NCBI GenBank assembly: GCA_017409265.1
Contig: JAFQSY010000025.1
Span: 1-56,948, forward strand
Length of the DNA: 56,948 bases
Reading direction: 5' to 3'
Origin: Clostridia bacterium
GTDB taxonomy: Bacteria > Bacillota > Clostridia > Oscillospirales > Acutalibacteraceae
Positions 1 through 56,948 of the stretch are shown in pieces. The notes beneath the pieces are model-generated. The model made no database searches, was not told the DNA's origin, and saw nothing but the letters and a program-made list of their open reading frames with translations. The position numbers and the translations under genes were made by a program. Position 1 is the stretch's first letter. The number at the start of each line of letters is the position of its first letter.

Positions 1-2
1 AA

Positions 3-488
3 ATAAAAGATGCTGAAATGTTACTAAACAGTATTAAAACCGCAACCAATGAAACAGAGTTTCTTTCTCGTTCAAATGAAGACTGGGAGAGTGTCACTAT
101 AGAAAGTGAAGAGAAATTTATTCATAATGTTCGTGAAAGTCGGAACACTCTGTTTATCGCTTGTTATGTTGACGGTGCAATTGCAGGTAACTGTGACATT
201 ACTTTTAAGAGCGGCAGCAAGACTTCTCATATAGCAACAGTAGGTATCGCCCTTCAGAAAAAATATTGGAATATCGGTATTGGCTCGGCAATGTTTAAAG
301 AATTGATGAAAGCTGCAGAAGAACATAAGGGCACAGAAATTGTTGACCTTGAAATGATTGAGGGAAACAACCGTGCTAAAGCACTTTACGAGAAATTTGG
401 ATTCCAAATCAAATCGGTCAAGCCCGATTTCTTTAAACTGAAAGACGGAACATATCAGAACTTGGTTTATATGCAGAGATATTTATAA
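3..488 (+). CDS. GNAT family N-acetyltransferase (5' end outside window)
   Basis: Acetyl-CoA-dependent N-acetyltransferase of unknown substrate. The reading frame is open to the left edge of the window. The residues just before the first in-frame ATG (position 18) read KDAE, which resembles the usual GNAT opening, so the true start is probably upstream and the gene is partial here. The acetyl-CoA loop is seen as KYWNIGIGSAMF, followed by the C-terminal motif NNRAKALYEKFGF that closes most GNAT folds. It is the first visible member of a tight same-strand series of small enzymes, 24 bases before the next start. The fold is clear; the substrate cannot be read from sequence. Confidence 0.85.
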   Translation: MKDAEMLLNSIKTATNETEFLSRSNEDWESVTIESEEKFIHNVRESRNTLFIACYVDGAIAGNCDITFKSGSKTSHIATVGIALQKKYWNIGIGSAMFKELMKAAEEHKGTEIVDLEMIEGNNRAKALYEKFGFQIKSVKPDFFKLKDGTYQNLVYMQRYL

Positions 489-512
489 AATGATGATATT
501 AAGGTGGTTTTT

Positions 513-1034
513 ATGAAAGATAAATTAAAACAAATCAGTTTAAAACGTATGAGCAGTGATGAATTTCCGATATATTCAAAATGGTCTGTAAAGGCATATG
601 CCGAGCACCTGATAAAATCGGGTGACGAGAGGTTTATGTGGAAGGCGAAAAAGGAAGCAAAGGCGGAATTCAAGGATGTTTTTCCCTGTGGTGCGGAGTC
701 TGCCGATAATTACCTTTATATCGTTGTGAATGAGAATGATGAAAAAATCGGTGTTATCGGTTATCAGAAAAGCCCGTTTGAGGAAAACGCCGCTTTTGTA
801 ACCGAGAACGTTATCAAAGAGGAATACAGGGGCAAGGGCTACGGAAAAAGTGCATTTCTGAAGATTCAGGAGGATGCCCGCGAAAAAGGTTTTTCAAAAA
901 TGGTGCTCAATACTTTCAAGCATACCACCGTATCGTACGGTATGTATGAGAGAAACGGATTCAAAGTAATTGAAGATTACGGCGGAAGCGTGATAATGGA
1001 GAAAATCTTTGATTGCACTGAGGAAAAATTATGA
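513..1034 (+). CDS. GNAT family N-acetyltransferase
   Basis: Predicted acetyltransferase of about 173 residues. The ATG at 513 is chosen because AAGGTGG at 501-507 is well placed for it; an in-frame GTG at 504 lies inside that ribosome binding site. The acetyl-CoA binding segment is EEYRGKGYGKSAFLKI in the middle, and a YGMYERNGFKVI motif near the C-terminus is typical of GNATs. The stop overlaps the next gene by 4 bases, which suggests translational coupling. It differs clearly from the GNAT before it, so this is not a recent tandem duplication. Substrate unknown. Confidence 0.88.
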   Translation: MKDKLKQISLKRMSSDEFPIYSKWSVKAYAEHLIKSGDERFMWKAKKEAKAEFKDVFPCGAESADNYLYIVVNENDEKIGVIGYQKSPFEENAAFVTENVIKEEYRGKGYGKSAFLKIQEDAREKGFSKMVLNTFKHTTVSYGMYERNGFKVIEDYGGSVIMEKIFDCTEEKL

Positions 1035-1522
1035 AAAAAGTTATAGTAATCGGCTGCCCGGGGAGCGGAAAAACAACCTTTGCCGAAAAACTTAATAAGC
1101 TTACGGGGCTGCCGTTATACTATCTTGACGCTATATGGCATAAACCCGATAAAACTCACATCCCGAGGGAAGAATTTGACCGCAGAATATCGGAAATATT
1201 TGCAACCCCCGAATGGATAATCGACGGCAATTATAACCGGACAATAGAAACAAGGCTTCAGCAGTGCGATACGGTTTTTCTTTTTGATTTGCCTGCTGAG
1301 GTGTGTATTCAGGGCGCAACGGACAGGCTCGGCAAAGGACGTTACGACCTTGCGTGGATAGAAAAAGAATTGGACCCGGAATTTGAAACGTTTATCAGAG
1401 ATTTTTCAAAAACGTCTTTGCCGAAGATTTATGAGCTTCTTGAAAAGTACAAAAACAAAGTGCAAATAACGGTTTTTAAATCAAGAGAAGAAGCGGACAA
1501 CTACCTAAAAGAAATAAGGTGA
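1031..1522 (+). CDS. FlaR/topology-modulation-like P-loop nucleoside kinase
   Basis: Small P-loop kinase of 163 residues. Walker A is GCPGSGKTT at residues 8-16. The segment LYYLDAIWHKPD and the WIIDGNY motif near residue 65 are hallmarks of the FlaR/adenylate-kinase-like family often labelled DNA topology modulation protein. The family is thought to phosphorylate a small molecule or nucleotide, but the substrate is not established. It overlaps the preceding GNAT stop by 4 bases. The N-terminal half of the protein encoded at 5321-6259 is a divergent relative, so this array carries the kinase twice, once alone and once fused to a GNAT. Confidence 0.85.
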   Translation: MKKVIVIGCPGSGKTTFAEKLNKLTGLPLYYLDAIWHKPDKTHIPREEFDRRISEIFATPEWIIDGNYNRTIETRLQQCDTVFLFDLPAEVCIQGATDRLGKGRYDLAWIEKELDPEFETFIRDFSKTSLPKIYELLEKYKNKVQITVFKSREEADNYLKEIR

Positions 1523-1526
1523 TGCT

Positions 1527-2078
1527 ATGAAATTAGTTATAATATTCGGCAATCTGGCTGTCGGTAAAATGACGGTCGGGCAGGAGCTTGCAAAAATCAC
1601 GGATTTAAAACTGTTTCATAATCATATGACCATAGAGCCCGTTATAGAGATTTTTGGATACTATGAGGGTAAAACGGTACACAGATTGCGTCAGGTTTTC
1701 TTTGAGGAGTTTTCAAAAAGCAATAACTACGGAATGATATTCACCTATGTATGGGCATTTGACCATCAAGGCGATTGGGACTACATAAAATATGTTTCCG
1801 ATTTGTTCAAAGAGCAAGGTGCAGAAATTTATTATGTTGAGCTTGTTGCATCGCAGGAGATAAGACTTGAAAGGAACTCAACAGAAAACCGTCTTAACAA
1901 TAAACCGTCAAAGCGAAATCTTGATTTTGCAAGAAAAGATTTGCTTGACACCGACAAAAAATACCGAACAGAAAGCTATGACGGTGAGATAACGTTCCCG
2001 AACTATATTAAAATTGATAACTCGAATCTTGCGCCCGAAGTTGTTGCAAAAATGATAAAAGAGAGATTTGATTTATAA
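1527..2078 (+). CDS. P-loop kinase with GKM variant Walker A
   Basis: Predicted small-molecule kinase of 183 residues, starting 5 bases after the previous stop. The phosphate-binding loop reads GNLAVGKMTVG, where the usual Ser/Thr after GK is Met. From memory a GKM loop is normal in this branch of AAA/shikimate-kinase-like proteins, so it need not mean loss of activity. A conserved FHNHMTIEP segment follows at about residue 32. The C-terminal half has the helical lid with charged residues (SKRNLDFARKDL). Substrate unknown. Its place between another kinase and a phosphatase suits a set of metabolite-modifying enzymes. Confidence 0.8.
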   Translation: MKLVIIFGNLAVGKMTVGQELAKITDLKLFHNHMTIEPVIEIFGYYEGKTVHRLRQVFFEEFSKSNNYGMIFTYVWAFDHQGDWDYIKYVSDLFKEQGAEIYYVELVASQEIRLERNSTENRLNNKPSKRNLDFARKDLLDTDKKYRTESYDGEITFPNYIKIDNSNLAPEVVAKMIKERFDL

Positions 2079-2088
2079 GGAGAAATTT

Positions 2089-2691
2089 ATGAAATTACTT
2101 GTAATCCGTCACGGTGAATCTGAAGCAGATTTGCTTGATGTTCACGAAGGCAGAGCAGATTTTGCGTTAACCGAAAGAGGGCACAGACAAGCCGAAGCAA
2201 TGGCAAATTATGTTGCCGATAATTATAACATCTCCAAAATATACGCAAGTACATTGACAAGAGCAAAACAGACGGCACAGCACTTATCTGATAAAACAGG
2301 AATTCCTGTTGTTTTTGACGAGAACTTGATGGAGTTCAATAACGGACTTCTTGCAGGTTTACCCCGAGCGGTAGTCATAGAGAAATATCCCGAAATTCCC
2401 GATTTGCCGATTGATAAAGCAGTTTACGGTCAGGAATCTCAGGTTGAGTTCAGGCAAAGAGCGGAGAATGCACTTTCGAGAATTATAAATGAATCTGAGA
2501 ACGATGAAACCGTTGCTGTTGTTTCTCACGGAGGAATGATAAATCAGCTTTACCGTTCATTCTTCAATATGCCCGTTGATTGCATTTGTTTCTTCAACAC
2601 TGCCGATACGGGTATCCATATCTGGAGTTTGACTGATAAAGAAAGACGGGTTATCAAAGCTAATTATGATGAGCATACCAAAGGGATTTAG
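2089..2691 (+). CDS. Histidine phosphatase (phosphoglycerate mutase-like) family protein
   Basis: Cytosolic phosphatase or mutase of 200 residues. The RHGE signature with the catalytic His (RHGESEAD) lies right at the N-terminus, and the second catalytic His is in VVSHGGM near residue 149. The start at 2089 is preferred over an ATG at 2068 because AAGGAG (2077-2082) fits it and because RHG proteins normally begin a few residues before the motif. The ribosome binding site overlaps the stop of the previous gene. Substrate cannot be assigned. Confidence 0.88.
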   Translation: MKLLVIRHGESEADLLDVHEGRADFALTERGHRQAEAMANYVADNYNISKIYASTLTRAKQTAQHLSDKTGIPVVFDENLMEFNNGLLAGLPRAVVIEKYPEIPDLPIDKAVYGQESQVEFRQRAENALSRIINESENDETVAVVSHGGMINQLYRSFFNMPVDCICFFNTADTGIHIWSLTDKERRVIKANYDEHTKGI

Positions 2692-2700
2692 GGTGAAAAT

Positions 2701-3444
2701 ATGAGCAGACAAAACATATTTGACAACGAAACGTTTTTCAGCGGCTACAAGGCTCTGCGTGACAGCGATTGCAATGCAAATGATTTAATCGAACAACCTG
2801 CAATGCGTAAACTTCTGCCCGATCTGAACGGCAAATCCGTTCTTGATCTGGGTTGCGGTTACGGTCACAACTGCATTGATTTCGTAAACAGAGGCGCAAC
2901 GAGGGTTGTCGGCATTGATATATCCGAAAAAATGCTTGCAGTTGCAAAAGAAGAATCAGCACACAGTAAAATTGAATACCGTAATATGAGTATGACGGAC
3001 GTTTCAAATCTCGACGAAAAGTTTGATTTCATTTACAGTTCGCTTGCTTTTCATTACGTTAAAGATTTCGATGCTTTCGTAAAGGATATGTATTCCGTTC
3101 TGAGCGAAGGCGGTCAGCTTTTGTTTTCGCAGGAGCATCCGATTATCACCTCAACCGTTGACGGGGCAGGTCATTTTAATAAAGATGAAAACGGCAATAA
3201 AGTTTCCTATACATTTTCGGATTACAACCGTCCGGGAGAACGCAGAATCCATTGGTATGTTGACGGTGTTATAAAGTATCACCGTACTTTCAGCAACATT
3301 GTAAACGCACTTGCCAAAGCAGGATTTGTTATAGAAAAAGTCTGCGAACCCACACCTGAAGAAAGGGTAATTGAAAAGGTGCCTGCCTGGGTAAAGGAAT
3401 ATATCAAGCCGAACTTTTTGATTGTGAAAGTGAGAAAAGCATGA
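2701..3444 (+). CDS. Class I SAM-dependent methyltransferase
   Basis: Methyltransferase of 247 residues with a Rossmann-type SAM site. Motif I is VLDLGCGYGHN at about residues 45-55, the acidic end of strand 2 is VVGIDIS, and the motif IV region is FDFIYSSLAFHYV. The C-terminal part (about residues 150-245) probably caps the substrate pocket. It resembles UbiE/BioC-type small-molecule methyltransferases, but nothing nearby shows the substrate. The stop overlaps the next start by 4 bases. Confidence 0.88.
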   Translation: MSRQNIFDNETFFSGYKALRDSDCNANDLIEQPAMRKLLPDLNGKSVLDLGCGYGHNCIDFVNRGATRVVGIDISEKMLAVAKEESAHSKIEYRNMSMTDVSNLDEKFDFIYSSLAFHYVKDFDAFVKDMYSVLSEGGQLLFSQEHPIITSTVDGAGHFNKDENGNKVSYTFSDYNRPGERRIHWYVDGVIKYHRTFSNIVNALAKAGFVIEKVCEPTPEERVIEKVPAWVKEYIKPNFLIVKVRKA

Positions 3445-5324
3445 GGGAAATGTTAAAATACACTGAAATAGATTCAGAAACCAAGGGCGGGTTGACGGAA
3501 GATGAGTGTGAATGTTTGCTGACTGATATGCTGAAAACACAGATTGAAGTTAAAAATGGCAAGCCTTTTATTTCCGTCAACGGAAATCTCCACGCTCCGT
3601 TTGCGTATACAACGTATTTTGAAGAATGCGGCGAATACTCCGATTTTATTAAAAGCGGATACAGAATGTTCTTTGTGAATGTTTCATTTACTGATTTGCC
3701 AATAAATAACGCTACGGGGTTTACTCCGTTTTTAACGGGTGTGTTTGAGCGGGATAAGCCCGATTATTCCGAGTTTGACGGTGCTGTGCGCCGCATACTT
3801 TCGGAGTGCCCGGATGCGTTTGTTTTCCCGAGAATCAATATTGCAATGCCGCGTAAATGGATTAAAAATCATTCCGACGAAACGGTTGAAACTCCGCATG
3901 GCTCAAGGGAATCTCTTTATTCTGATGCGTTTCTCCGTGACGGTGCCAAGCTCCTTTGCACTCTTGTTTCCCATATACGTTCTGCAGAATATGCTCACTC
4001 AATAGCAGGCTATCAGCTTTGCGGCGGCACTACGCAGGAGTGGATTCATCACGATCTTTTCGGATCTTTTTCGGATGTGTCGCTGCGTAAATTCAGCGCG
4101 TGGATGAAAGAAAGATACGGTATAACCGATATTCCGACGCTCTCCAAATCGGATTTTTGCGGCGATTTCAACGAAACCGCCGTCAGATACGGCGAATTCT
4201 GCGGAGAAATGACTGCAAAAACCGTTGAGCATTTCGCAAGAGTTCTTAAAGAACATATAAACGGCGAGCAGATTGTGGGCGTTTTTTACGGATATAACGC
4301 TTTTGTGAATGATTATCTCTGGGGGCTTCACGGCTTGAGATTTATCGTTGATTCTCCGTATATAGACTTTTTCTCATCCCCCTGCGGCTATGATGATAAC
4401 AGGAATCTCGGCGTTGACTGGGGAGATATGCTTGCAAGTGAATCGGTTAAAAATCACGGCAAGCTCTATTTTGTTGAGTGTGATATAAGAACGCATCTCA
4501 CCCGCAGAATGCAGGATTCCCGAAGCGGCAGATATCCCGATAATATCTATAATACCTTAGATGAAAACGGCAACAAAACCGTATGGAGCGGACCCGATAC
4601 ACCTGAGCTTTCACTCTCTGCCATACGCAAGGCTTTTGCTCATCAGATTACAAAGGGGTCAGGCGTGTGGTGGTTTGATATGTGGGGCGGCTGGTATCAC
4701 GATGCAGAGATTATGGCAGAGCTTAAAAAAATGAAAGCTGCTGCCGAAGCGTCAAAAGATAAGAAATCTGCGGATTATCCCTGCGCGCAGACGGTTTTGT
4801 TTGTTGACGAAAAGGCATATCTCAATAATCCTCGCGGCAGTCAGCTTTGCCACAGCGTGAACATTATAAGGAAAGCGCTGGGTAACACGGGTATTCCGTT
4901 TGACCTTTGTATGGTTGAAGATGCCGCAAGAGTGCTCCATAAATACCGAGCGGCAATTTTTGCCGCACCCATACCGTCACAAAGCGGCAAATCCGCAGTT
5001 GAAATGTGCGAAAAGCTGAATGTTTCCTATATTCAGGCAAGCAAGGAAAAGCCGTTTTATTCAGTAGCGGAGCTTCGTAATTTCCTTATATCATCAGGTG
5101 TTCATTGCTATAATACTGACGGTAACGTTATTTATTGCGGTGAAGGCTTCCTCTCAATTCATAGCGTGAATGACGGGGAGGTTAAAATATCCTTGCCCTC
5201 AAAATATAGGGTTGCACCGCTTTTTGGTGCAGATTTTGCCGAGTGTGAAACAGACGTTATTTTGATTGATATGAAAAAGCACGGCACTGCAGTTTTTGAG
5301 CTGATTAAAGAGGTGGCAGAATGA
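3441..5324 (+). CDS. Putative glycoside hydrolase, GH42-like, cytoplasmic
   Basis: A 627-residue protein that looks like a divergent glycosidase of the beta-galactosidase (GH42-like) type: an N-terminal TIM-barrel region (about 35-430) followed by an alpha/beta region (about 450-560) like the trimerisation domain of GH42, then a small beta end. GGTTQEW near residue 197 is a plausible acid/base loop, and KLYFVECD near residue 342 could hold the nucleophile Glu; neither is proven. There is no signal peptide, so it should act inside the cell on imported oligosaccharides. It is odd among small modifying enzymes, yet overlaps both neighbours by 4 bases and so belongs to the same transcript. Family membership is uncertain. 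Confidence 0.6.
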   Translation: MREMLKYTEIDSETKGGLTEDECECLLTDMLKTQIEVKNGKPFISVNGNLHAPFAYTTYFEECGEYSDFIKSGYRMFFVNVSFTDLPINNATGFTPFLTGVFERDKPDYSEFDGAVRRILSECPDAFVFPRINIAMPRKWIKNHSDETVETPHGSRESLYSDAFLRDGAKLLCTLVSHIRSAEYAHSIAGYQLCGGTTQEWIHHDLFGSFSDVSLRKFSAWMKERYGITDIPTLSKSDFCGDFNETAVRYGEFCGEMTAKTVEHFARVLKEHINGEQIVGVFYGYNAFVNDYLWGLHGLRFIVDSPYIDFFSSPCGYDDNRNLGVDWGDMLASESVKNHGKLYFVECDIRTHLTRRMQDSRSGRYPDNIYNTLDENGNKTVWSGPDTPELSLSAIRKAFAHQITKGSGVWWFDMWGGWYHDAEIMAELKKMKAAAEASKDKKSADYPCAQTVLFVDEKAYLNNPRGSQLCHSVNIIRKALGNTGIPFDLCMVEDAARVLHKYRAAIFAAPIPSQSGKSAVEMCEKLNVSYIQASKEKPFYSVAELRNFLISSGVHCYNTDGNVIYCGEGFLSIHSVNDGEVKISLPSKYRVAPLFGADFAECETDVILIDMKKHGTAVFELIKEVAE

Positions 5325-6259
5325 AAATAGCTGTTTTGGGATATGCAGGCAGCGGTAAAACGTATCTGTCAGATTATATATCCGAAAAGAAAAATATCCC
5401 CGTTCTTCATCTTGATGAGATTAAGTGGGATAAGGAATGGAAACCGATTGACGATTCACTTGTATTGCCGCAGGTCTCGGAATTTATGGCAAAGGACTGC
5501 TGGATAATTGACGGCTATTATAAATATCTGCTTTATGATGAACGGCTTGAAAGCGCGGATATGATTGTGCTGATTTTGCTTAATCGGCTGACTTGTTTTT
5601 ACCGCGCGGTAAAAAGGACAAAATCACGCAAAGCAGACGGTTACAATAATGATTTGAATTGGTGGTTTGTTAAGTTTACGCTGTTCGGCTGCAGAAACAG
5701 GGAAAGACGGCAGACATATGCAGAAATTGCTGAGAAATATAAAGATAAAACCGTTGTGCTCAAAACAAAACGGCAGGTGAATGAGTTTATGGAAAACTTT
5801 ACGGATAAACAAATTACAATTGATCCTCTCGTTCCCGAAGATTATCACAAATGCTCAAATATCTGGAATATGAAATCTCAACCGTTTGCCGATAAATGGC
5901 TTGATGAGATAAAGTCAGGCAACCGCCTTGTGTTCATTTACAAAATAAACGGCGAATTCATAGGTGAAGGTGCTTTGGTTACGGATGCAGGCGATCCCGA
6001 TTACACTATCCCCGATAAACGCATTTACGTTTCAAGAATGATAGTTAAAAAGGAATACAGAAACCGCGGCATCGGCAGTGAAATTCTTGAATTTCTTATA
6101 GCAAAAGCAAAAGAAATGGGATATTCGGAAATGACGATAGGCGTTGATAAAGATAACGTCAATGCCCTGCATTTATATAAAAAATACGGATTCACGCAAG
6201 TGCTGTTTGACGGTGCCGACGAAGACGGCGAGTATTTTAAGCTGATGAAAAGGATATAA
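5321..6259 (+). CDS. Fusion: FlaR-like P-loop kinase + GNAT acetyltransferase
   Basis: A 312-residue two-domain protein. Residues 1-165 are a P-loop kinase with Walker A GYAGSGKTY and a WIIDGYY motif, related to the stand-alone kinase encoded at 1031-1522. Residues 168-312 are a GNAT with acetyl-CoA loop KKEYRNRGIGSEILEF and the closing motif NVNALHLYKKYGF. The reading frame is continuous with no sign of frameshift between the halves. The fusion implies that phosphorylation and acetylation act on the same or linked substrates, much as bifunctional aminoglycoside-modifying enzymes join two activities; the substrate here is unknown. It overlaps the upstream glycosidase by 4 bases and is followed one base later by the radical SAM gene. 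Confidence 0.85.
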   Translation: MKIAVLGYAGSGKTYLSDYISEKKNIPVLHLDEIKWDKEWKPIDDSLVLPQVSEFMAKDCWIIDGYYKYLLYDERLESADMIVLILLNRLTCFYRAVKRTKSRKADGYNNDLNWWFVKFTLFGCRNRERRQTYAEIAEKYKDKTVVLKTKRQVNEFMENFTDKQITIDPLVPEDYHKCSNIWNMKSQPFADKWLDEIKSGNRLVFIYKINGEFIGEGALVTDAGDPDYTIPDKRIYVSRMIVKKEYRNRGIGSEILEFLIAKAKEMGYSEMTIGVDKDNVNALHLYKKYGFTQVLFDGADEDGEYFKLMKRI

Positions 6260-6260
6260 A

Positions 6261-7034
6261 ATGAATAAATATCTGAAAAATCTTAACCGAATAGAGTTTG
6301 TTGTTACTATGGCTTGCACGGGGAAGTGCAAACACTGCTCGCAGGGTGAACATAAGAGCAACGACAGAATTGATAAAGCTCTGGCATCTGATGCCGTGCG
6401 TAAAATTGCAAAAGAATACAACATTAAATCCGTTATGACATTTGGCGGTGAGCCTTTGCTCTGCTGCGAAACTGTTTGTGAAATCCATAAAGCCGCAAGA
6501 GAAATGAGTATCCCTCAAAGGCAACTGATAACCAACGGATATTTCAGCAAAGATTATGATGAAATAAAAAATGTTGCTCAAAAGATAATTAAAAGCGGTG
6601 TCAATGAGATTCTGCTTTCGGTTGATGCTTTTCATCAGGAAACAATTCCGCTTGAATACGTTAAGGCGTTTGCAGATGCAGTTAACGTTCACGGTGTTAA
6701 ATTGCAGGTTCACCCTGCGTGGCTTGTGAGTTCCGATGATGATAATCCGTATAACGACAAAACACGTGAGATACTTTCTGAGTTCAATCATACGGGTATT
6801 GAAACAAGCAAGGGCAACGTAATTTTTCCGAGCGGAAATGCAATTAAGTACCTTGGCGAATATTTTAATTTGAAAAAAGAAATCAAAAATCCCTATCAGG
6901 AAGACCCTGCGGATATCCGTGCAATCTGTTTGAGCGCAAACGGCTATATCCTCGGCGGTAATATCTATAAGCAGGATATAATTGATATCTTAGATTCGTA
7001 TACACCGTATACTTTGATTAACAGCAAGCCATAA
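6261..7034 (+). CDS. Radical SAM protein
   Basis: A 257-residue radical SAM enzyme. The 4Fe-4S motif is CTGKCKHC at residues 19-26 (CxxxCxxC). The SAM-contacting segment TFGGEPLL follows at about residue 59, and a LSVDAFHQE strand near residue 112. There is no C-terminal SPASM cysteine cluster; later Cys residues are scattered. Short radical SAM proteins of this form include peptide-modifying and anaerobic-activase types; no precursor peptide gene is visible close by. It closes the same-strand array. Confidence 0.85.
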   Translation: MNKYLKNLNRIEFVVTMACTGKCKHCSQGEHKSNDRIDKALASDAVRKIAKEYNIKSVMTFGGEPLLCCETVCEIHKAAREMSIPQRQLITNGYFSKDYDEIKNVAQKIIKSGVNEILLSVDAFHQETIPLEYVKAFADAVNVHGVKLQVHPAWLVSSDDDNPYNDKTREILSEFNHTGIETSKGNVIFPSGNAIKYLGEYFNLKKEIKNPYQEDPADIRAICLSANGYILGGNIYKQDIIDILDSYTPYTLINSKP

Positions 7035-7040
7035 GGTTTT

Positions 7041-7266
7041 GAAAGGAATCTTTCCGCCTCAGCCGCGTTAAAAATCTTTGAAATAACCCCGTATTTCTTC
7101 AGATTTTCGCCTTGCTGAGACAAAAATCTTCTATTTCAAAACTGCTTCGCATCTGAAATGCAAGAGATTGCGTGCAGACGGGCATTTCTTCGATGCAGGC
7201 ATACGAGCGTATGTCAAAGAGAAAAATGCCCGTATGTGCGTGATATTATTACATTTCAGACTTATG
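7041..7266. repeat. Intergenic region rich in inverted repeats
   Basis: This 330-base gap holds no convincing gene but is strongly structured. Perfect inverted pairs include TCTGAAATG (7152-7160) with its complement at 7252-7260, ACGGGCATTT (7178-7187) with AAATGCCCGT at 7224-7233, and an inner palindrome CATACG-AG-CGTATG (7200-7213), so 7152-7260 can fold into one long nested hairpin. A second interleaved set, CTCAGC/GCTGAG (7058-7063, 7114-7119) and TTTGAAATA/TATTTCAAA (7077-7085, 7132-7140), would make a pseudoknot-like arrangement. There is no clean terminator T-run. It may be a dispersed palindromic repeat or a non-coding RNA. Confidence 0.45.
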
Positions 7267-7366
7267 TGTTGCTGTTAATCAAAGTATACTTTAATTAACA
7301 AAATATCAAAATGCTTTTTGAAGAAAAAGCTTGTGCAATCTTTTGTTATACAGAGGTTGAGATTTT

Positions 7367-7864
7367 ATGATTCACTTTGAATACTTGAATAAGCCCGATT
7401 TTTTGTCTGTTGCAAATGAAATCTTTGATATTCTTGCCGACAATATGGAAAAAATTGCCCCTACGGGCAATACAAGGGCAGAGGATTTCAGGTGCTGGTA
7501 CGATGCCGTAAGTGACGGTCTCACACGTGACAAGCGGCAGATAGTTCTGATTAAAGATGAAGAAGATATCATCGGCTTCTTTCAGTACTACGCAAGCGAA
7601 AGTACTTTTATGATGGAAGAAATTCAGTTCAAGCCCGAATATCAGAGTACGAATGTTTTCAGAAATCTTTTCGGTTTTCTTATTGAAAACATCGGAGAGG
7701 ATTTGGAGTTTGTGGAAGCCTATGCCAACAAAGAAAACCTGAAATCAGCAGGGATTCTCAGGCATCTCGGGCTTTCTCAGGTCGGTATGAATAAAAACGG
7801 GCGCAGTTTTCATTTCAGGGGCAGATACTGTGATTTGGTGAAATGGCATAAAGGGGAATCTTAA
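7367..7864 (+). CDS. GNAT-like acetyltransferase
   Basis: A 165-residue protein with a weak GNAT pattern: central strands DIIGFFQYY and MMEEIQFKPEYQSTNVF, where the acetyl-CoA loop is poorly conserved (no RxxGxG/A), then a segment VEAYANKENLKSAGILRHLGL that matches the usual NxxSxxLYxxxGF ending. It is transcribed alone, downstream of the structured gap and upstream of a strong terminator. The degraded pyrophosphate-binding loop leaves catalytic activity open. Confidence 0.65.
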   Translation: MIHFEYLNKPDFLSVANEIFDILADNMEKIAPTGNTRAEDFRCWYDAVSDGLTRDKRQIVLIKDEEDIIGFFQYYASESTFMMEEIQFKPEYQSTNVFRNLFGFLIENIGEDLEFVEAYANKENLKSAGILRHLGLSQVGMNKNGRSFHFRGRYCDLVKWHKGES

Positions 7865-7916
7865 AAAATTCAAAAATTAATTGACTGATTTTACAAAGCT
7901 TTGCGTAAAAGAATAA

Positions 7917-7963
7917 CAGGCTGTATCGTTGTGCTTTTTTGCACGGATACAGCCTGCTTTTAT
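7917..7963. terminator. Bidirectional rho-independent terminator
   Basis: CAGGCTGTATC (7918-7928) pairs with GATACAGCCTG (7946-7956) and is followed by a T-rich tract. It lies between converging genes and probably serves both. Confidence 0.85.
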
Positions 7964-9019
7964 TTATATCAGTTTTTGGAGCACTTCGCCGATTGCATCA
8001 GCAAGGTATTTGAAGCCGAGGTCGTTGGGGTGGCAGCCCTCTACCGTGGCACCGTCGGCATCGCCCTCGAAAAGAGAGTTTGCATCTATAAAATATACGT
8101 TTCTGTCTTCGTTTGCAAGTGCGTTTTCATATGTAGCGCGTATGATGCTTTTTCTTTTGTCGCGGTCGTCAAAAAATCTTTCCATCGTGGTTGACGTAAG
8201 CATAATTATAGGTAAATCGGGATTCTTTTTACGCACTGTTTCAAACATTCTCTGATGGGTGTTTTTCAGGTGGTTACAGTCGGGAGCGTTGTGGTCATAG
8301 TCATACACAAAAACGCTCATTTCAAGCGAAGCTACGTAGTCTGCTATTACCTGCTCAGCCTTGCCGCTGCCTGAAAAACCGAGGTTTATGAAGTCGGTAT
8401 CAAAGCGCCTTGAAATCATAGAAGGATAAGCGTTACCCGGTCTTGATGCGCACCCGCCCTGGGTTATTGAGCTTCCGTAATATACCACGGGCTTTTCGGT
8501 GCGGTAATCGGAAGGTGGGAGAAGCTGAGCGCCTTCCCGTATTCCTATGTGAAGGCAACTGACGTTACTGTAAAGGGGAAAGTTAACAGTGATTTCCTTT
8601 AGCTCAGCGGTACTGAAATCAAGCTTGCTTTCAAACCCGTTTTCAATGTCGTACGCGGGGATGAACGAGCCGTAAAAACGTTCTTTTCCGTTTTGTCTGA
8701 TATACATATCAAAGCCTGCCGAGCCGGAGAGAGCGAAGTGCGGCATTTTGCAGATACCGTTCATCTGAGCATAGACCGTAACAAACGGACTGTCTGTCCG
8801 GAATCTCACCCTGCCGCCCGATGTGTTGGCATGCAGGGCGTAAACTCCTTCGTTTGTGTTGCGTGCAATCTCTTCCGGCATTCTGCGGAACAGTCCGTTT
8901 TCGTAAAACACTCCGTATATTCTGAACGGAGGTTCATTAACATTGTAGAATTCTGTTCCCTCTTTTGATACGGTTGGCTTTACCTGTAAAGCCTTGTCAA
9001 CGTCAGATGCCGTTTTCAT
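7964..9019 (-). CDS. SGNH/GDSL-type esterase
   Basis: A 351-residue hydrolase with no signal peptide. An N-terminal beta-sandwich-like region (about 20-170) resembles the carbohydrate-esterase accessory domain that precedes SGNH hydrolases. The catalytic domain starts at about 178. Block I is YYGSSITQGG with the nucleophile Ser, block II is NLGFSGSGKAE (Gly), block III is around YDHNAPD, and the Asp/His pair is near the end in EGCHPNDLGF. These are hallmarks of acetyl-ester-removing enzymes for acylated sugars. It forms a short same-strand run with the PepSY gene upstream. Confidence 0.85.
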   Translation of the reverse strand: MKTASDVDKALQVKPTVSKEGTEFYNVNEPPFRIYGVFYENGLFRRMPEEIARNTNEGVYALHANTSGGRVRFRTDSPFVTVYAQMNGICKMPHFALSGSAGFDMYIRQNGKERFYGSFIPAYDIENGFESKLDFSTAELKEITVNFPLYSNVSCLHIGIREGAQLLPPSDYRTEKPVVYYGSSITQGGCASRPGNAYPSMISRRFDTDFINLGFSGSGKAEQVIADYVASLEMSVFVYDYDHNAPDCNHLKNTHQRMFETVRKKNPDLPIIMLTSTTMERFFDDRDKRKSIIRATYENALANEDRNVYFIDANSLFEGDADGATVEGCHPNDLGFKYLADAIGEVLQKLI

Positions 9020-9034
9020 ATTTTACCTCTTTTC

Positions 9035-9925
9035 TCAGAAATCAAGCTCCTTATCTGCAACTATTACGTTGCCGTTTCTTGCGCTGATTTCATATTCGTA
9101 TTCATACTGACCTGCCCTGAATTCAACCTCGTAATGGGGGATTGCATCATCGGCATCAAGAGTAGCGGTAAGTCTTGAAACGTCGGCACTTTTGAAGCCT
9201 GCGTGGTTAAGAGCAATTTCCTTTGCTTTGTCGGCTGTGATGTAATCTGCGGTGGCGGAGACTGATTTGCCTGCTTCTTTTTCTTTTTCAGAGGCTAAAA
9301 CCTTGCCGTCCTTTGCGTTGATTTCATAATCGTATTCGTAGCCGTTTGCATAGAATTCCACGTCAAAGTTGGGGATGAGGTCGTTGCCGTCAAACTCTGC
9401 TTTTTCAAAAACTGCATCTTCTGCGGCGACACCTGCAGCCTTGAGTGCGGTCTGCTTTGCTTCGTCAACGCTGATGTAGCCTGAATTTTCCTTTGCAGGG
9501 GCAGAGGGGGCGGGCTCAGAAGCATCGGGTGAAGCTTTGGTGGTATCGACTTTTGCAGGTGCGGAGCGCAACGCTTCAACTTCGCTTTTGAGGATTCTTC
9601 CGTCGCTTACGGCAACCTCATAGTCATACTCCTTGTCGCCTGCGTTGAATTCGATTTCGTAATTTGCGGTTTTGTCGTCGTTGTCAAGCTGAGTCTTTGT
9701 GAATTTTGCATCTTCTTTTGTAACCTTTGCGTGTTCAAGAGCAAGGTTGATTGCTTCATCAAGCGTTACTTCCTTAACTGCTGAGGATGTAACCTGCGCT
9801 TTGGAAGCGGGAGCGTTGTTATCGGGGGTCTGTGTGGTGGATGTGTTTGCCGAGCATGCGGCGAAGGTGAGCAGCAGAGCTGCGGATAAAGTCAGAGCGG
9901 AAACCTTAAATAAATTCTTTTTCAT
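9035..9925 (-). CDS. PepSY-repeat lipoprotein (three PepSY domains)
   Basis: A 296-residue exported protein. The signal peptide ends in a lipobox-like TFAAC, giving a lipid-anchored Cys24. A Thr/Ser/Pro-rich linker leads into three PepSY domains (about 50-110, 150-210, 225-296), each with the pattern I-xx-DEA-xx-IAL-xxA followed by a YEYDYEI-type strand. Another low-complexity Ala/Pro/Ser linker separates domains 1 and 2. PepSY domains are known as extracytoplasmic peptidase inhibitors or modulators. The neighbouring sensor kinase also has a PepSY region, and both promoters share an operator-like sequence, so the protein is probably under control of the adjacent two-component system and may act in the same sensing circuit. 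Confidence 0.88.
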   Translation of the reverse strand: MKKNLFKVSALTLSAALLLTFAACSANTSTTQTPDNNAPASKAQVTSSAVKEVTLDEAINLALEHAKVTKEDAKFTKTQLDNDDKTANYEIEFNAGDKEYDYEVAVSDGRILKSEVEALRSAPAKVDTTKASPDASEPAPSAPAKENSGYISVDEAKQTALKAAGVAAEDAVFEKAEFDGNDLIPNFDVEFYANGYEYDYEINAKDGKVLASEKEKEAGKSVSATADYITADKAKEIALNHAGFKSADVSRLTATLDADDAIPHYEVEFRAGQYEYEYEISARNGNVIVADKELDF

Positions 9926-9974
9926 ATTGATACTCCTTTCTTTGAGGGAATCGGTGTTCCCTTTCTGTGACTAC

Positions 9975-10008
9975 ATATTAACCCGCAAAGATTAAAGTAT
10001 CATTAGAA
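9975..10008 (-). promoter_or_regulatory. Predicted response-regulator-activated promoter of the PepSY lipoprotein gene
   Basis: On the minus strand TTCTAATGATACTTTAAT (10008-9991) is followed after exactly 10 bases by TAATAT (9980-9975), a likely -10. No good -35 exists, so an activator is expected. The element holds two TTAAT-like half-sites 11 bases apart, the usual geometry for OmpR-family regulators. A 16/18 copy lies upstream of the regulator gene itself at 12334-12351. Confidence 0.65.
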
Positions 10009-10010
10009 AC

Positions 10011-11621
10011 TCAAACTTTTTTGAAAAAAGTTACGGTGAATTCAGAGCCTTCTCCGAATACCGATTTTACCTCCGCTTTTCCGTTATGAAGAACGGCAAT
10101 CCTTTCAACAAGAGCAAGCCCGAGCCCGAAGCCTTCACTGTTGCTTCTTGAGGAGTCTGCGCGATAGAATCTGCCCCATATTTTCGGCAGGTCATCTTCT
10201 TTAATGCCTATTCCGTCATCTTTTACGCCGAGGATTATTTTATCATCCTCTTCGGTAAGGTTTACCCATATGTTTCCGCGTTCCTTGCCGTAGCGCACTG
10301 CGTTGGAAATCAGATTTTCAAGCAGATGGCGGATTAAATCGGCGTTCATATCAAGATGAATACCGCTGTTAATATTATAATGTAATTGAATATTCTTTTC
10401 CGTTTTGTATGAGCGGCATATATCGGCGGATAGCGCGCTTAAATCGGAGAGCTCAAAACGGAATCTTTTTGTTCCTTGCTCAGCTCTTGTAAGAGAGAGA
10501 AGGGCACTTACAAGCCTTGTCATTTTGTCTGTTTGCTCGTTTATGGAAACGAAGGCTTCTTCCTTTTCTGAACCGTCTGCGTTTGGACTCATTGCGTATT
10601 CACATTCCGCTTTGATAACGGCAAGGGGAGTGCGCAGCTCGTGAGAAGCATCGGAGGTGAATTGCTTTTCACTTTCAAAGGAGGTCTGAAGTCTTTCAAG
10701 CATACTGTTGAAAGTGTCAGCGAGGTCGGATATTTCATCGTTACCGCCTTCAACTTTGATTCTTTGCGACAAATCCTTACCGTCGTTTATACTGCGTGCC
10801 GAATTGCTGATGCTTTCAACACGCTTCATTGTTTTCTTGGCAAGCAGATATGCTCCTGCTGCGGCGAGAATGACAAACAGAGGCAGAATATAAATTATGG
10901 CTTTTGTGACCGTGCCAAGCACCGATGTGACGGGATTGGCAAGCACAAGACCTCTTACAAAAACGCTGTTGTAATGCGGTGCGGAGTCGGTGAATTCTAC
11001 GCTGAAAACCTGTCTGTCAGAGTATCCGGGTAACTCAACGTTAACAATTTTTGCCGTTTCTTTTGAGGCACCTGCGTGTTCAAGAGCAATTTCTATTGCC
11101 TGCTCGGTGTCGATTCCGTTCTGAAAGCTTATCACAGAGTATTCTTTCGGGGTAAGCGCGGCATCGTGCGCAGAGCCTGCTTCATATTTTATTATCTGCC
11201 CCGAGAAAGCATCGATTTCATATTCGTACTTATTAAAGTTGATTAATACATCATAAAAATAGTATTCTGTTTCATTCTCAGGGGTGCATTTAACGGGTTG
11301 ACCGTTGTTTGGATTTGAAGAAAGATTGAACGGGATTTTTCCGTCAACGCATTGCCAGCTGCCGCCGTTGTCCATATGGTAAACGTCAAAATAAATACCT
11401 TCCGAATAAAAAAGAAAATCGTTTTCTATCTCAAGAATACCGTTTTTATATTCAATTTCATCAGCGTTTCTTTCAACGGCGGATATGAGCCTCTGCTTGG
11501 TCTCTCTGGTTGTCATAACGTGACTGGTTGCAATGAGCCCCGTAATACTTACGGTGCAGACTGCGGTAATCAGTAACGTTGTCCAGAGAGCTATTTTAAG
11601 TTTAAACGATATGTTTTTCAT
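10011..11621 (-). CDS. Sensor histidine kinase with extracytoplasmic PepSY region
   Basis: A 536-residue membrane kinase. TM1 is at about 10-32 and TM2 at about 238-262. The 200-residue loop outside the cell contains PepSY-like segments: YEYEIDAFSGQIIKYE near 130 and GIDTEQAIEIALEHAG near 168. HAMP follows TM2. The phospho-accepting His is in SDASHELRTPLAV, the N box in NLISNAVRYG, and ATP-lid motifs are DDGIGI and GFGLGLAL. It overlaps the response regulator stop by 4 bases, so the pair is one operon. The presence of PepSY in both the sensor and the adjacent lipoprotein suggests that ligand binding or mutual interaction of these domains is part of the signal. Confidence 0.92.
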   Translation of the reverse strand: MKNISFKLKIALWTTLLITAVCTVSITGLIATSHVMTTRETKQRLISAVERNADEIEYKNGILEIENDFLFYSEGIYFDVYHMDNGGSWQCVDGKIPFNLSSNPNNGQPVKCTPENETEYYFYDVLINFNKYEYEIDAFSGQIIKYEAGSAHDAALTPKEYSVISFQNGIDTEQAIEIALEHAGASKETAKIVNVELPGYSDRQVFSVEFTDSAPHYNSVFVRGLVLANPVTSVLGTVTKAIIYILPLFVILAAAGAYLLAKKTMKRVESISNSARSINDGKDLSQRIKVEGGNDEISDLADTFNSMLERLQTSFESEKQFTSDASHELRTPLAVIKAECEYAMSPNADGSEKEEAFVSINEQTDKMTRLVSALLSLTRAEQGTKRFRFELSDLSALSADICRSYKTEKNIQLHYNINSGIHLDMNADLIRHLLENLISNAVRYGKERGNIWVNLTEEDDKIILGVKDDGIGIKEDDLPKIWGRFYRADSSRSNSEGFGLGLALVERIAVLHNGKAEVKSVFGEGSEFTVTFFKKV

Positions 11622-12292
11622 TTTATCACCTTGAGCGTATATCCTGCACCTCTTACGGTGTGGATAAGCTTTGTTTCAAAATCTTCATCAATCTTTTTGC
11701 GAAGGTAACGGATATAAACGTCAACAACGTTAGTGCCGCCTTCATAGTCATAATTCCAGATATGATTTTCGATTTTTTCGCGGCTCAGAACAATTCCGCA
11801 GTTTACTGCCATGTAATGCAAAAGCTCGTATTCCTTGGCGGAGAGTTTGATTACTTTTCCGTTACGGCGTACTTCCATGGATGATGTATCTATCACCAGG
11901 TTGTCAACTGTTATGACGCTTGATTTGTGCTCTGAGTTTTTTCTCAGCATTACCCTGAGCCTTGCCAGCAATTCCTCAATCGCAAAAGGCTTTACAAGAT
12001 AATCGTCCGCACCGATATCAAGACCTGTTACACGGTCCTCAATGCTGTCACGTGCAGTAAGGAACAAAACGGGCGTAGCATCACCCCGGCTTCTCATCTT
12101 TTTTACAAGTGAGATTCCGTCAAGCTTCGGCATCATTATATCGAAAACGGCAGCATCATATTCGCCTGAGAATAAAAAATCGTCGGCTTCCTCACCGTCG
12201 AAGGCACAGTCAACGCTGTAACCTGCCGCTTTGAGCTGCTTTGCCAGAATTCTGTTAAGGCTTTTTTCGTCCTCTGCTATAAGTATCCTCAT
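11618..12292 (-). CDS. OmpR-family response regulator
   Basis: Receiver domain (about 1-115) with acidic pair E7/D8, phospho-acceptor D51 in VFDIMMPKLDG, Thr in LFLTARD and Lys in LVKPFA, followed by a winged-helix DNA-binding domain (about 125-223) with the typical LSAKEYELLHYM and GAGYTLK segments. Three ATGs are possible. The one at 12292 is chosen because AAGGAGG sits 7 bases ahead, whereas the ATG at 12298 is only 1 base from it. It should activate its own operon and the PepSY lipoprotein gene through the shared 18-base element. Confidence 0.93.
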   Translation of the reverse strand: MRILIAEDEKSLNRILAKQLKAAGYSVDCAFDGEEADDFLFSGEYDAAVFDIMMPKLDGISLVKKMRSRGDATPVLFLTARDSIEDRVTGLDIGADDYLVKPFAIEELLARLRVMLRKNSEHKSSVITVDNLVIDTSSMEVRRNGKVIKLSAKEYELLHYMAVNCGIVLSREKIENHIWNYDYEGGTNVVDVYIRYLRKKIDEDFETKLIHTVRGAGYTLKVIK

Positions 12293-12317
12293 ATTCATAC
12301 CTCCTTGCCTTTTCAAA

Positions 12318-12351
12318 AGTATAGTGCCGGATTATTAAAATCTCATTAGAA
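12318..12351 (-). promoter_or_regulatory. Predicted autoregulated promoter of the two-component operon
   Basis: On the minus strand TTCTAATGAGATTTTAAT (12351-12334) stands 10 bases before TATACT (12323-12318). The repeat TTCTAAT-N4-TTTTAAT has an 11-base period. Sequence and spacing match the element at 9975-10008. Confidence 0.65.
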
Positions 12352-12498
12352 TAATTACAGTTTACAACAACGAAACACGGTGTGTCAACGGCGGCTTTTT
12401 GTCTATATGAAAAAACATTTATTGCCAAATGTGAAATTTTGTTGTTTTCGGTTGTATTTAAGATTGTTTTGTAGTAATATAAAGAACAAGAAACAATT

Positions 12499-12747
12499 TT
12501 GCACTTAAAGAAAACTCTTGCCTTATTAAAGAGATATTATGCGGTTACTCCAATATATAGCCAATGGGGAATCCTAGGATATATTAAATACTGGAGTCAT
12601 CCTAAAAAGAAAAACGGTGTTGAAGTTGATAGTGCTAAAGCACACAAAAATGTCATTTTTGGTTCAGTGAAAAATGAAACTAAATCAATTATAAAAAGTG
12701 CGACTGACAATTATACATATTTAAAAAGCAGTAAAGCACTATGGTAA
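12499..12747 (+). CDS. Small hypothetical ORF or 3' remnant, AT-rich
   Basis: A frame of 82 codons beginning at a TTG with no good ribosome binding site; the previous in-frame stop is at 12475-12477. The product is basic and aromatic (YSQWGILGYIKYWSHPKKK, then a Lys/Ser/Asn-rich tail). I do not recognise it. The lack of an initiation signal and the AT-rich composition, unlike both flanks, suggest either a remnant of a longer imported gene or a non-coding frame. It directly precedes a small membrane protein gene of the same composition. Confidence 0.35.
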   Translation: MHLKKTLALLKRYYAVTPIYSQWGILGYIKYWSHPKKKNGVEVDSAKAHKNVIFGSVKNETKSIIKSATDNYTYLKSSKALW

Positions 12748-12774
12748 TTATGGTTTTTAATGGAGGGTTTGTTT

Positions 12775-13410
12775 ATGAGTTTTATAATAAGTACATTTTT
12801 GCGTTTAATAATATTAATCGTTTGTGCTATTATTGAAATTTTTACTATTGTAAATATCATAAGAGACTTCTCTTGCAAAAAGTTAATATTTCTTTTTATA
12901 CCATTTTTGATAGTCTTCACAATGTTCTTTCAGGGTAATTACAAGCAACCAAAGCTCGATGTTGAAAAAGCAATTTGTATAGCTCAAAATACAATCTCGT
13001 CAAAAGAAAATAAGATTCCCGCTGGCATTTATGACAATGGACAATACAATGTTATTTTAAGTAGTTATGAAAGTGACGATGCATACAAAGAATTGGACGA
13101 CATTTCTAACGAATACAATAAATTTTTCAAACTTTTTGCAAAAAAAGGGTTTTGCGATAACATCAAATATCTTATAACCCCAATGAAATCAGATCGTCAA
13201 AGTGAAGGCTTCTATATGCATCAAGGTTATCGAGGGAGTGTTTTTATTGCTGTTAATAAAGAATTGATTATTGAAATTGATTATTTAATATACAGAAAAG
13301 CTGACGAAATATTAGGTGCAATTTATTCACCTCCTGTGCTTAATACAATTGATTTTACACAAATAATTACACCTGAAAATTTAGTACAAAAAGAAGATAC
13401 AACATTTTAA
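12775..13410 (+). CDS. Hypothetical membrane-anchored protein, AT-rich
   Basis: Unrecognised protein of 211 residues. Two hydrophobic segments (about 1-25 and 32-50) anchor it, followed by a soluble domain of about 155 residues facing outward. The start at 12775 is supported by GGAGGG at 12762-12767. The soluble part has alternating beta-like stretches (GQYNVILSSY, YRGSVFIAVNKELIIEIDY) but no motif I know. Codon use is much richer in A/T than the next gene, so it was probably acquired together with the preceding small ORF. Confidence 0.6.
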   Translation: MSFIISTFLRLIILIVCAIIEIFTIVNIIRDFSCKKLIFLFIPFLIVFTMFFQGNYKQPKLDVEKAICIAQNTISSKENKIPAGIYDNGQYNVILSSYESDDAYKELDDISNEYNKFFKLFAKKGFCDNIKYLITPMKSDRQSEGFYMHQGYRGSVFIAVNKELIIEIDYLIYRKADEILGAIYSPPVLNTIDFTQIITPENLVQKEDTTF

Positions 13411-13423
13411 ACGGAGAATGTTT

Positions 13424-14179
13424 ATGAAAGAATATGTTCAGCGACTCAAAGATAATTGCCCCAAAAGAAGATTTGCCTTTTGGTGGATTTTCAGACTGCT
13501 TATGGTTTATGCGTTTGTGGCAGGTTTCTTCAAGAAACCGTTTGATATAACCGATCCGCTTCAGGTAGGTGCAAATCTTGTTGCAATGTTTGCGTGGGAA
13601 ATACTGATGCTCTGTTCACCGAAGAGGGTTTTCCGCTATATGCCGTCGGTGATTCAGACTTTTTCGATACTGATAGTTTTTGCGGCTTCCTTCTGCGGTA
13701 AGTTTCTTAATTTCTATTATGATATCCGCCTGTGGGACGCGGCGCTTCATTTTCTCGGCGGCGCAGGATGCGTTTTCCTTGGGTATGAATTTGCCTGTGC
13801 ATTGATAAAGAGAGATAAAAAAGACGCTTCTCTTTCAATGGTTCTTCTTGCGGCGGTAGGCTTTTCGTTTATCGGTGCAACCGCATGGGAGCTGTTTGAA
13901 TTCACTTTTGATCAGGTGGCAGGCATGATGAGCGGCTATCCGGGCGATTCTCAGCACTGGTCGCTGCTGCTCGCGCTTGATACGGCAAAGGCAGTAACTC
14001 TTTTTGATCCGATTGTCCCCGAACGCTGGCCTATTATGGATATAATGGGCGATATTGTTCTTAACACCGTCGGAGCACTTGTTGCTTACATATTCCTGAA
14101 GCTTGTTCCCTACCGCCATAAGGGAAGGTTCAAATTTGATTTTGATTTTGCACAGGAAAGGGAAACTGTAAACGTATAA
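13424..14179 (+). CDS. YjdF-like multi-pass membrane protein
   Basis: A 251-residue integral membrane protein with about six hydrophobic segments. Conserved-looking features are a DIRLWDAALHFLGG motif near residue 102 and WELFEFTFD near 152, matching the YjdF/DUF2238-like family pattern of Asp and His in the membrane. Function is unknown. The start at 13424 follows CGGAG; an ATG at 13418 lacks spacing. G+C returns to the window average here, in contrast to the two genes before it. A perfect terminator follows directly. Confidence 0.7.
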   Translation: MKEYVQRLKDNCPKRRFAFWWIFRLLMVYAFVAGFFKKPFDITDPLQVGANLVAMFAWEILMLCSPKRVFRYMPSVIQTFSILIVFAASFCGKFLNFYYDIRLWDAALHFLGGAGCVFLGYEFACALIKRDKKDASLSMVLLAAVGFSFIGATAWELFEFTFDQVAGMMSGYPGDSQHWSLLLALDTAKAVTLFDPIVPERWPIMDIMGDIVLNTVGALVAYIFLKLVPYRHKGRFKFDFDFAQERETVNV

Positions 14180-14222
14180 AAAAACCCCGATTTTCACTAA
14201 CGAAAATCGGGGTTTTCTTTTG
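14178..14222. terminator. Bidirectional rho-independent terminator
   Basis: AACCCCGATTTT (14183-14194) pairs with AAAATCGGGGTT (14203-14214), with A-run before and T-run after, between converging genes. Confidence 0.9.
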
Positions 14223-14223
14223 C

Positions 14224-15942
14224 TCAGAAGTTGAAATCAAAAATAATAATTGCTTTGAAGAGATAGGTGAGGATGTACTTCATATACTTGACGATGTCGG
14301 AGAAGATTTTTGCAGTTTTATCGCTTATGTTGCTGATGTTTGAGGAAACGGAAACCGTTCCGTAGCCGTCGAGAGTTCCGTTGTTATCGTCAACGTTATC
14401 GTTGTCAAAAGCGAATTCATAAAGAATAGGGGATGCGATAGCAAGCAGGAAGTATTCTGCGGAGGTTGCGCCGCCGAAAACCTTGGTGCCGAGCTTGGTG
14501 AGTTCATCGGAGATTGATTCGATGCCGTAATCCTCGAGGAAAGCGTTTGCAGCTTTGAGGAAAAGCTCGTCGCTGATGCCTGCAAGGTCGGTTCTGAGGA
14601 TGAGAGCAACTGTTCTCAGGAGAATTGCAACTTCGGTGCTTTCAAGGTCCTTGTTCTCTCCGCCCTCGTAGTGGGCGGCAACAAGCTCTGTTGCAAGATC
14701 CCAGGGATCTTCGTAGTTGCTGTCAGGGATATCAATATTGTATGCCTTAGCAAGCTCCTGAACGCCGCCTTCGCCGTAGAGAGGCATTTCAAGAATATCG
14801 GTAAGCCCCGTTACAGCGGTGTAAACAAGATCATAGTAGAAAGCGTCCTCGGCAATTCCCATTTTCTCCATTGAAAGGGAGAGGGAAAGGCGGTATTTGA
14901 TGCCTTCTTTAAGGAAGCCCTTTGCGTATGCGTTAAGGCCGCTGTTCATAAGGTCGATGTGCTCCTGAGTGAAGCCGGAAACCGTCTGAGTGAGAGCATC
15001 GGTGTCAATGCTTTCGATTGTTTTGGATTCATATTTGATTTCATCCTCGGTGAGGGTGAAGAATCTGTAAGCGAGAGGATACATTGTGAGTGAGGTTGTT
15101 GCAAAGTCGGTGATTGTGTTGCCGAGAAGGCTTGTGAAGGTGGTAACGTCACTGCAATGCTCGTGGCCTGAGAAAACAAGCTTGATTCCCCAGTCGGCAA
15201 AGAGCTCAGCGGTGGTGTTGTGGAATTTTACGATAAAGTTTTTGCTGAAAATGCTCTGAAGGGGCATATGGTTATTGAGGTTGTGATGCATCATGAGGAT
15301 GGGATATCTGCCGTCAGCGTCAGCGGCTTTAACCTGCTGATGTACCCAATCGATTTTTTCAGCGGTCATACCGTCCTCGGTGGAGGCGGTTTCATCGCAG
15401 CTGTCAAGAGCGATAAGGCGGTATTTTTCACCGAGGTTTGCGGTGTATGAGCAGTCGTTCTCGTTGATTACGAGAGCCTGATCGTAGCCGAAATCATGAT
15501 AAATGCTCTTGAACTGAGCAAAGGTGGTTTCTGAGCCTTCAGCGGCATCGTGGTTACCGTTTATAACGTAAACCTGTTTGCCGTAGGTTGCTTCAAAAGC
15601 GGCAAGCTTTGCGGCCATATCGTAGTGCTCCTGGGGGATAGCACGGCCGTTGTCAACAAGGTCGCCTGAAAGAAGAACGAATTCAATTTCATCGTTTTCG
15701 CCGCACTGCTTAAGGAATTCGTCAATAATAAAACCGCTTTCATCCTCCATAGCGCAGCGCCTGTTGGCGTACCAGTAAATGGGGTCGTCTATTTCGCCTT
15801 CAAGCACTTCTCTGGGGATGTTGTAGTGAAGGTCTGAGGCAACGGCGAAACTGAGGTCGGGCTCTTCGTTTGCGAAAGCGCCAATAACGCAGGAGCAAAC
15901 AAGAAGGCACAGCGACAAAAGAATACAAACGGCTTTTTTCAT
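14224..15942 (-). CDS. Secreted calcineurin-like metallophosphoesterase
   Basis: A 572-residue exported phosphoesterase. The signal peptide ends at about residue 24 (VIGAFA-NEE). The metal-binding motifs appear in order: DLHYN near 37, GDLVDNG near 93, GNHD near 128, MMHH near 216 and GHEH near 258, so the di-metal site is complete. The C-terminal 290 residues are helical and unfamiliar, and the last 20 residues are hydrophobic and may hold the protein to the membrane. It stands alone on its strand. Likely substrates are extracellular phosphoesters. Confidence 0.88.
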   Translation of the reverse strand: MKKAVCILLSLCLLVCSCVIGAFANEEPDLSFAVASDLHYNIPREVLEGEIDDPIYWYANRRCAMEDESGFIIDEFLKQCGENDEIEFVLLSGDLVDNGRAIPQEHYDMAAKLAAFEATYGKQVYVINGNHDAAEGSETTFAQFKSIYHDFGYDQALVINENDCSYTANLGEKYRLIALDSCDETASTEDGMTAEKIDWVHQQVKAADADGRYPILMMHHNLNNHMPLQSIFSKNFIVKFHNTTAELFADWGIKLVFSGHEHCSDVTTFTSLLGNTITDFATTSLTMYPLAYRFFTLTEDEIKYESKTIESIDTDALTQTVSGFTQEHIDLMNSGLNAYAKGFLKEGIKYRLSLSLSMEKMGIAEDAFYYDLVYTAVTGLTDILEMPLYGEGGVQELAKAYNIDIPDSNYEDPWDLATELVAAHYEGGENKDLESTEVAILLRTVALILRTDLAGISDELFLKAANAFLEDYGIESISDELTKLGTKVFGGATSAEYFLLAIASPILYEFAFDNDNVDDNNGTLDGYGTVSVSSNISNISDKTAKIFSDIVKYMKYILTYLFKAIIIFDFNF

Positions 15943-16076
15943 AAAAAATCCTCTTTCCTATGCTTATAAAGCATAAATAAATAATATAAGAATTTTATCA
16001 TAAGCCACTATATTTGTCAAGAAAGCAGAAAAGGGAGGAGAAAAACAAAAAAATAAAAGAAATTTTGCAAAAGGGC

Positions 16077-16105
16077 TTGATTTTTTCTGAAGGTTAATAT
16101 ATAAT
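16077..16105 (+). promoter_or_regulatory. Promoter of tRNA-Ser
   Basis: TTGATT (16077-16082) and TATAAT (16100-16105) are separated by 17 bases and lie 37 bases before the mature tRNA. Confidence 0.8.
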
Positions 16106-16141
16106 AGCCAATGCTGTTTTTAATAATTATTTGACAGATAC

Positions 16142-16233
16142 GGAGAGTTGTCCGAGCTGGTCGAAGGAGCACGATTGGAAATCGTGTAACCGCCTAAAAC
16201 GGTTCGAGGGTTCGAATCCCTTGCTCTCCGCCA
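16142..16233 (+). tRNA. tRNA-Ser (anticodon GGA), CCA encoded
   Basis: A 92-base class II tRNA. The acceptor stem is GGAGAGT (16142-16148) against GCTCTCC (16223-16229), followed by discriminator G and genomic CCA (16231-16233). The anticodon stem is CACGA/TCGTG with loop TTGGAAA, anticodon GGA at 16177-16179. A long variable arm is present, and the T arm is GAGGGTTCGAATCCC. It reads UCC/UCU. Its 3' tail is repeated twice downstream and its T arm recurs in inverted orientation, described separately. Confidence 0.96.
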
Positions 16234-16236
16234 TGA

Positions 16237-16279
16237 AATTAAGAGAAATATCCGCAAGGATGTTTCTCTTAATTTTTTT
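16237..16279 (+). terminator. Terminator of tRNA-Ser
   Basis: AATTAAGAGAAA (16238-16249) pairs with TTTCTCTTAATT (16263-16274) and is followed by seven T. Confidence 0.85.
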
Positions 16280-16430
16280 GTAAGCAAGGGATTCGAAAGC
16301 CCGTTAAGAAAACAGTCCGGTGGACTGTTTTTAGGGCGTGGGACTACACCGTGAAGAATTAGACAAACACGCAACATACAGCGAGAAGAATAAAGAATAG
16401 ACAGTAAAAGCCCCTTGCTCTCCGCCATGA

Positions 16431-16471
16431 AATCAAGAGAGATACCAAACGGTATCTCTCTTGATTTTTTT
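16431..16471 (+). terminator. Terminator after second tRNA tail copy
   Basis: ATCAAGAGAGATACC pairs perfectly with GGTATCTCTCTTGAT, followed by seven T. It sits in the same position relative to the tail as the first terminator, but the stem sequence differs, with compensating changes. Confidence 0.85.
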
Positions 16472-16593
16472 ATAAAGAAAAGGGATTCGAACAGCGAGGG
16501 GATTCGCGCAAGCGAACAAACTCTCCGGTGGAGAGTTTGCCGAGTCGCAACGAGCAAAGCGAGGCGATAAAAATCCCTTGCTCTCCGCCATTT

Positions 16594-16672
16594 AAGGAAC
16601 ATCCAATAAGATTGAATTTAACCCTGTTGACAGGGCAATTCTTTCGGCTAGCTGAGGATGTTCCTTTTTTAT
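16594..16672 (+). terminator. Large structured terminator after third tail copy
   Basis: AAGGAACATCC (16594-16604) pairs with GGATGTTCCTT (16656-16666), then a T-run. The 51-base loop contains a second hairpin, CCCTG-TTGA-CAGGG (16622-16635). The size and internal stem are unusual for a plain terminator. Confidence 0.7.
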
Positions 16673-16682
16673 TTTGCATTTT

Positions 16683-16716
16683 CCCCATGGAAGTAATCGC
16701 TTCTGTGGGGTTTTTC
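16683..16716 (+). terminator. Rho-independent terminator
   Basis: CCCCATGGAAG pairs with CTTCTGTGGGG (16700-16710), then five T. This is the last of a chain of terminators behind tRNA-Ser. The rest of 16717-16929 shows no gene, only leader sequence of the next gene including an extended -10-like TGGTATAGT at 16869-16877. Confidence 0.75.
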
Positions 16717-16929
16717 TTATGCTTTCACCCACAGTAAACTATCCCCAAAACCCACTTCCGACGACGAAAAGACGACGACAAACCGAAGATAAATATCCCT
16801 ATGGTCGTCAAGAATATCCGTCACCGTCGGCAGATTATGTTTTTATAGTAGATTTTTTGATGTGAGTATGGTATAGTTTAATAAAAAAAGTTACTTCAAC
16901 GAAACTCATATAGATTAGGGGGTGTGTAT

Positions 16930-18501
16930 ATGTTCAATGAGTATGTATGGCAAAATTATTTAAAAGCAGGCGGAAGAGAAATTGTTGAATTATTTAAAAA
17001 TAACATTGAAAATGAATTCACAGAAGACTATGCTTATAAAATCTGCAATCTTCATAAAGCGTTTTGTCCAAGTAAAGAAGTAAATCGTTTACTAAAGACA
17101 TTTCTTCTACAAATATCCGAAGACCTAAAATCAAACGAACTGATGTATGCTTGCTATTCGTTTGAAAATTTGTCAGAAGAAACTGATTTTTCAGCACAAG
17201 AATTACTTGATGTTTTATTTTTTGGAATTGATGACGGTAATCATTTATCAGATAAAGTAATTTTTGAAGAATTTTCAATCGGAATATCTTATTACACAAC
17301 ATTTCTTGCTTATTTATGTCCTGAATTATTTACACCTTACTATTTTAAGTTCAATTTTAATATTGTTGAAAAAATTGCAAATGAATTTGGAATCAATCTT
17401 CCGGAAATGCCTATAAAAAAAGATTACAAAGGTCGCTTTTTCTATTATGGAGAATTGTGTGTGGCTTTCAACGAATTCCGCCTTAAGCACAATATGTCAC
17501 CGTACGAATTTTGTGCTTTTATATATGATTTTGCACCAAAATATATTGGCGGTATAGATAGTTATATAGTTAAAGATTTACCTTCTGCAAAATGTGCTTA
17601 TTTTATTGGTGGCGAAAAAGACGATTCATTTTTAACTGATGAGGATAATATAATCACTCCTTGGCAATGCAATCCGGATACTATGGCTGGAGATAATATT
17701 GTAATGTATGTTAAATCTCCTGTAAGTGCAATTAATTCTGTTTGGCGTAGTGTTTCGCCTGGATTTAATGACCCGTTTTTCTATTATTATAGATGTACTT
17801 ATATAGCAAATCCGCAAAAAATAAAGAAAGTAACTTTAAAAACTCTTGAAAGAGATAAATTTTTCAAACAGCTTCCTATTGTCAGAAAAAATATGCAAGG
17901 ATTAAATGGTGTTGAACTTTATCCTTCTGCTTATAATCATCTTCTTGATATTTCAAAATCGGATTTACCGAGATTGGAGTTTGTAGCTAATAATGATTAC
18001 GGTGATTTAAAAAGAGAAAAAGATGTTGAAAACAAACTTATAAAACCTTTTTTAAAAAAGCTCGGATATACAGAAGATGAATATACGCAACAATTGCATA
18101 TTCACGTCGGTAACAATAATTCTAAATTGATACCTGATTTTGTTATTCACCCAAATATTTCTATTGGACATCACTCTGCAGAGCTTATCATAGAAGCGAA
18201 ATACACAGTAGCATCAGAAAAAGACCTTGAAATATACAAAATGCAAGCAAGAAGTTATGCAAATCAACTTAAAGCAAAGTATTCGGTTATTGCCTCAAAA
18301 GAAGGTATATGGGTTTCGTCAGAAACGGATGATTTTACCAGAGATTTTTTTGTTTTCACTTGGTTAGATTTAAATGACAGCGATATTTTTCAAAGGGTTC
18401 TAAAATTTTTGGGTAACGGTAATGTATTGAAATCTGCCGAAACAAGGAAAAGACTTAATGGTAGAGCCGCAGAATTTATGATGTTTAAAGATTTAGAATA
18501 A
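16930..18501 (+). CDS. EVE/PUA-like domain + PD-(D/E)XK nuclease: candidate modification-dependent restriction enzyme
   Basis: A 523-residue protein, AT-rich. ATG at 16930 is chosen because AGGGGG (16917-16922) precedes it by 7 bases. Residues 1-210 are helical and unfamiliar. Residues about 218-335 look like an EVE/PUA-fold reader: AYFIGG, then PWQCNP (Trp245), GDNIVMYVKSP, an Arg-containing VWRSVSP, and KLPIV-like QLPIVRKNMQG. Residues about 350-490 resemble the HsdR-N/type I restriction nuclease domain: VENKLIKPFLKKLGY, then PDF (D403) and IEAKY (E422, K424), giving a complete PD-(D/E)XK core, and a helix SYANQLKAKYSVIAS. EVE/YTH/PUA modules are known to read modified bases in type IV restriction. 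No helicase or methylase gene is adjacent. The lone gene beside tRNA-Ser tail repeats suggests an acquired defence gene. The nuclease call is firm; the reader call is by pattern only. Confidence 0.72.
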   Translation: MFNEYVWQNYLKAGGREIVELFKNNIENEFTEDYAYKICNLHKAFCPSKEVNRLLKTFLLQISEDLKSNELMYACYSFENLSEETDFSAQELLDVLFFGIDDGNHLSDKVIFEEFSIGISYYTTFLAYLCPELFTPYYFKFNFNIVEKIANEFGINLPEMPIKKDYKGRFFYYGELCVAFNEFRLKHNMSPYEFCAFIYDFAPKYIGGIDSYIVKDLPSAKCAYFIGGEKDDSFLTDEDNIITPWQCNPDTMAGDNIVMYVKSPVSAINSVWRSVSPGFNDPFFYYYRCTYIANPQKIKKVTLKTLERDKFFKQLPIVRKNMQGLNGVELYPSAYNHLLDISKSDLPRLEFVANNDYGDLKREKDVENKLIKPFLKKLGYTEDEYTQQLHIHVGNNNSKLIPDFVIHPNISIGHHSAELIIEAKYTVASEKDLEIYKMQARSYANQLKAKYSVIASKEGIWVSSETDDFTRDFFVFTWLDLNDSDIFQRVLKFLGNGNVLKSAETRKRLNGRAAEFMMFKDLE

Positions 18502-18556
18502 AATTATTTCTTAAACGATTTGTTATAACTTAACTATCATTCTAAATATTTATAAT

Positions 18557-18597
18557 CAAGTGCAATGGGATATAAAATCCTGTTGCACTTTTTCTAT
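18557..18597 (+). terminator. Rho-independent terminator
   Basis: AAGTGCAA (18558-18565) pairs with TTGCACTT (18583-18590) plus an inner GGAT/ATCC, followed by TTTTT. Confidence 0.8.
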
Positions 18598-18616
18598 TTG
18601 TAAAGGAGCAAATCGA

Positions 18617-18718
18617 ATTAAACAAACAACACTTGAAGATTTATACTATGGCAACATAAACCCTTGTGAAATAAGCTTTGTGAGGGGTCTGAACACGGCA
18701 AATGCTTTGATAAAGTAA
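18617..18718 (+). pseudogene. Possible remnant of a small DUF6809-like gene
   Basis: A short frame with no ATG follows a good AAAGGAG (18602-18608). It encodes TTLEDLYYGNINPCE and then runs to a stop after 33 codons. The LEDLYYGNINPCE segment matches my recollection of the N-terminus of small clostridial proteins of the DUF6809 kind. With no start codon and an early stop, it is best seen as a decayed copy. Confidence 0.35.
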
Positions 18719-18744
18719 CGGCGCTTTCAAGTTTCATATAGTGA

Positions 18745-18773
18745 TTGCAATAATTGATTTGTTATGCTATAGT
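18745..18773 (+). promoter_or_regulatory. Promoter of the GH3 gene
   Basis: TTGCAA (18745-18750) and TATAGT (18768-18773) are spaced by 17 bases and lie 28 bases before the start codon; the ribosome binding site is CAGGAGG. Confidence 0.7.
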
Positions 18774-18801
18774 TAAATAAAGAAATTCAGGAGGTATAGT
18801 T

Positions 18802-21297
18802 ATGAAAAACGGGGCAAAGAAACGGTTTTCAAGCATTATTTCGGTTGTTCTTGCAATGGCAATATTGTTTTCATCATTTTCTCCGGCAGTTTTTGCATCC
18901 AAACTTATTTCCGAAGATACAACTGCAAAATCAGTTGATATTGCTTATCAAATTGAAGAGGAAGGAATTGTTCTTCTCAAAAACGAAGATTCGGTTCTGC
19001 CTTTGAAGAATAATAAAGTTAACGTTTTCGGTGCCTCGTCGTGTTCGATATCGTTTGCGGGCGCTGCAGGTTCGGGTGCGGTTCGTTCGTCCGATGCAAT
19101 CGGATTTTATGACGCTTTGACAAACGCAGGAATTGAATACAATAAAGAGCTTTATAATTTATATGCCGGTTTTACGGGAACGAAGTTTGATTTGGGATTT
19201 TTATCTTACGTGATTACTGTTTTAAAACAGTTTTTTGGCAGCGGACAGTCTGAAATGCCCGTAAACAGAATCAGCGAAAAAACAATGAAAGCGGCTTCCG
19301 ATTATTCGCAGACGGCGATTATTGTTATCGGCAGGGTGGGCACCGAAATGAAGGACCTCAGCGTTAAACAGCTTAACCTTACCGAAACGGAAACACAAAT
19401 GATTGATGAGGTATGTAAAAACTTTTCGGATGTTATTGTTGTTTTTAACATATCAAACATAATGGATATGTCCTGGCTTGATGACTACGAGAGCATTAAA
19501 GCGGCGATGATTATGTGGCTTCCCGGTGAAGTGGCAACAGACGTTGTCGGTCAGGTGCTTAAAGGTGAGGTGAACCCTTCGGGTAAGCTTGCCGATACCG
19601 TTTCGTATGACGTTGAAGATCATCCAGCCTCGGAGAATTTCGGCAATTATATGTATAAGGGTGTTTTCGGTATCCCGAAGTATTTTGTGAATTATTGTGA
19701 AGGCATTTACGTCGGCTACAGATACTTTGAAACGTTTGCGCCCGAGAAGGTTATGTATCCCTTTGGTTACGGGCTTTCTTATACCGAATTTGAGTGGGAC
19801 GTAAGGTCATATAGCAGTGATGATAAAAGCATCAGCGTAGAAGTTGAAGTTACCAACGTTGGCGATGCGGCAGGAAAAGACGTTGTACAGGTCTATTTTT
19901 CAGCGCCTTATTATGAGGGCGGAATTGAAAAGAGCGCAATTGAACTTGCGGCATACAAAAAAACAAAACTTCTTTCTCCCGGCAAAAGCGAAGTGCTTGA
20001 AATCTCATTTGATGTAGAAGATATGGCATCTTATGATTCTGTTGCCGAGGAGGCGTGGGTGCTTGACAGCGGTGAATATAAAATTCACGTTTCACACGAT
20101 GTCCGAAATGCAGAAAAAACGTTTACGTACCGTGTGCCTGAAAAGAAAGTTTATAAAATTGATTCTGATTCGGGTAATGAAGTTAAAAATCTTTTTGGAT
20201 TTGCGCAAGGCAATCTGACGTATCTTTCAAGAGCGGATGTTGAAAATACGTACCCTGAACCTCCCACGGATTACATGGCTACATACGAAGTTCTCAACAG
20301 TGATAAAAGACCGCAGCCTGCAACCGACGGCGAAAAACCCAAAACAGGTGTTAAGCATAAGGACGGTGTAATAACTTTACAAGACGTTGCAAAAGATGAA
20401 AGCTTGTGGGATGCTTTCCTTGACCAGTTGACTGTAGATGAAATGATAAGCCTTATTACTGACTGCGGCTATGAAACTACGGCTGTTGAAAGATTAGGCA
20501 TTCCCTCAACTTCAGATAATGACGGACCTTCCTGCATCAAGGGTGAGGGCGGTTTGCTGTACAGAGAAAGCGGCCTTGCTTTTCCTGTTGCAACAGCGCT
20601 TGCCTGCACGTGGAACGATGAACTTGCCGAAGAGTTCGGTAAAATAATCGGAGAGGAAGGCAATCAGCTTGGAACTCACGTATGGTATGCGCCGGGTTGC
20701 AATCTTCACCGCAGTCCTCAGGGCGGCAGAAACAATGAATATTATTCCGAGGACCCTCTGCTTTCGGGCAAAATGTCGGCTGCGGTAATCAAAGGTGTGC
20801 AGTCAAAGGGGATTGTTGTTACTGTTAAGCATTTCGCGGCAAACGAACAGGAAAAGAACAGGCAATCAAACGGACTTTACACATGGTTGAACGAGCAGTC
20901 TTTGCGTGAGCTTTATCTTGAACCGTTTGAAATCTCGGTAAAAGAAGGCGAAGCCAAGGGCGTAATGTCTGCTTACAACCGAATTGGTGCTCAGTGGTGC
21001 GGCGGAAGTAAAGCTCTTTTAGTTGACCTTCTCAGGGAAGAATGGGGCTTTGACGGCTACGTTATTACCGATGCAAGTATAGACCTCACGGGAGAGGGAT
21101 ATCTTGACCCTGCGCTTGCCGTTTACGCAAGAAACAGCGGAATTCTTACCATGCTTTACGTTATTTCCGCACCGCAGACAATTCTTTCGCTGAAGCTTGC
21201 ATACATGAAAGATCCCATCGGCTTCGGCAATGCGATGAGGCTTTGCGTTTACGATATCTGCAGGATGAAGATGCAGACAAACGCTTTTGCTCAATGA
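18802..21297 (+). CDS. Secreted GH3 glycosidase with permuted domain order
   Basis: An 831-residue exported beta-glycosidase. The signal peptide ends near residue 32 (PAVFA-SKL). The GH3 C-terminal-type alpha/beta sandwich comes first (about 45-310, with EGIVLLKNEDSVLPL and GEVNPSGKLADT), followed by a fibronectin III-like domain (about 345-450), and the catalytic TIM barrel last (about 520-820). The barrel shows KHFAANEQEKNR near residue 675 and the nucleophile loop GYVITDAS near 753. In standard GH3 the barrel is first; the swapped order is known from a minority of clostridial and ruminococcal enzymes. It is probably anchored or released outside to trim beta-linked glucose or xylose. Confidence 0.88.
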   Translation: MKNGAKKRFSSIISVVLAMAILFSSFSPAVFASKLISEDTTAKSVDIAYQIEEEGIVLLKNEDSVLPLKNNKVNVFGASSCSISFAGAAGSGAVRSSDAIGFYDALTNAGIEYNKELYNLYAGFTGTKFDLGFLSYVITVLKQFFGSGQSEMPVNRISEKTMKAASDYSQTAIIVIGRVGTEMKDLSVKQLNLTETETQMIDEVCKNFSDVIVVFNISNIMDMSWLDDYESIKAAMIMWLPGEVATDVVGQVLKGEVNPSGKLADTVSYDVEDHPASENFGNYMYKGVFGIPKYFVNYCEGIYVGYRYFETFAPEKVMYPFGYGLSYTEFEWDVRSYSSDDKSISVEVEVTNVGDAAGKDVVQVYFSAPYYEGGIEKSAIELAAYKKTKLLSPGKSEVLEISFDVEDMASYDSVAEEAWVLDSGEYKIHVSHDVRNAEKTFTYRVPEKKVYKIDSDSGNEVKNLFGFAQGNLTYLSRADVENTYPEPPTDYMATYEVLNSDKRPQPATDGEKPKTGVKHKDGVITLQDVAKDESLWDAFLDQLTVDEMISLITDCGYETTAVERLGIPSTSDNDGPSCIKGEGGLLYRESGLAFPVATALACTWNDELAEEFGKIIGEEGNQLGTHVWYAPGCNLHRSPQGGRNNEYYSEDPLLSGKMSAAVIKGVQSKGIVVTVKHFAANEQEKNRQSNGLYTWLNEQSLRELYLEPFEISVKEGEAKGVMSAYNRIGAQWCGGSKALLVDLLREEWGFDGYVITDASIDLTGEGYLDPALAVYARNSGILTMLYVISAPQTILSLKLAYMKDPIGFGNAMRLCVYDICRMKMQTNAFAQ

Positions 21298-21380
21298 TAC
21301 TGAACACAAGACTGAAAAAATCTGTTTTCTGATGAAAGTGAATAGAATATCAAATCATAATCCCGTCTGAAAACGACGAA

Positions 21381-21420
21381 AAACGCAACGGTATGTACCA
21401 TTCCGTTGCGTTTTATTTTT
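21381..21420 (+). terminator. Rho-independent terminator after GH3 gene
   Basis: AAACGCAACGG pairs with CCGTTGCGTTT and is followed by a T-rich tract. Confidence 0.8.
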
Positions 21421-21478
21421 GGCGAAACGTCAGTAAATAAAGAAGCAAGGAGCGCAAGCTCTTTGCGACTTTCGGGGA

Positions 21479-21628
21479 TTATAGCGCCCGCCTGAGTCTG
21501 TCGGCTGTTTCTTTGACCTGCTCGGGGGTCCGGCCGGGGTCTATCCGGATGTGAGCGCATTTTTTTAGAATTACAAGGCTTTTTGCGCACATATCTTCGG
21601 AATACTTTACGTTTTTGTTTACTTCCAT
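21479..21628 (-). CDS. Small hypothetical ORF, 49 codons
   Basis: In the 710-base gap between the GH3 and DUF4474 genes, the minus strand from 21628 encodes 49 residues with a protein-like end (TPEQVKETADRLRRAL) and two Cys. There is no ribosome binding site before the ATG, and G+C is higher than in the neighbours. It may be a remnant of a longer gene. Nothing else in 21421-21937 could be assigned. Confidence 0.3.
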   Translation of the reverse strand: MEVNKNVKYSEDMCAKSLVILKKCAHIRIDPGRTPEQVKETADRLRRAL

Positions 21629-21937
21629 AGTGCGCTTTGTTTCTTGAAATGCCGTAGAACTTTTTTAAATTGCTCACGAAAGACTGCAGACGTGATTTCA
21701 CCTGCGGACATCATCTTTCATCAATACCTGAACAGCTACAAGATTGAATGTTCAAAGTTTTATCTGAGGAATACCGATAAAGCCCCGAAGAGATATGAAT
21801 CTGTGGCAGAAAACGGTGATTTGCGACAACGGGGAGTGATGATGAAAAAACGTTTTTTTGTTTTTTTAAAAGAAAAAACTGACAACATATGTTTCGCAGC
21901 GTTTCTTAATATTAGATTAATTTGTGTAATATCACTA

Positions 21938-21966
21938 TTGAAAAACGCAATATTTTGTGGTAGATT
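21938..21966 (+). promoter_or_regulatory. Promoter of the DUF4474 gene
   Basis: TTGAAA (21938-21943), 17-base spacer, TAGATT (21961-21966). ATAAGGAG follows before the start. Confidence 0.6.
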
Positions 21967-22007
21967 ATATGCGTATTGTATTATTTTGTAAAATAAGGAG
22001 AAGAAAA

Positions 22008-23219
22008 ATGAGTTTGTTCAAAAAATCAGTTGCAGTTGTTATGGCTTTGATTATCGGCCTGTCTGCTGTGCTTTCAACCTTTGCAATCAGTGCTGATGTA
22101 AGATCGGGCCGTCCTCAGTTTATGAGCCTGAGCGATTATAAGCAAAAGCTGTGGGATGAAGGTATCCCTGTTTTCACTACTGAACAGTTCCTGTCAATCT
22201 ACAATGTTATCGGTACCATTTTCAGGGTTGTTTCGGGTCAGTGGCTTTTTGCTCCTGAACGTATTGAGGTTACCGTTGACGATTTTGTAACCGAAGCCTG
22301 CAACCATATTATGGTAAACTGCGGTCTTGATATCGTTTCTATTCTGACCAACGCTCCCGATATCAACGACCTTGCTGAAATTGCAAACAAGGTGTTTGAG
22401 ATTGATACTGCTGAATTCAGAAAGCAGATGTACGATAAGCGCGACGAAAGCTGGGCTAATGGCGACAATACAATGGCTAACCTCTATTATTTCCTCGGCG
22501 CTTACTTCAGCCTTATAGAAAAATGTGAGGTTGTTTCTGAGCCCACCGCGGCAGACCCTGACGTTTATGCGGTTTATCTTCGCCTTACTTATAAGGACGG
22601 CGGTACGGATGAATACAGACCCCGTATTTTCATCAACACAGTAACAGGCGAGTGCACCGGCGTTGATGGTACCGGCCTTGTAGGCATCGGTTTCAACTAC
22701 AATCTTGCCGACCTCATGGTTTATGCAACCATCGACGGTTGGATGAGAGAGTTCGGATTCTGCATTCTGTACGATCTTGCAGCTAACTCAATGCCTCTTC
22801 TCTGGCATTACGTTACCCGCAGATTCGAGTTTGAATATGACGGACTTGAGTGGATGATTCAGATTTGGAAGGGCAATTACCTTATCACCAACGGCGGTGA
22901 GGTTGGTCTTTACAACAGAACTCCCGACAAGTGGGGCTCTTATTACGATTGCGCTACCGATGATCAGCTTCTTGAAATGAGCCTTCAGATTTATCACGGC
23001 GATGAGCTTCTTGTTAATCAGGAGCCTCAGTACCATTGGTGGATTAACGGCTTTAAGATGTGTGACAGAATGTACATCCCCAACAGCCTTACCATGCACT
23101 TTACGATTGTAATGCCCGATGAAGAAATGCTCAATGCATTTTGTGAAGCAATGGATAACCATTACCGCAAGGATGTTGAGTATACCGTTGACGGCCTTAA
23201 GGTAAGCGTGGTCTGGTAA
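22008..23219 (+). CDS. Secreted DUF4474 domain protein
   Basis: A 403-residue exported protein. The start at 22008 is set by AAGGAG and by the signal peptide that begins there (MSLFKKSVAVVMALIIGLS, cleavage near ISA-DVR). The N-terminal region (about 30-180) is unfamiliar and partly helical. The C-terminal 190 residues carry the DUF4474 pattern, including FEFEYDGLEWMIQIWKG and GGEVGLYNR. DUF4474 proteins are common secreted proteins of gut Clostridia with no known activity. The unit is monocistronic, with its own promoter and terminator. Confidence 0.75.
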   Translation: MSLFKKSVAVVMALIIGLSAVLSTFAISADVRSGRPQFMSLSDYKQKLWDEGIPVFTTEQFLSIYNVIGTIFRVVSGQWLFAPERIEVTVDDFVTEACNHIMVNCGLDIVSILTNAPDINDLAEIANKVFEIDTAEFRKQMYDKRDESWANGDNTMANLYYFLGAYFSLIEKCEVVSEPTAADPDVYAVYLRLTYKDGGTDEYRPRIFINTVTGECTGVDGTGLVGIGFNYNLADLMVYATIDGWMREFGFCILYDLAANSMPLLWHYVTRRFEFEYDGLEWMIQIWKGNYLITNGGEVGLYNRTPDKWGSYYDCATDDQLLEMSLQIYHGDELLVNQEPQYHWWINGFKMCDRMYIPNSLTMHFTIVMPDEEMLNAFCEAMDNHYRKDVEYTVDGLKVSVVW

Positions 23220-23230
23220 AATTACAGGTT

Positions 23231-23262
23231 TACACCCTCGGAGTATTCCGGGGGTGTTTTTG
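23231..23262 (+). terminator. Rho-independent terminator
   Basis: ACACCC-TCGG pairs with CCGG-GGGTGT around a short loop, followed by five T. Confidence 0.85.
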
Positions 23263-23371
23263 TGTTTGAACGGTTTTAAACAACACTTGAATTGATGATG
23301 AAACTGATATATAATTCTCTTGTGGCAAAATGAAAATCCAGCATTATCAGGAATTAAAAGGGGTAAGTGCC

Positions 23372-24559
23372 GTGCTTTTTGAACAAACAAAAATTTCGGG
23401 AATTAGCGTTAAAAACAGAATTATACGCAGTGCAACTCACGATGGACTGGCGGATGAAAACGGTGCGCCGAGTGACAAGCTGATTTCAAAATACGAATAC
23501 CTTGCAAAGAATGAAATCGGCTGTATTATTACGGGCTATGCCGCCGTCAGCAAAAACGGTGTGTCACCGTATCCGAGAATGCTGAAGATTTATGATGACT
23601 CGGTGATTGAGAAATACAGAGAATTAACCTCTGCCGTGCATAAGCATGATACGCCTGTTGTTCTTCAGATTGCTCATTGCGGAAGGCAGACCTCGTCAAA
23701 GGCTATAGGATATCAGAAAGTAGCGCCGTCAAACGTTTTGCACGCATTTTATCCTGATAAGGCAAAAGTGCTTGATGAAGCTGAAATATATTGCATTATT
23801 GATGATTTTGTTTCAGCGGCAGCGATGGCTGAAAAGGCGGGCTTTGATGCGGTGCAGCTTCACGCAGGTCACGGATATTTGCTGCACGATTTTCTTTCAC
23901 CCTACGGAAACAGAAGAAAAGATAAATGGGGAGGCTCGTTGGAAAACAGATGCAGAATAGTTGAGATGATAATTAAAGGCATTAAGGAAAAAACCAATCT
24001 TCCCGTATGGATAAAGCTCAGCGCAGAGGATAACAGAAGGGGAGGGATGCGAATTGATTCTTCCGTTGAAATCTGCAAAAGGCTCGAAGCGGCAGGGTGC
24101 GATGCAATAGAGGTTTCCTGCGGTACCGTTCAGGACGGAATGAACACCATGCGAAGCGAGCTTATGCCGATGGATGCTGTTTTTAAATACAGGGAACCCT
24201 GCGCATCGTTCCCCGGAATTCTCAGCAAGGTTGCGCTGTCGGTTGCAAATCTTGTAAATCCGCTGATAAAGCAGCCCAAGCCTCTTGAGAATTTTAACGT
24301 TGACAACGCAGGAATAATCAAAAAGAACGTTTCAATTCCCGTAATTGCAGTTGGCGGAATACATAAATCGGCCGATATGCAGAGTATAATCGAGCAAGGG
24401 AAGGCTGATTTTGTTTCAATGTGCAGGCCGTTTATCTGTGAGCCTGACCTTGCAAAAAAACTGAAAAACGGTCAGCTGGCGGCAAAATGCATTATGTGCA
24501 ACTACTGCGGTCTTGTGATTGAAAAAGAGCCCACGAAGTGTCTTTACGGCAGGGTATGA
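23372..24559 (+). CDS. Old-yellow-enzyme family NADH:flavin oxidoreductase with 4Fe-4S motif
   Basis: A 395-residue FMN enzyme. A GTG start at 23372 is chosen because AAAAGGGG precedes it and because OYE proteins begin close to the FxxxxIxxxxxKNRI strand. The TIM barrel shows QIAHCGRQ, the HAGHGYLLHDFLSP substrate/FMN motif, WGGSLENR and the phosphate loop VGGIH. The C-terminus has CIMCNYCG...C, fitting the 4Fe-4S cluster of the 2,4-dienoyl-CoA reductase branch. The extra C-terminal FAD/NADH domains of that branch are absent, so another protein must supply electrons. It reduces an activated C=C bond; the substrate is unknown. Confidence 0.88.
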   Translation: MLFEQTKISGISVKNRIIRSATHDGLADENGAPSDKLISKYEYLAKNEIGCIITGYAAVSKNGVSPYPRMLKIYDDSVIEKYRELTSAVHKHDTPVVLQIAHCGRQTSSKAIGYQKVAPSNVLHAFYPDKAKVLDEAEIYCIIDDFVSAAAMAEKAGFDAVQLHAGHGYLLHDFLSPYGNRRKDKWGGSLENRCRIVEMIIKGIKEKTNLPVWIKLSAEDNRRGGMRIDSSVEICKRLEAAGCDAIEVSCGTVQDGMNTMRSELMPMDAVFKYREPCASFPGILSKVALSVANLVNPLIKQPKPLENFNVDNAGIIKKNVSIPVIAVGGIHKSADMQSIIEQGKADFVSMCRPFICEPDLAKKLKNGQLAAKCIMCNYCGLVIEKEPTKCLYGRV

Positions 24560-24650
24560 ACAGCGTATTAAAAAATACCGTACGGTGTCATCTTTAACCT
24601 TCTTACAATGTGTACAAGTTATGGTAATTTATAAATATACGTTAAAAATA

Positions 24651-24679
24651 TTGCAAAAAGATAAGAAATATGCTATCCT
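24651..24679 (+). promoter_or_regulatory. Promoter of the GPH transporter gene
   Basis: TTGCAA (24651-24656), 17-base spacer, TATCCT (24674-24679). Confidence 0.6.
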
Positions 24680-24708
24680 TTACATAAATAAAAAAGGCAG
24701 GTGAAGTT

Positions 24709-26223
24709 ATGTCAACAGTGAACGAAAACGTTGAAGCAACTACTAAATCGGCGCTTTTAAAGAACAGACGATTTGTCGGCACAAAAGAAACAGTTGCTTA
24801 TGTTCTTGAAGATACGGCACAGAGCCTGAACATTAATGATTTTAAAGACAGATACATATACGACGTTGTAAAAATCGATTTCAGCTATCTTGCGATTCAG
24901 AACATAGTTGCAACCGTATGGGATACCTTTAACGACACATTTATCGGTGTTATTGTTGAAAAAACCAGAACCCGTTGGGGTAAATTCAGACCCTATCTTC
25001 TTCTCGGTCAGATTCCGCTGACAATACTCGGATTATGGTATTGGCTGATTCCCTTTATCTTCCCCGATACTCCGGGCGATTATCTCCCCAAATGGATTTT
25101 CTATTTTGCAATGTCAATCATCACCGAAACCGCTAACACCTTCACCTCCATTTCCCGAGCAGGCTTCGGTTCCACGATAACACCCGAGCCGTTGGACCGT
25201 TCGCGGCTTATTGCAACGGCGAATCTTATGTCGCACTTTGTTGAAGATGTTCCGAAGCAGATTTTCGGTATTATCTATGACCTCATAATCAACAATAAGA
25301 TTAAGGTCAAGCTTCCCAAGCTTTTCGCAGGCTTCGGTGTTTCCTTTGCAGTTCTCGGCGCTGCGTTCTGTCTGTATTTCTTCCTCACCACAAGAGAAAG
25401 AGTTGCACAGACCATCAAGAAACCAAGCGTAATTCAGGGCTTGAAAGCAATCGTTACAAACAAACCGATGTTTATTCAGGTGCTTTCATCGTTCCTTAAC
25501 GGTTTCGCAGTCGGCACAAGCCGAACAAACTTCTATATCGACGTTATCGGCTCTATTACCTGGAAAACTATTGTTGGTATTCCGGCATTCCCGGTTAAGT
25601 TTATCAGTTACAGCTTTGTTGAGCCGCTCAGAAAGAGATTTTCAACAAAAGCTCTGTGGATTTTTGAGGATGCCTGGACTGATATGCTGTGGCTGATTGT
25701 TTTCGGCATAGGTTCAATTAACAACAACTTCCAGAAGAAGCATATTATTTTGCCGATGATGGGTATTGAAGAAATCTTCGAGATGTGTATCTACGGCTTA
25801 AGACGAGTTATTCCTGCGGAAATCAGCAACGAGTCAATGGACTATTGCGAATGGAAAAACGGCTACCGAGCAGAGGCTATGATAGGCGTTGCGCAAACAA
25901 CAATTGCAAAGCTTCAGCAGGCAGTTATGGGCAGTATTAACAGCCTTGTTCTTAAGGGCATCGGATATGTTCAGGGAGCCACGGTCGGAACACAGACCGA
26001 CAGAACAAAATGGTGGATTTTCGCTCTCGGTACGGGTGTTCCCATTATCACAGGTGCTCTCGGCATCATTCCCAAGCTTTTCTATCCCATTACGGCTGAT
26101 AAGCGTAACCTTATGTACGCCGAGCTTCGTGAAAGAAGAAGCAAGGTTGCCGACAGAATGAATAAAGCAACAACTGCTGAAGAGGTTGCAGAAATCGCAG
26201 ATTCACAGTTTATCGTTAAATAA
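24709..26223 (+). CDS. GPH-family (MelB-like) sugar:cation symporter
   Basis: A 504-residue MFS-type carrier with about 11-12 membrane segments. Features of the glycoside-pentoside-hexuronide family are seen: the D-rich loop VWDTFNDTFIGVIVEKTRTRWGKFRPYLL in the first third (Asp for cation, RxxWGKFRPYLL after TM2), and SMDYCEWKNGYRAEAMIG before TM9, a close match to the family motif DYxEWKTGxRxEG. It probably imports a glycoside or oligosaccharide released by extracellular enzymes such as the GH3. The membrane-embedded Asp residues appear intact. Confidence 0.82.
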   Translation: MSTVNENVEATTKSALLKNRRFVGTKETVAYVLEDTAQSLNINDFKDRYIYDVVKIDFSYLAIQNIVATVWDTFNDTFIGVIVEKTRTRWGKFRPYLLLGQIPLTILGLWYWLIPFIFPDTPGDYLPKWIFYFAMSIITETANTFTSISRAGFGSTITPEPLDRSRLIATANLMSHFVEDVPKQIFGIIYDLIINNKIKVKLPKLFAGFGVSFAVLGAAFCLYFFLTTRERVAQTIKKPSVIQGLKAIVTNKPMFIQVLSSFLNGFAVGTSRTNFYIDVIGSITWKTIVGIPAFPVKFISYSFVEPLRKRFSTKALWIFEDAWTDMLWLIVFGIGSINNNFQKKHIILPMMGIEEIFEMCIYGLRRVIPAEISNESMDYCEWKNGYRAEAMIGVAQTTIAKLQQAVMGSINSLVLKGIGYVQGATVGTQTDRTKWWIFALGTGVPIITGALGIIPKLFYPITADKRNLMYAELRERRSKVADRMNKATTAEEVAEIADSQFIVK

Positions 26224-26233
26224 CAAAAATGAA

Positions 26234-26268
26234 ACGGGCAGTATCAATTTCTAATTGATACTGCCCAT
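26234..26268 (+). terminator. Strong hairpin after the transporter gene
   Basis: GGGCAGTATCAATT pairs with AATTGATACTGCCC around TCT. The T-run is missing (ATTGTG follows), so it may stabilise or weakly terminate the mRNA. Confidence 0.55.
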
Positions 26269-26376
26269 TGTGTTAATGCTTAAGCAAAAGACAACCCCCG
26301 GTACAGCCGGGGGCAAAAAAGACTTCAGTAAAGCCAAAACGGGCGAGCTCAAAGCAAGCCCAAAAGGAATGGAAGA

Positions 26377-26446
26377 AAATTAAACCTCCAAGTATAATAG
26401 TAGTGGTTTGGCAGCCGCATTACTAAAATAAAAGGAGGTTTAATTT
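26377..26446 (+). promoter_or_regulatory. 5' UTR stem-loop sequestering the tnpA ribosome binding site
   Basis: AAATTAAACCTCC (26377-26389) is a perfect complement of GGAGGTTTAATTT (26434-26446), which contains the Shine-Dalgarno sequence of tnpA. Folding would hide the site. IS200 elements are known to repress transposase translation with a leader stem-loop of this kind. Confidence 0.75.
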
Positions 26447-26447
26447 T

Positions 26448-26921
26448 ATGAAAAAAGAAAGCGAGATAAGAAGTTCATCACACACAAAGTACAGGTGTCA
26501 GTATCACATAGTTTTTGCTCCAAAATACAGAAGAAGAGTAATCTACGGAGAACTGAAAAAAGATATCGGACAGATATTGAGAAAATTGTGTGAGCAAAAT
26601 AATGTAGAAATACTTGAGGCAGAAGCGTGTACCGACCACATCCACATGCTTGTAAGTATCCCGCCGCATATAAGTGTAGCACAATTCATGGGATATCTCA
26701 AGGTAAAAAGTACATTGATGATTTTCGACCGACACGCAAATTTAAAGTATAAGTACGGTTCCAGAAGTTTCTGGTGCAGAGGGTATTACGTAGATACAGT
26801 CGGACGAAACAAAAAGCAAATAGCAGAATACATAAGGAATCAGCTTGAAGAAGATTACGCAGTAGACCAAGTCACAATGAAAGAGTACATAGACCCGTTT
26901 ACGGGTAGCAAGACAAAGTAG
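26448..26921 (+). CDS. tnpA: IS200/IS605-family TnpA transposase
   Basis: A 157-residue Y1-type single-strand transposase at full family length. The metal-binding HUH motif is HIH in CTDHIHMLVSIPP, and the catalytic Tyr is in GYYVDTVG near residue 110. YHIVFAPKYRRRV at the N-terminus is typical of the family. It catalyses peel-and-paste transposition of single-stranded DNA at the terminal hairpins. Confidence 0.95.
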   Translation: MKKESEIRSSSHTKYRCQYHIVFAPKYRRRVIYGELKKDIGQILRKLCEQNNVEILEAEACTDHIHMLVSIPPHISVAQFMGYLKVKSTLMIFDRHANLKYKYGSRSFWCRGYYVDTVGRNKKQIAEYIRNQLEEDYAVDQVTMKEYIDPFTGSKTK

Positions 26922-27219
26922 GCAAAATAAAACATCTGCTCGGGAGCGGCTGTCAGTAATTGTAATGCGCTGCTAAACCTTCAACGCCCCTTCCAGAGGC
27001 TAAGCCTGCATCAACCCCTTTTAGGGGTTTGTGATTGTTTTAATACATTAATTGATAAAGCATTTGTGTTATATTTATATATAGTATTTAGAAATAAAGA
27101 TATGAAAATGAACTTTCATGAAGACATTATCTCGCAATCAATATGTGCAAATAAAAATTCTAAAGTAACAAAAAAGCAACCCGATGTCACTTTGGACGAA
27201 AAAACATATAAAAACCATC

Positions 27220-27250
27220 TTGACTCTCACGTTACGTTATGGTTTATAAT
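27220..27250 (+). promoter_or_regulatory. MerR-type promoter with long spacer
   Basis: TTGACT (27220-27225) and TATAAT (27245-27250) are 19 bases apart, the over-long spacing that MerR-family activators correct by twisting DNA. A small dyad ACGT-T-ACGT (27229-27237) lies near the centre. It stands just ahead of the MerR-type gene, which suggests autoregulation. Confidence 0.65.
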
Positions 27251-27269
27251 CATACCAGAGGTGATGAGA

Positions 27270-28001
27270 ATGCATATCAAAGAGTTTGCGGAGTTGACGG
27301 GTGTCAGCGTGCGCACGCTGCACTATTACGATGAAATCGGGCTGTTGAAGCCTGCGTTTGTTGATGAACAAAACGGTTACAGAGATTATGATGAAAAATC
27401 GCTCGAGCGGATGGTTGAAATTCTGTTTTACCGTGAACTTGATTTCCCGCTGAAAAGTATACTTGAAATTCTGTCGTCACCCGATTACGACAAAACAGCG
27501 GCAATCCGAAAGCAAAAAGAACTGCTGAAACTCAAAAAAGAGCGTTTGGAAAGGCTGATTTCTGCCCTCAATGAAGCCGAGAAAGGAGGGATACCGATGA
27601 ACACATTTAATAATAATGAATACGAAGCTGCACGCAAGCAGTATGCAGATGAAGCAAAACAGCGTTGGGGTAACACGGATGTCTACAAGGAAAGTCAAGT
27701 AAAAACCGCAGGATATTCCCCCGACAAATGGAACGATGTAAACGCAGGACTGAACGCAGGCCTTGCCGAGTTTGCTGATGAACTCAAAAAAGGTGCAACC
27801 TCCGAAAGCGAATCCGTTCAGTCACTCGTGAAAAAGCTTCAGCAATATATAACCGATAATTTCTACACCTGCACCCCTGAAATCCTCAAAGGGTTAGGTC
27901 AGATGTATGTGGCCGATGAACGTTTCAAAACCAACATCGACAAAAATGGAGCAGGTACAGCGGAATTTATATCCGAAGCCATTAAATTTTATTGCAAGTA
28001 A
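27270..28001 (+). CDS. MerR-family regulator with TipAS drug-binding domain
   Basis: A 243-residue regulator. The winged-helix N-terminus reads MHIKEFAELTGVSVRTLHYYDEIGLL, followed by the coiled-coil dimer helix (about 75-105). Residues about 115-243 form an all-helical TipAS-like domain (YADEAKQRWGNTDVYKES and a C-terminal FISEAIKFYCK), known from TipA-type proteins to bind thiopeptides or other antibiotics. The ATG at 27270 fits AGAGGTG at 27257-27263; the long upstream extension of the frame lies in promoter DNA and is not coding. No efflux gene is adjacent downstream, so its targets besides itself are unclear. Confidence 0.88.
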   Translation: MHIKEFAELTGVSVRTLHYYDEIGLLKPAFVDEQNGYRDYDEKSLERMVEILFYRELDFPLKSILEILSSPDYDKTAAIRKQKELLKLKKERLERLISALNEAEKGGIPMNTFNNNEYEAARKQYADEAKQRWGNTDVYKESQVKTAGYSPDKWNDVNAGLNAGLAEFADELKKGATSESESVQSLVKKLQQYITDNFYTCTPEILKGLGQMYVADERFKTNIDKNGAGTAEFISEAIKFYCK

Positions 28002-28007
28002 AAGCAT

Positions 28008-28042
28008 AACATCCTCTGTCGTACGGTAGAGGATGTTTTTGT
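28008..28042 (+). terminator. Rho-independent terminator
   Basis: AACATCCTCT (28008-28017) pairs with AGAGGATGTT (28028-28037), followed by T-run. The following 28043-28250 contains nothing I can assign. Confidence 0.85.
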
Positions 28043-28252
28043 CTTTAGGGCAAAAGCTGTGGTTATATTCCATAACTTTTGCCTTTCTTTTTGTTTAAAA
28101 CATAGAAGTTGCAGCTTTTCAGAAAGTTTTTGCGTAACATTTCGTGTTTTTCGTCATATATATATGAAAACATTTTCAGGAGAAATATATTTCTCTATAA
28201 AAATAGGTTTCAAAAGTGAACGAAAGAAGAAGATTCCAATGGGTTAGTTATT

Positions 28253-28280
28253 TGACAATTAAAGTTCAAGATGTTAAAAT
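28253..28280 (+). promoter_or_regulatory. Promoter of the secreted metallopeptidase gene
   Basis: Consensus TTGACA (28253-28258), 16-base spacer, TAAAAT (28275-28280), directly before the ribosome binding site. Confidence 0.65.
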
Positions 28281-28295
28281 CAAGAAGGTGAAAAA

Positions 28296-29711
28296 TTGAA
28301 AACTAGAAGAATTATCTCAACAATCATTTCCCTTGCTTTATGTGCTTTGGTTTTGCTCGGAAGTGTTACTACAGCTTATGGCAATACAGATGCTGATATG
28401 TATTCCGATGGAAATTATAACGAAGGCACAAGATTTGGCGATTTGTTAACCAACTTTATTTCCTCGATGTTTTTAAACGAAAAAACACAAATTCAATCAA
28501 AAGGCTCAACTATAGAAGTCAGACCACCGTTTATTATTGCGCCGCTTCACAGCGAAGCGAGCTTTTTCAGTTCAATAGTGTCATGGGTGTTCGTATACAC
28601 AAATGTTACGGTTGAGGGATATGAAGGCAATTACGTAAAGGTAAAAGTCAATAAGACAGATAAAAAAGGCTATATTCATGAAATTTTGTTAACTTCTGAT
28701 AAAAGCTATCTTGTGCAGCAATTCAGTAATATTTATGTCGGCAGCTCCAAAAAAATCCTGAAGGATTACAATAACCCGGAAGATTTCAGTTGGTCTGTTT
28801 CACAAGATGGAATAATATCTCTTAACAAGCAAACCGGCGAGATAAAAGGTTTAAAACCCGGAACTGTAACTGTAACGGCTAAATATAATGGAAAAACAAA
28901 CAAATGCGTTGTTTCTTCTATAAATCCGTGGAAAAAGAAAGAAACATCTGTAGCAACAAAAGATATAACTGTAAAATCCAATCCTGAAAGCAGTAGCTAT
29001 AAGAATTTTGATAAAGGGACAATCAGCAAGGGAACAACTATTGTTGCTCGTGGTGATTTATCTGACGGAAGTGGATGGATATATGTTTCAGATAAAGCAG
29101 AAAAGGTTTGGGGATTTATCAAATTGTCCGATTTCCCGGGAATTGACTATCTTTTTACGGAATATCATTATTATGACCAAGGCTATAATATCCGTTTTGG
29201 CTCGGCAGAAAATAAAATTTATACATACGCCTCTGTTATGAATGATATAATGATAGATTTATTTAATCTCAAAATCAATCCGTACGTTTATTCATACACA
29301 TCACCTGCTGATCAGTGTAAAATTTTGCGATATGGTTCTGTTAAGTCAAACAATCTTGCAAGTTCGTGTCCCAAAAACGGAAGTCATGATAAAGAATCTT
29401 GTTTGACAACCGACACATTAAGAGAAGTTATGTATAGCCAAGGGAATAATGCCGGAAATGATTATGCAGCAAAAACTGTATGGACGGGACATATTATGGA
29501 TGGGCATAAAAGATCAAACTCTCAAAGAAATCCAACTTTTATAATCATCTTTACAACAGGAAACACAGTAAACAAACAGACATATACAAACAAATCAGAT
29601 TCAAATATTCGCAAGTATAGTATTTATGAGCTTATTCACGAAACATCTCACCAATTAGGAACGAGAGATCATTATTGCTACGGAAAAAGATCCTGCCACA
29701 AATGTCTGTAA
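28296..29711 (+). CDS. Secreted SH3b/Ig-like metallopeptidase, frameshifted near the 3' end
   Basis: A 471-residue exported protein. The TTG start at 28296 follows AGAAGGTG and opens a signal peptide (cleavage near AYG-NTD). A first SH3b-like region spans about 65-130, a bacterial Ig-like (BIG2) segment about 145-205 (LNKQTGEIKGLKPGTVTVTAKYNGK), and a second SH3b-like region about 210-285. The C-terminal region ends in HETSHQLGTRDH (about 448-459), an HExxHxxGxxD/H zinc-protease motif of the metzincin type. The frame stops 17 codons later, just after an AAAAA run (29684-29688). Dropping one A restores 57 more Cys-rich codons. It is AT-rich, like the lipoprotein gene that follows, with which it forms a pair. 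Confidence 0.75.
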   Translation: MKTRRIISTIISLALCALVLLGSVTTAYGNTDADMYSDGNYNEGTRFGDLLTNFISSMFLNEKTQIQSKGSTIEVRPPFIIAPLHSEASFFSSIVSWVFVYTNVTVEGYEGNYVKVKVNKTDKKGYIHEILLTSDKSYLVQQFSNIYVGSSKKILKDYNNPEDFSWSVSQDGIISLNKQTGEIKGLKPGTVTVTAKYNGKTNKCVVSSINPWKKKETSVATKDITVKSNPESSSYKNFDKGTISKGTTIVARGDLSDGSGWIYVSDKAEKVWGFIKLSDFPGIDYLFTEYHYYDQGYNIRFGSAENKIYTYASVMNDIMIDLFNLKINPYVYSYTSPADQCKILRYGSVKSNNLASSCPKNGSHDKESCLTTDTLREVMYSQGNNAGNDYAAKTVWTGHIMDGHKRSNSQRNPTFIIIFTTGNTVNKQTYTNKSDSNIRKYSIYELIHETSHQLGTRDHYCYGKRSCHKCL

Positions 29712-29862
29712 AAACCCTTATTGTGATGAGTGTGTTGATAATAAGACTGCGCCATTTTGCATAATGAATTTACCGTTTAATGTCGAATCTTATGATGTTG
29801 ATGAGTTGTTTTGTGATGAATGTAAACAAACAATAAAAGCACATTTGGCAGAGCATCATTAA
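29689..29862 (+). pseudogene. Displaced 3' end of the metallopeptidase gene (other frame)
   Basis: This frame begins DPATNVCKNPYCDECV and continues through FCIMNLPF and ELFCDECKQ to a stop at 29860-29862, 15 bases before the next start. Regular Cys pairs directly after DHYCYGK match how I recall this HExxH family ending. It therefore looks like the true C-terminus, cut off by a one-base gain in the A-run. A sequencing or assembly error, a real mutation, phase variation or programmed slippage are all possible. Confidence 0.7.
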
Positions 29863-29877
29863 AAAGGAGAGGTAACT

Positions 29878-30666
29878 ATGAAGAAAATATTGTTTTTTGT
29901 ATTATGCTTTTTGCTTGTAATTATTTCCGGATGTAAAAACTCTATTATCGCAGAAAACAGTACAACAAAAAAGCTGGAGTCATATGTAGAATCAATTAAT
30001 AATGAAAGTGAAACTCAAACTTTAGAAAACAAAGAATTTACATTTACACAAAATGCAACACATAAGGAAACATTTTATGCCACAACGACAACTAAATCTT
30101 TAGAGCGTTACGACGATTCACCGACTACAGATACATTACAGTTTGATATAGAAACTCTAAAAGCATTAAAAAAAGCTGCCGAAATAATGTCTGATACAGA
30201 ATTTGAAAGTTACTTGGAAGAAAAACGTTTGGAATTGGCTTGGTTTGAAATGGTCAACACAACGGAAAAGTTTAACAGCTTGTTAGACGATATAGAAAAT
30301 ATATATGTTGCTGTTTTAGATGAGAATACACATAACGTGTTCTTGACTTATTATATAAATGAAAAAAGAGTTTTTCAATCTGTGTCATTTTCTGAAACAC
30401 GAAGATTTGGTTTTGATTTTTATGTTAACATTGAACCTTTTTATTATGCAAACATGGAAGGTGCAGAGTATACAAAAACTATAAATACCGATTTTGTAAA
30501 AGCGGATATTTATACCTTTGAAAACAAAACGGGTTTTTGTGCAGATGCGGTTTTAGGCGAACAAAAATTTGATATCCGTGTAAGTGAAACTCAGACTATT
30601 GAAGAATTCGAAGCAGATTTTGCAAGACTTGAATTTGTCAAAATCGGCGATTTGTTAAACGAATAA
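29878..30666 (+). CDS. Lipoprotein of unknown function
   Basis: A 262-residue protein with a type II signal peptide (lipobox IISGC, lipidated Cys19). A Ser/Thr/Asn-rich linker (about 20-85) leads to a globular domain with several beta strands (IYVAVLDENTHNVFLTYYI, FGFDFYVNIEPF). I do not recognise the family. It starts 15 bases after the restored stop of the metallopeptidase frame and shares its AT-rich composition, so the two probably work together at the cell surface, for example as a protease and its partner or inhibitor (inference). Confidence 0.7.
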   Translation: MKKILFFVLCFLLVIISGCKNSIIAENSTTKKLESYVESINNESETQTLENKEFTFTQNATHKETFYATTTTKSLERYDDSPTTDTLQFDIETLKALKKAAEIMSDTEFESYLEEKRLELAWFEMVNTTEKFNSLLDDIENIYVAVLDENTHNVFLTYYINEKRVFQSVSFSETRRFGFDFYVNIEPFYYANMEGAEYTKTINTDFVKADIYTFENKTGFCADAVLGEQKFDIRVSETQTIEEFEADFARLEFVKIGDLLNE

Positions 30667-30672
30667 GATTTA

Positions 30673-30706
30673 TGAGAACGGTTGCATTCGCAGCCGTTCT
30701 TTTATC
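30673..30706 (+). terminator. Rho-independent terminator
   Basis: AGAACGGTTGC... pairs with GCAGCCGTTCT with one G-T pair, followed by TTTT. Confidence 0.8.
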
Positions 30707-30743
30707 GTTGAAACAAACTAATCTCCGTACATTCGACAAAACA

Positions 30744-30791
30744 CAGACCTCCTTGTAAAATGGTGTTACCAAATACAAGGAGGCTGTTTTT
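30744..30791 (+). terminator. Second hairpin with T-run before the glycan operon
   Basis: CAG-A-CCTCCTTGTA (30744-30757) pairs with TACAAGGAGG-CTG (30774-30786), followed by TTTTTAT. It is upstream of the predicted promoter at 30812, so it is a backup terminator rather than an attenuator. Confidence 0.7.
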
Positions 30792-30811
30792 ATGCAAAGT
30801 ACGTTTATATA

Positions 30812-30840
30812 TTGAATTTTATCGGACATGCGTATATAAT
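30812..30840 (+). promoter_or_regulatory. Promoter of the pnuC-glycan operon
   Basis: TTGAAT (30812-30817), 17-base spacer, TATAAT (30835-30840). Confidence 0.7.
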
Positions 30841-30869
30841 GTTTTTAAGGAAAAAGGAGGGGACGAAGG

Positions 30870-31571
30870 TTGCCCGAAGCAAAGAACAAAAAGTTTTCAA
30901 AGAAGGATATATTCATTTTCATACTTATGGGCTGTACGGCGGTGTTGATTACTGCGGCAGGAATATATTTTAATCAGAGCTTTCTGCGGATACTTCCGCT
31001 TTATATTTCGCTTGTGGTCGGATTGCTTCAGTCGCGTGTCAATCGCTATGCGTGTCTTGTCGGCAGCATAAACTCGTTGCTTTACGGCGTGGTTTATTTT
31101 TATTATGGTCTTTACGGCTCGTTTTTTTCGGCAGTTCTTTTTTCGTTCCCGATACAGCTTCTGACATTTATCCGCTGGAACAAAAATAAATGGGAGCACT
31201 CAACTGTTTTGTGTAAGCTGACTGCAAAACAAAGAATATTGCTGACGGTCGGATTTATTGCAGCTCTGATTGCGATGTGGGTTATTCTTCCGCTTATCGG
31301 ATCGCAGTATGTTTTTCTTGACAGTCTGACAAACCTGCTCGGAATTGTGATTTATTTCCTGACGATGTTCGCTTTTGTTGAATATACATTCTTAATGATA
31401 ATCAACGGCATAATCGGCATTGCTTTGTATGTTCAGATGCTCGGTGAGACGCCCGAAATGACAACATATCTCATTTATTCGGTCTATTCGTTTATTTGCA
31501 TTGTTATTGCTTTCTTTCAGGCGAAAAAGATTTATAACAGTCAGCAGACAGAGGTGCAGAATGAAAATTGA
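30870..31571 (+). CDS. pnuC: PnuC-like nicotinamide riboside/mononucleotide transporter
   Basis: A 233-residue membrane protein with about seven hydrophobic segments. RINPUT-side features of PnuC are visible: QSRVNRYACLVGSINSLLYG, FPIQLLTFIRWNKNKW near residue 100, and a C-terminal helix ending in Lys residues. A TTG start is used, set 9 bases behind AAGGAGG. PnuC facilitates uptake of vitamin B3 nucleosides by trapping through phosphorylation. It is first in an operon of glycan enzymes, which is unexpected; the next gene starts inside its last codons. The family match is good, but the actual substrate could be another vitamin of the Pnu class. Confidence 0.78.
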   Translation: MPEAKNKKFSKKDIFIFILMGCTAVLITAAGIYFNQSFLRILPLYISLVVGLLQSRVNRYACLVGSINSLLYGVVYFYYGLYGSFFSAVLFSFPIQLLTFIRWNKNKWEHSTVLCKLTAKQRILLTVGFIAALIAMWVILPLIGSQYVFLDSLTNLLGIVIYFLTMFAFVEYTFLMIINGIIGIALYVQMLGETPEMTTYLIYSVYSFICIVIAFFQAKKIYNSQQTEVQNEN

Positions 31572-32631
31572 GCTTATCGGAAAACCGAAAATAATAATGT
31601 CAAATCCCGACAGCCGCCACGGATATTTTGCCTGGCCGACTGCCGTGCTTTTGCAGGACGGTAAAATTGCCGTCGGCGCCTCGGGCTTCAGAATCGAGCA
31701 TATCTGCCCGTTCGGAAAAGCCGTGATTTCTTACAGCTATGATAACGGCAAAACATACACTTTGCCTGCGCCCGTAATTGATACTCCGCTTGATGACAGG
31801 GATGCAGGAATCTGTCCTTTCGGCGAAAAGGGAGTTATTTTCACCTCGTTCAATAACTCTGCCGATATGCAAAGACTGCACAATAAAGATAACGCTTTTG
31901 TTCAGAGCTATATAGATACAATGACCAAGGCGGATGAGGAAAAATATCTCGGATCAAATTTCCGTATAAGCAGAGATTACGGAATTACATTCGGAAGGAT
32001 TTTTCGCTCGCCCGTAACCTCTCCTCACGGACCGGTACAGCTTATGGACGGAACGGTTTTGTGGGCAGGAACAAGGTTTGACGATGTTTTCGGCGGCATT
32101 GAAGTGCGCCGTCTTGATACGGAAAGCGGTGAAACCGAGCTTATCGGCAAAATAACGGCATCAGATAAAAATGTTGTTCTCAATGAGCCCCATTTGATTG
32201 AGCTTCCGGACGGCAGGCTTATCTGCCAAATCAGAGGTGAAAACGCAGAGCTTTTCAATGGCGGTGACGAAAAACTGTTTACCGTTTTTCAAAGTGTTTC
32301 CGATGACGGCGGCAAAACCTGGACAGAGCCCGAAATGCTTCTTGATAAAACGGGTGGAGCACCGCCTCATCTTATCCGTTTAAGCTCGGGCGTTCTTCTT
32401 TCGACATACGGCAGAAGAAAACAGCCCTACGGAATCATGGCGATGATTAGCCTTGACGGCGGAGAAAGCTGGGAAAAGGATATCCGCATTTATAAAAACA
32501 CCGCAAGTGACGATATAGGCTATCCCTCAACCGTTGAACTTTCAGACGGAACCTTGCTCACCGTTTTTTATGCAACCGAAGCTGAAGATAAGCCCTGCGT
32601 AATCATGCAGCAAAAATGGAAGATAGTATAA
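31561..32631 (+). CDS. Sialidase-like (BNR/Asp-box) protein, cytoplasmic
   Basis: A 356-residue six-bladed beta-propeller. Four Asp-boxes of the SxDxGxTW type are visible: SYDNGKTY, SRDYGITF, SDDGGKTW and SLDGGESW. The start at 31561 overlaps the pnuC end by 11 bases. No signal peptide is present, so it acts inside the cell. The Arg triad of true sialidases cannot be confirmed: FRIEHI, RDAG and GRRKQ carry candidate Arg. It may therefore be an exo-sialidase-family glycosidase of other specificity. Its placement with carriers and GH92 suggests breakdown of imported glycan pieces. Confidence 0.72.
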   Translation: MKIELIGKPKIIMSNPDSRHGYFAWPTAVLLQDGKIAVGASGFRIEHICPFGKAVISYSYDNGKTYTLPAPVIDTPLDDRDAGICPFGEKGVIFTSFNNSADMQRLHNKDNAFVQSYIDTMTKADEEKYLGSNFRISRDYGITFGRIFRSPVTSPHGPVQLMDGTVLWAGTRFDDVFGGIEVRRLDTESGETELIGKITASDKNVVLNEPHLIELPDGRLICQIRGENAELFNGGDEKLFTVFQSVSDDGGKTWTEPEMLLDKTGGAPPHLIRLSSGVLLSTYGRRKQPYGIMAMISLDGGESWEKDIRIYKNTASDDIGYPSTVELSDGTLLTVFYATEAEDKPCVIMQQKWKIV

Positions 32632-32660
32632 AAATAATTGTTTTATAAGGGAAGATACAT

Positions 32661-34055
32661 ATGAAAACCACTGAAAAAATCTTAAAAAGCGAGAGCCGTG
32701 AGCTTTCAAGGCTCAAAAGGATGCAGAGCCGCAGCTCGGGCAGCAAATATTTCTTTGTTTTGATTGTGCTGATTGCTATTGTCAATATCCTCGATGAGGT
32801 AACGAGCAACCTGACTGTTACCGTACAGTCATCATTTGTTACGGAATTTTTTGTGAACAATCCCTTTATGGGTAAATATTATTCATATGAGGACGGCCTT
32901 GCTTTCCATTCGGGAATCGGCGTTTTTACTTATGTTCTCGGCTTGTTCACTCCGTTCTATAAGGCGCTTGCCGATAAATGGGGAAGAAAACCGCTTTTTG
33001 CCATTTCAACCCTCGGAATGGCAACGGGACTTATGGTGATTCATCTTTCGTCAAGCTACATAATGTTCCTTGTCGGCTTTGCGATTATAAGCTTCTTTAT
33101 GGGACACGACATCCAGATTATCTATATTCTTGAAGAAGCTCCCGACAAGCACCGCGCAAAGATTTACAGCTTCCTTAAAAGCTTTGGTATTTTAGGCGTT
33201 ATTCTCATTCCTACGCTCCGCGATATGCTTATGGGCGATGATGCGACAAAGTGGCGAGAGATTTTTCTTGTGCCTGCGCTGATTGGCTTTGCGGCGGTTG
33301 TGCTTGTTATTCTTTTTGCAAAAGACACAAAGGTTTTCATCGGCGAGAGAATTGAATATCTTTCACGTTCCTATGAGGACAGACAGAGGGAAAAGGCTCT
33401 TAAAAAGCAGCAGAAGGAAGCGCAGAGAAATCAGTCCGGTGTATTCAACGGCGTTAAGTATATCTTTGCAAATAAGGATACAAAAATGCTTATCATTGCT
33501 CACATTATTTTTGATGCCGCAATGCCCGCAATCGCGCTCTATTTTGAATCCTCAATGCACCGTGCCGGAATGAGCACGAGCGATATTACCAAGGCGCTGT
33601 TTATGGTACCCGTGATTTATGCTTCAATAACCTTTCTTTCGGGCTTTATTGCCGATAAGGCAGGCAGAAAAACAACGGTCACTCTTTTTTCGGCAACCTG
33701 TGTAATCGGATATATTCTTTTTGTTGCCGGTATTCTGAATGGCTGGAATCCTTATCTTGTCGGTTCATTCGCAGGTCTTTATCAGGGCTCATATTGGATT
33801 GGCAGAGATTACATGAATGTTATGATGACCGAAAAGGTGCCGACGGATATCCGCGCATCGGTTGTCGGTGCAGAGGGACTTCTTGTTATTATCGGTCTTG
33901 TTGTCGGGTATGCAAGCACAACAATCGGTATGACAATTATGCCGATTTGGTGGGCATGCCTTGCTGTGTCTGTTCCGACGGTTGCAGTTGCCGCAATACT
34001 TTTTGTACTTAAAGTAAAAGAAACAAAGGGTATCAGCCTTGATGAAATAAAATAA
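32661..34055 (+). CDS. MFS transporter
   Basis: A 464-residue carrier with about 12 membrane segments. The MFS A-motif is seen as ADKWGRKPLF after TM2 and again in the second half as ADKAGRKTTV. A long basic central loop (about 225-265, many Lys/Glu/Gln) is typical between the two bundles. YWIGRDYMNVMMTEKVPTDIRAS near TM10 resembles the sugar-porter-like branch. It is probably the importer for the sugar processed by this operon; the substrate is not readable. Confidence 0.82.
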   Translation: MKTTEKILKSESRELSRLKRMQSRSSGSKYFFVLIVLIAIVNILDEVTSNLTVTVQSSFVTEFFVNNPFMGKYYSYEDGLAFHSGIGVFTYVLGLFTPFYKALADKWGRKPLFAISTLGMATGLMVIHLSSSYIMFLVGFAIISFFMGHDIQIIYILEEAPDKHRAKIYSFLKSFGILGVILIPTLRDMLMGDDATKWREIFLVPALIGFAAVVLVILFAKDTKVFIGERIEYLSRSYEDRQREKALKKQQKEAQRNQSGVFNGVKYIFANKDTKMLIIAHIIFDAAMPAIALYFESSMHRAGMSTSDITKALFMVPVIYASITFLSGFIADKAGRKTTVTLFSATCVIGYILFVAGILNGWNPYLVGSFAGLYQGSYWIGRDYMNVMMTEKVPTDIRASVVGAEGLLVIIGLVVGYASTTIGMTIMPIWWACLAVSVPTVAVAAILFVLKVKETKGISLDEIK

Positions 34056-34075
34056 AGCAGAAAAGGGCGATTGAA

Positions 34076-34843
34076 ATGAAAGTAATAATGATTTTAGCTG
34101 ACGGCATGCGACCCGATTCAATGGCAGGAATTGAGAATGCGCAGAGAATTATCGGCGAATCCGCATATACCATGAGTGCTGAAACGGTATATCCTTCCGT
34201 AACCCTGCCATGCCATATTTCGCTTTTTCACAGCGTAACCCCGCAAAGACACGGAACAACAACCAACACCTATGTTCCGCAGGTAAGACCCATTAACGGT
34301 CTTTGCGAAGTTTTAAAGCAGGCGGATAAAAAGTGCGCAATTTTTTATAACTGGGAAGAAATCCGAGATGTATCACGCCCCAATTCGCTTGCTCATGCCT
34401 GCTTTTATGCAGGCCGCCGCATAGGATATAAGCAGGCAGGCGAGGAGCTGACGGATGAAGCAATAAAATATCTCAAAAAATATGATACGGATTTCACCTT
34501 TATTTATTTCGGATATCCTGATATGCAGGGTCATAACCACGGCTGGATGACAGACGAATATCTGGAAGCTATACAGAGCAGCTGGAATAATATCGAAAAG
34601 CTGATGAATGAGCTTGGTGATGAGTATACATATATTATTACGTCAGACCACGGCGGTCATGACAGAACCCACGGCAGCGATATGGCCGAGGATATGATTA
34701 TTCCAATTATCATCAACGGCAGAGATTTTGAAAAGGGAAAAACCTTTGAATCTGCCAATATTATTGACCTTGCGCCTACTGTTGCAAAGCTTCTCGGCGT
34801 TGAACCCGATGAAGAATGGGAAGGCGAGGCTTTGGTAAAATGA
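34076..34843 (+). CDS. Alkaline-phosphatase-superfamily phosphodiesterase (NPP-like)
   Basis: A 255-residue cytoplasmic enzyme. Metal and catalytic motifs of nucleotide pyrophosphatase/phosphodiesterases are present: DGMRPD at residue 8, the nucleophile Thr in PSVTLPCH near 44, YPDMQGHNHG near 148 and SDHGGHDRTHG near 198. All six usual metal ligands appear conserved. It is shorter than secreted NPPs. In an operon with GH92 and sugar carriers, a role in removing a phosphodiester or sulfate-like ester from glycan pieces is plausible (inference). Confidence 0.85.
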   Translation: MKVIMILADGMRPDSMAGIENAQRIIGESAYTMSAETVYPSVTLPCHISLFHSVTPQRHGTTTNTYVPQVRPINGLCEVLKQADKKCAIFYNWEEIRDVSRPNSLAHACFYAGRRIGYKQAGEELTDEAIKYLKKYDTDFTFIYFGYPDMQGHNHGWMTDEYLEAIQSSWNNIEKLMNELGDEYTYIITSDHGGHDRTHGSDMAEDMIIPIIINGRDFEKGKTFESANIIDLAPTVAKLLGVEPDEEWEGEALVK

Positions 34844-34861
34844 ACATAAGAGGTGATTAGC

Positions 34862-35236
34862 GTGTTCACGATGCTGGTGTCGATTTTTATATATTTTGCG
34901 TCGCTGTTTGTGCTGGCAGTAATTTCGGCAATAATCGGAGTTTATGTATACCGTGACTCAAAAATACGCGGAATGAATATGCTTTTCTGGACTGTAATCG
35001 GTGTTGCGCTGAACATTCCAGGACTTATCACCTACATGATTGCGCGAAAAACATATTTTAAAAGAAAATGTCCCGCCTGCATGGCGGACACACATAAGGA
35101 TGCAACCTATTGTCCCGAATGCGGAGTTGAGCTTGATACGGTAAGACCGAAGCTCGGATTTTTCCTTGCAGCCCTTGCGGTGTGTTTCATTGTATGCCTT
35201 GTTATTCTTATTATGACCGTGATTTACAGTCTGTAA
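34862..35236 (+). CDS. Small membrane protein with zinc ribbon (paralogue 1)
   Basis: A protein of about 124 residues. A GTG start at 34862 is placed 6 bases behind AGAGGTG. Two membrane segments at the N-terminal side, a double-CxxC zinc ribbon (CPACMADTHKDATYCPEC), then a further membrane helix at the C-terminus. The next gene encodes the same architecture. Function unknown; such proteins may be assembly or stress factors. Confidence 0.72.
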   Translation: MFTMLVSIFIYFASLFVLAVISAIIGVYVYRDSKIRGMNMLFWTVIGVALNIPGLITYMIARKTYFKRKCPACMADTHKDATYCPECGVELDTVRPKLGFFLAALAVCFIVCLVILIMTVIYSL

Positions 35237-35255
35237 AAAAAGGGGGCGCGCAGAA

Positions 35256-35648
35256 ATGGGTGCAATGCTTGTTTCAATGGTGACGGGCGGCATTGCGATG
35301 ATTTGTATTGTTGCAATAACGGCTGTATATGCCGCTGTAATTTTCATTGATGCATACCGACATAATATGAAGGCGTTCAGATGGGCATTCATGGCTTTTT
35401 TCTTTAATTTATATATGCTGCCTGTTTACATATATGTGAGAGTGAAAATCGCAACTCTCAAATGTCAGTCGTGCGGAAAAAAGGTTGGTGGCGATAAGGA
35501 TTTCTGCCCCGAATGCGGAACCGCCGTTCAAAAGGTCGATGACGGTAAAATAGCCAAAAAAGTTATACTGTGGGTCCTTGCTGCGTATACGGCAATTATG
35601 GTAATAGGCATGGCTTATATTATAATTGTAGATGGTATAACAACTTGA
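35256..35648 (+). CDS. Small membrane protein with zinc ribbon (paralogue 2)
   Basis: A 130-residue protein with the same layout as its neighbour: two N-terminal membrane helices, a ribbon CQSCGKKVGGDKDFCPEC, then a C-terminal helix. YVRVKIATLKCQSC here corresponds to ARKTYFKRKCPAC in paralogue 1, so the pair arose by tandem duplication and diverged strongly. Confidence 0.72.
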   Translation: MGAMLVSMVTGGIAMICIVAITAVYAAVIFIDAYRHNMKAFRWAFMAFFFNLYMLPVYIYVRVKIATLKCQSCGKKVGGDKDFCPECGTAVQKVDDGKIAKKVILWVLAAYTAIMVIGMAYIIIVDGITT

Positions 35649-35667
35649 AAGCTTGGAGGGAAGTTTT

Positions 35668-37926
35668 ATGTGGAAAATAATCAGGGTTTTTGTTTCTGTT
35701 TTTCTTGCTGTTGAAACTATATTTATGGGTATGATAAACGGAGCGGAATATGAGAGTGCCGAAATGCCCGAGGTTTCTGCAGGGGAATACGGTCAGTATG
35801 TTGACCCGTTTATCGGTACGGGCGGAACTCCTTGGACTTGTGCCATGTTAAGTCCGGCGGCAACAGTGCCTTTCGGCGCTGTAAGACTTGGCCCCGACAC
35901 CTGCTTTGTCGGCGGTGCATACATAACCAAAATGAATACATCGGGTTATTACTATGAGCAAGGTCATATCAAGGGTTTCAGCCATTCAAGACTTTCGGGT
36001 ACGGGTGCGGAGGATTATTCGCATTTCAGAGTAACACCCGTTATCGGCGATAATGAACCTGCAATAATGACCTATTCCCATTCAAAGGAAACCGCATCTC
36101 CCGGATATTATGCGGTGTATCTGCCGACGGTGAGCTGTCTTGCGGAGATGACCGCAGATACCCATACGGGCGTTCACCGTTACAGCTTTTTCGATTCTGA
36201 CGATGCAAGGCTTTATATTGATGTTACAAGCGCTGCTGCAAATCATACATCAAGCAACGGCTATGTTGAATATGATGAAGAAAGCGGAGTTATAACGGGC
36301 GGATGCCTGCTTGCGGGTCAGTTTGCGGGCAGATTTGACGGACTTCCCGTCTATTTTGTCGCAGTTACGGATAAGCCTGTTGTTTCGTATGAAATCAATT
36401 CCGATGAATCCGACTGCGGCATCGACCTCAACTTCGGATCACTCAAAGATGAAAGCGTTGAAATGAAAATCGGTATAAGCTATGTCAGCGAAGAGAATGC
36501 GATGCTGAATCTCAAATCCGAAACAGACGGACTTTCGTTTGATGACGTGAGAGAAAATGCTGCTAAGGCATGGGAGGAACGGCTTTCCTCAATTAAAATC
36601 AGCGGTGACGACGAAACAAAAACCATTTTCTATACCTCACTCTATCACAGCATGATTATGCCGACGGATTTCACCGATGTCAACGGCGAATATCTCGGCT
36701 TTGATAAGAAAACACACGTTGCTGAGGGATATACTTACAGAACGGATATGTCACTCTGGGATACATGCAGAACAACGCACCCGCTTTATACGATAATCGC
36801 GCAGGATATTCAGACGGACTGCCTTAAGAGTCTTGTAACGATGGCGCAGCAGGGTGTCGGTGTTATTCCTCGATGGCCGATGGGCGCAGGCTATACAGGC
36901 TCGATGATAGGCGATGCTGCAAATATAGTTATTGCCGAAAGCTATCTTAAGGGCCTTACGGATTTTAATGCCGAAGCGGCACTTGAATATATGAAAAATT
37001 CCTCCGACAATGCAGTAAGCAAGGACGGAAGAAATTTTGTTGAGGAGTATAACGAATACGGCTATATTCCGCAGGATACGGACGGGGTCAATAAGTCTGT
37101 CAGCCGTACTCTTGAATATGCGTGGGCGGATGCGGCGATTGCTTCTCTCGCAAAGGCACTCGGCAAGGATGAAGATGCCGAAAAATACGGCGCAAAAGCC
37201 ATGTATTATAAAAATGTATTTAACCCCGAAACAAAATATTTCCAGGCGAGAAACGCAGACGGAAGCTTTGTATGGAACTTCAGCCCGTATATAACAACAT
37301 TCTATGATGCGGTTATGATAAAGAAATTCGCAGATTGTTACTGCGAAGGCAGTGCAAGGCAATGGCGCTGGAGTGCGCTTCATGATATTGACGGAATGAT
37401 TGAGCTTTTCGGTTCAAAGGAATATTTTGTGAGCGAGCTTGAGGACTTCATGGAGGATGCTTCGCTGACAAGAGCTGCACCCGACCCGGGCGACGGATAT
37501 TGGATAGGCAATCAGCATAATATTCACACGCCATATCTTTTCAGCAACGCAGGCAGGGCGGATTTGACGCAGAAATGGGTGCGCTGGACACTCGAAAACC
37601 GATTCAGTACGGATATCAACGGTCTTGACGGCAACGATGACGGCGGAACGGTCAGCGCATGGTATGTTTTCTCGTCAATGGGATTCTACCCTGTTGCGGG
37701 CAGCGATAAATATTGGATTGGTTCACCCTGTGTTGACAGCGCTGAAATTGCTCTTTCAAACGGAAAAACGCTGAAAATAACGGCGAAAAATCAGGGTGAT
37801 AAAAACATTTACGTCAGCAGCGTTACTCTCAACGGAGAAAAGCTTGACGGATGCTACATAACCCATTCAAAGCTTATGAACGGCGGCGAGCTTGTTTTTG
37901 AAATGAGCAGAACCCCGAGCAAATAA
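35668..37926 (+). CDS. GH92 family glycosidase, divergent, exported
   Basis: A 752-residue GH92-type protein. The ATG at 35668 follows GGAGGG and opens a signal-like hydrophobic segment. The N-terminal beta-sandwich shows VDPFIGTGG and the (alpha/alpha)6 barrel begins at about 310. Family motifs: DMSLWDTCRTTHPL near 357, MIGDAANIVIAESYLKG near 413, EGSARQWRWSALHD near 560, GNQHNIHTPYLF near 614 and GNDDGGTVSAWYVFSSMGFYPV near 655. The two catalytic Asp of the last motif remain, but EGNxWQY has become EGSARQW and the usually invariant GNEP has become GNQH, with Gln616 in place of Glu. GH92 enzymes are Ca-dependent exo-alpha-mannosidases; these changes suggest altered leaving-group or substrate preference. 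Confidence 0.85.
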   Translation: MWKIIRVFVSVFLAVETIFMGMINGAEYESAEMPEVSAGEYGQYVDPFIGTGGTPWTCAMLSPAATVPFGAVRLGPDTCFVGGAYITKMNTSGYYYEQGHIKGFSHSRLSGTGAEDYSHFRVTPVIGDNEPAIMTYSHSKETASPGYYAVYLPTVSCLAEMTADTHTGVHRYSFFDSDDARLYIDVTSAAANHTSSNGYVEYDEESGVITGGCLLAGQFAGRFDGLPVYFVAVTDKPVVSYEINSDESDCGIDLNFGSLKDESVEMKIGISYVSEENAMLNLKSETDGLSFDDVRENAAKAWEERLSSIKISGDDETKTIFYTSLYHSMIMPTDFTDVNGEYLGFDKKTHVAEGYTYRTDMSLWDTCRTTHPLYTIIAQDIQTDCLKSLVTMAQQGVGVIPRWPMGAGYTGSMIGDAANIVIAESYLKGLTDFNAEAALEYMKNSSDNAVSKDGRNFVEEYNEYGYIPQDTDGVNKSVSRTLEYAWADAAIASLAKALGKDEDAEKYGAKAMYYKNVFNPETKYFQARNADGSFVWNFSPYITTFYDAVMIKKFADCYCEGSARQWRWSALHDIDGMIELFGSKEYFVSELEDFMEDASLTRAAPDPGDGYWIGNQHNIHTPYLFSNAGRADLTQKWVRWTLENRFSTDINGLDGNDDGGTVSAWYVFSSMGFYPVAGSDKYWIGSPCVDSAEIALSNGKTLKITAKNQGDKNIYVSSVTLNGEKLDGCYITHSKLMNGGELVFEMSRTPSK

Positions 37927-37929
37927 AAA

Positions 37930-37971
37930 AATCACGGCAGTCACACCGGTTTTCGGGTGACTGCCGTTATC
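37930..37971. terminator. Bidirectional terminator between GH92 and DUF4838 genes
   Basis: ACGGCAGTCAC pairs with GTGACTGCCGT between converging genes, with A-rich and T-rich flanks. Confidence 0.85.
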
Positions 37972-39864
37972 TTATTTACCCCAATTGAACGGTCTGTCCA
38001 TGAAGTCAATCTCACTTTTTTCGGGAATTGTTGCAAAGGACGAAACCCTGTCAAGTCCATGCGACTTGAAATCGTCATAAAGCTTCTCGTTTTCCTTGAG
38101 CCTGAATGGGTTGAGGAAAATAAATTCGCCCATGAACAGGTTGGATTTATAATATCTCCAGCTCAATTCTGCAATCTCAATGTTGAATTTCTGCTTCTCG
38201 GTAACATCAGCATTCAGCGCAAGGTCGAAAAGAAGGTCGCTTTTTGCAACGGCATAGGGCGAGCAGAAGCCTGCCTGATAATGCCAGTCAAAGTCGAATG
38301 CATGGGCGGTCGCCTTTGTCTGTGCAGTCTGAAGGTCGATATATTCCTTGATATACGGAGCAGCATCTTCGCCGTAGAATGCATTGAGAAAATCGTTCAT
38401 GTGATATTCAACATCACAGTTGACGTCCCATTGAAGCTTGCAGAGAAGATAGTTGCGAAGCTCGTTGAAGGCTGCGTAATGTCCGTCACCGCAATTATAA
38501 ATATATCCAGTGATGCCGATATCGTGCATGTATTTCATGGTGGACTGCATGGTTTCGAAATTCGAGAAGAACTGTGCCGTGTTGAGAAAGTTTATTGTGT
38601 AATCATAAATGTATGTGGTGTCTGCAATTTTGACCCAGTTTGCAAAATCCTCGGCAATCTGCGGTTTCGGGTCGCCGTAAAGCATATCAAATGTTTCGTT
38701 TTCGATTCCGTCCATTGCACCGCATTCGGTGAGAGAATGGCTTCTGCATGCCTTGTGAAGTCCGCAGAGCACGGGTACAACGTTTTTGTTGCAGCGGAGA
38801 GTCATGTCCGTGGGCGGTCTGTCGGTTTCGTTGTATGCATAAAATGTAAACGTAAAATCAGGGAACTCATCATCGAGAGCATCTGCGAAATTATTTGTGA
38901 AAATGAGGGTCGGCGCACAGACCGAGCCGTATTTTTCATAGAGTGCTTCGCATAAGTCACAACGGCAGTAATTCATATTGTCTTTCTGACCGATGTGAAT
39001 GTGCTTTGAGGTTTTTCTTTCGCATTCAAGAATCGCTTTTCTGCCGTTTTCAACTGCAATTGAAAGTACGTCGGGATTTGAAAGGCATACATGGTCGGTG
39101 CTGCGTTTGCCGTCGGGCTGCAGGGCAAAATATTCGGGATGCTCGGCAAAAAGAGCATCGGGAACAAGCTTGTCAAGAGTGACATCCCATAAAACATAGG
39201 TCAGCGCACCGCCGTATTCGTGAGCCTCTTTCCAGAAAGAAACATTCATTTTTGTTCTCGCGCGGTGGGCGTTATTTGTTCCTGCACAGTCGTTTCGACG
39301 GATTGCAAAAGACGGCTCAACAATGCGGTTTATGCCGGCGTCGATAACGATGTCCTTGTTTTCGGGCACAACCTCAAGCTCGGGTGTAAACCAGCGCACG
39401 CCGAGATATTCTTCAAGAAAGGTATAGACGCCGTAAAGCGCTCCTCTGCTGTCGGAGCCGTTTATGAGAAGATAATTTCCGTCTGAAAACAGAAGAAAGC
39501 CGTCCTTACCGATTTTAGAACAATCTGTATCGGTTATTTCTTTTGAAATCTCCGTATCACCGATTATAACTGCCTTTTCACCCTCGGAAAGCTCATTTTC
39601 CGTAATGATTTCAAGCTCTGCACCGCAGATTTTTTTGAGATATGTCTGAAACTCGTCGGCGGCGGTAAGAATGCATTCGTCGGGATTTTCCGCCGTCACG
39701 ATTGAAAAGTCCGATTCTCCGTTTTGAGCGATATACATGGGAGATGATATTTCGGGAGCTTTATATGTATCTCCGCCGTAGTCAATATCTGTGCTGACGG
39801 GAACCAAACCGACGGCAAAAAGTATTACCTGAAAAAGGGATATAACAGCTTTGAAAGTTGCCAT
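37972..39864 (-). CDS. DUF4838 / alpha-glucuronidase-N-like glycan protein, exported
   Basis: A 630-residue protein. The start at 39864 is set by GGAGGT and opens a hydrophobic leader. Residues about 40-160 resemble the N-terminal domain shared by GH67 alpha-glucuronidases and hexosaminidases, with LLINGSDSRGALYGVYTFLEEYLGVRWF. The following barrel (about 190-520) fits DUF4838, including HIHIGQKDNMNYCRCDLC. Likely a glycosidase acting on complex glycans, specificity unknown. It faces the GH92 operon and shares its terminator. Confidence 0.75.
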   Translation of the reverse strand: MATFKAVISLFQVILFAVGLVPVSTDIDYGGDTYKAPEISSPMYIAQNGESDFSIVTAENPDECILTAADEFQTYLKKICGAELEIITENELSEGEKAVIIGDTEISKEITDTDCSKIGKDGFLLFSDGNYLLINGSDSRGALYGVYTFLEEYLGVRWFTPELEVVPENKDIVIDAGINRIVEPSFAIRRNDCAGTNNAHRARTKMNVSFWKEAHEYGGALTYVLWDVTLDKLVPDALFAEHPEYFALQPDGKRSTDHVCLSNPDVLSIAVENGRKAILECERKTSKHIHIGQKDNMNYCRCDLCEALYEKYGSVCAPTLIFTNNFADALDDEFPDFTFTFYAYNETDRPPTDMTLRCNKNVVPVLCGLHKACRSHSLTECGAMDGIENETFDMLYGDPKPQIAEDFANWVKIADTTYIYDYTINFLNTAQFFSNFETMQSTMKYMHDIGITGYIYNCGDGHYAAFNELRNYLLCKLQWDVNCDVEYHMNDFLNAFYGEDAAPYIKEYIDLQTAQTKATAHAFDFDWHYQAGFCSPYAVAKSDLLFDLALNADVTEKQKFNIEIAELSWRYYKSNLFMGEFIFLNPFRLKENEKLYDDFKSHGLDRVSSFATIPEKSEIDFMDRPFNWGK

Positions 39865-40011
39865 TAATTTTACCTCCGGAACAATATTCTGAAAATATAT
39901 TATCACAGATTAACTCTGTTTTCAAGAAAAATAGATGTGATTGATAATCTTGTTATTAATTTACCGATATGATAAAATAAAAACGCAAAAAACACTATAA
40001 AATCCGGAATG

Positions 40012-40077
40012 CAACCGTCGGTTGACACATTGCAATGCACCGTTTGGTGGATTGCAACCGCCTGAACAGGCTACAAT
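40012..40077 (+). promoter_or_regulatory. Multi-dyad operator/promoter region of the XRE gene
   Basis: Three short palindromes are spaced along the region: CAACC-GTC-GGTTG (40012-40024), CACC-GTTT-GGTG (40038-40049) and GCCTG-AA-CAGGC (40060-40071), the last directly before a -10-like TACAAT (40072-40077). This fits binding sites for a dimeric regulator, perhaps the XRE protein itself. The sites differ in core sequence, so one protein may not bind all three. Confidence 0.5.
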
Positions 40078-40125
40078 GAGGTCAACGGAGGACGGTCCGC
40101 CAAATTTTTGAACGAGGTGAAGAAA

Positions 40126-41106
40126 ATGATTTTAGCCGACAAAATTATTCGGATGAGAAAAAAGAACGGCTGGTCGCAGGAAGAACTTGCCGAAAAAATG
40201 AATGTTTCAAGACAGGCGGTTTCAAAATGGGAAAGTGCCCAATCTGTACCTGAACTTGAGAAAATTCTGCTTATTGGCGAGCTTTTTGGAGTTACTACGG
40301 ATTATCTTCTTAAGGATGATATTGAAAACGAGGAGTTCACCCATAAAGATTCTGCCTCCGGAATAAAAAGGGTCACCTTTGCCGAAGCAAACGAGTATAT
40401 TGAACACCGAAAAAAGGCATCATTGCTTATTGCTCTTGGCGTTTTTCTTTGTATAATTTCGCCTGCGGCACTGATTATTCTTTCAGCCGCTCCGTTTTTC
40501 TATAATATTCCAACCGGCTTTGCAATCCTTATGGGAATTATTGTTCTGCTTCTTTTTGTTGCGTCGGCAATCGGAATATTCTCTTACTGCGGTTTTAAAA
40601 ATTCCCCTTTTAAATATTTATCAAGAGATTTTGAAACCGAATACGGAGTTGCGGGTATGGTAAAAGAAAAGGACGCGCAGTTTACCCCGTTTGGGGTTGC
40701 AACCAATATTATTGCTACCTGCCTCTGCGTTGTTTCACCCACGCCGATTCTTATTGCTGCGTTTTTCGGCAACGGCTTCGCAATATGTGTTTCTGTTGTT
40801 ATTACTCTTGTTATTGTCGGGATTGCGGTTATGCTTTATATAATCGGAACCGTGCGCAGCCGTAGTATGCATAGGCTTCTTAAAGTTGATGAGTTTTCGA
40901 CTGAAGGCAAGAAAAAAGACGTAGCAAATTCAAATGTTTCAGCGATTTATTGGCTTGCGGCAACGGCAATTTATCTTGTGTGGAGCTTTATCAGCGGTGA
41001 GTGGAATTTTACCTGGATTCTGTGGCCTGTTGCAGGAGTACTTTTTCCGATAGTTTACATAATTGCAGGTAAGCTTGCTGTGAGAAAGAACGGTGACAGC
41101 AAATAA
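40126..41106 (+). CDS. XRE-family regulator with C-terminal membrane domain
   Basis: A 326-residue protein. The ATG at 40126 follows GAGGTG; the TTG at 40108 is too early. The helix-turn-helix is at residues 5-60 (NGWSQEELAEKMNVSRQAVSKWE). About seven membrane segments follow from residue 98 on, in blocks around 98-160 and 195-320. DNA-binding proteins tethered to the membrane in this way are common in Firmicutes and are thought to respond to membrane state, but the signal is unknown. Transcribed alone. Confidence 0.85.
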   Translation: MILADKIIRMRKKNGWSQEELAEKMNVSRQAVSKWESAQSVPELEKILLIGELFGVTTDYLLKDDIENEEFTHKDSASGIKRVTFAEANEYIEHRKKASLLIALGVFLCIISPAALIILSAAPFFYNIPTGFAILMGIIVLLLFVASAIGIFSYCGFKNSPFKYLSRDFETEYGVAGMVKEKDAQFTPFGVATNIIATCLCVVSPTPILIAAFFGNGFAICVSVVITLVIVGIAVMLYIIGTVRSRSMHRLLKVDEFSTEGKKKDVANSNVSAIYWLAATAIYLVWSFISGEWNFTWILWPVAGVLFPIVYIIAGKLAVRKNGDSK

Positions 41107-41216
41107 AAAAAGATTTCAAACGTGCGAGAAATACAAAAGCAGCAGTATCAGGGTTATTCATGCTGCCCTTTCCCGCTGCTGATTTTGTTGTTTTTGCACT
41201 TTTGAATAAAGTGGTC

Positions 41217-41256
41217 AACCCGCCTGCTGTTTAAAATACGGCAGGCGGGTTTAATC
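41217..41256. terminator. Terminator between convergent genes
   Basis: AACCCGCCTGC (41217-41227) pairs with GCAGGCGGGTT (41241-41251), followed by TTAAT. It can serve the XRE gene and the DUF2804 gene. Confidence 0.8.
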
Positions 41257-41271
41257 AATTAAAGTATATAA

Positions 41272-42369
41272 TCACCATCTGTTTTCAACATATTCGCAGA
41301 AAGCGTACATATCCTTGATTTCGAGCTTTGTGCCGTCATCGAGGGTAACGTCGCCGCTCCATAAACCGTGAACCTGATGGGTGTGCATTCTTCCGATTTT
41401 GAGGTCAAGGTCGGTGTGATAGTCATAGAAAGGCTTCATCGTCAGGTTAAATCTGCCGTCCTCGGAAATAAATTTCCAGGGCTGCATATATTTATCGGGC
41501 TTCGGGAAGGTTTCAACGTCAACCGCACCGAATTTATGAGCCTTGCCGTCGTAGAAAAGGCAGGTTTCGGTAGCGTTCGATTCGTTGCCGATTGCCCATG
41601 TGATTTCAAAGCCGAAAAGATGCTGTTTGCCTTCGGCATCAGTCAGATATGTTGAGCCTGCGCCCCAATACCAGACCATTTTATGAACGGTGTTTACTCT
41701 GCCCCAGTCGAGGGTGCAGAAGCTGTCTGCCTTTGAGAAAACATAGGTATCATCGCCGATTCTGAATGTGCCTTCGCAGGGCATGCACATCTGCTTTGTG
41801 GTCATGAAATATTTCTTATCGCTCTCATCAAAGGGCAGAACGGTTGTGATGTTTTCAAGACCGGGCATGATATCCATTGTGAAATCGCATTCGACGGGAG
41901 TTCCCTTATGGTCAACCTTATACCAAAGTCTTCTTGATGTTTCCTTAGTGTCAAAATCAAAATCGGCTTTGCCGACTTTATCTTTATATCTGTTGGGAAC
42001 GTCGCCTTTTGCAGGGGGAACATGCTTGTTCGTGCCGAGGAAATACTGAACGGTGTCGATGATAACCTCGCCGTTTTCTATGTCAACAAGCTTTGCGCCG
42101 ACAAATCCGCCGATATGAATGTTTGCAAAGTTAATCTGCACCATAAGCTTGCCGTTGCAGACCTGATAAAAATCCCATTCTTTTCGGCTCATGATGCCTG
42201 ATTTGACATAATCTCTGTTATATTCAAAAACATTGTGTCTTGCCCAGCCCTTGGCAAGAAGAGTTCCGTCGGGCGCAAGCAGGGGAGTGTTTTGGGTGTA
42301 TTCCGTCTGCTTTGATTTTTCTTTCCATTTGCCGAACGGCACATAGGTTCTTTCGGTTTCGTTAATCAT
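41272..42369 (-). CDS. DUF2804 family protein
   Basis: A 365-residue soluble protein. The start at 42369 follows GGAGGA; the extra upstream codons are leader. Family features: KGWARHNVFEYNRDYV near residue 45, RKEWDFYQV, SRRLWYKVDHKGTPVECDF in the middle and FGFEITWAIGNESNATETCLFYDG later. The fold is probably a lipocalin-like beta barrel. Function is not known. The unit is monocistronic, facing away from the aspS leader. Confidence 0.8.
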   Translation of the reverse strand: MINETERTYVPFGKWKEKSKQTEYTQNTPLLAPDGTLLAKGWARHNVFEYNRDYVKSGIMSRKEWDFYQVCNGKLMVQINFANIHIGGFVGAKLVDIENGEVIIDTVQYFLGTNKHVPPAKGDVPNRYKDKVGKADFDFDTKETSRRLWYKVDHKGTPVECDFTMDIMPGLENITTVLPFDESDKKYFMTTKQMCMPCEGTFRIGDDTYVFSKADSFCTLDWGRVNTVHKMVWYWGAGSTYLTDAEGKQHLFGFEITWAIGNESNATETCLFYDGKAHKFGAVDVETFPKPDKYMQPWKFISEDGRFNLTMKPFYDYHTDLDLKIGRMHTHQVHGLWSGDVTLDDGTKLEIKDMYAFCEYVENRW

Positions 42370-42515
42370 CTCAATTCCTCCGATCGTGTTAATAATAGAA
42401 TTATAATATGAAATTGTAATTATTGCAATGATTTTTAGCATAAATAACAGTTTTTTACGTCAAAATATCACATAACGATTATTTATAAAATCCAAGATTT
42501 ATTAAATAATAACGA

Positions 42516-42544
42516 TTGACAACGCATTTTCAATTTGTTATAAT
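42516..42544 (+). promoter_or_regulatory. Consensus promoter of the aspS-gatC/gatA/gatB operon
   Basis: Perfect TTGACA (42516-42521), 17-base spacer, perfect TATAAT (42539-42544). Transcription should begin near 42551. Confidence 0.92.
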
Positions 42545-42550
42545 GCGATT

Positions 42551-42770
42551 TGAAGACCCGCCTTTTTCGGAAAGTCTGCAAGAGATAGTGCGTCACAGGC
42601 TGAAAGCGCACTTCAGATGAGTAGTAAGCGCGGCAACACTTCAACGGTTCCCCAAAACAGAATAAAAAGAGCGGATATCATTTTCTGATATCAATACGGG
42701 TGGCACCGCGGGTATAATAACTATAACTCGTCCCGGGAATTTCTTTTTGGAATTCCCGGGGCTTTTTTGT
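42551..42770 (+). promoter_or_regulatory. T-box riboswitch leader
   Basis: The diagnostic T-box sequence GGGTGGCACCGCGGG is at 42698-42712, followed by terminator stem CCCGGGAATT/AATTCCCGGG (42732-42760) and TTTTTT. Upstream, TTGAAG near 42550 can pair with CTTCAA near 42640, enclosing AGAGA (42581-42585) and GTGCG/CGCAC, which fits a compact Stem I. A GAU at 42616-42618 is a candidate Asp specifier, but I could not fold the specifier loop with certainty; Asn (AAC) is not excluded. Uncharged tRNA would favour read-through into aspS. Confidence 0.9.
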
Positions 42771-42824
42771 TTTGTTTAATAATAAATATGATACAGAGAA
42801 ACCACCTAATGGAGGTATGATAAA

Positions 42825-44933
42825 ATGTACAGAACTCATCGTTGCAACGAAATAAGAGAGAGCCATATCGGTCAGAGAGTTGAGCTCGCAGGCTGGGTTG
42901 ACGTTATCCGTGACCACGGCGGTGTTCTTTTCGTTGATTTGCGTGACGAAACAGGTGTAACACAGGTTGTTGTTCATGACGAAAATCTTCTTAAAGGCAT
43001 CGCTAAAGAAACTGTTATTTCGGTTTCGGGTGTTGTTACGAAGCGTGACGAAAGCACCGTTAATCCCAAGATAGAAACAGGTCTTGTTGAGCTTGTTGCG
43101 GATAAGCTCGATGTTCTCGGCGTATGCAGCCGTGATCTTCCTTTCGAAATCGGCTCAACCGATACTAATGAAAACATCCGTCTTAAGCACAGATTTCTCG
43201 ATTTGAGAAATCCTGCTCTTCATAATAATATTTTGCTCCGTTCAAAAGTTATCGGCCACATGAGAAAGCTCATGGAGGAGAGGGGATTCCTTGATATTCA
43301 GACCCCCATCCTTACCGCATCTTCACCCGAAGGCGCAAGAGATTTCCTTGTTCCCAGCCGTAAGCATCCGGGCAAGTTCTATGCTCTGCCGCAGGCTCCG
43401 CAGCAGTTCAAGCAGCTGCTCATGGTTTCGGGATTTGATAAGTATTATCAGATTGCACCCTGCTTCAGAGATGAGGATGCCCGTGCAGACCGTTCGCCCG
43501 GTGAATTTTATCAGCTTGATTTTGAGATGGCATTCTCAACCCAGGACGAAGTTCTTGAGGTTTGTGAAAGCGTTGTAAGCGATATTTTCAAAACCTTCTC
43601 GGATAAGAAGGTTACCGCATCGCCCTTCAGACGCATTCCTTATGCAGAGGCAATGGCAAAATACGGCTCGGATAAGCCCGACCTTCGCAACCCCCTTATC
43701 ATCTGCGACCTTACCGATATGTTCAAGAGAGTTCAGTTCAAGCCTTTCATGAACAAGTTTGTAAGAGCTATCGTTGCTCCCTGCAAGAACGAAAGATGGT
43801 TCTTTGACAAGTCACTTGCATTCGCAACAAAGCAGGCAAAGATGGCAGGTCTTGCCCACATCACTCTTCTCGATGCCGCAAACTACGGCTTCAAGGATGA
43901 CCCCATCAGCAAAGTCATGACCGAGGAAGAAAAGAGAGAAATTGTTGAGCTTACGGGTGTTAAGGAAGGCGAAACAATCTTCTTTATCTGCGACAATATT
44001 TCCGATGTTGCCGATAAGAACGCAGGCGTTATCCGCACATGGCTCGGCAATGAGCTTGAGCTTATCAAAAACGATGCGTTTGAGTTCTGCTTTGTTGTTG
44101 ACTTCCCCATGTATGAGCGTGACGAAACAACAGATAAGATTATCTTTACTCATAACCCGTTCTCAATGCCTCAGGGCGGACTTGAGGCACTCGAAACAAA
44201 AGACCCCACCGAGGTTCTTGCATATCAGTACGACCTTGTATGTAACGGCATTGAGCTGGCTTCCGGTGCGGTCAGAAACCACAGCCCCGAAATCATGAGA
44301 AAAGCCTTTGAAATCGCAGGTTACAGTGAGGATGAGGTTGAAAGACGCTTCAGCGCACTTTATAACGCATTCCAGTTCGGCGCTCCTCCCCATGCAGGTA
44401 TGGCACCCGGCGTAGACCGAATTATCATGCTTCTTGCGGATACCGAAACCATCAGAGATGTTATTGCATTCCCGCTTGACGGAACGGCGCAGGATCAGAT
44501 GCTTGGTGCACCCGGCGAGGTTACGGAGCTTCAGCTCTTTGAAGCAAACGTCAGCATCAGAGGCAAGGGCGGCGCAGTTGAGATTTCAGGCTCTGAAAGC
44601 GACAGCTCCGCATTTACCGCTACCGTTAATTCCGCAAAGGGCGGCGCCATGACCAAGGAAGGCTGGCTCAAGGAGCTTGAGAGCGTAAACGAACTCAGCT
44701 TTGACGCAGACGAGAAGAAAAAGATGCAGAAGATTCTCGATATGATGGGCAAAAACGAGGCTGAGCTCGGAAAAACCGATACAGCCGATGTTGAAGCAAT
44801 GGTTTATGTTATGCCCATGACAAACGTTTTGAGAAATGACGGCAGAAATCAGCCCTTTGCCCGTAAAGACCTGCTTGAAGGTGCTCCCCAGAGCACCGAG
44901 GACAGCTGGCAGGTTCCCAGACTCGTGAAGTGA
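42825..44933 (+). CDS. aspS: Aspartyl-tRNA synthetase fused to GatC
   Basis: A 702-residue protein, about 100 longer than bacterial AspRS. Residues 1-110 are the anticodon-binding OB fold, 130-590 the class II catalytic core with the bacterial GAD insertion. Motif 2 is FRDEDARADRSPGEF and motif 3 is GMAPGVDRIIMLL. After the normal AspRS end (GAPGEVTELQLFEANV) and a Gly/Ser-rich linker, residues about 609-702 match GatC: TKEGWLKELESVNELSFDADEKKKM, VEAMVYVMPMTNVLRND and the terminal DSWQVPRLVK. Met609 has AAAGGG 8 bases before it, so free GatC could also be made by internal initiation. The fusion ties Asp charging of tRNA-Asn to the amidotransferase. Regulated by the T-box. Confidence 0.92.
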   Translation: MYRTHRCNEIRESHIGQRVELAGWVDVIRDHGGVLFVDLRDETGVTQVVVHDENLLKGIAKETVISVSGVVTKRDESTVNPKIETGLVELVADKLDVLGVCSRDLPFEIGSTDTNENIRLKHRFLDLRNPALHNNILLRSKVIGHMRKLMEERGFLDIQTPILTASSPEGARDFLVPSRKHPGKFYALPQAPQQFKQLLMVSGFDKYYQIAPCFRDEDARADRSPGEFYQLDFEMAFSTQDEVLEVCESVVSDIFKTFSDKKVTASPFRRIPYAEAMAKYGSDKPDLRNPLIICDLTDMFKRVQFKPFMNKFVRAIVAPCKNERWFFDKSLAFATKQAKMAGLAHITLLDAANYGFKDDPISKVMTEEEKREIVELTGVKEGETIFFICDNISDVADKNAGVIRTWLGNELELIKNDAFEFCFVVDFPMYERDETTDKIIFTHNPFSMPQGGLEALETKDPTEVLAYQYDLVCNGIELASGAVRNHSPEIMRKAFEIAGYSEDEVERRFSALYNAFQFGAPPHAGMAPGVDRIIMLLADTETIRDVIAFPLDGTAQDQMLGAPGEVTELQLFEANVSIRGKGGAVEISGSESDSSAFTATVNSAKGGAMTKEGWLKELESVNELSFDADEKKKMQKILDMMGKNEAELGKTDTADVEAMVYVMPMTNVLRNDGRNQPFARKDLLEGAPQSTEDSWQVPRLVK

Positions 44934-44944
44934 GGTGCAGATAA

Positions 44945-46123
44945 ATGATTTATATTAACGAGATAAATGCGGCAGGTAAAATTGCCGTAGACGATACAAT
45001 CCTTGTAAAAGATGTTCCTGCAACAGCAGGCTCAAAAATGCTTGAGAATTTCAAGCCCCTTTTCAGCGCAGAAGCTGTTGAAAGACTTGAAAAGGCAGGC
45101 TATGCAGTCGCAGGTAAAACAAATGTCGGTGAATTTGGTCTTGACCTTATGGGCGAAACTTCATATTTTGCTCCCGAAACCGAAAACGGCAGCCTTGTCG
45201 GTGCGGCAGCATCGCTTGTTGCATCGGGCAAGGTTAAGGCGGCGCTTAATGTTGACCTTAACGGTGCTCCCAGACGTGCGGCAGCAGTTTCGTGCGTTGA
45301 TTTTATCAAGCCCACTTACGGTACCGTTTCACGCTACGGTATCATTGCATGCGCATGCTCGGGCGAGCAGATAGGCGTTACCGCCAAAAATGCCGACGAT
45401 GCAAAAGAGATTCTTTCTGTAATTGCAGGTCATGACAGCAAGGACGGCACAAGCCTTCCTGCCGAAAAATATGAATATTCAACAGAAGAAAATGTTGCAG
45501 AAATGAAAATCTGCATCGCAAAAGAGCTTTATGATGCTGCAAGCGCAGAGGTTAAGGCAAAGATTGATGGCTTTGCAGAAAGCCTTAAGAAGCTCGGCGC
45601 AAAGGTTGAAGAAGTTTCCCTCGGTATGGCTGAACAGGCTAAAACCGCATGGCAGATTCTCATGTCTGCCGAAACCACCAATAACCTTTCAAGATTTGAC
45701 GGCGTTAAGTACGGGTACAGAACCCCCGAATATAAAAACATTGACGAGCTTTATGTAAAGAGCCGTTCCGAATCAATGGGCTTCCTTGCAAAGGCAACGA
45801 TTATTTACGGCTCCGATGTTCTTGCAAAGGCAAAATACGAAAAGTGCTATGATAAATCGCTCCGTATCCGCCGTATTGTATGCGATAAGGCAAGAGAAAT
45901 CCTTGCAGACTATGACGCAATTCTTGCTCCCGCATGCTCACAGGTAAGCTACAAGCCTTATGATACCGCCGATGCTTTCGAAAAGGTCTATGAAGAAAGC
46001 CTTTTCACCGCAATTCCCTCAATCACGGGTATGCCTGCAATGGTAACAAAGGGTGTTCAGCTTATTGCGGATTCATATAAAGAGAGTGTGCTTCTGAGCA
46101 TTGCAAAAAGTGTGGAGGTGTAA
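44945..46123 (+). CDS. gatA: GatA-like subunit, shortened and lacking the catalytic nucleophile
   Basis: A 392-residue amidase-fold protein, against about 485 for normal GatA. The first 55-60 residues of the family are missing: the Lys of the triad (ILVKD, K22) lies almost at the start. The next region aligns well (KMLENF...AVERLEKAGYAVAGKTNVGEF), as do KPTYGTVSRYG and NNLSRFDGVKYGYRT. The signature GGSSGGS is reduced to NGSLVGA (82-88 region), and the segment GSDTGGSIRQPAA reads NVDLNGAPRRAAA, so the nucleophilic Ser is Ala108. The C-terminal glutamine-site loop (GLPIGLQ region) is also shortened. By known GatA chemistry it should not hydrolyse glutamine. GAGGTG precedes the start, and no frameshift or stop suggests decay. 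Confidence 0.85.
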   Translation: MIYINEINAAGKIAVDDTILVKDVPATAGSKMLENFKPLFSAEAVERLEKAGYAVAGKTNVGEFGLDLMGETSYFAPETENGSLVGAAASLVASGKVKAALNVDLNGAPRRAAAVSCVDFIKPTYGTVSRYGIIACACSGEQIGVTAKNADDAKEILSVIAGHDSKDGTSLPAEKYEYSTEENVAEMKICIAKELYDAASAEVKAKIDGFAESLKKLGAKVEEVSLGMAEQAKTAWQILMSAETTNNLSRFDGVKYGYRTPEYKNIDELYVKSRSESMGFLAKATIIYGSDVLAKAKYEKCYDKSLRIRRIVCDKAREILADYDAILAPACSQVSYKPYDTADAFEKVYEESLFTAIPSITGMPAMVTKGVQLIADSYKESVLLSIAKSVEV

Positions 46124-46126
46124 ATA

Positions 46127-47536
46127 ATGAAATACGAACTTGTTATAGGTTTGGAAACTCACGTTGAACTTTCCACCGATTCAAAGCTTTTCTGTTCCTG
46201 CGGCGGTCACTCAAGCCCCAAGGAGCCCAATGACTGCGTATGCCCTGCTTGCAGCGGTATGCCAGGCATGCTTCCCGTAACCAACAAGCACGCAATCGAG
46301 CTTGCAGTTAAGGCAGGCTTTATGCTCAACTGCAAAATAAATCAGTACACAACCTTCGATAAGAAGAGCTATTATTATCCCGATCTTCCCTGTGCTTATC
46401 AGATAACACAGTGGTTCCATCCCATCTGTGTTGACGGCAGTGTGCAGATAGGCGAAAGAACAATCGGAATCAAGCAGATTCACGTTGAAGAGGACGCAGG
46501 TAAGCTTGTTCATGACGAAGCAACCAACACTTCATTTGTTGATTTCAACCGTACCAGCGTTCCCCTTATCGAAATCGTCAGCAGACCCGATTTCCGTTCG
46601 TCGGATGAGGTTATTGCATATCTCAAAAAGCTTAAGTCAAGCCTTCAGTTTGCAGGCATTTCCGAATGCGAAGAGGGCGCAATGAGATGCGACGTTAATA
46701 TTTCCGTACGTCCTGAAGGCTCAAATGAGCTCGGCGTACGTTCGGAAATCAAAAACATGAGTTCACTTTCAGAAATCAAGGATGCAATTGAATTTGAAAA
46801 GGTGCGCCATGTTGATGCCATCGAGCGACACACGGAGATGCTTGTTCAGGAAACACGCCGTTGGGACGATGTTAAGCGCCGTACTTTCCCCATGCGTAAC
46901 AAAGAAACCGCAGCGGATTACCGCTATTTCCCCGACCCCAACCTCATGCCCATCGTTATTGACGACGAGTGGCTTGCAGAAATCAAGGCAAGCATGCCTG
47001 CAACTGCAGAGGAAAAGAGCGGATATTATGAGGAAATGGGAATTGCCGCAAAAGAAGCAGCGGTTCTTTCGTCCGACAGAAAGCTTTCCGATATGTTTGA
47101 TGATGTTGTTGCTATGGGCAGAAGCCCCAAGACCGTTGCAAGTTGGATTCTTACAGAGTGTATGGGTCAGATGAAGCGCCTTGAGCTTACATCTCTTGAT
47201 ATTGAGCCTGCAAAGCTTGCAAGAATCATTGAGCTTGTTGAGGACGGAGAAATCACCCGAGCAGCAGGCAAGAAGGTTCTTTCGGCAGTTTTTGAAAATA
47301 ATGTTGATGTTGACAAATTCTGCGAAGAAAACAATCTCAATGCAAAGATTGACAACAGCTTCATTCTTGAAACAGTCCGCCGTGTTATCGGCGAAAATGA
47401 CAAGGCTGTTGCCGACTATAAGAGCGGCAAAGTCAAGGCTATGCAGTCAATCTTCGGCTGTATAATGAAGGAGCTTAAGGGTAACGGCGACCCCGCAGTT
47501 ATCAGAAGCCTTCTTGAAAAAGAGCTTAACGCTTAA
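46127..47536 (+). CDS. gatB: Aspartyl/glutamyl-tRNA amidotransferase subunit B
   Basis: A 469-residue GatB of normal length. The N-terminal kinase cradle has YELVIGLETHVEL, Zn-type Cys residues (FCSC...CVCPACSGMPG), IKQIHVEEDAGK and FNRTSVPLIEIVS. The helical and YqeY-like tail domains (about 290-469) end the protein, with KVKAMQSIFGCIMKELKG. GatB activates Asp- or Glu-tRNA with ATP and adds ammonia. All expected motifs look intact, in contrast to the adjacent GatA. The start lies 3 bases after the gatA stop with a GGAGGTG site. Confidence 0.95.
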   Translation: MKYELVIGLETHVELSTDSKLFCSCGGHSSPKEPNDCVCPACSGMPGMLPVTNKHAIELAVKAGFMLNCKINQYTTFDKKSYYYPDLPCAYQITQWFHPICVDGSVQIGERTIGIKQIHVEEDAGKLVHDEATNTSFVDFNRTSVPLIEIVSRPDFRSSDEVIAYLKKLKSSLQFAGISECEEGAMRCDVNISVRPEGSNELGVRSEIKNMSSLSEIKDAIEFEKVRHVDAIERHTEMLVQETRRWDDVKRRTFPMRNKETAADYRYFPDPNLMPIVIDDEWLAEIKASMPATAEEKSGYYEEMGIAAKEAAVLSSDRKLSDMFDDVVAMGRSPKTVASWILTECMGQMKRLELTSLDIEPAKLARIIELVEDGEITRAAGKKVLSAVFENNVDVDKFCEENNLNAKIDNSFILETVRRVIGENDKAVADYKSGKVKAMQSIFGCIMKELKGNGDPAVIRSLLEKELNA

Positions 47537-47542
47537 TATAAT

Positions 47543-47577
47543 TTATGGCGCTGTGCAAAACAGCGCCATTTATTTTT
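47543..47577 (+). terminator. Terminator of the aspS operon
   Basis: TGGCGCTGT (47546-47554) pairs with ACAGCGCCA, followed by TTTATTTTT. Confidence 0.85.
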
Positions 47578-47588
47578 GTGAAAACAGG

Positions 47589-47616
47589 TGGAAAAATTTC
47601 TAAAGTATGTTATAAT
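47589..47616 (+). promoter_or_regulatory. Promoter of the MFS-GH31 unit
   Basis: TGGAAA (47589-47594), 16-base spacer, TATAAT (47611-47616). Confidence 0.55.
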
Positions 47617-47651
47617 AATCAATTGAATAACATAAACAGAGGAAGTGCACA

Positions 47652-48896
47652 ATGAACGCTAAAAACTTCAAACGAACAAAACTTGCCTGCTATACAGCGT
47701 ATTTCACGATGTCATCAATTTTCAGCCTGCCCCCGCTGCTGTTTGCGGCGCTTCAGGATATGTACGGCATTTCATATACGCTTCTCGGTACGCTGGTGCT
47801 TACAAATTTTTGCACCCAGCTTACGGTTGATTTAATTTTTACGGCTTTCACAAAATATTTTAACATAAAAAAGGTTGTCAGAGTCATGCCTCTGATAACT
47901 TCGGCGGGTCTGCTGATTTATGCCCTTGTTCCGAATCTTTTTCCGCAGCATGCATATGCAGGTCTGCTTGTCGGAACTGTGCTTTTCTCAATTTCGGCGG
48001 GTCTTTCAGAGGTGCTTTTAAGCCCCGTTATTGCGGCAATTCCCTCGGATAATCCGCAGAAGGATATGAGTCTGCTTCATTCGCTTTATGCATTCGGTGT
48101 TTTCACCGTTGTTGTTGTCAGCACTCTGTTTCTTCGGATTTTCGGTGCCGATAATTGGATGTATCTCACTCTTTTTTGGGCAGCTCTTCCGATTGCGGCA
48201 GCGGTTATGTTCATGCTTTCGCCCATGCCCGATATGGATGTTTCTTCAGATTCCGAAGGTACAAAGGGTACAAAACGCAGAACCCTTGCCCTTGCTCTTT
48301 GCGTAGGCTCGATTTTCTTCGGCAGCTGTGCCGAAAACGCAATGTCAAACTGGGTTTCAACCTATATTGAAAATGCGCTTCATGTTGATAAAACACTCGG
48401 CGATATTCTCGGCATGGCAATGTTTGCGATTCTTCTCGGAACAGTAAGAATTACATATGCCAAATACGGCAAGAACATAACAAGAATTTTGCTCGCAGGC
48501 ATGGTCGGCGCAACTGTATGCTACCTTGTCGCAGGTCTTTCAACGAATGTTATTTTTGCTTTTGTCGCTTGCGCTTTGATCGGTCTTTTTACCGCCATGC
48601 TTTGGCCCGGAGCGCTTATTATGATGGAGGAGAATGTTCCGGGAGTCGGCGTTGCGGCTTATGCGCTTATGGCGGCGGGTGGCGACCTAGGAGCTTCGGT
48701 TGCACCGCAGCTTCTCGGTATCGTTGTAGATAAGGTTGCGGAAAGCAGTTTTGCCTCGGAGTTTGGTGCAAGTTTTAATCTCGCAGCCGAACAAATCGGA
48801 CTTAAAGCAGGTATGCTTGTAACGGCAATATATCCGCTTATCGGTACGGTTTTGCTTATATTTGCGATTCGTTATTTCAAAAAGCAGAAAAATTGA
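47652..48896 (+). CDS. MFS transporter (sugar-carrier-like)
   Basis: A 414-residue protein with 12 hydrophobic segments. The architecture resembles the FucP/Tsg-type MFS branch: an N-terminal YTAYFTMSSIFSLPPLLF, a LLHSLYAFGVF stretch in TM5 and GSCAENAMSNWVSTYIENAL at the start of the second half. It is followed 12 bases later by GH31, so it probably imports the oligosaccharide that GH31 cleaves. Substrate not readable. Confidence 0.82.
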   Translation: MNAKNFKRTKLACYTAYFTMSSIFSLPPLLFAALQDMYGISYTLLGTLVLTNFCTQLTVDLIFTAFTKYFNIKKVVRVMPLITSAGLLIYALVPNLFPQHAYAGLLVGTVLFSISAGLSEVLLSPVIAAIPSDNPQKDMSLLHSLYAFGVFTVVVVSTLFLRIFGADNWMYLTLFWAALPIAAAVMFMLSPMPDMDVSSDSEGTKGTKRRTLALALCVGSIFFGSCAENAMSNWVSTYIENALHVDKTLGDILGMAMFAILLGTVRITYAKYGKNITRILLAGMVGATVCYLVAGLSTNVIFAFVACALIGLFTAMLWPGALIMMEENVPGVGVAAYALMAAGGDLGASVAPQLLGIVVDKVAESSFASEFGASFNLAAEQIGLKAGMLVTAIYPLIGTVLLIFAIRYFKKQKN

Positions 48897-48908
48897 AAGG
48901 GGTATATT

Positions 48909-51308
48909 ATGGATAACTTTTCAAAGAGATTTAAAATTGACTGTTCTCCCGTTGCAATCGAAAAACAGACAATAGTTAAAAATAAAACAAGACTTACGGT
49001 TATTGCTCCCTGCCTTCTGAGAGTTGAGGTTCAGAGCGACGGCAAATTCTGCGATGAGCCGACTCAGAGCGTGTGGTTCCGTGATTTTTGCGAACCCGAT
49101 TTTGAGGTTAAGGAATCAAGCGGTATAATCGAAATTAAAACCTCGGGTGCAAAGTTTGTTTATTCGCTCAAATCAAATAAAATGCTCCGTATAGAGCTTA
49201 AAGACGGCAGAACGGTTAAAAATTATAAGTCGGGCAACCTTAAGGGAACATGCAGAACCCTTGACATAACCGCAGGCATAATTACTCTCAATGACGGTGT
49301 TTGCTCCCGAAACGGTGTTGCCGTGCTTGATGACAGCAAAACTCTCGCAATAAAGCCCGACGGCTCAATCCTTCCCAGAGATAACAAAGAAACCGACAAA
49401 TATTATTTTGCTTACGGCAATGATTATATCGGTGCTACAACCGATTTATATAAGCTTACGGGCAAGGTGCCCCTCATTCCGAGATATGCTCTTTCAAACT
49501 GGTGGAGCAGATACAAGGATTATTCACAGGCTGAATATTTAAGCCTTATGGATAAATTCAAGGAAGAGGAAATTCCCATCACCGTTGCAACGGTTGATAT
49601 GGACTGGCATTGGGTAAAAATCAAAGAAAAATTCGGCAAGGATGCCCACAAGGTTTCAAAGCATCTGAACTTTATGGAATATGTCTATGACGTATGGTCA
49701 GTCGGCTGGACGGGTTACAGCTTCAACACAGACCTTTTCCCCGACCCCTACGGCTTTATCAAAAAACTCAAAGATGACAACTATCACGTCACATTCAATA
49801 TTCATCCGTCAATGGGTGTGCGCTGGTTTGAGGACCAATATGAAGATATGTGCAAGGCAATGGGACAGAATCCGAAGGAAAAGAAACCTGTTGCGTTTGA
49901 CATAACCGATAAGAAATTCACAGAGAATTATTTTGATATTCTTCACCATCCGCTTGAAAAAGCAGGTGTTGATTTCTGGTGGATTGACTGGCAGCAGGGC
50001 AAGAACACCGCAACTCCCGGTCTGGACCCGCTCTGGGCACTCAACCACTATCATTTCCTTGACAACGCAAAGGATAATCACAGGCCGCTCATTCTTTCCC
50101 GTTTCTGCGGTGCAGGCAGCCAGAGATATCCTCTCGGCTTCAGCGGCGATACAACACAGACATGGAAGAGCCTTGATTTCCAGCCGGGATTTACAGCAAC
50201 CGCATCAAATATTGCATATCCTTGGTGGAGCCACGATATCGGTGGCCACTGCATGGGAAAGAGGGATGATGAGCTTTATCTTCGCTGGGTGCAGCTCGGT
50301 GTTTTCAGTCCTGTTATGCGTCTGCACTCAACCAACAACGAATTTGCAGGCAAGGAGCCCTGGAAATTCAGCGGTCCCGTTCAGAAAATCGCAACGGATG
50401 CGCTACGACTCCGCCACAAGCTTCTTCCCTATATTTACACAATGAATTACCGCACTCATACCGAATGCAGAGCCATTTGCGAGCCGATGTATTACGCATA
50501 TCCCGAGGACAAAAGTGCGTATGAGTGCAAGAATGAATTTTTCTTTGGTACGGAGCTTATCGTTGCTCCCATAACCGAGCATACCTCGTCAAAAACCAAT
50601 CTTGCAAGCGTCAACGTCTGGCTTCCCGAGGGCAGATATACCGATATATTCACGGGCAGAATCTATAAAGGCAATCAGTTTATCAAGATGTACCGTGATG
50701 TTGAAACAATCCCCGTTCTCGCAAAAGAGGGTGCGATAATTCCCATGAGCGTCAACGACAGAAGCAATGACTGCTCAAATCCCGCAGAGCTTGAGCTTTG
50801 GGTTTACAGAGGCAACAGCACCTTCACTCTCTATGAGGATGACGGCGAAACCCTTTCGTATCAGAACGGAGAGTATCTTAAAACAGCATTTACCGTTGCC
50901 GAAAGCGGAAACAAGGTCACTTTCTCAATCAAAAAGGCAGAGGGCGACAGTTCCGTTGCACCCGAAGAGAGAACATATATTATTAAACTCAAGGATATTG
51001 TTGATGCTGATGTTAAGGTCTGCATTGACGGCAAAGATGCCGATGCTGAAATCATAAAGGAACAGACTGTTGAGGTTAGATTCACATCGAAAAATGATGC
51101 ATCGGTTGAAATCACTGCCGACAACTGCGTTTGTCTTGCAAATGCAGACGAAACAGAGGAACTCACAAAGGTTATCTCTAAATTCCAGATGTCAACCGAT
51201 TATAAGGGAATGCTCTTCACAGGCCTTGTCAAAAACGGCAAGTCAGTGCCGAGGGTTTCAAAGGATTTCAGAGGACCTATCGAAGAAATCCTCAAGCTTT
51301 ACAGATAA
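48909..51308 (+). CDS. GH31 alpha-glycosidase
   Basis: A 799-residue cytoplasmic enzyme (no signal peptide). An N-terminal beta sandwich (about 1-190) precedes the (beta/alpha)8 barrel (about 195-530). The nucleophile Asp lies in FWWIDWQQG near residue 358, and the acid/base region is GFSGDTTQTW near 413 with the conserved SHDIGGH near 440. Two C-terminal beta domains follow (about 540-720), plus an extra 80-residue tail (DADVKVCIDGKDADAE onwards) beyond the usual DUF5110-like end. It cleaves alpha-linked glucose or xylose from imported oligosaccharides; WIDW rather than WxDxNE suggests a non-maltase specificity. Confidence 0.88.
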   Translation: MDNFSKRFKIDCSPVAIEKQTIVKNKTRLTVIAPCLLRVEVQSDGKFCDEPTQSVWFRDFCEPDFEVKESSGIIEIKTSGAKFVYSLKSNKMLRIELKDGRTVKNYKSGNLKGTCRTLDITAGIITLNDGVCSRNGVAVLDDSKTLAIKPDGSILPRDNKETDKYYFAYGNDYIGATTDLYKLTGKVPLIPRYALSNWWSRYKDYSQAEYLSLMDKFKEEEIPITVATVDMDWHWVKIKEKFGKDAHKVSKHLNFMEYVYDVWSVGWTGYSFNTDLFPDPYGFIKKLKDDNYHVTFNIHPSMGVRWFEDQYEDMCKAMGQNPKEKKPVAFDITDKKFTENYFDILHHPLEKAGVDFWWIDWQQGKNTATPGLDPLWALNHYHFLDNAKDNHRPLILSRFCGAGSQRYPLGFSGDTTQTWKSLDFQPGFTATASNIAYPWWSHDIGGHCMGKRDDELYLRWVQLGVFSPVMRLHSTNNEFAGKEPWKFSGPVQKIATDALRLRHKLLPYIYTMNYRTHTECRAICEPMYYAYPEDKSAYECKNEFFFGTELIVAPITEHTSSKTNLASVNVWLPEGRYTDIFTGRIYKGNQFIKMYRDVETIPVLAKEGAIIPMSVNDRSNDCSNPAELELWVYRGNSTFTLYEDDGETLSYQNGEYLKTAFTVAESGNKVTFSIKKAEGDSSVAPEERTYIIKLKDIVDADVKVCIDGKDADAEIIKEQTVEVRFTSKNDASVEITADNCVCLANADETEELTKVISKFQMSTDYKGMLFTGLVKNGKSVPRVSKDFRGPIEEILKLYR

Positions 51309-51347
51309 TAAAAAGGCTGCTTCAAAAACGAAGCAGCCTTTGTTTTT
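51309..51347. terminator. Bidirectional terminator
   Basis: AAAGGCTGCTTC (51313-51324) pairs with GAAGCAGCCTTT (51331-51342), with A-run before and T-run after. Confidence 0.9.
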
Positions 51348-52290
51348 ACAGATTGTTAAGAATTTTCAGTACACAGCTGAGTTCTTCGGGCTTCATCTTG
51401 TCAACGGGAGTGTCGTTGATAACGCAGTCGGCAAAATAGTGAATCTCGTTTGCGTATGCATTGCTCTTGGGCAGGTTGATATCACCTGTATCGCCCTCGG
51501 CTTCCTGCGAAAGGTCAATTTTAGAGCCATCTCTGCAGTAAATAACCATTTTTCCGTTTTCGTTTGAAACAACAGCATTTTCAAACTGAAAACGAAATTC
51601 TGCCTTAAAGGGGTAGTCCATTGAATACCACGAAGCCTCGGAATTAATTGAGAAATCACCGAAATCATAGCTGAGGCTGATGAAATCCTGATCGGGCAGC
51701 TTTGAGCGGTACTGATAGGTAACCTTGGGCATGCCGAAAGCATAAACCATGAAATCAAGGTCATGGATATGTAGGTCAAACGGCACAAGGCCGCTGCGCT
51801 TTTCATCTCCCATCCAGTTGTCCCAGCTCCATTTGGGGAAACCGCCGAGTCTGATCATAGTTCCCGAAAGAAGCTTTCCGTATTTCTTTGAATCATATAT
51901 TTCCTTAAGAAGCTCATATTCGGGCCAGAAACGCAGAACCTGAGCAACCATGAATTTAACGTTGTTTTTCTTTGCTGTTGAATAAACTCTGTCAACATCC
52001 TCTTCCTTGAGAGAAATGGGCTTTTCGCAGATAACATTTATGCCCTTTTCCATTGCCTTGACGGCAAAATCGGCATGAAGATATGTCGGAAGGCAGATAT
52101 CAAGAATATCAAGCTCTTCTTTTTCAAGCATCTCGTCAAAATCGGTATAGCAGCGTTTGCCGCTGTATTTTTCCATTCTTTCCGTGCGGATATCGCAAAG
52201 AGCAACAAGCTCCGCATTCTGCATCTCTTCCCATACAGGAATGTGTGCGCCGCTTATTCCGCCAACGCCGACAAGTCCGACTTTAAGCAT
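51346..52290 (-). CDS. Gfo/Idh/MocA family NAD(P)-dependent oxidoreductase
   Basis: A 314-residue dehydrogenase. The start at 52290 follows GGAGGT. The Rossmann fold begins at once with KVGLVGVGGISGAH, and the family's catalytic EKP appears in CEKPISLKEED near residue 92. The C-terminal half forms the open beta sheet, with GGFPKWSWDNWMGD and DLHIHDLDFMVY, which holds the catalytic His region. It acts on a sugar, inositol or related polyol. It converges on GH31 and diverges from the C-S lyase gene. Confidence 0.88.
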   Translation of the reverse strand: MLKVGLVGVGGISGAHIPVWEEMQNAELVALCDIRTERMEKYSGKRCYTDFDEMLEKEELDILDICLPTYLHADFAVKAMEKGINVICEKPISLKEEDVDRVYSTAKKNNVKFMVAQVLRFWPEYELLKEIYDSKKYGKLLSGTMIRLGGFPKWSWDNWMGDEKRSGLVPFDLHIHDLDFMVYAFGMPKVTYQYRSKLPDQDFISLSYDFGDFSINSEASWYSMDYPFKAEFRFQFENAVVSNENGKMVIYCRDGSKIDLSQEAEGDTGDINLPKSNAYANEIHYFADCVINDTPVDKMKPEELSCVLKILNNL

Positions 52291-52376
52291 AGAAATGACC
52301 TCCGTGATTAAAAATCTCTGTTTGTTAATTTTATCACGGCGTATAAAATCCGTCAACCTTTGCTATCAATTTTATG

Positions 52377-52405
52377 TTGAGTTTTGTTTGTTAATATGCT
52401 AAACT
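52377..52405 (+). promoter_or_regulatory. Promoter of the C-S lyase gene
   Basis: TTGAGT (52377-52382), 17-base spacer, TAAACT (52400-52405), in the divergent gap. Confidence 0.6.
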
Positions 52406-52444
52406 CAAATAGAGCAAATTTGTTTTAATATAAAGGTGATTACA

Positions 52445-54130
52445 ATGAAACACGATTTCAAAAGCATTCCTGACCGCAGCAGCTTTGGTTCTGCAAAATG
52501 GGAGATTGCCAAAAACGCATCAACAGAGTTTGTTCCTCTTTCGGTTGCGGATATGGAATTTCCGACGGCAAAACCGATAGTTGAGGATATAAAGAAGCTT
52601 GCCGATGAAGCGATTCTCGGCTATACAAACCCCACGCAGGAGTATTATGATGCCGTTATTTCGTGGATGAAGCGCAGGCATGATTTTGATGTTAAAAAAG
52701 AGTGGCTGATTCAGACTCCCGGTATTATCAATGCACTCTCACTTCTCATTGAAACCGTAACCGCTCCCGGTGACGGTGTTATAGTCATGTCACCTGTTTA
52801 TTATCCGTTTGATATGACAATTATTGCAACGGGCAGAAGAAGCATAAGCTGTCCGCTGATTGATAACGGCGGCAGATATGAGATTGACTATGCTTTGCTC
52901 GAAGAAAAAACCAAAGAGCATAAAAATACCGCCCTCCTTTTCTGCAATCCTCATAACCCTGTCGGCAGGGTGTGGACCGAGGATGAGCTTCGGAAAACGG
53001 CTGAAATCTGCTGTAAAAATAATGTTTTTATAATTGATGATGAAATACATAACGATTTGATTATGCCCGGGTATAATCATACTGTTATGGCGAACATAAG
53101 CGAAGAAGCAAAAGAATGCATTGCCGTATGCACCGCACCGAGCAAAACCTTCAATCTTGCGGGTGTTCAGTGTTCAAACATCATTATTCCGAATGATGAA
53201 ATAAGGGCAAAAGCTGCTGTGCGCAACAAGATGAATATGCAGATGCATCTGAATGTTTTTGCCTATACAATATGTACCGCTGCATATAATAAGTGCGAGG
53301 ATTGGCTTGATGAGCTTATAGGCGTAATTGCCGAAAACGCAAGGTGCGTTGAGGCTTTTATGGCAGAGAATTTCCCTGAAATCAAGGTTTATCCGCTTGA
53401 GGGTACATATCTTCAATGGCTCGATATGCGCGCGCTCGGCATGACTCACGTTGAACTGCGCGAAATGCTTGAAAATGCGAATATTTATCTTGATAACGGT
53501 GAGATGTTCGGTGCACTTGGCAGAGGCTTCCAAAGAATCAACCTTGCATGTGCAAAATCAACTGTTGAAAAGATGCTCGAACGTTTCAAAAAAGCTGTTG
53601 AAGAGGTTAAGTCAAAAGAAAAAACTTATCATAAACACCTTGAAATCGGTGATATCTTTGACGAAATAAATGAAAATAAAACAACTCTTGTTGTTTTTGC
53701 AAGAGCCCCCGAATGTTCGCTTACAAAGAAGATGCTTGAAAGCATAAACGATAAATATGCGGATTTTGCATCTGCAGGTATTGATGTTAAATTCATTGTT
53801 CCGTCTGCTGAAGCAAACCGGGACTATCCTTTTGAAATCGTTGCAGACCCCGAGGCAGAGCTTTATAAAAAATATAACGTTTTTGAGGCTGACAGCGCAG
53901 TTTATGCTGTTGCAGGAGATAAGATGTTTGAAGAAGCGGTCGGCTCGGATTCGGATAAAATTGCAGAGTCAGGGGTTTTTGCTCCCGCTGACGAAAATGC
54001 ATTCAGACCGCTTCAGCTTTTTGCTTTTGTCGGTGTTGATAAGAATAAGAAGATTGTTTACAGCTATTACAGCAAAACCATCGGTGATTTTCCCGATTTG
54101 AGTGAAATCATTGATACTCTGAAAAGCTAA
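52445..54130 (+). CDS. PatB/MalY-type C-S lyase fused to a thioredoxin-like domain
   Basis: A 561-residue fusion. Residues 1-390 are a PLP fold-type I enzyme of the cystathionine beta-lyase/PatB branch: PLSVADMEFPTA near 28, YTNPTQEYY, CNPHNPVGRVWT, and the PLP Lys in APSKTFNLAG near 228. Residues about 395-561 form a second domain starting KHLEIGDIF, with VVFARAPECSLTKKML (one Cys where peroxiredoxin-like proteins have CxxC or TxxC), ADPEAELYKKY and a C-terminal KIVYSYYSKTIGDFPDLSE, all features of the AhpC/thioredoxin-like fold. PatB enzymes release thiols or sulfide from Cys conjugates; the attached redox-like domain may handle the thiol product. The ATG at 52445 follows AAAGGTG. The stop overlaps the convergent XRE stop. 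Confidence 0.85.
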   Translation: MKHDFKSIPDRSSFGSAKWEIAKNASTEFVPLSVADMEFPTAKPIVEDIKKLADEAILGYTNPTQEYYDAVISWMKRRHDFDVKKEWLIQTPGIINALSLLIETVTAPGDGVIVMSPVYYPFDMTIIATGRRSISCPLIDNGGRYEIDYALLEEKTKEHKNTALLFCNPHNPVGRVWTEDELRKTAEICCKNNVFIIDDEIHNDLIMPGYNHTVMANISEEAKECIAVCTAPSKTFNLAGVQCSNIIIPNDEIRAKAAVRNKMNMQMHLNVFAYTICTAAYNKCEDWLDELIGVIAENARCVEAFMAENFPEIKVYPLEGTYLQWLDMRALGMTHVELREMLENANIYLDNGEMFGALGRGFQRINLACAKSTVEKMLERFKKAVEEVKSKEKTYHKHLEIGDIFDEINENKTTLVVFARAPECSLTKKMLESINDKYADFASAGIDVKFIVPSAEANRDYPFEIVADPEAELYKKYNVFEADSAVYAVAGDKMFEEAVGSDSDKIAESGVFAPADENAFRPLQLFAFVGVDKNKKIVYSYYSKTIGDFPDLSEIIDTLKS

Positions 54131-55053
54131 ATTTTGCAGAAAATATCGGCAACAACCGTGCCTGATCCGTTATCAACCGTCATGAGCTGGATAACAAAAT
54201 ATTTTCCGCTGATTGTTCTTTCTGTATATCTTTGAAGAACTCCGTCGAAAAAGATGAATTTTGCTTTGTTTGCCTGATGCTCATTAAGGTATAGATTCTG
54301 ATTCTCATATTCTTTGGCAAAGAAAAGCTTCAGATGATATTTTTCCGGTGTCGGGAACCCTGATAAATCAAGCTGCGAAACAAGGCTTTTCAAGTCACTC
54401 AACTTTATCCCTTCAACGGGTTCAATGTTTTTTCTGTATTCTCCGATGAAGCAGTAACGGCTCGTTTCGGTATAAAGTGTGTTTGTATAAAAATATCTGC
54501 CGTTTTTGCAGGTTCCTTCCAAGTAAAGGTCGCTTGTGGTTTTGTTTTCTTCAAGAAAAATCCAGCCGCCGTCGACAATCAGTTCACCTTCTGCCTTCGG
54601 ACGCTGTTTTATATAACCGTCAACATTGTTGAGAATTGTCAGCGTATCATCGCTGTAACAGTCGATTTCGCTATATATAACGCCGTCTAAAACGCCGCTT
54701 TCTTTTAGCGCAGCATAACCCGATATCAAAGAAATAATCAGGGCAATCGCAATGATTGCTCTGTATTTTTTTCTGCTCCTGCGGTTTGATTTTATTTGCT
54801 CAACAATCTGATTTTCACTTGCCTCGGCAATGCTTTCGTTGGGTATCCGCCTGCACTCGAGAAGCTCGCTGATGCTGACATCAAGCGATGCTGCAAGTCT
54901 TTCAAGAGCTTCAATGTCGGGGTAGTTTCTGCCCGTTTCCCATCGGCTGACCGCTTTATCCGTAACGTCAAGCATCTCTGCGAGCTTTTTTTGAGTCAAT
55001 CCTTTTTCTTTGCGCAGAGTGCATATGAAATTTCCGAAATCACTTGTGTTCAT
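54127..55053 (-). CDS. XRE-family regulator with one membrane segment and an external domain
   Basis: A 308-residue protein. The start at 55053 follows AAAGGAG. The helix-turn-helix (GLTQKKLAEMLDVTDKAVSRWETGRNYPD) is at residues about 15-50. A single hydrophobic segment at about 103-120 (AIIAIALIISLISGYAAL) precedes an external domain of about 185 residues with beta strands and no motif I know. The layout suggests signal transfer from outside the cell to DNA, like one-component membrane regulators. The stop codon overlaps that of the C-S lyase gene by 4 bases in convergent orientation with no terminator between. Confidence 0.82.
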   Translation of the reverse strand: MNTSDFGNFICTLRKEKGLTQKKLAEMLDVTDKAVSRWETGRNYPDIEALERLAASLDVSISELLECRRIPNESIAEASENQIVEQIKSNRRSRKKYRAIIAIALIISLISGYAALKESGVLDGVIYSEIDCYSDDTLTILNNVDGYIKQRPKAEGELIVDGGWIFLEENKTTSDLYLEGTCKNGRYFYTNTLYTETSRYCFIGEYRKNIEPVEGIKLSDLKSLVSQLDLSGFPTPEKYHLKLFFAKEYENQNLYLNEHQANKAKFIFFDGVLQRYTERTISGKYFVIQLMTVDNGSGTVVADIFCKI

Positions 55054-55146
55054 GTTATCGCTCCTTTCACCGTAATTATAATTCAATCCTGCGGAAAAGT
55101 CGCTCTATAAAAAATAGAAAATAATATACGGACACAAGAAACAAAA

Positions 55147-55181
55147 AGTCCTCCGAGTCAAATGACTTCGGAGGACTTGCT
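55147..55181 (-). terminator. Terminator of the SCP2-like gene
   Basis: AAGTCCTCCGA pairs with TCGGAGGACTT with an inner AGTCA/TGACT; the minus strand runs into TTTTTG. Confidence 0.85.
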
Positions 55182-55188
55182 GTTTTGT

Positions 55189-55995
55189 TTATCTTGCGTA
55201 ATCGCCGACCATCATCATGTAGTTGCCGATTTCTGCGCCAAATTCGGGTGCACCGTCCATGATAAGCTTGCCTGTCTTTGTAAATTCAAGCATATCAGCT
55301 GTGCCCATGAGGATGCCGAGTGCGCTGTCAAGGCTGTCAAATCTCATAGTGAAGAAGGGGAGAGCGCGCTTGTAAACGCCTCTGCCTGCCTTTGACTTAC
55401 CTGCCTTGATGCGGATATAAGCAGAGATTTCGGGGTAGCCGTTAACTGCCCATGCATAAACTCTGTCAGGGCTCTTAAGAGTCCAGTTGTGAATTTCCTC
55501 ATGACCCTGCTTGTTGAGGGTGCTGATACCGCTTGAGAGCAGGTAGAAATAGCACTTAACAAGGAGCTTCTTTGCCTCTTCGTCCTCGGGAGCTTCGGTA
55601 GCTGTGAGGAGAGAGGACATCTTGAGAAGAGTCATCATGAAAGCCATGAAAACAGCGGGCTTTTTAGCGATGCCCTTCATTGCGGGCAGAGTTGAGGGTC
55701 CGATTTTTCCTTTGAAGAATGCGTTCATTGTTTCAATATTCTTAAATTCAAGCTCAATGTCAGCGTTTGTTGCAACTTTATTTGCATGACAGAGCCATTC
55801 GCCGCTGTTAACAACAAAATGTGTTGAGAACTTGCCGTCGGGTGACTCGGCATCTTTTGCGCTGACCTGGATAACTGCATGAGCGTGCTCAAATTTCTTT
55901 GAGAGCTTGGGGTCATCCATTGCAATTGTCTTGATAAGAGGAAGAACCGCACAAAGGAAAATTTTATTGGTCAAATAGTCTTCTCTTGAAGGCAT
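55189..55995 (-). CDS. SCP2-like sterol-transfer-fold protein
   Basis: A 268-residue cytoplasmic protein. The ATG at 55995 is chosen since AAAGGA lies 9 bases upstream but touches the ATG at 56004. The segment DAESPDGKFSTHFVVNSGEWLCHANKVATNADIELEFKN is split here as two beta strands then ADIELEFKNIETMNAFFKGKI, the pattern of SCP2 lipid-binding domains. A helical region with Met-rich MAFMMTLLKMSS follows. The C-terminal half repeats a strand-rich pattern (PFFTMRFDSLDSALGILMG), which may be a second half-domain. Probably binds a lipid or other hydrophobic ligand; the role is unknown. Confidence 0.6.
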   Translation of the reverse strand: MPSREDYLTNKIFLCAVLPLIKTIAMDDPKLSKKFEHAHAVIQVSAKDAESPDGKFSTHFVVNSGEWLCHANKVATNADIELEFKNIETMNAFFKGKIGPSTLPAMKGIAKKPAVFMAFMMTLLKMSSLLTATEAPEDEEAKKLLVKCYFYLLSSGISTLNKQGHEEIHNWTLKSPDRVYAWAVNGYPEISAYIRIKAGKSKAGRGVYKRALPFFTMRFDSLDSALGILMGTADMLEFTKTGKLIMDGAPEFGAEIGNYMMMVGDYAR

Positions 55996-56018
55996 ATCAA
56001 TCATTCCTTTCGCTTAAA

Positions 56019-56171
56019 AGTGAAGAGTTAAGAGTGAACAGTGAAGAGTTTCGGGGCTGCGCCGTTTTTATTCATTTTTGGGAGACAAAACGTCGTCTTT
56101 ACGCATGAGTAAAACAAAATCGGAGCGAAACGACCCTTAATTGTTCACTTTTCACTATTCATTTTTCACTA
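56019..56171. repeat. MITE-like element with imperfect terminal inverted repeats
   Basis: AGTGAAGAGTTAAGAGTGAA (from 56019) is an imperfect inverted match to the sequence ending in TCACTATTCATTTTTCACT (to 56170). The core of about 90 bases has no coding frame and contains CGGGGCTGCGCCG. Size, AT-rich GTGAA-type ends and intergenic position fit a miniature inverted-repeat element. No target-site duplication could be confirmed. Confidence 0.5.
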
Positions 56172-56178
56172 AAATCAA

Positions 56179-56948
56179 TTATGCTTCGTCGTCCCAGTCG
56201 TCATCGAGCTCGAAGTCCTTACCCATAACCTCACGGACAGCAGCGATAATACCATTCTGGTCGATGCCGAGAGTTGACATGATGTCCTCGTGGAGACCGA
56301 TGGGAGCGAACTTGTCGGGGATACCGAGCTGCTTGAATGCACAGCCCTTACCTGCTTCAACGATAACCTCAGCAACAGCTGAGCCGAGACCGCCGAGAAT
56401 GTTGTGGTCTTCAGCGGTGATGATGCGGCGGGTTTCCATAACAGCCTTAACAATAGCCTCTTTGTCGATGGGCTTGATTGTGTGCATGTTAAGAACTCTT
56501 ACCTTAAGACCGTCGTTGACCTCAAGGAACTTTGCAGCCTGATATGCCTGGAATACGCATGAGCCGCAAGCGATGATTGTGATATCGGAGCCTTCGTTGA
56601 TTGTTACAGCCTTGCCAACCTCGAAGCCGTAATCGCTGGTTTCATAAAGAACGCGGTCAAAGCCTCTGTTGATACGGATGTAATAAGGACCGAAGTTGTC
56701 ATAAGCAGCGTGGACTGCGTTGTAGGTTTCAAGACCGTCTGCGGGGCAGATAACGGTGAGGTTGGGGATTGAGCGTGCAACAGCCATGTCACAGATAGCA
56801 TGGTGAGTTGAGCCTGCCTGACCGAATGATGTGCCTGCATGGGTAGCGATGATTTTTGCGTTGACGTTCTGATAGCAGATGTCGGTGTGGAGCTGGTCAG
56901 CACTTCTGAGAGAAGCGAAAACCGAGAAGGTGGAAAGGAAGGGAACAA
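56179..56948 (-). CDS. Split transketolase, C-terminal subunit (5' end outside window)
   Basis: The frame is open to the right edge and gives at least 255 residues. It contains the pyrimidine-binding domain end (ATHAGTSFGQAGSTHHAICDMAV) and the transketolase C-terminal domain (VRVLNMHTIKPIDKEAIV, TAEDHNILGGLGSAVAEV). Clostridia commonly encode transketolase as two separate subunits; the N-terminal, TPP-binding subunit should lie further right, upstream of this gene. The C-terminus is acidic (DDDWDDEA). It serves the non-oxidative pentose phosphate pathway or a related sugar route. Confidence 0.9.
   Translation of the reverse strand, partial: VPFLSTFSVFASLRSADQLHTDICYQNVNAKIIATHAGTSFGQAGSTHHAICDMAVARSIPNLTVICPADGLETYNAVHAAYDNFGPYYIRINRGFDRVLYETSDYGFEVGKAVTINEGSDITIIACGSCVFQAYQAAKFLEVNDGLKVRVLNMHTIKPIDKEAIVKAVMETRRIITAEDHNILGGLGSAVAEVIVEAGKGCAFKQLGIPDKFAPIGLHEDIMSTLGIDQNGIIAAVREVMGKDFELDDDWDDEA

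Follow-up and report, generated by a model that had tools for sequence, protein, structure and literature searches.

A T-box-led AspRS-GatCAB operon of gut Clostridia with a GatA lacking the glutaminase triad

Gene content, leader and tRNA context of the operon

The window, that is, the whole 56,948-nucleotide stretch of DNA analyzed here, belongs to a draft Clostridia bacterium genome (G000; 2.5 Mb, 91 contigs, ~80% complete) whose nearest relatives in named records are mostly uncultured Clostridia, many of ruminant gut origin. It contains a three-gene operon preceded by a putative T-box leader, and the middle gene, denoted gatA', encodes a GatA fold without the glutaminase triad. The features of the locus are as follows.

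42516..42544, + strand: promoter-like TTGACA-17-TATAAT ahead of the leader, read from the sequence
42550..42768, + strand: T-box leader with stem I, antiterminator with UGGC, and terminator hairpin followed by a T run (RF00230, consensus fold)
42635..42637, + strand: proposed specifier codon AAC (Asn), from the sequence and from AAC-R-CTY in related leaders
42699..42710, + strand: T-box core GGTGGCACCGCG; a G discriminator is the predicted partner of the C in UGGC
42825..44933, + strand: AspRS-GatC fusion with GatC at the C-terminus, AspRS of the non-discriminating type (RDHG), from profile matches
44945..46123, + strand: gatA', GatA fold without the glutaminase triad, ATG start, 392 aa
46127..47536, + strand: gatB, full length, ATP-dependent amidating subunit, from profile match and column comparison

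The sequence-only reading had placed gatA' as a long clean frame between AspRS-GatC and an intact GatB, and both points hold: 44945-46123 is open over 392 aa, and the GatB at 46127-47536 scores 499.7 bits with TIGR00133 (cut-off 314.8). The GatC part of the fusion matches Pfam GatC at 30 bits (cut-off 23) and TIGR00135 at 37.8 bits, under that model's cut-off of 47.1. Elsewhere in gatA' operons GatC is either fused to AspRS or encoded by a small separate ORF, and gatB adjoins gatA' in 48 of 48 loci. An alanyl-tRNA editing-like protein with tRNA_SAD and DHHA1 domains is encoded after gatB at two loci (L084 7675-8832, L085 7619-8770). The sole tRNA gene found in the window is a tRNA-Ser gene with anticodon GGA at 16142-16233.

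The RF00230 match at 42485-42738 (E 2.1e-8) scores 43.1 bits, under the gathering score of 93, and a scan of the window at the Rfam gathering score returned no T-box match; a PCA3 match from the scan that gave the RF00230 match was taken as chance. In a consensus fold of 12 leaders from the genus, both partners have changed in 11 of the 39 pairs. The T-box core is present in 35 of 42 operon leaders (UGGC, n = 33; UGGU, n = 2) and was not seen in the other 7. All 35 leaders with the core carry exactly one AAC-R-CTY within 190 bases before it, at the expected specifier position. The 5 tRNA-Asn genes seen all have a G discriminator, which suits the C of UGGC. By core and AAC specifier, these 35 leaders are Asn-type T-boxes.

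His in the RDHG motif is the mark of a non-discriminating AspRS. All 42 operon AspRS that could be parsed carry RDHG, a count that covers the 48 loci apart from six in which no such AspRS was parsed (L080, L083, L092, L098, L112 and L115, the last with a 614-aa ORF upstream of gatA'). The other AspRS of the window's genome has RDLG, and AspRS loci outside the operon have RDLG in 26 of 30 (RDKG, 1; unparsed, 3). By motif, then, the operon AspRS is of the non-discriminating type. Archaeal-type AspRS genes, named aspartate--tRNA(Asn) ligase, were observed in two gatA' genomes (L317 61-1434, L318 24-1397).

The tRNA evidence for an amidation pathway is mixed and counts against it in part. GatCAB recognizes U1-A72 in tRNA(Asn), according to the portion of PMC4206432 consulted; of the five tRNA-Asn genes seen, three have U1-A72 (one in the window's genome, and those of L102 and L111) and two have G1-C72, namely the second gene of the window's genome and the gene of G017, a partly read genome without AsnRS. 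The two genes of the window's genome lie on contig C20 (L275 59-134, G1-C72) and contig C41 (L296 179-254, U1-A72), the latter a 5.2-kb contig whose composition is somewhat atypical (ranked 41 of 47) and which may be foreign. At L111, the U1-A72 tRNA-Asn gene (2564-2638) directly precedes the operon's T-box leader.

Lost catalytic residues and conservation of GatA'

Against TIGR00132, gatA' scores 267.8 bits (E 1.7e-79), far under the model cut-off of 481.1. Its residue 12 falls at position 62 of the model, and residue 1 corresponds to residue ~40 of a solved GatA in the fold comparison, so about 40-50 N-terminal residues are absent; the truncation proposed from sequence alone therefore stands, at less than the ~57 residues first given. 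Alignment likewise confirms the replacement of the nucleophilic Ser by Ala108 and of GGSSGGS by NGSLVGA. Beyond that earlier reading, the triad Lys has become Asp16 (VKDN to VDDT) and the cis-Ser Leu84, as placed by sequence and alignment:

44990..44992, + strand: Asp16 codon, place of the triad Lys
45194..45196, + strand: Leu84 codon, place of the cis-Ser
45266..45268, + strand: Ala108 codon, place of the nucleophilic Ser

All three catalytic residues of GatA are thus replaced, whereas comparison with the solved GatA finds the GatA fold complete. R334 and D418 are named as glutamine contacts of yeast GatA in the part of PMC4027206 consulted, and the conserved canonical residues aligned with these contacts, an Arg pair (284/285) and an Asp (352), are also lost. 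A first AlphaFold model, built from 14 rows, was poor (pLDDT 58.9) and was excluded from the fold evidence.

All three triad residues are missing from 14 of 14 intact orthologues in the genus, which makes the loss more than chance, and the triad is gone in every readable GatA' row. Over 80 distinct rows, the nucleophile position holds Ala in 53, Ser in 17, Thr in 8, Tyr in 1 and Phe in 1; the Lys position holds Asp in 78, with one Glu and one gap. From the rows gathered for alignment, 12 were removed as duplicates by their last 150 residues. Because the Ser position varies and Lys is nearly always Asp, it is the loss of Lys that marks the family, and the change of Ser, taken in the sequence-only reading as the defining lesion, does not. 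A merely displaced Ser is also ruled out as the main point, as 17 of the 80 relatives have Ser there and none has Lys or cis-Ser. Twelve columns, Asp16 among them, are fixed differently in GatA' than in catalytic GatA, and GatA' keeps 47 of 124 canonical-invariant columns as against 83 of 111 for GatB (L098, L123 and L124 excluded from the column counts).

Using a purpose-written Nei-Gojobori script and excluding G009 and G011, we obtained a median dN/dS of 0.132 for GatA' over 78 pairs in the genus, compared with 0.066 for GatB (91 pairs) and 0.087 for AspRS-GatC (66 pairs). A quick tree was built under an unmixed model, with the triad columns and L098 excluded; its terminal branches are long. 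In it, GatA' and catalytic GatA sequences fall on opposite sides of a single branch (SH-aLRT 100). The earlier suggestion of selection for a structural, non-hydrolytic GatA is therefore well supported by low dN/dS, a single clade and a complete fold. With its frame open and its dN/dS low, gatA' shows neither the broken frame nor the relaxed selection of a pseudogene. Of the 15 copies in the genus, that of G030 is divided between two frames; the 14 intact orthologues with the same change, together with purifying selection, rule out a sequencing error or a recent pseudogene as the origin of gatA'.

Distribution of gatA' against other routes to asparagine

Among 45 genomes of the genus, 15 carry gatA' with gatB, 25 carry AsnA, none carries both and 5 carry neither. 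G011, one of the AsnA genomes, encodes a catalytic GatAB, and an amidase on a 5.3-kb contig of G036 is of another type. In the family (398 genomes), gatA' is present in 46 and AsnA in 159, again without overlap: AsnA occurs in 0 of 46 gatA' genomes versus 159 of 352 others (Fisher P 1.3e-11, kinship ignored). A better argument for exclusion is that 16 of the 26 gatA' genera also hold AsnA species, so that one seems to have been swapped for the other on many occasions. The 46 gatA' genomes were picked by a score of at least 396 bits, the next score being 304; triads were read in 30 of them (L157-L186), and the other 16 were assigned by score and length. Family-wide scoring, GatA and AsnB included, used the best few candidates per genome.

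AsnRS is found in 14 of 46 gatA' genomes versus 149 of 159 AsnA genomes. With all class II synthetase candidates scored, it was not found in the other 32 gatA' genomes, an absence made less than certain, like the others here, by the incompleteness of draft genomes. An AsnRS overlooked as archaeal-type was ruled out: extra 457-aa class II enzymes in G331 and G375 score 484 and 485 bits as aspartate--tRNA(Asn) ligase (cut-off 353) and fall under the AsnRS cut-offs. Of the 32 genomes, 24 have no catalytic GatA among the matches listed, 11 of these being at least 90% complete; 23 of the 24 have one match each, and G165 (77% complete) has two, which leaves its membership unsure. With no other route to Asn-tRNA visible in the genomes that lack both AsnRS and a listed catalytic GatA, the complex should amidate Asp-tRNA(Asn) without a GatA glutaminase.

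GlnRS is found in 45 of 46 gatA' genomes, over the cut-off in 44 and missing from G107 (71% complete), so Gln-tRNA is covered and the operon is unlikely to be needed for it. TIGR01536 (AsnB) at E 1e-40 matches proteins in 308 of 398 genomes, 29 of the 46 gatA' genomes among them, and since these AsnB-like proteins are of several kinds we build no argument on AsnB. Twelve gatA' genomes have neither AsnRS nor a TIGR01536 match nor, among the matches listed, a catalytic GatA. The window's genome contains two AsnRS and an AsnB, so the operon is an extra route there; gatA' is the only amidase-family gene found in that genome at its ~80% completeness. The second AsnRS lies beside the AsnB on contig C43 (L075 1697-6732), with a neighbor that by eye resembles an ammonium transporter. 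On contig C6 of G219, a gatA' operon coexists with another operon, in which AspRS stands with a canonical-scoring GatA (13136-16043 and 76802-79938).

Source of nitrogen and relation to known systems

We consider it probable that the operon encodes a T-box-controlled, tRNA-dependent asparagine pathway run on ammonia. Judging from the leader sequence, uncharged tRNA(Asn) would bind the AAC T-box and switch the operon on. The non-discriminating AspRS, tied to GatC, would then produce Asp-tRNA(Asn), and GatB with ATP would activate the Asp side chain and amidate it to give Asn-tRNA(Asn). GatA' would no longer split glutamine and may be kept as a body joining GatC and GatB, perhaps with an ammonia path, the nitrogen donor presumably being free ammonia. 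Asn-tRNA as the product, already proposed from the sequence, is well supported by the AAC T-box, the His-type AspRS, the absence of AsnA and the frequent absence of AsnRS. Since GatA' has no glutaminase site, the known mechanism does not allow glutamine to serve as the direct donor of nitrogen. The portion of PMC4027206 consulted describes a GatFAB with a damaged glutaminase side that amidates better with NH4Cl in vitro than the full enzyme. Free ammonia is thus the simplest donor, given this result and the replacement of the ammonia-using AsnA by gatA', and the system would be a tRNA-based substitute for AsnA. Use of free ammonia by GatB, one of the sources the earlier reading had named, is our best inference; its other proposed source, another glutaminase, is less likely.

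In that alternative, which we regard as unlikely, the Asn-tRNA pathway is the same and another amidase supplies the ammonia. The candidate is an asparaginase-family (PF00710) protein. Its gene lies near 14 of 48 gatA' loci, directly after gatB in 6; none of the 31 catalytic GatA loci has one nearby. The protein could work like archaeal GatD, or split free Asn into Asp and NH3, both pathway substrates, in cells without AsnRS. Two of the 14 neighbors are at L094 7649-8704 and L120 7642-8697, and the match at L089 is weak (50 bits). The window's genome encodes a more distant homologue at another place (L270, 126 bits), but no PF00710 gene stands beside the window's operon and none was seen near 34 of the 48 loci. 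The Thr motifs are present, but across 13 aligned sequences no conserved Lys was seen at the place where asparaginases carry a functional one.

It is less probable still that the complex is vestigial or re-purposed, for example in assisting or regulating AspRS, and makes no Asn-tRNA. This reading is consistent with the AsnRS and AsnB of the window's genome and with the split copy in 1 of 15 genus members; the low dN/dS, the single clade across 26 genera, the AAC T-box and those genomes for which no alternative route to Asn-tRNA is listed argue against it. The least probable case is a GatA' that still hydrolyses glutamine through other residues. The complete fold would allow this, and the 12 differently fixed columns, including Asp16, could form a new active site, but Lys, cis-Ser and the residues matching the glutamine contacts are all lost, and any of five residues (Ala, Ser, Thr, Tyr, Phe) is found where the nucleophile should be.

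Compared with known systems, the ammonia-run pathway belongs, by gene content, to the AspRS plus GatCAB kind, as a variant whose GatA lacks the catalytic residues. A T-box-controlled AspRS2-GatCAB operon of Clostridium acetobutylicum was reportedly described by Saad in 2012. Like that operon (PMC4206432 in the portion consulted), the gatA' operon places a T-box leader ahead of an additional AspRS that comes with a GatCAB of its own. The likeness is one of leader and gene content; gatA' itself is dead. The systems of non-discriminating AspRS and GatCAB in Bdellovibrio, S. aureus and D. radiodurans, as covered in the same portion of PMC4206432, are alike in His-type AspRS, GatB and GatC, in probable amidation of Asp-tRNA(Asn) and in use where an Asn synthetase is missing; the gatA' operon differs in its GatA without a glutaminase site. 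AsnA, an ammonia-dependent asparagine synthetase, is alike in the probable use of ammonia for Asn and is mutually exclusive with gatA' in the 398 genomes, but has an unrelated fold and acts on free Asp rather than on tRNA.

Archaeal GatDE pairs a GatB relative with an asparaginase-family amidase, a combination suggested near the 14 of 48 gatA' loci; unlike GatDE, the gatA' operon keeps GatA' and GatC, and in most cases has no asparaginase-like gene directly beside it. Animal carbamoyl phosphate synthetase I has a glutaminase part that is dead but retained, and draws on free ammonia, as the gatA' complex would, but is an unrelated enzyme in which the dead part belongs to a single chain instead of being a subunit. 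Our search of titles and abstract beginnings in the open-access PMC literature found no prior report of a glutaminase-dead GatA.

GatCAB is a standard example of glutaminase and transferase linked through an ammonia tunnel. A glutaminase-dead form that occurs naturally, is conserved and is seemingly the sole route to Asn-tRNA in some genomes would show that this coupling is dispensable, and gatA' makes testable what GatA does besides producing ammonia. We tentatively entertain, as possible though somewhat doubtful, that GatA has been rebuilt as the ammonium-taking subunit of a dedicated ammonia-dependent tRNA amidotransferase, repeatedly exchanged with AsnA among gut Clostridia, in which the nearly invariant Lys-to-Asp change and the 11 other fixed replacements form an ammonium-binding tunnel entrance. 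If so, the tRNA pathway would have an ammonia and a glutamine form, as AsnA and AsnB are for free asparagine. The evidence suggests that the complex of these gut bacteria runs on surrounding ammonia and stands in for the ammonia-using AsnA of their relatives. To judge from the exchange of gatA' with AsnA, the asparagine route retained by a gut bacterium may depend in part on the nitrogen source.
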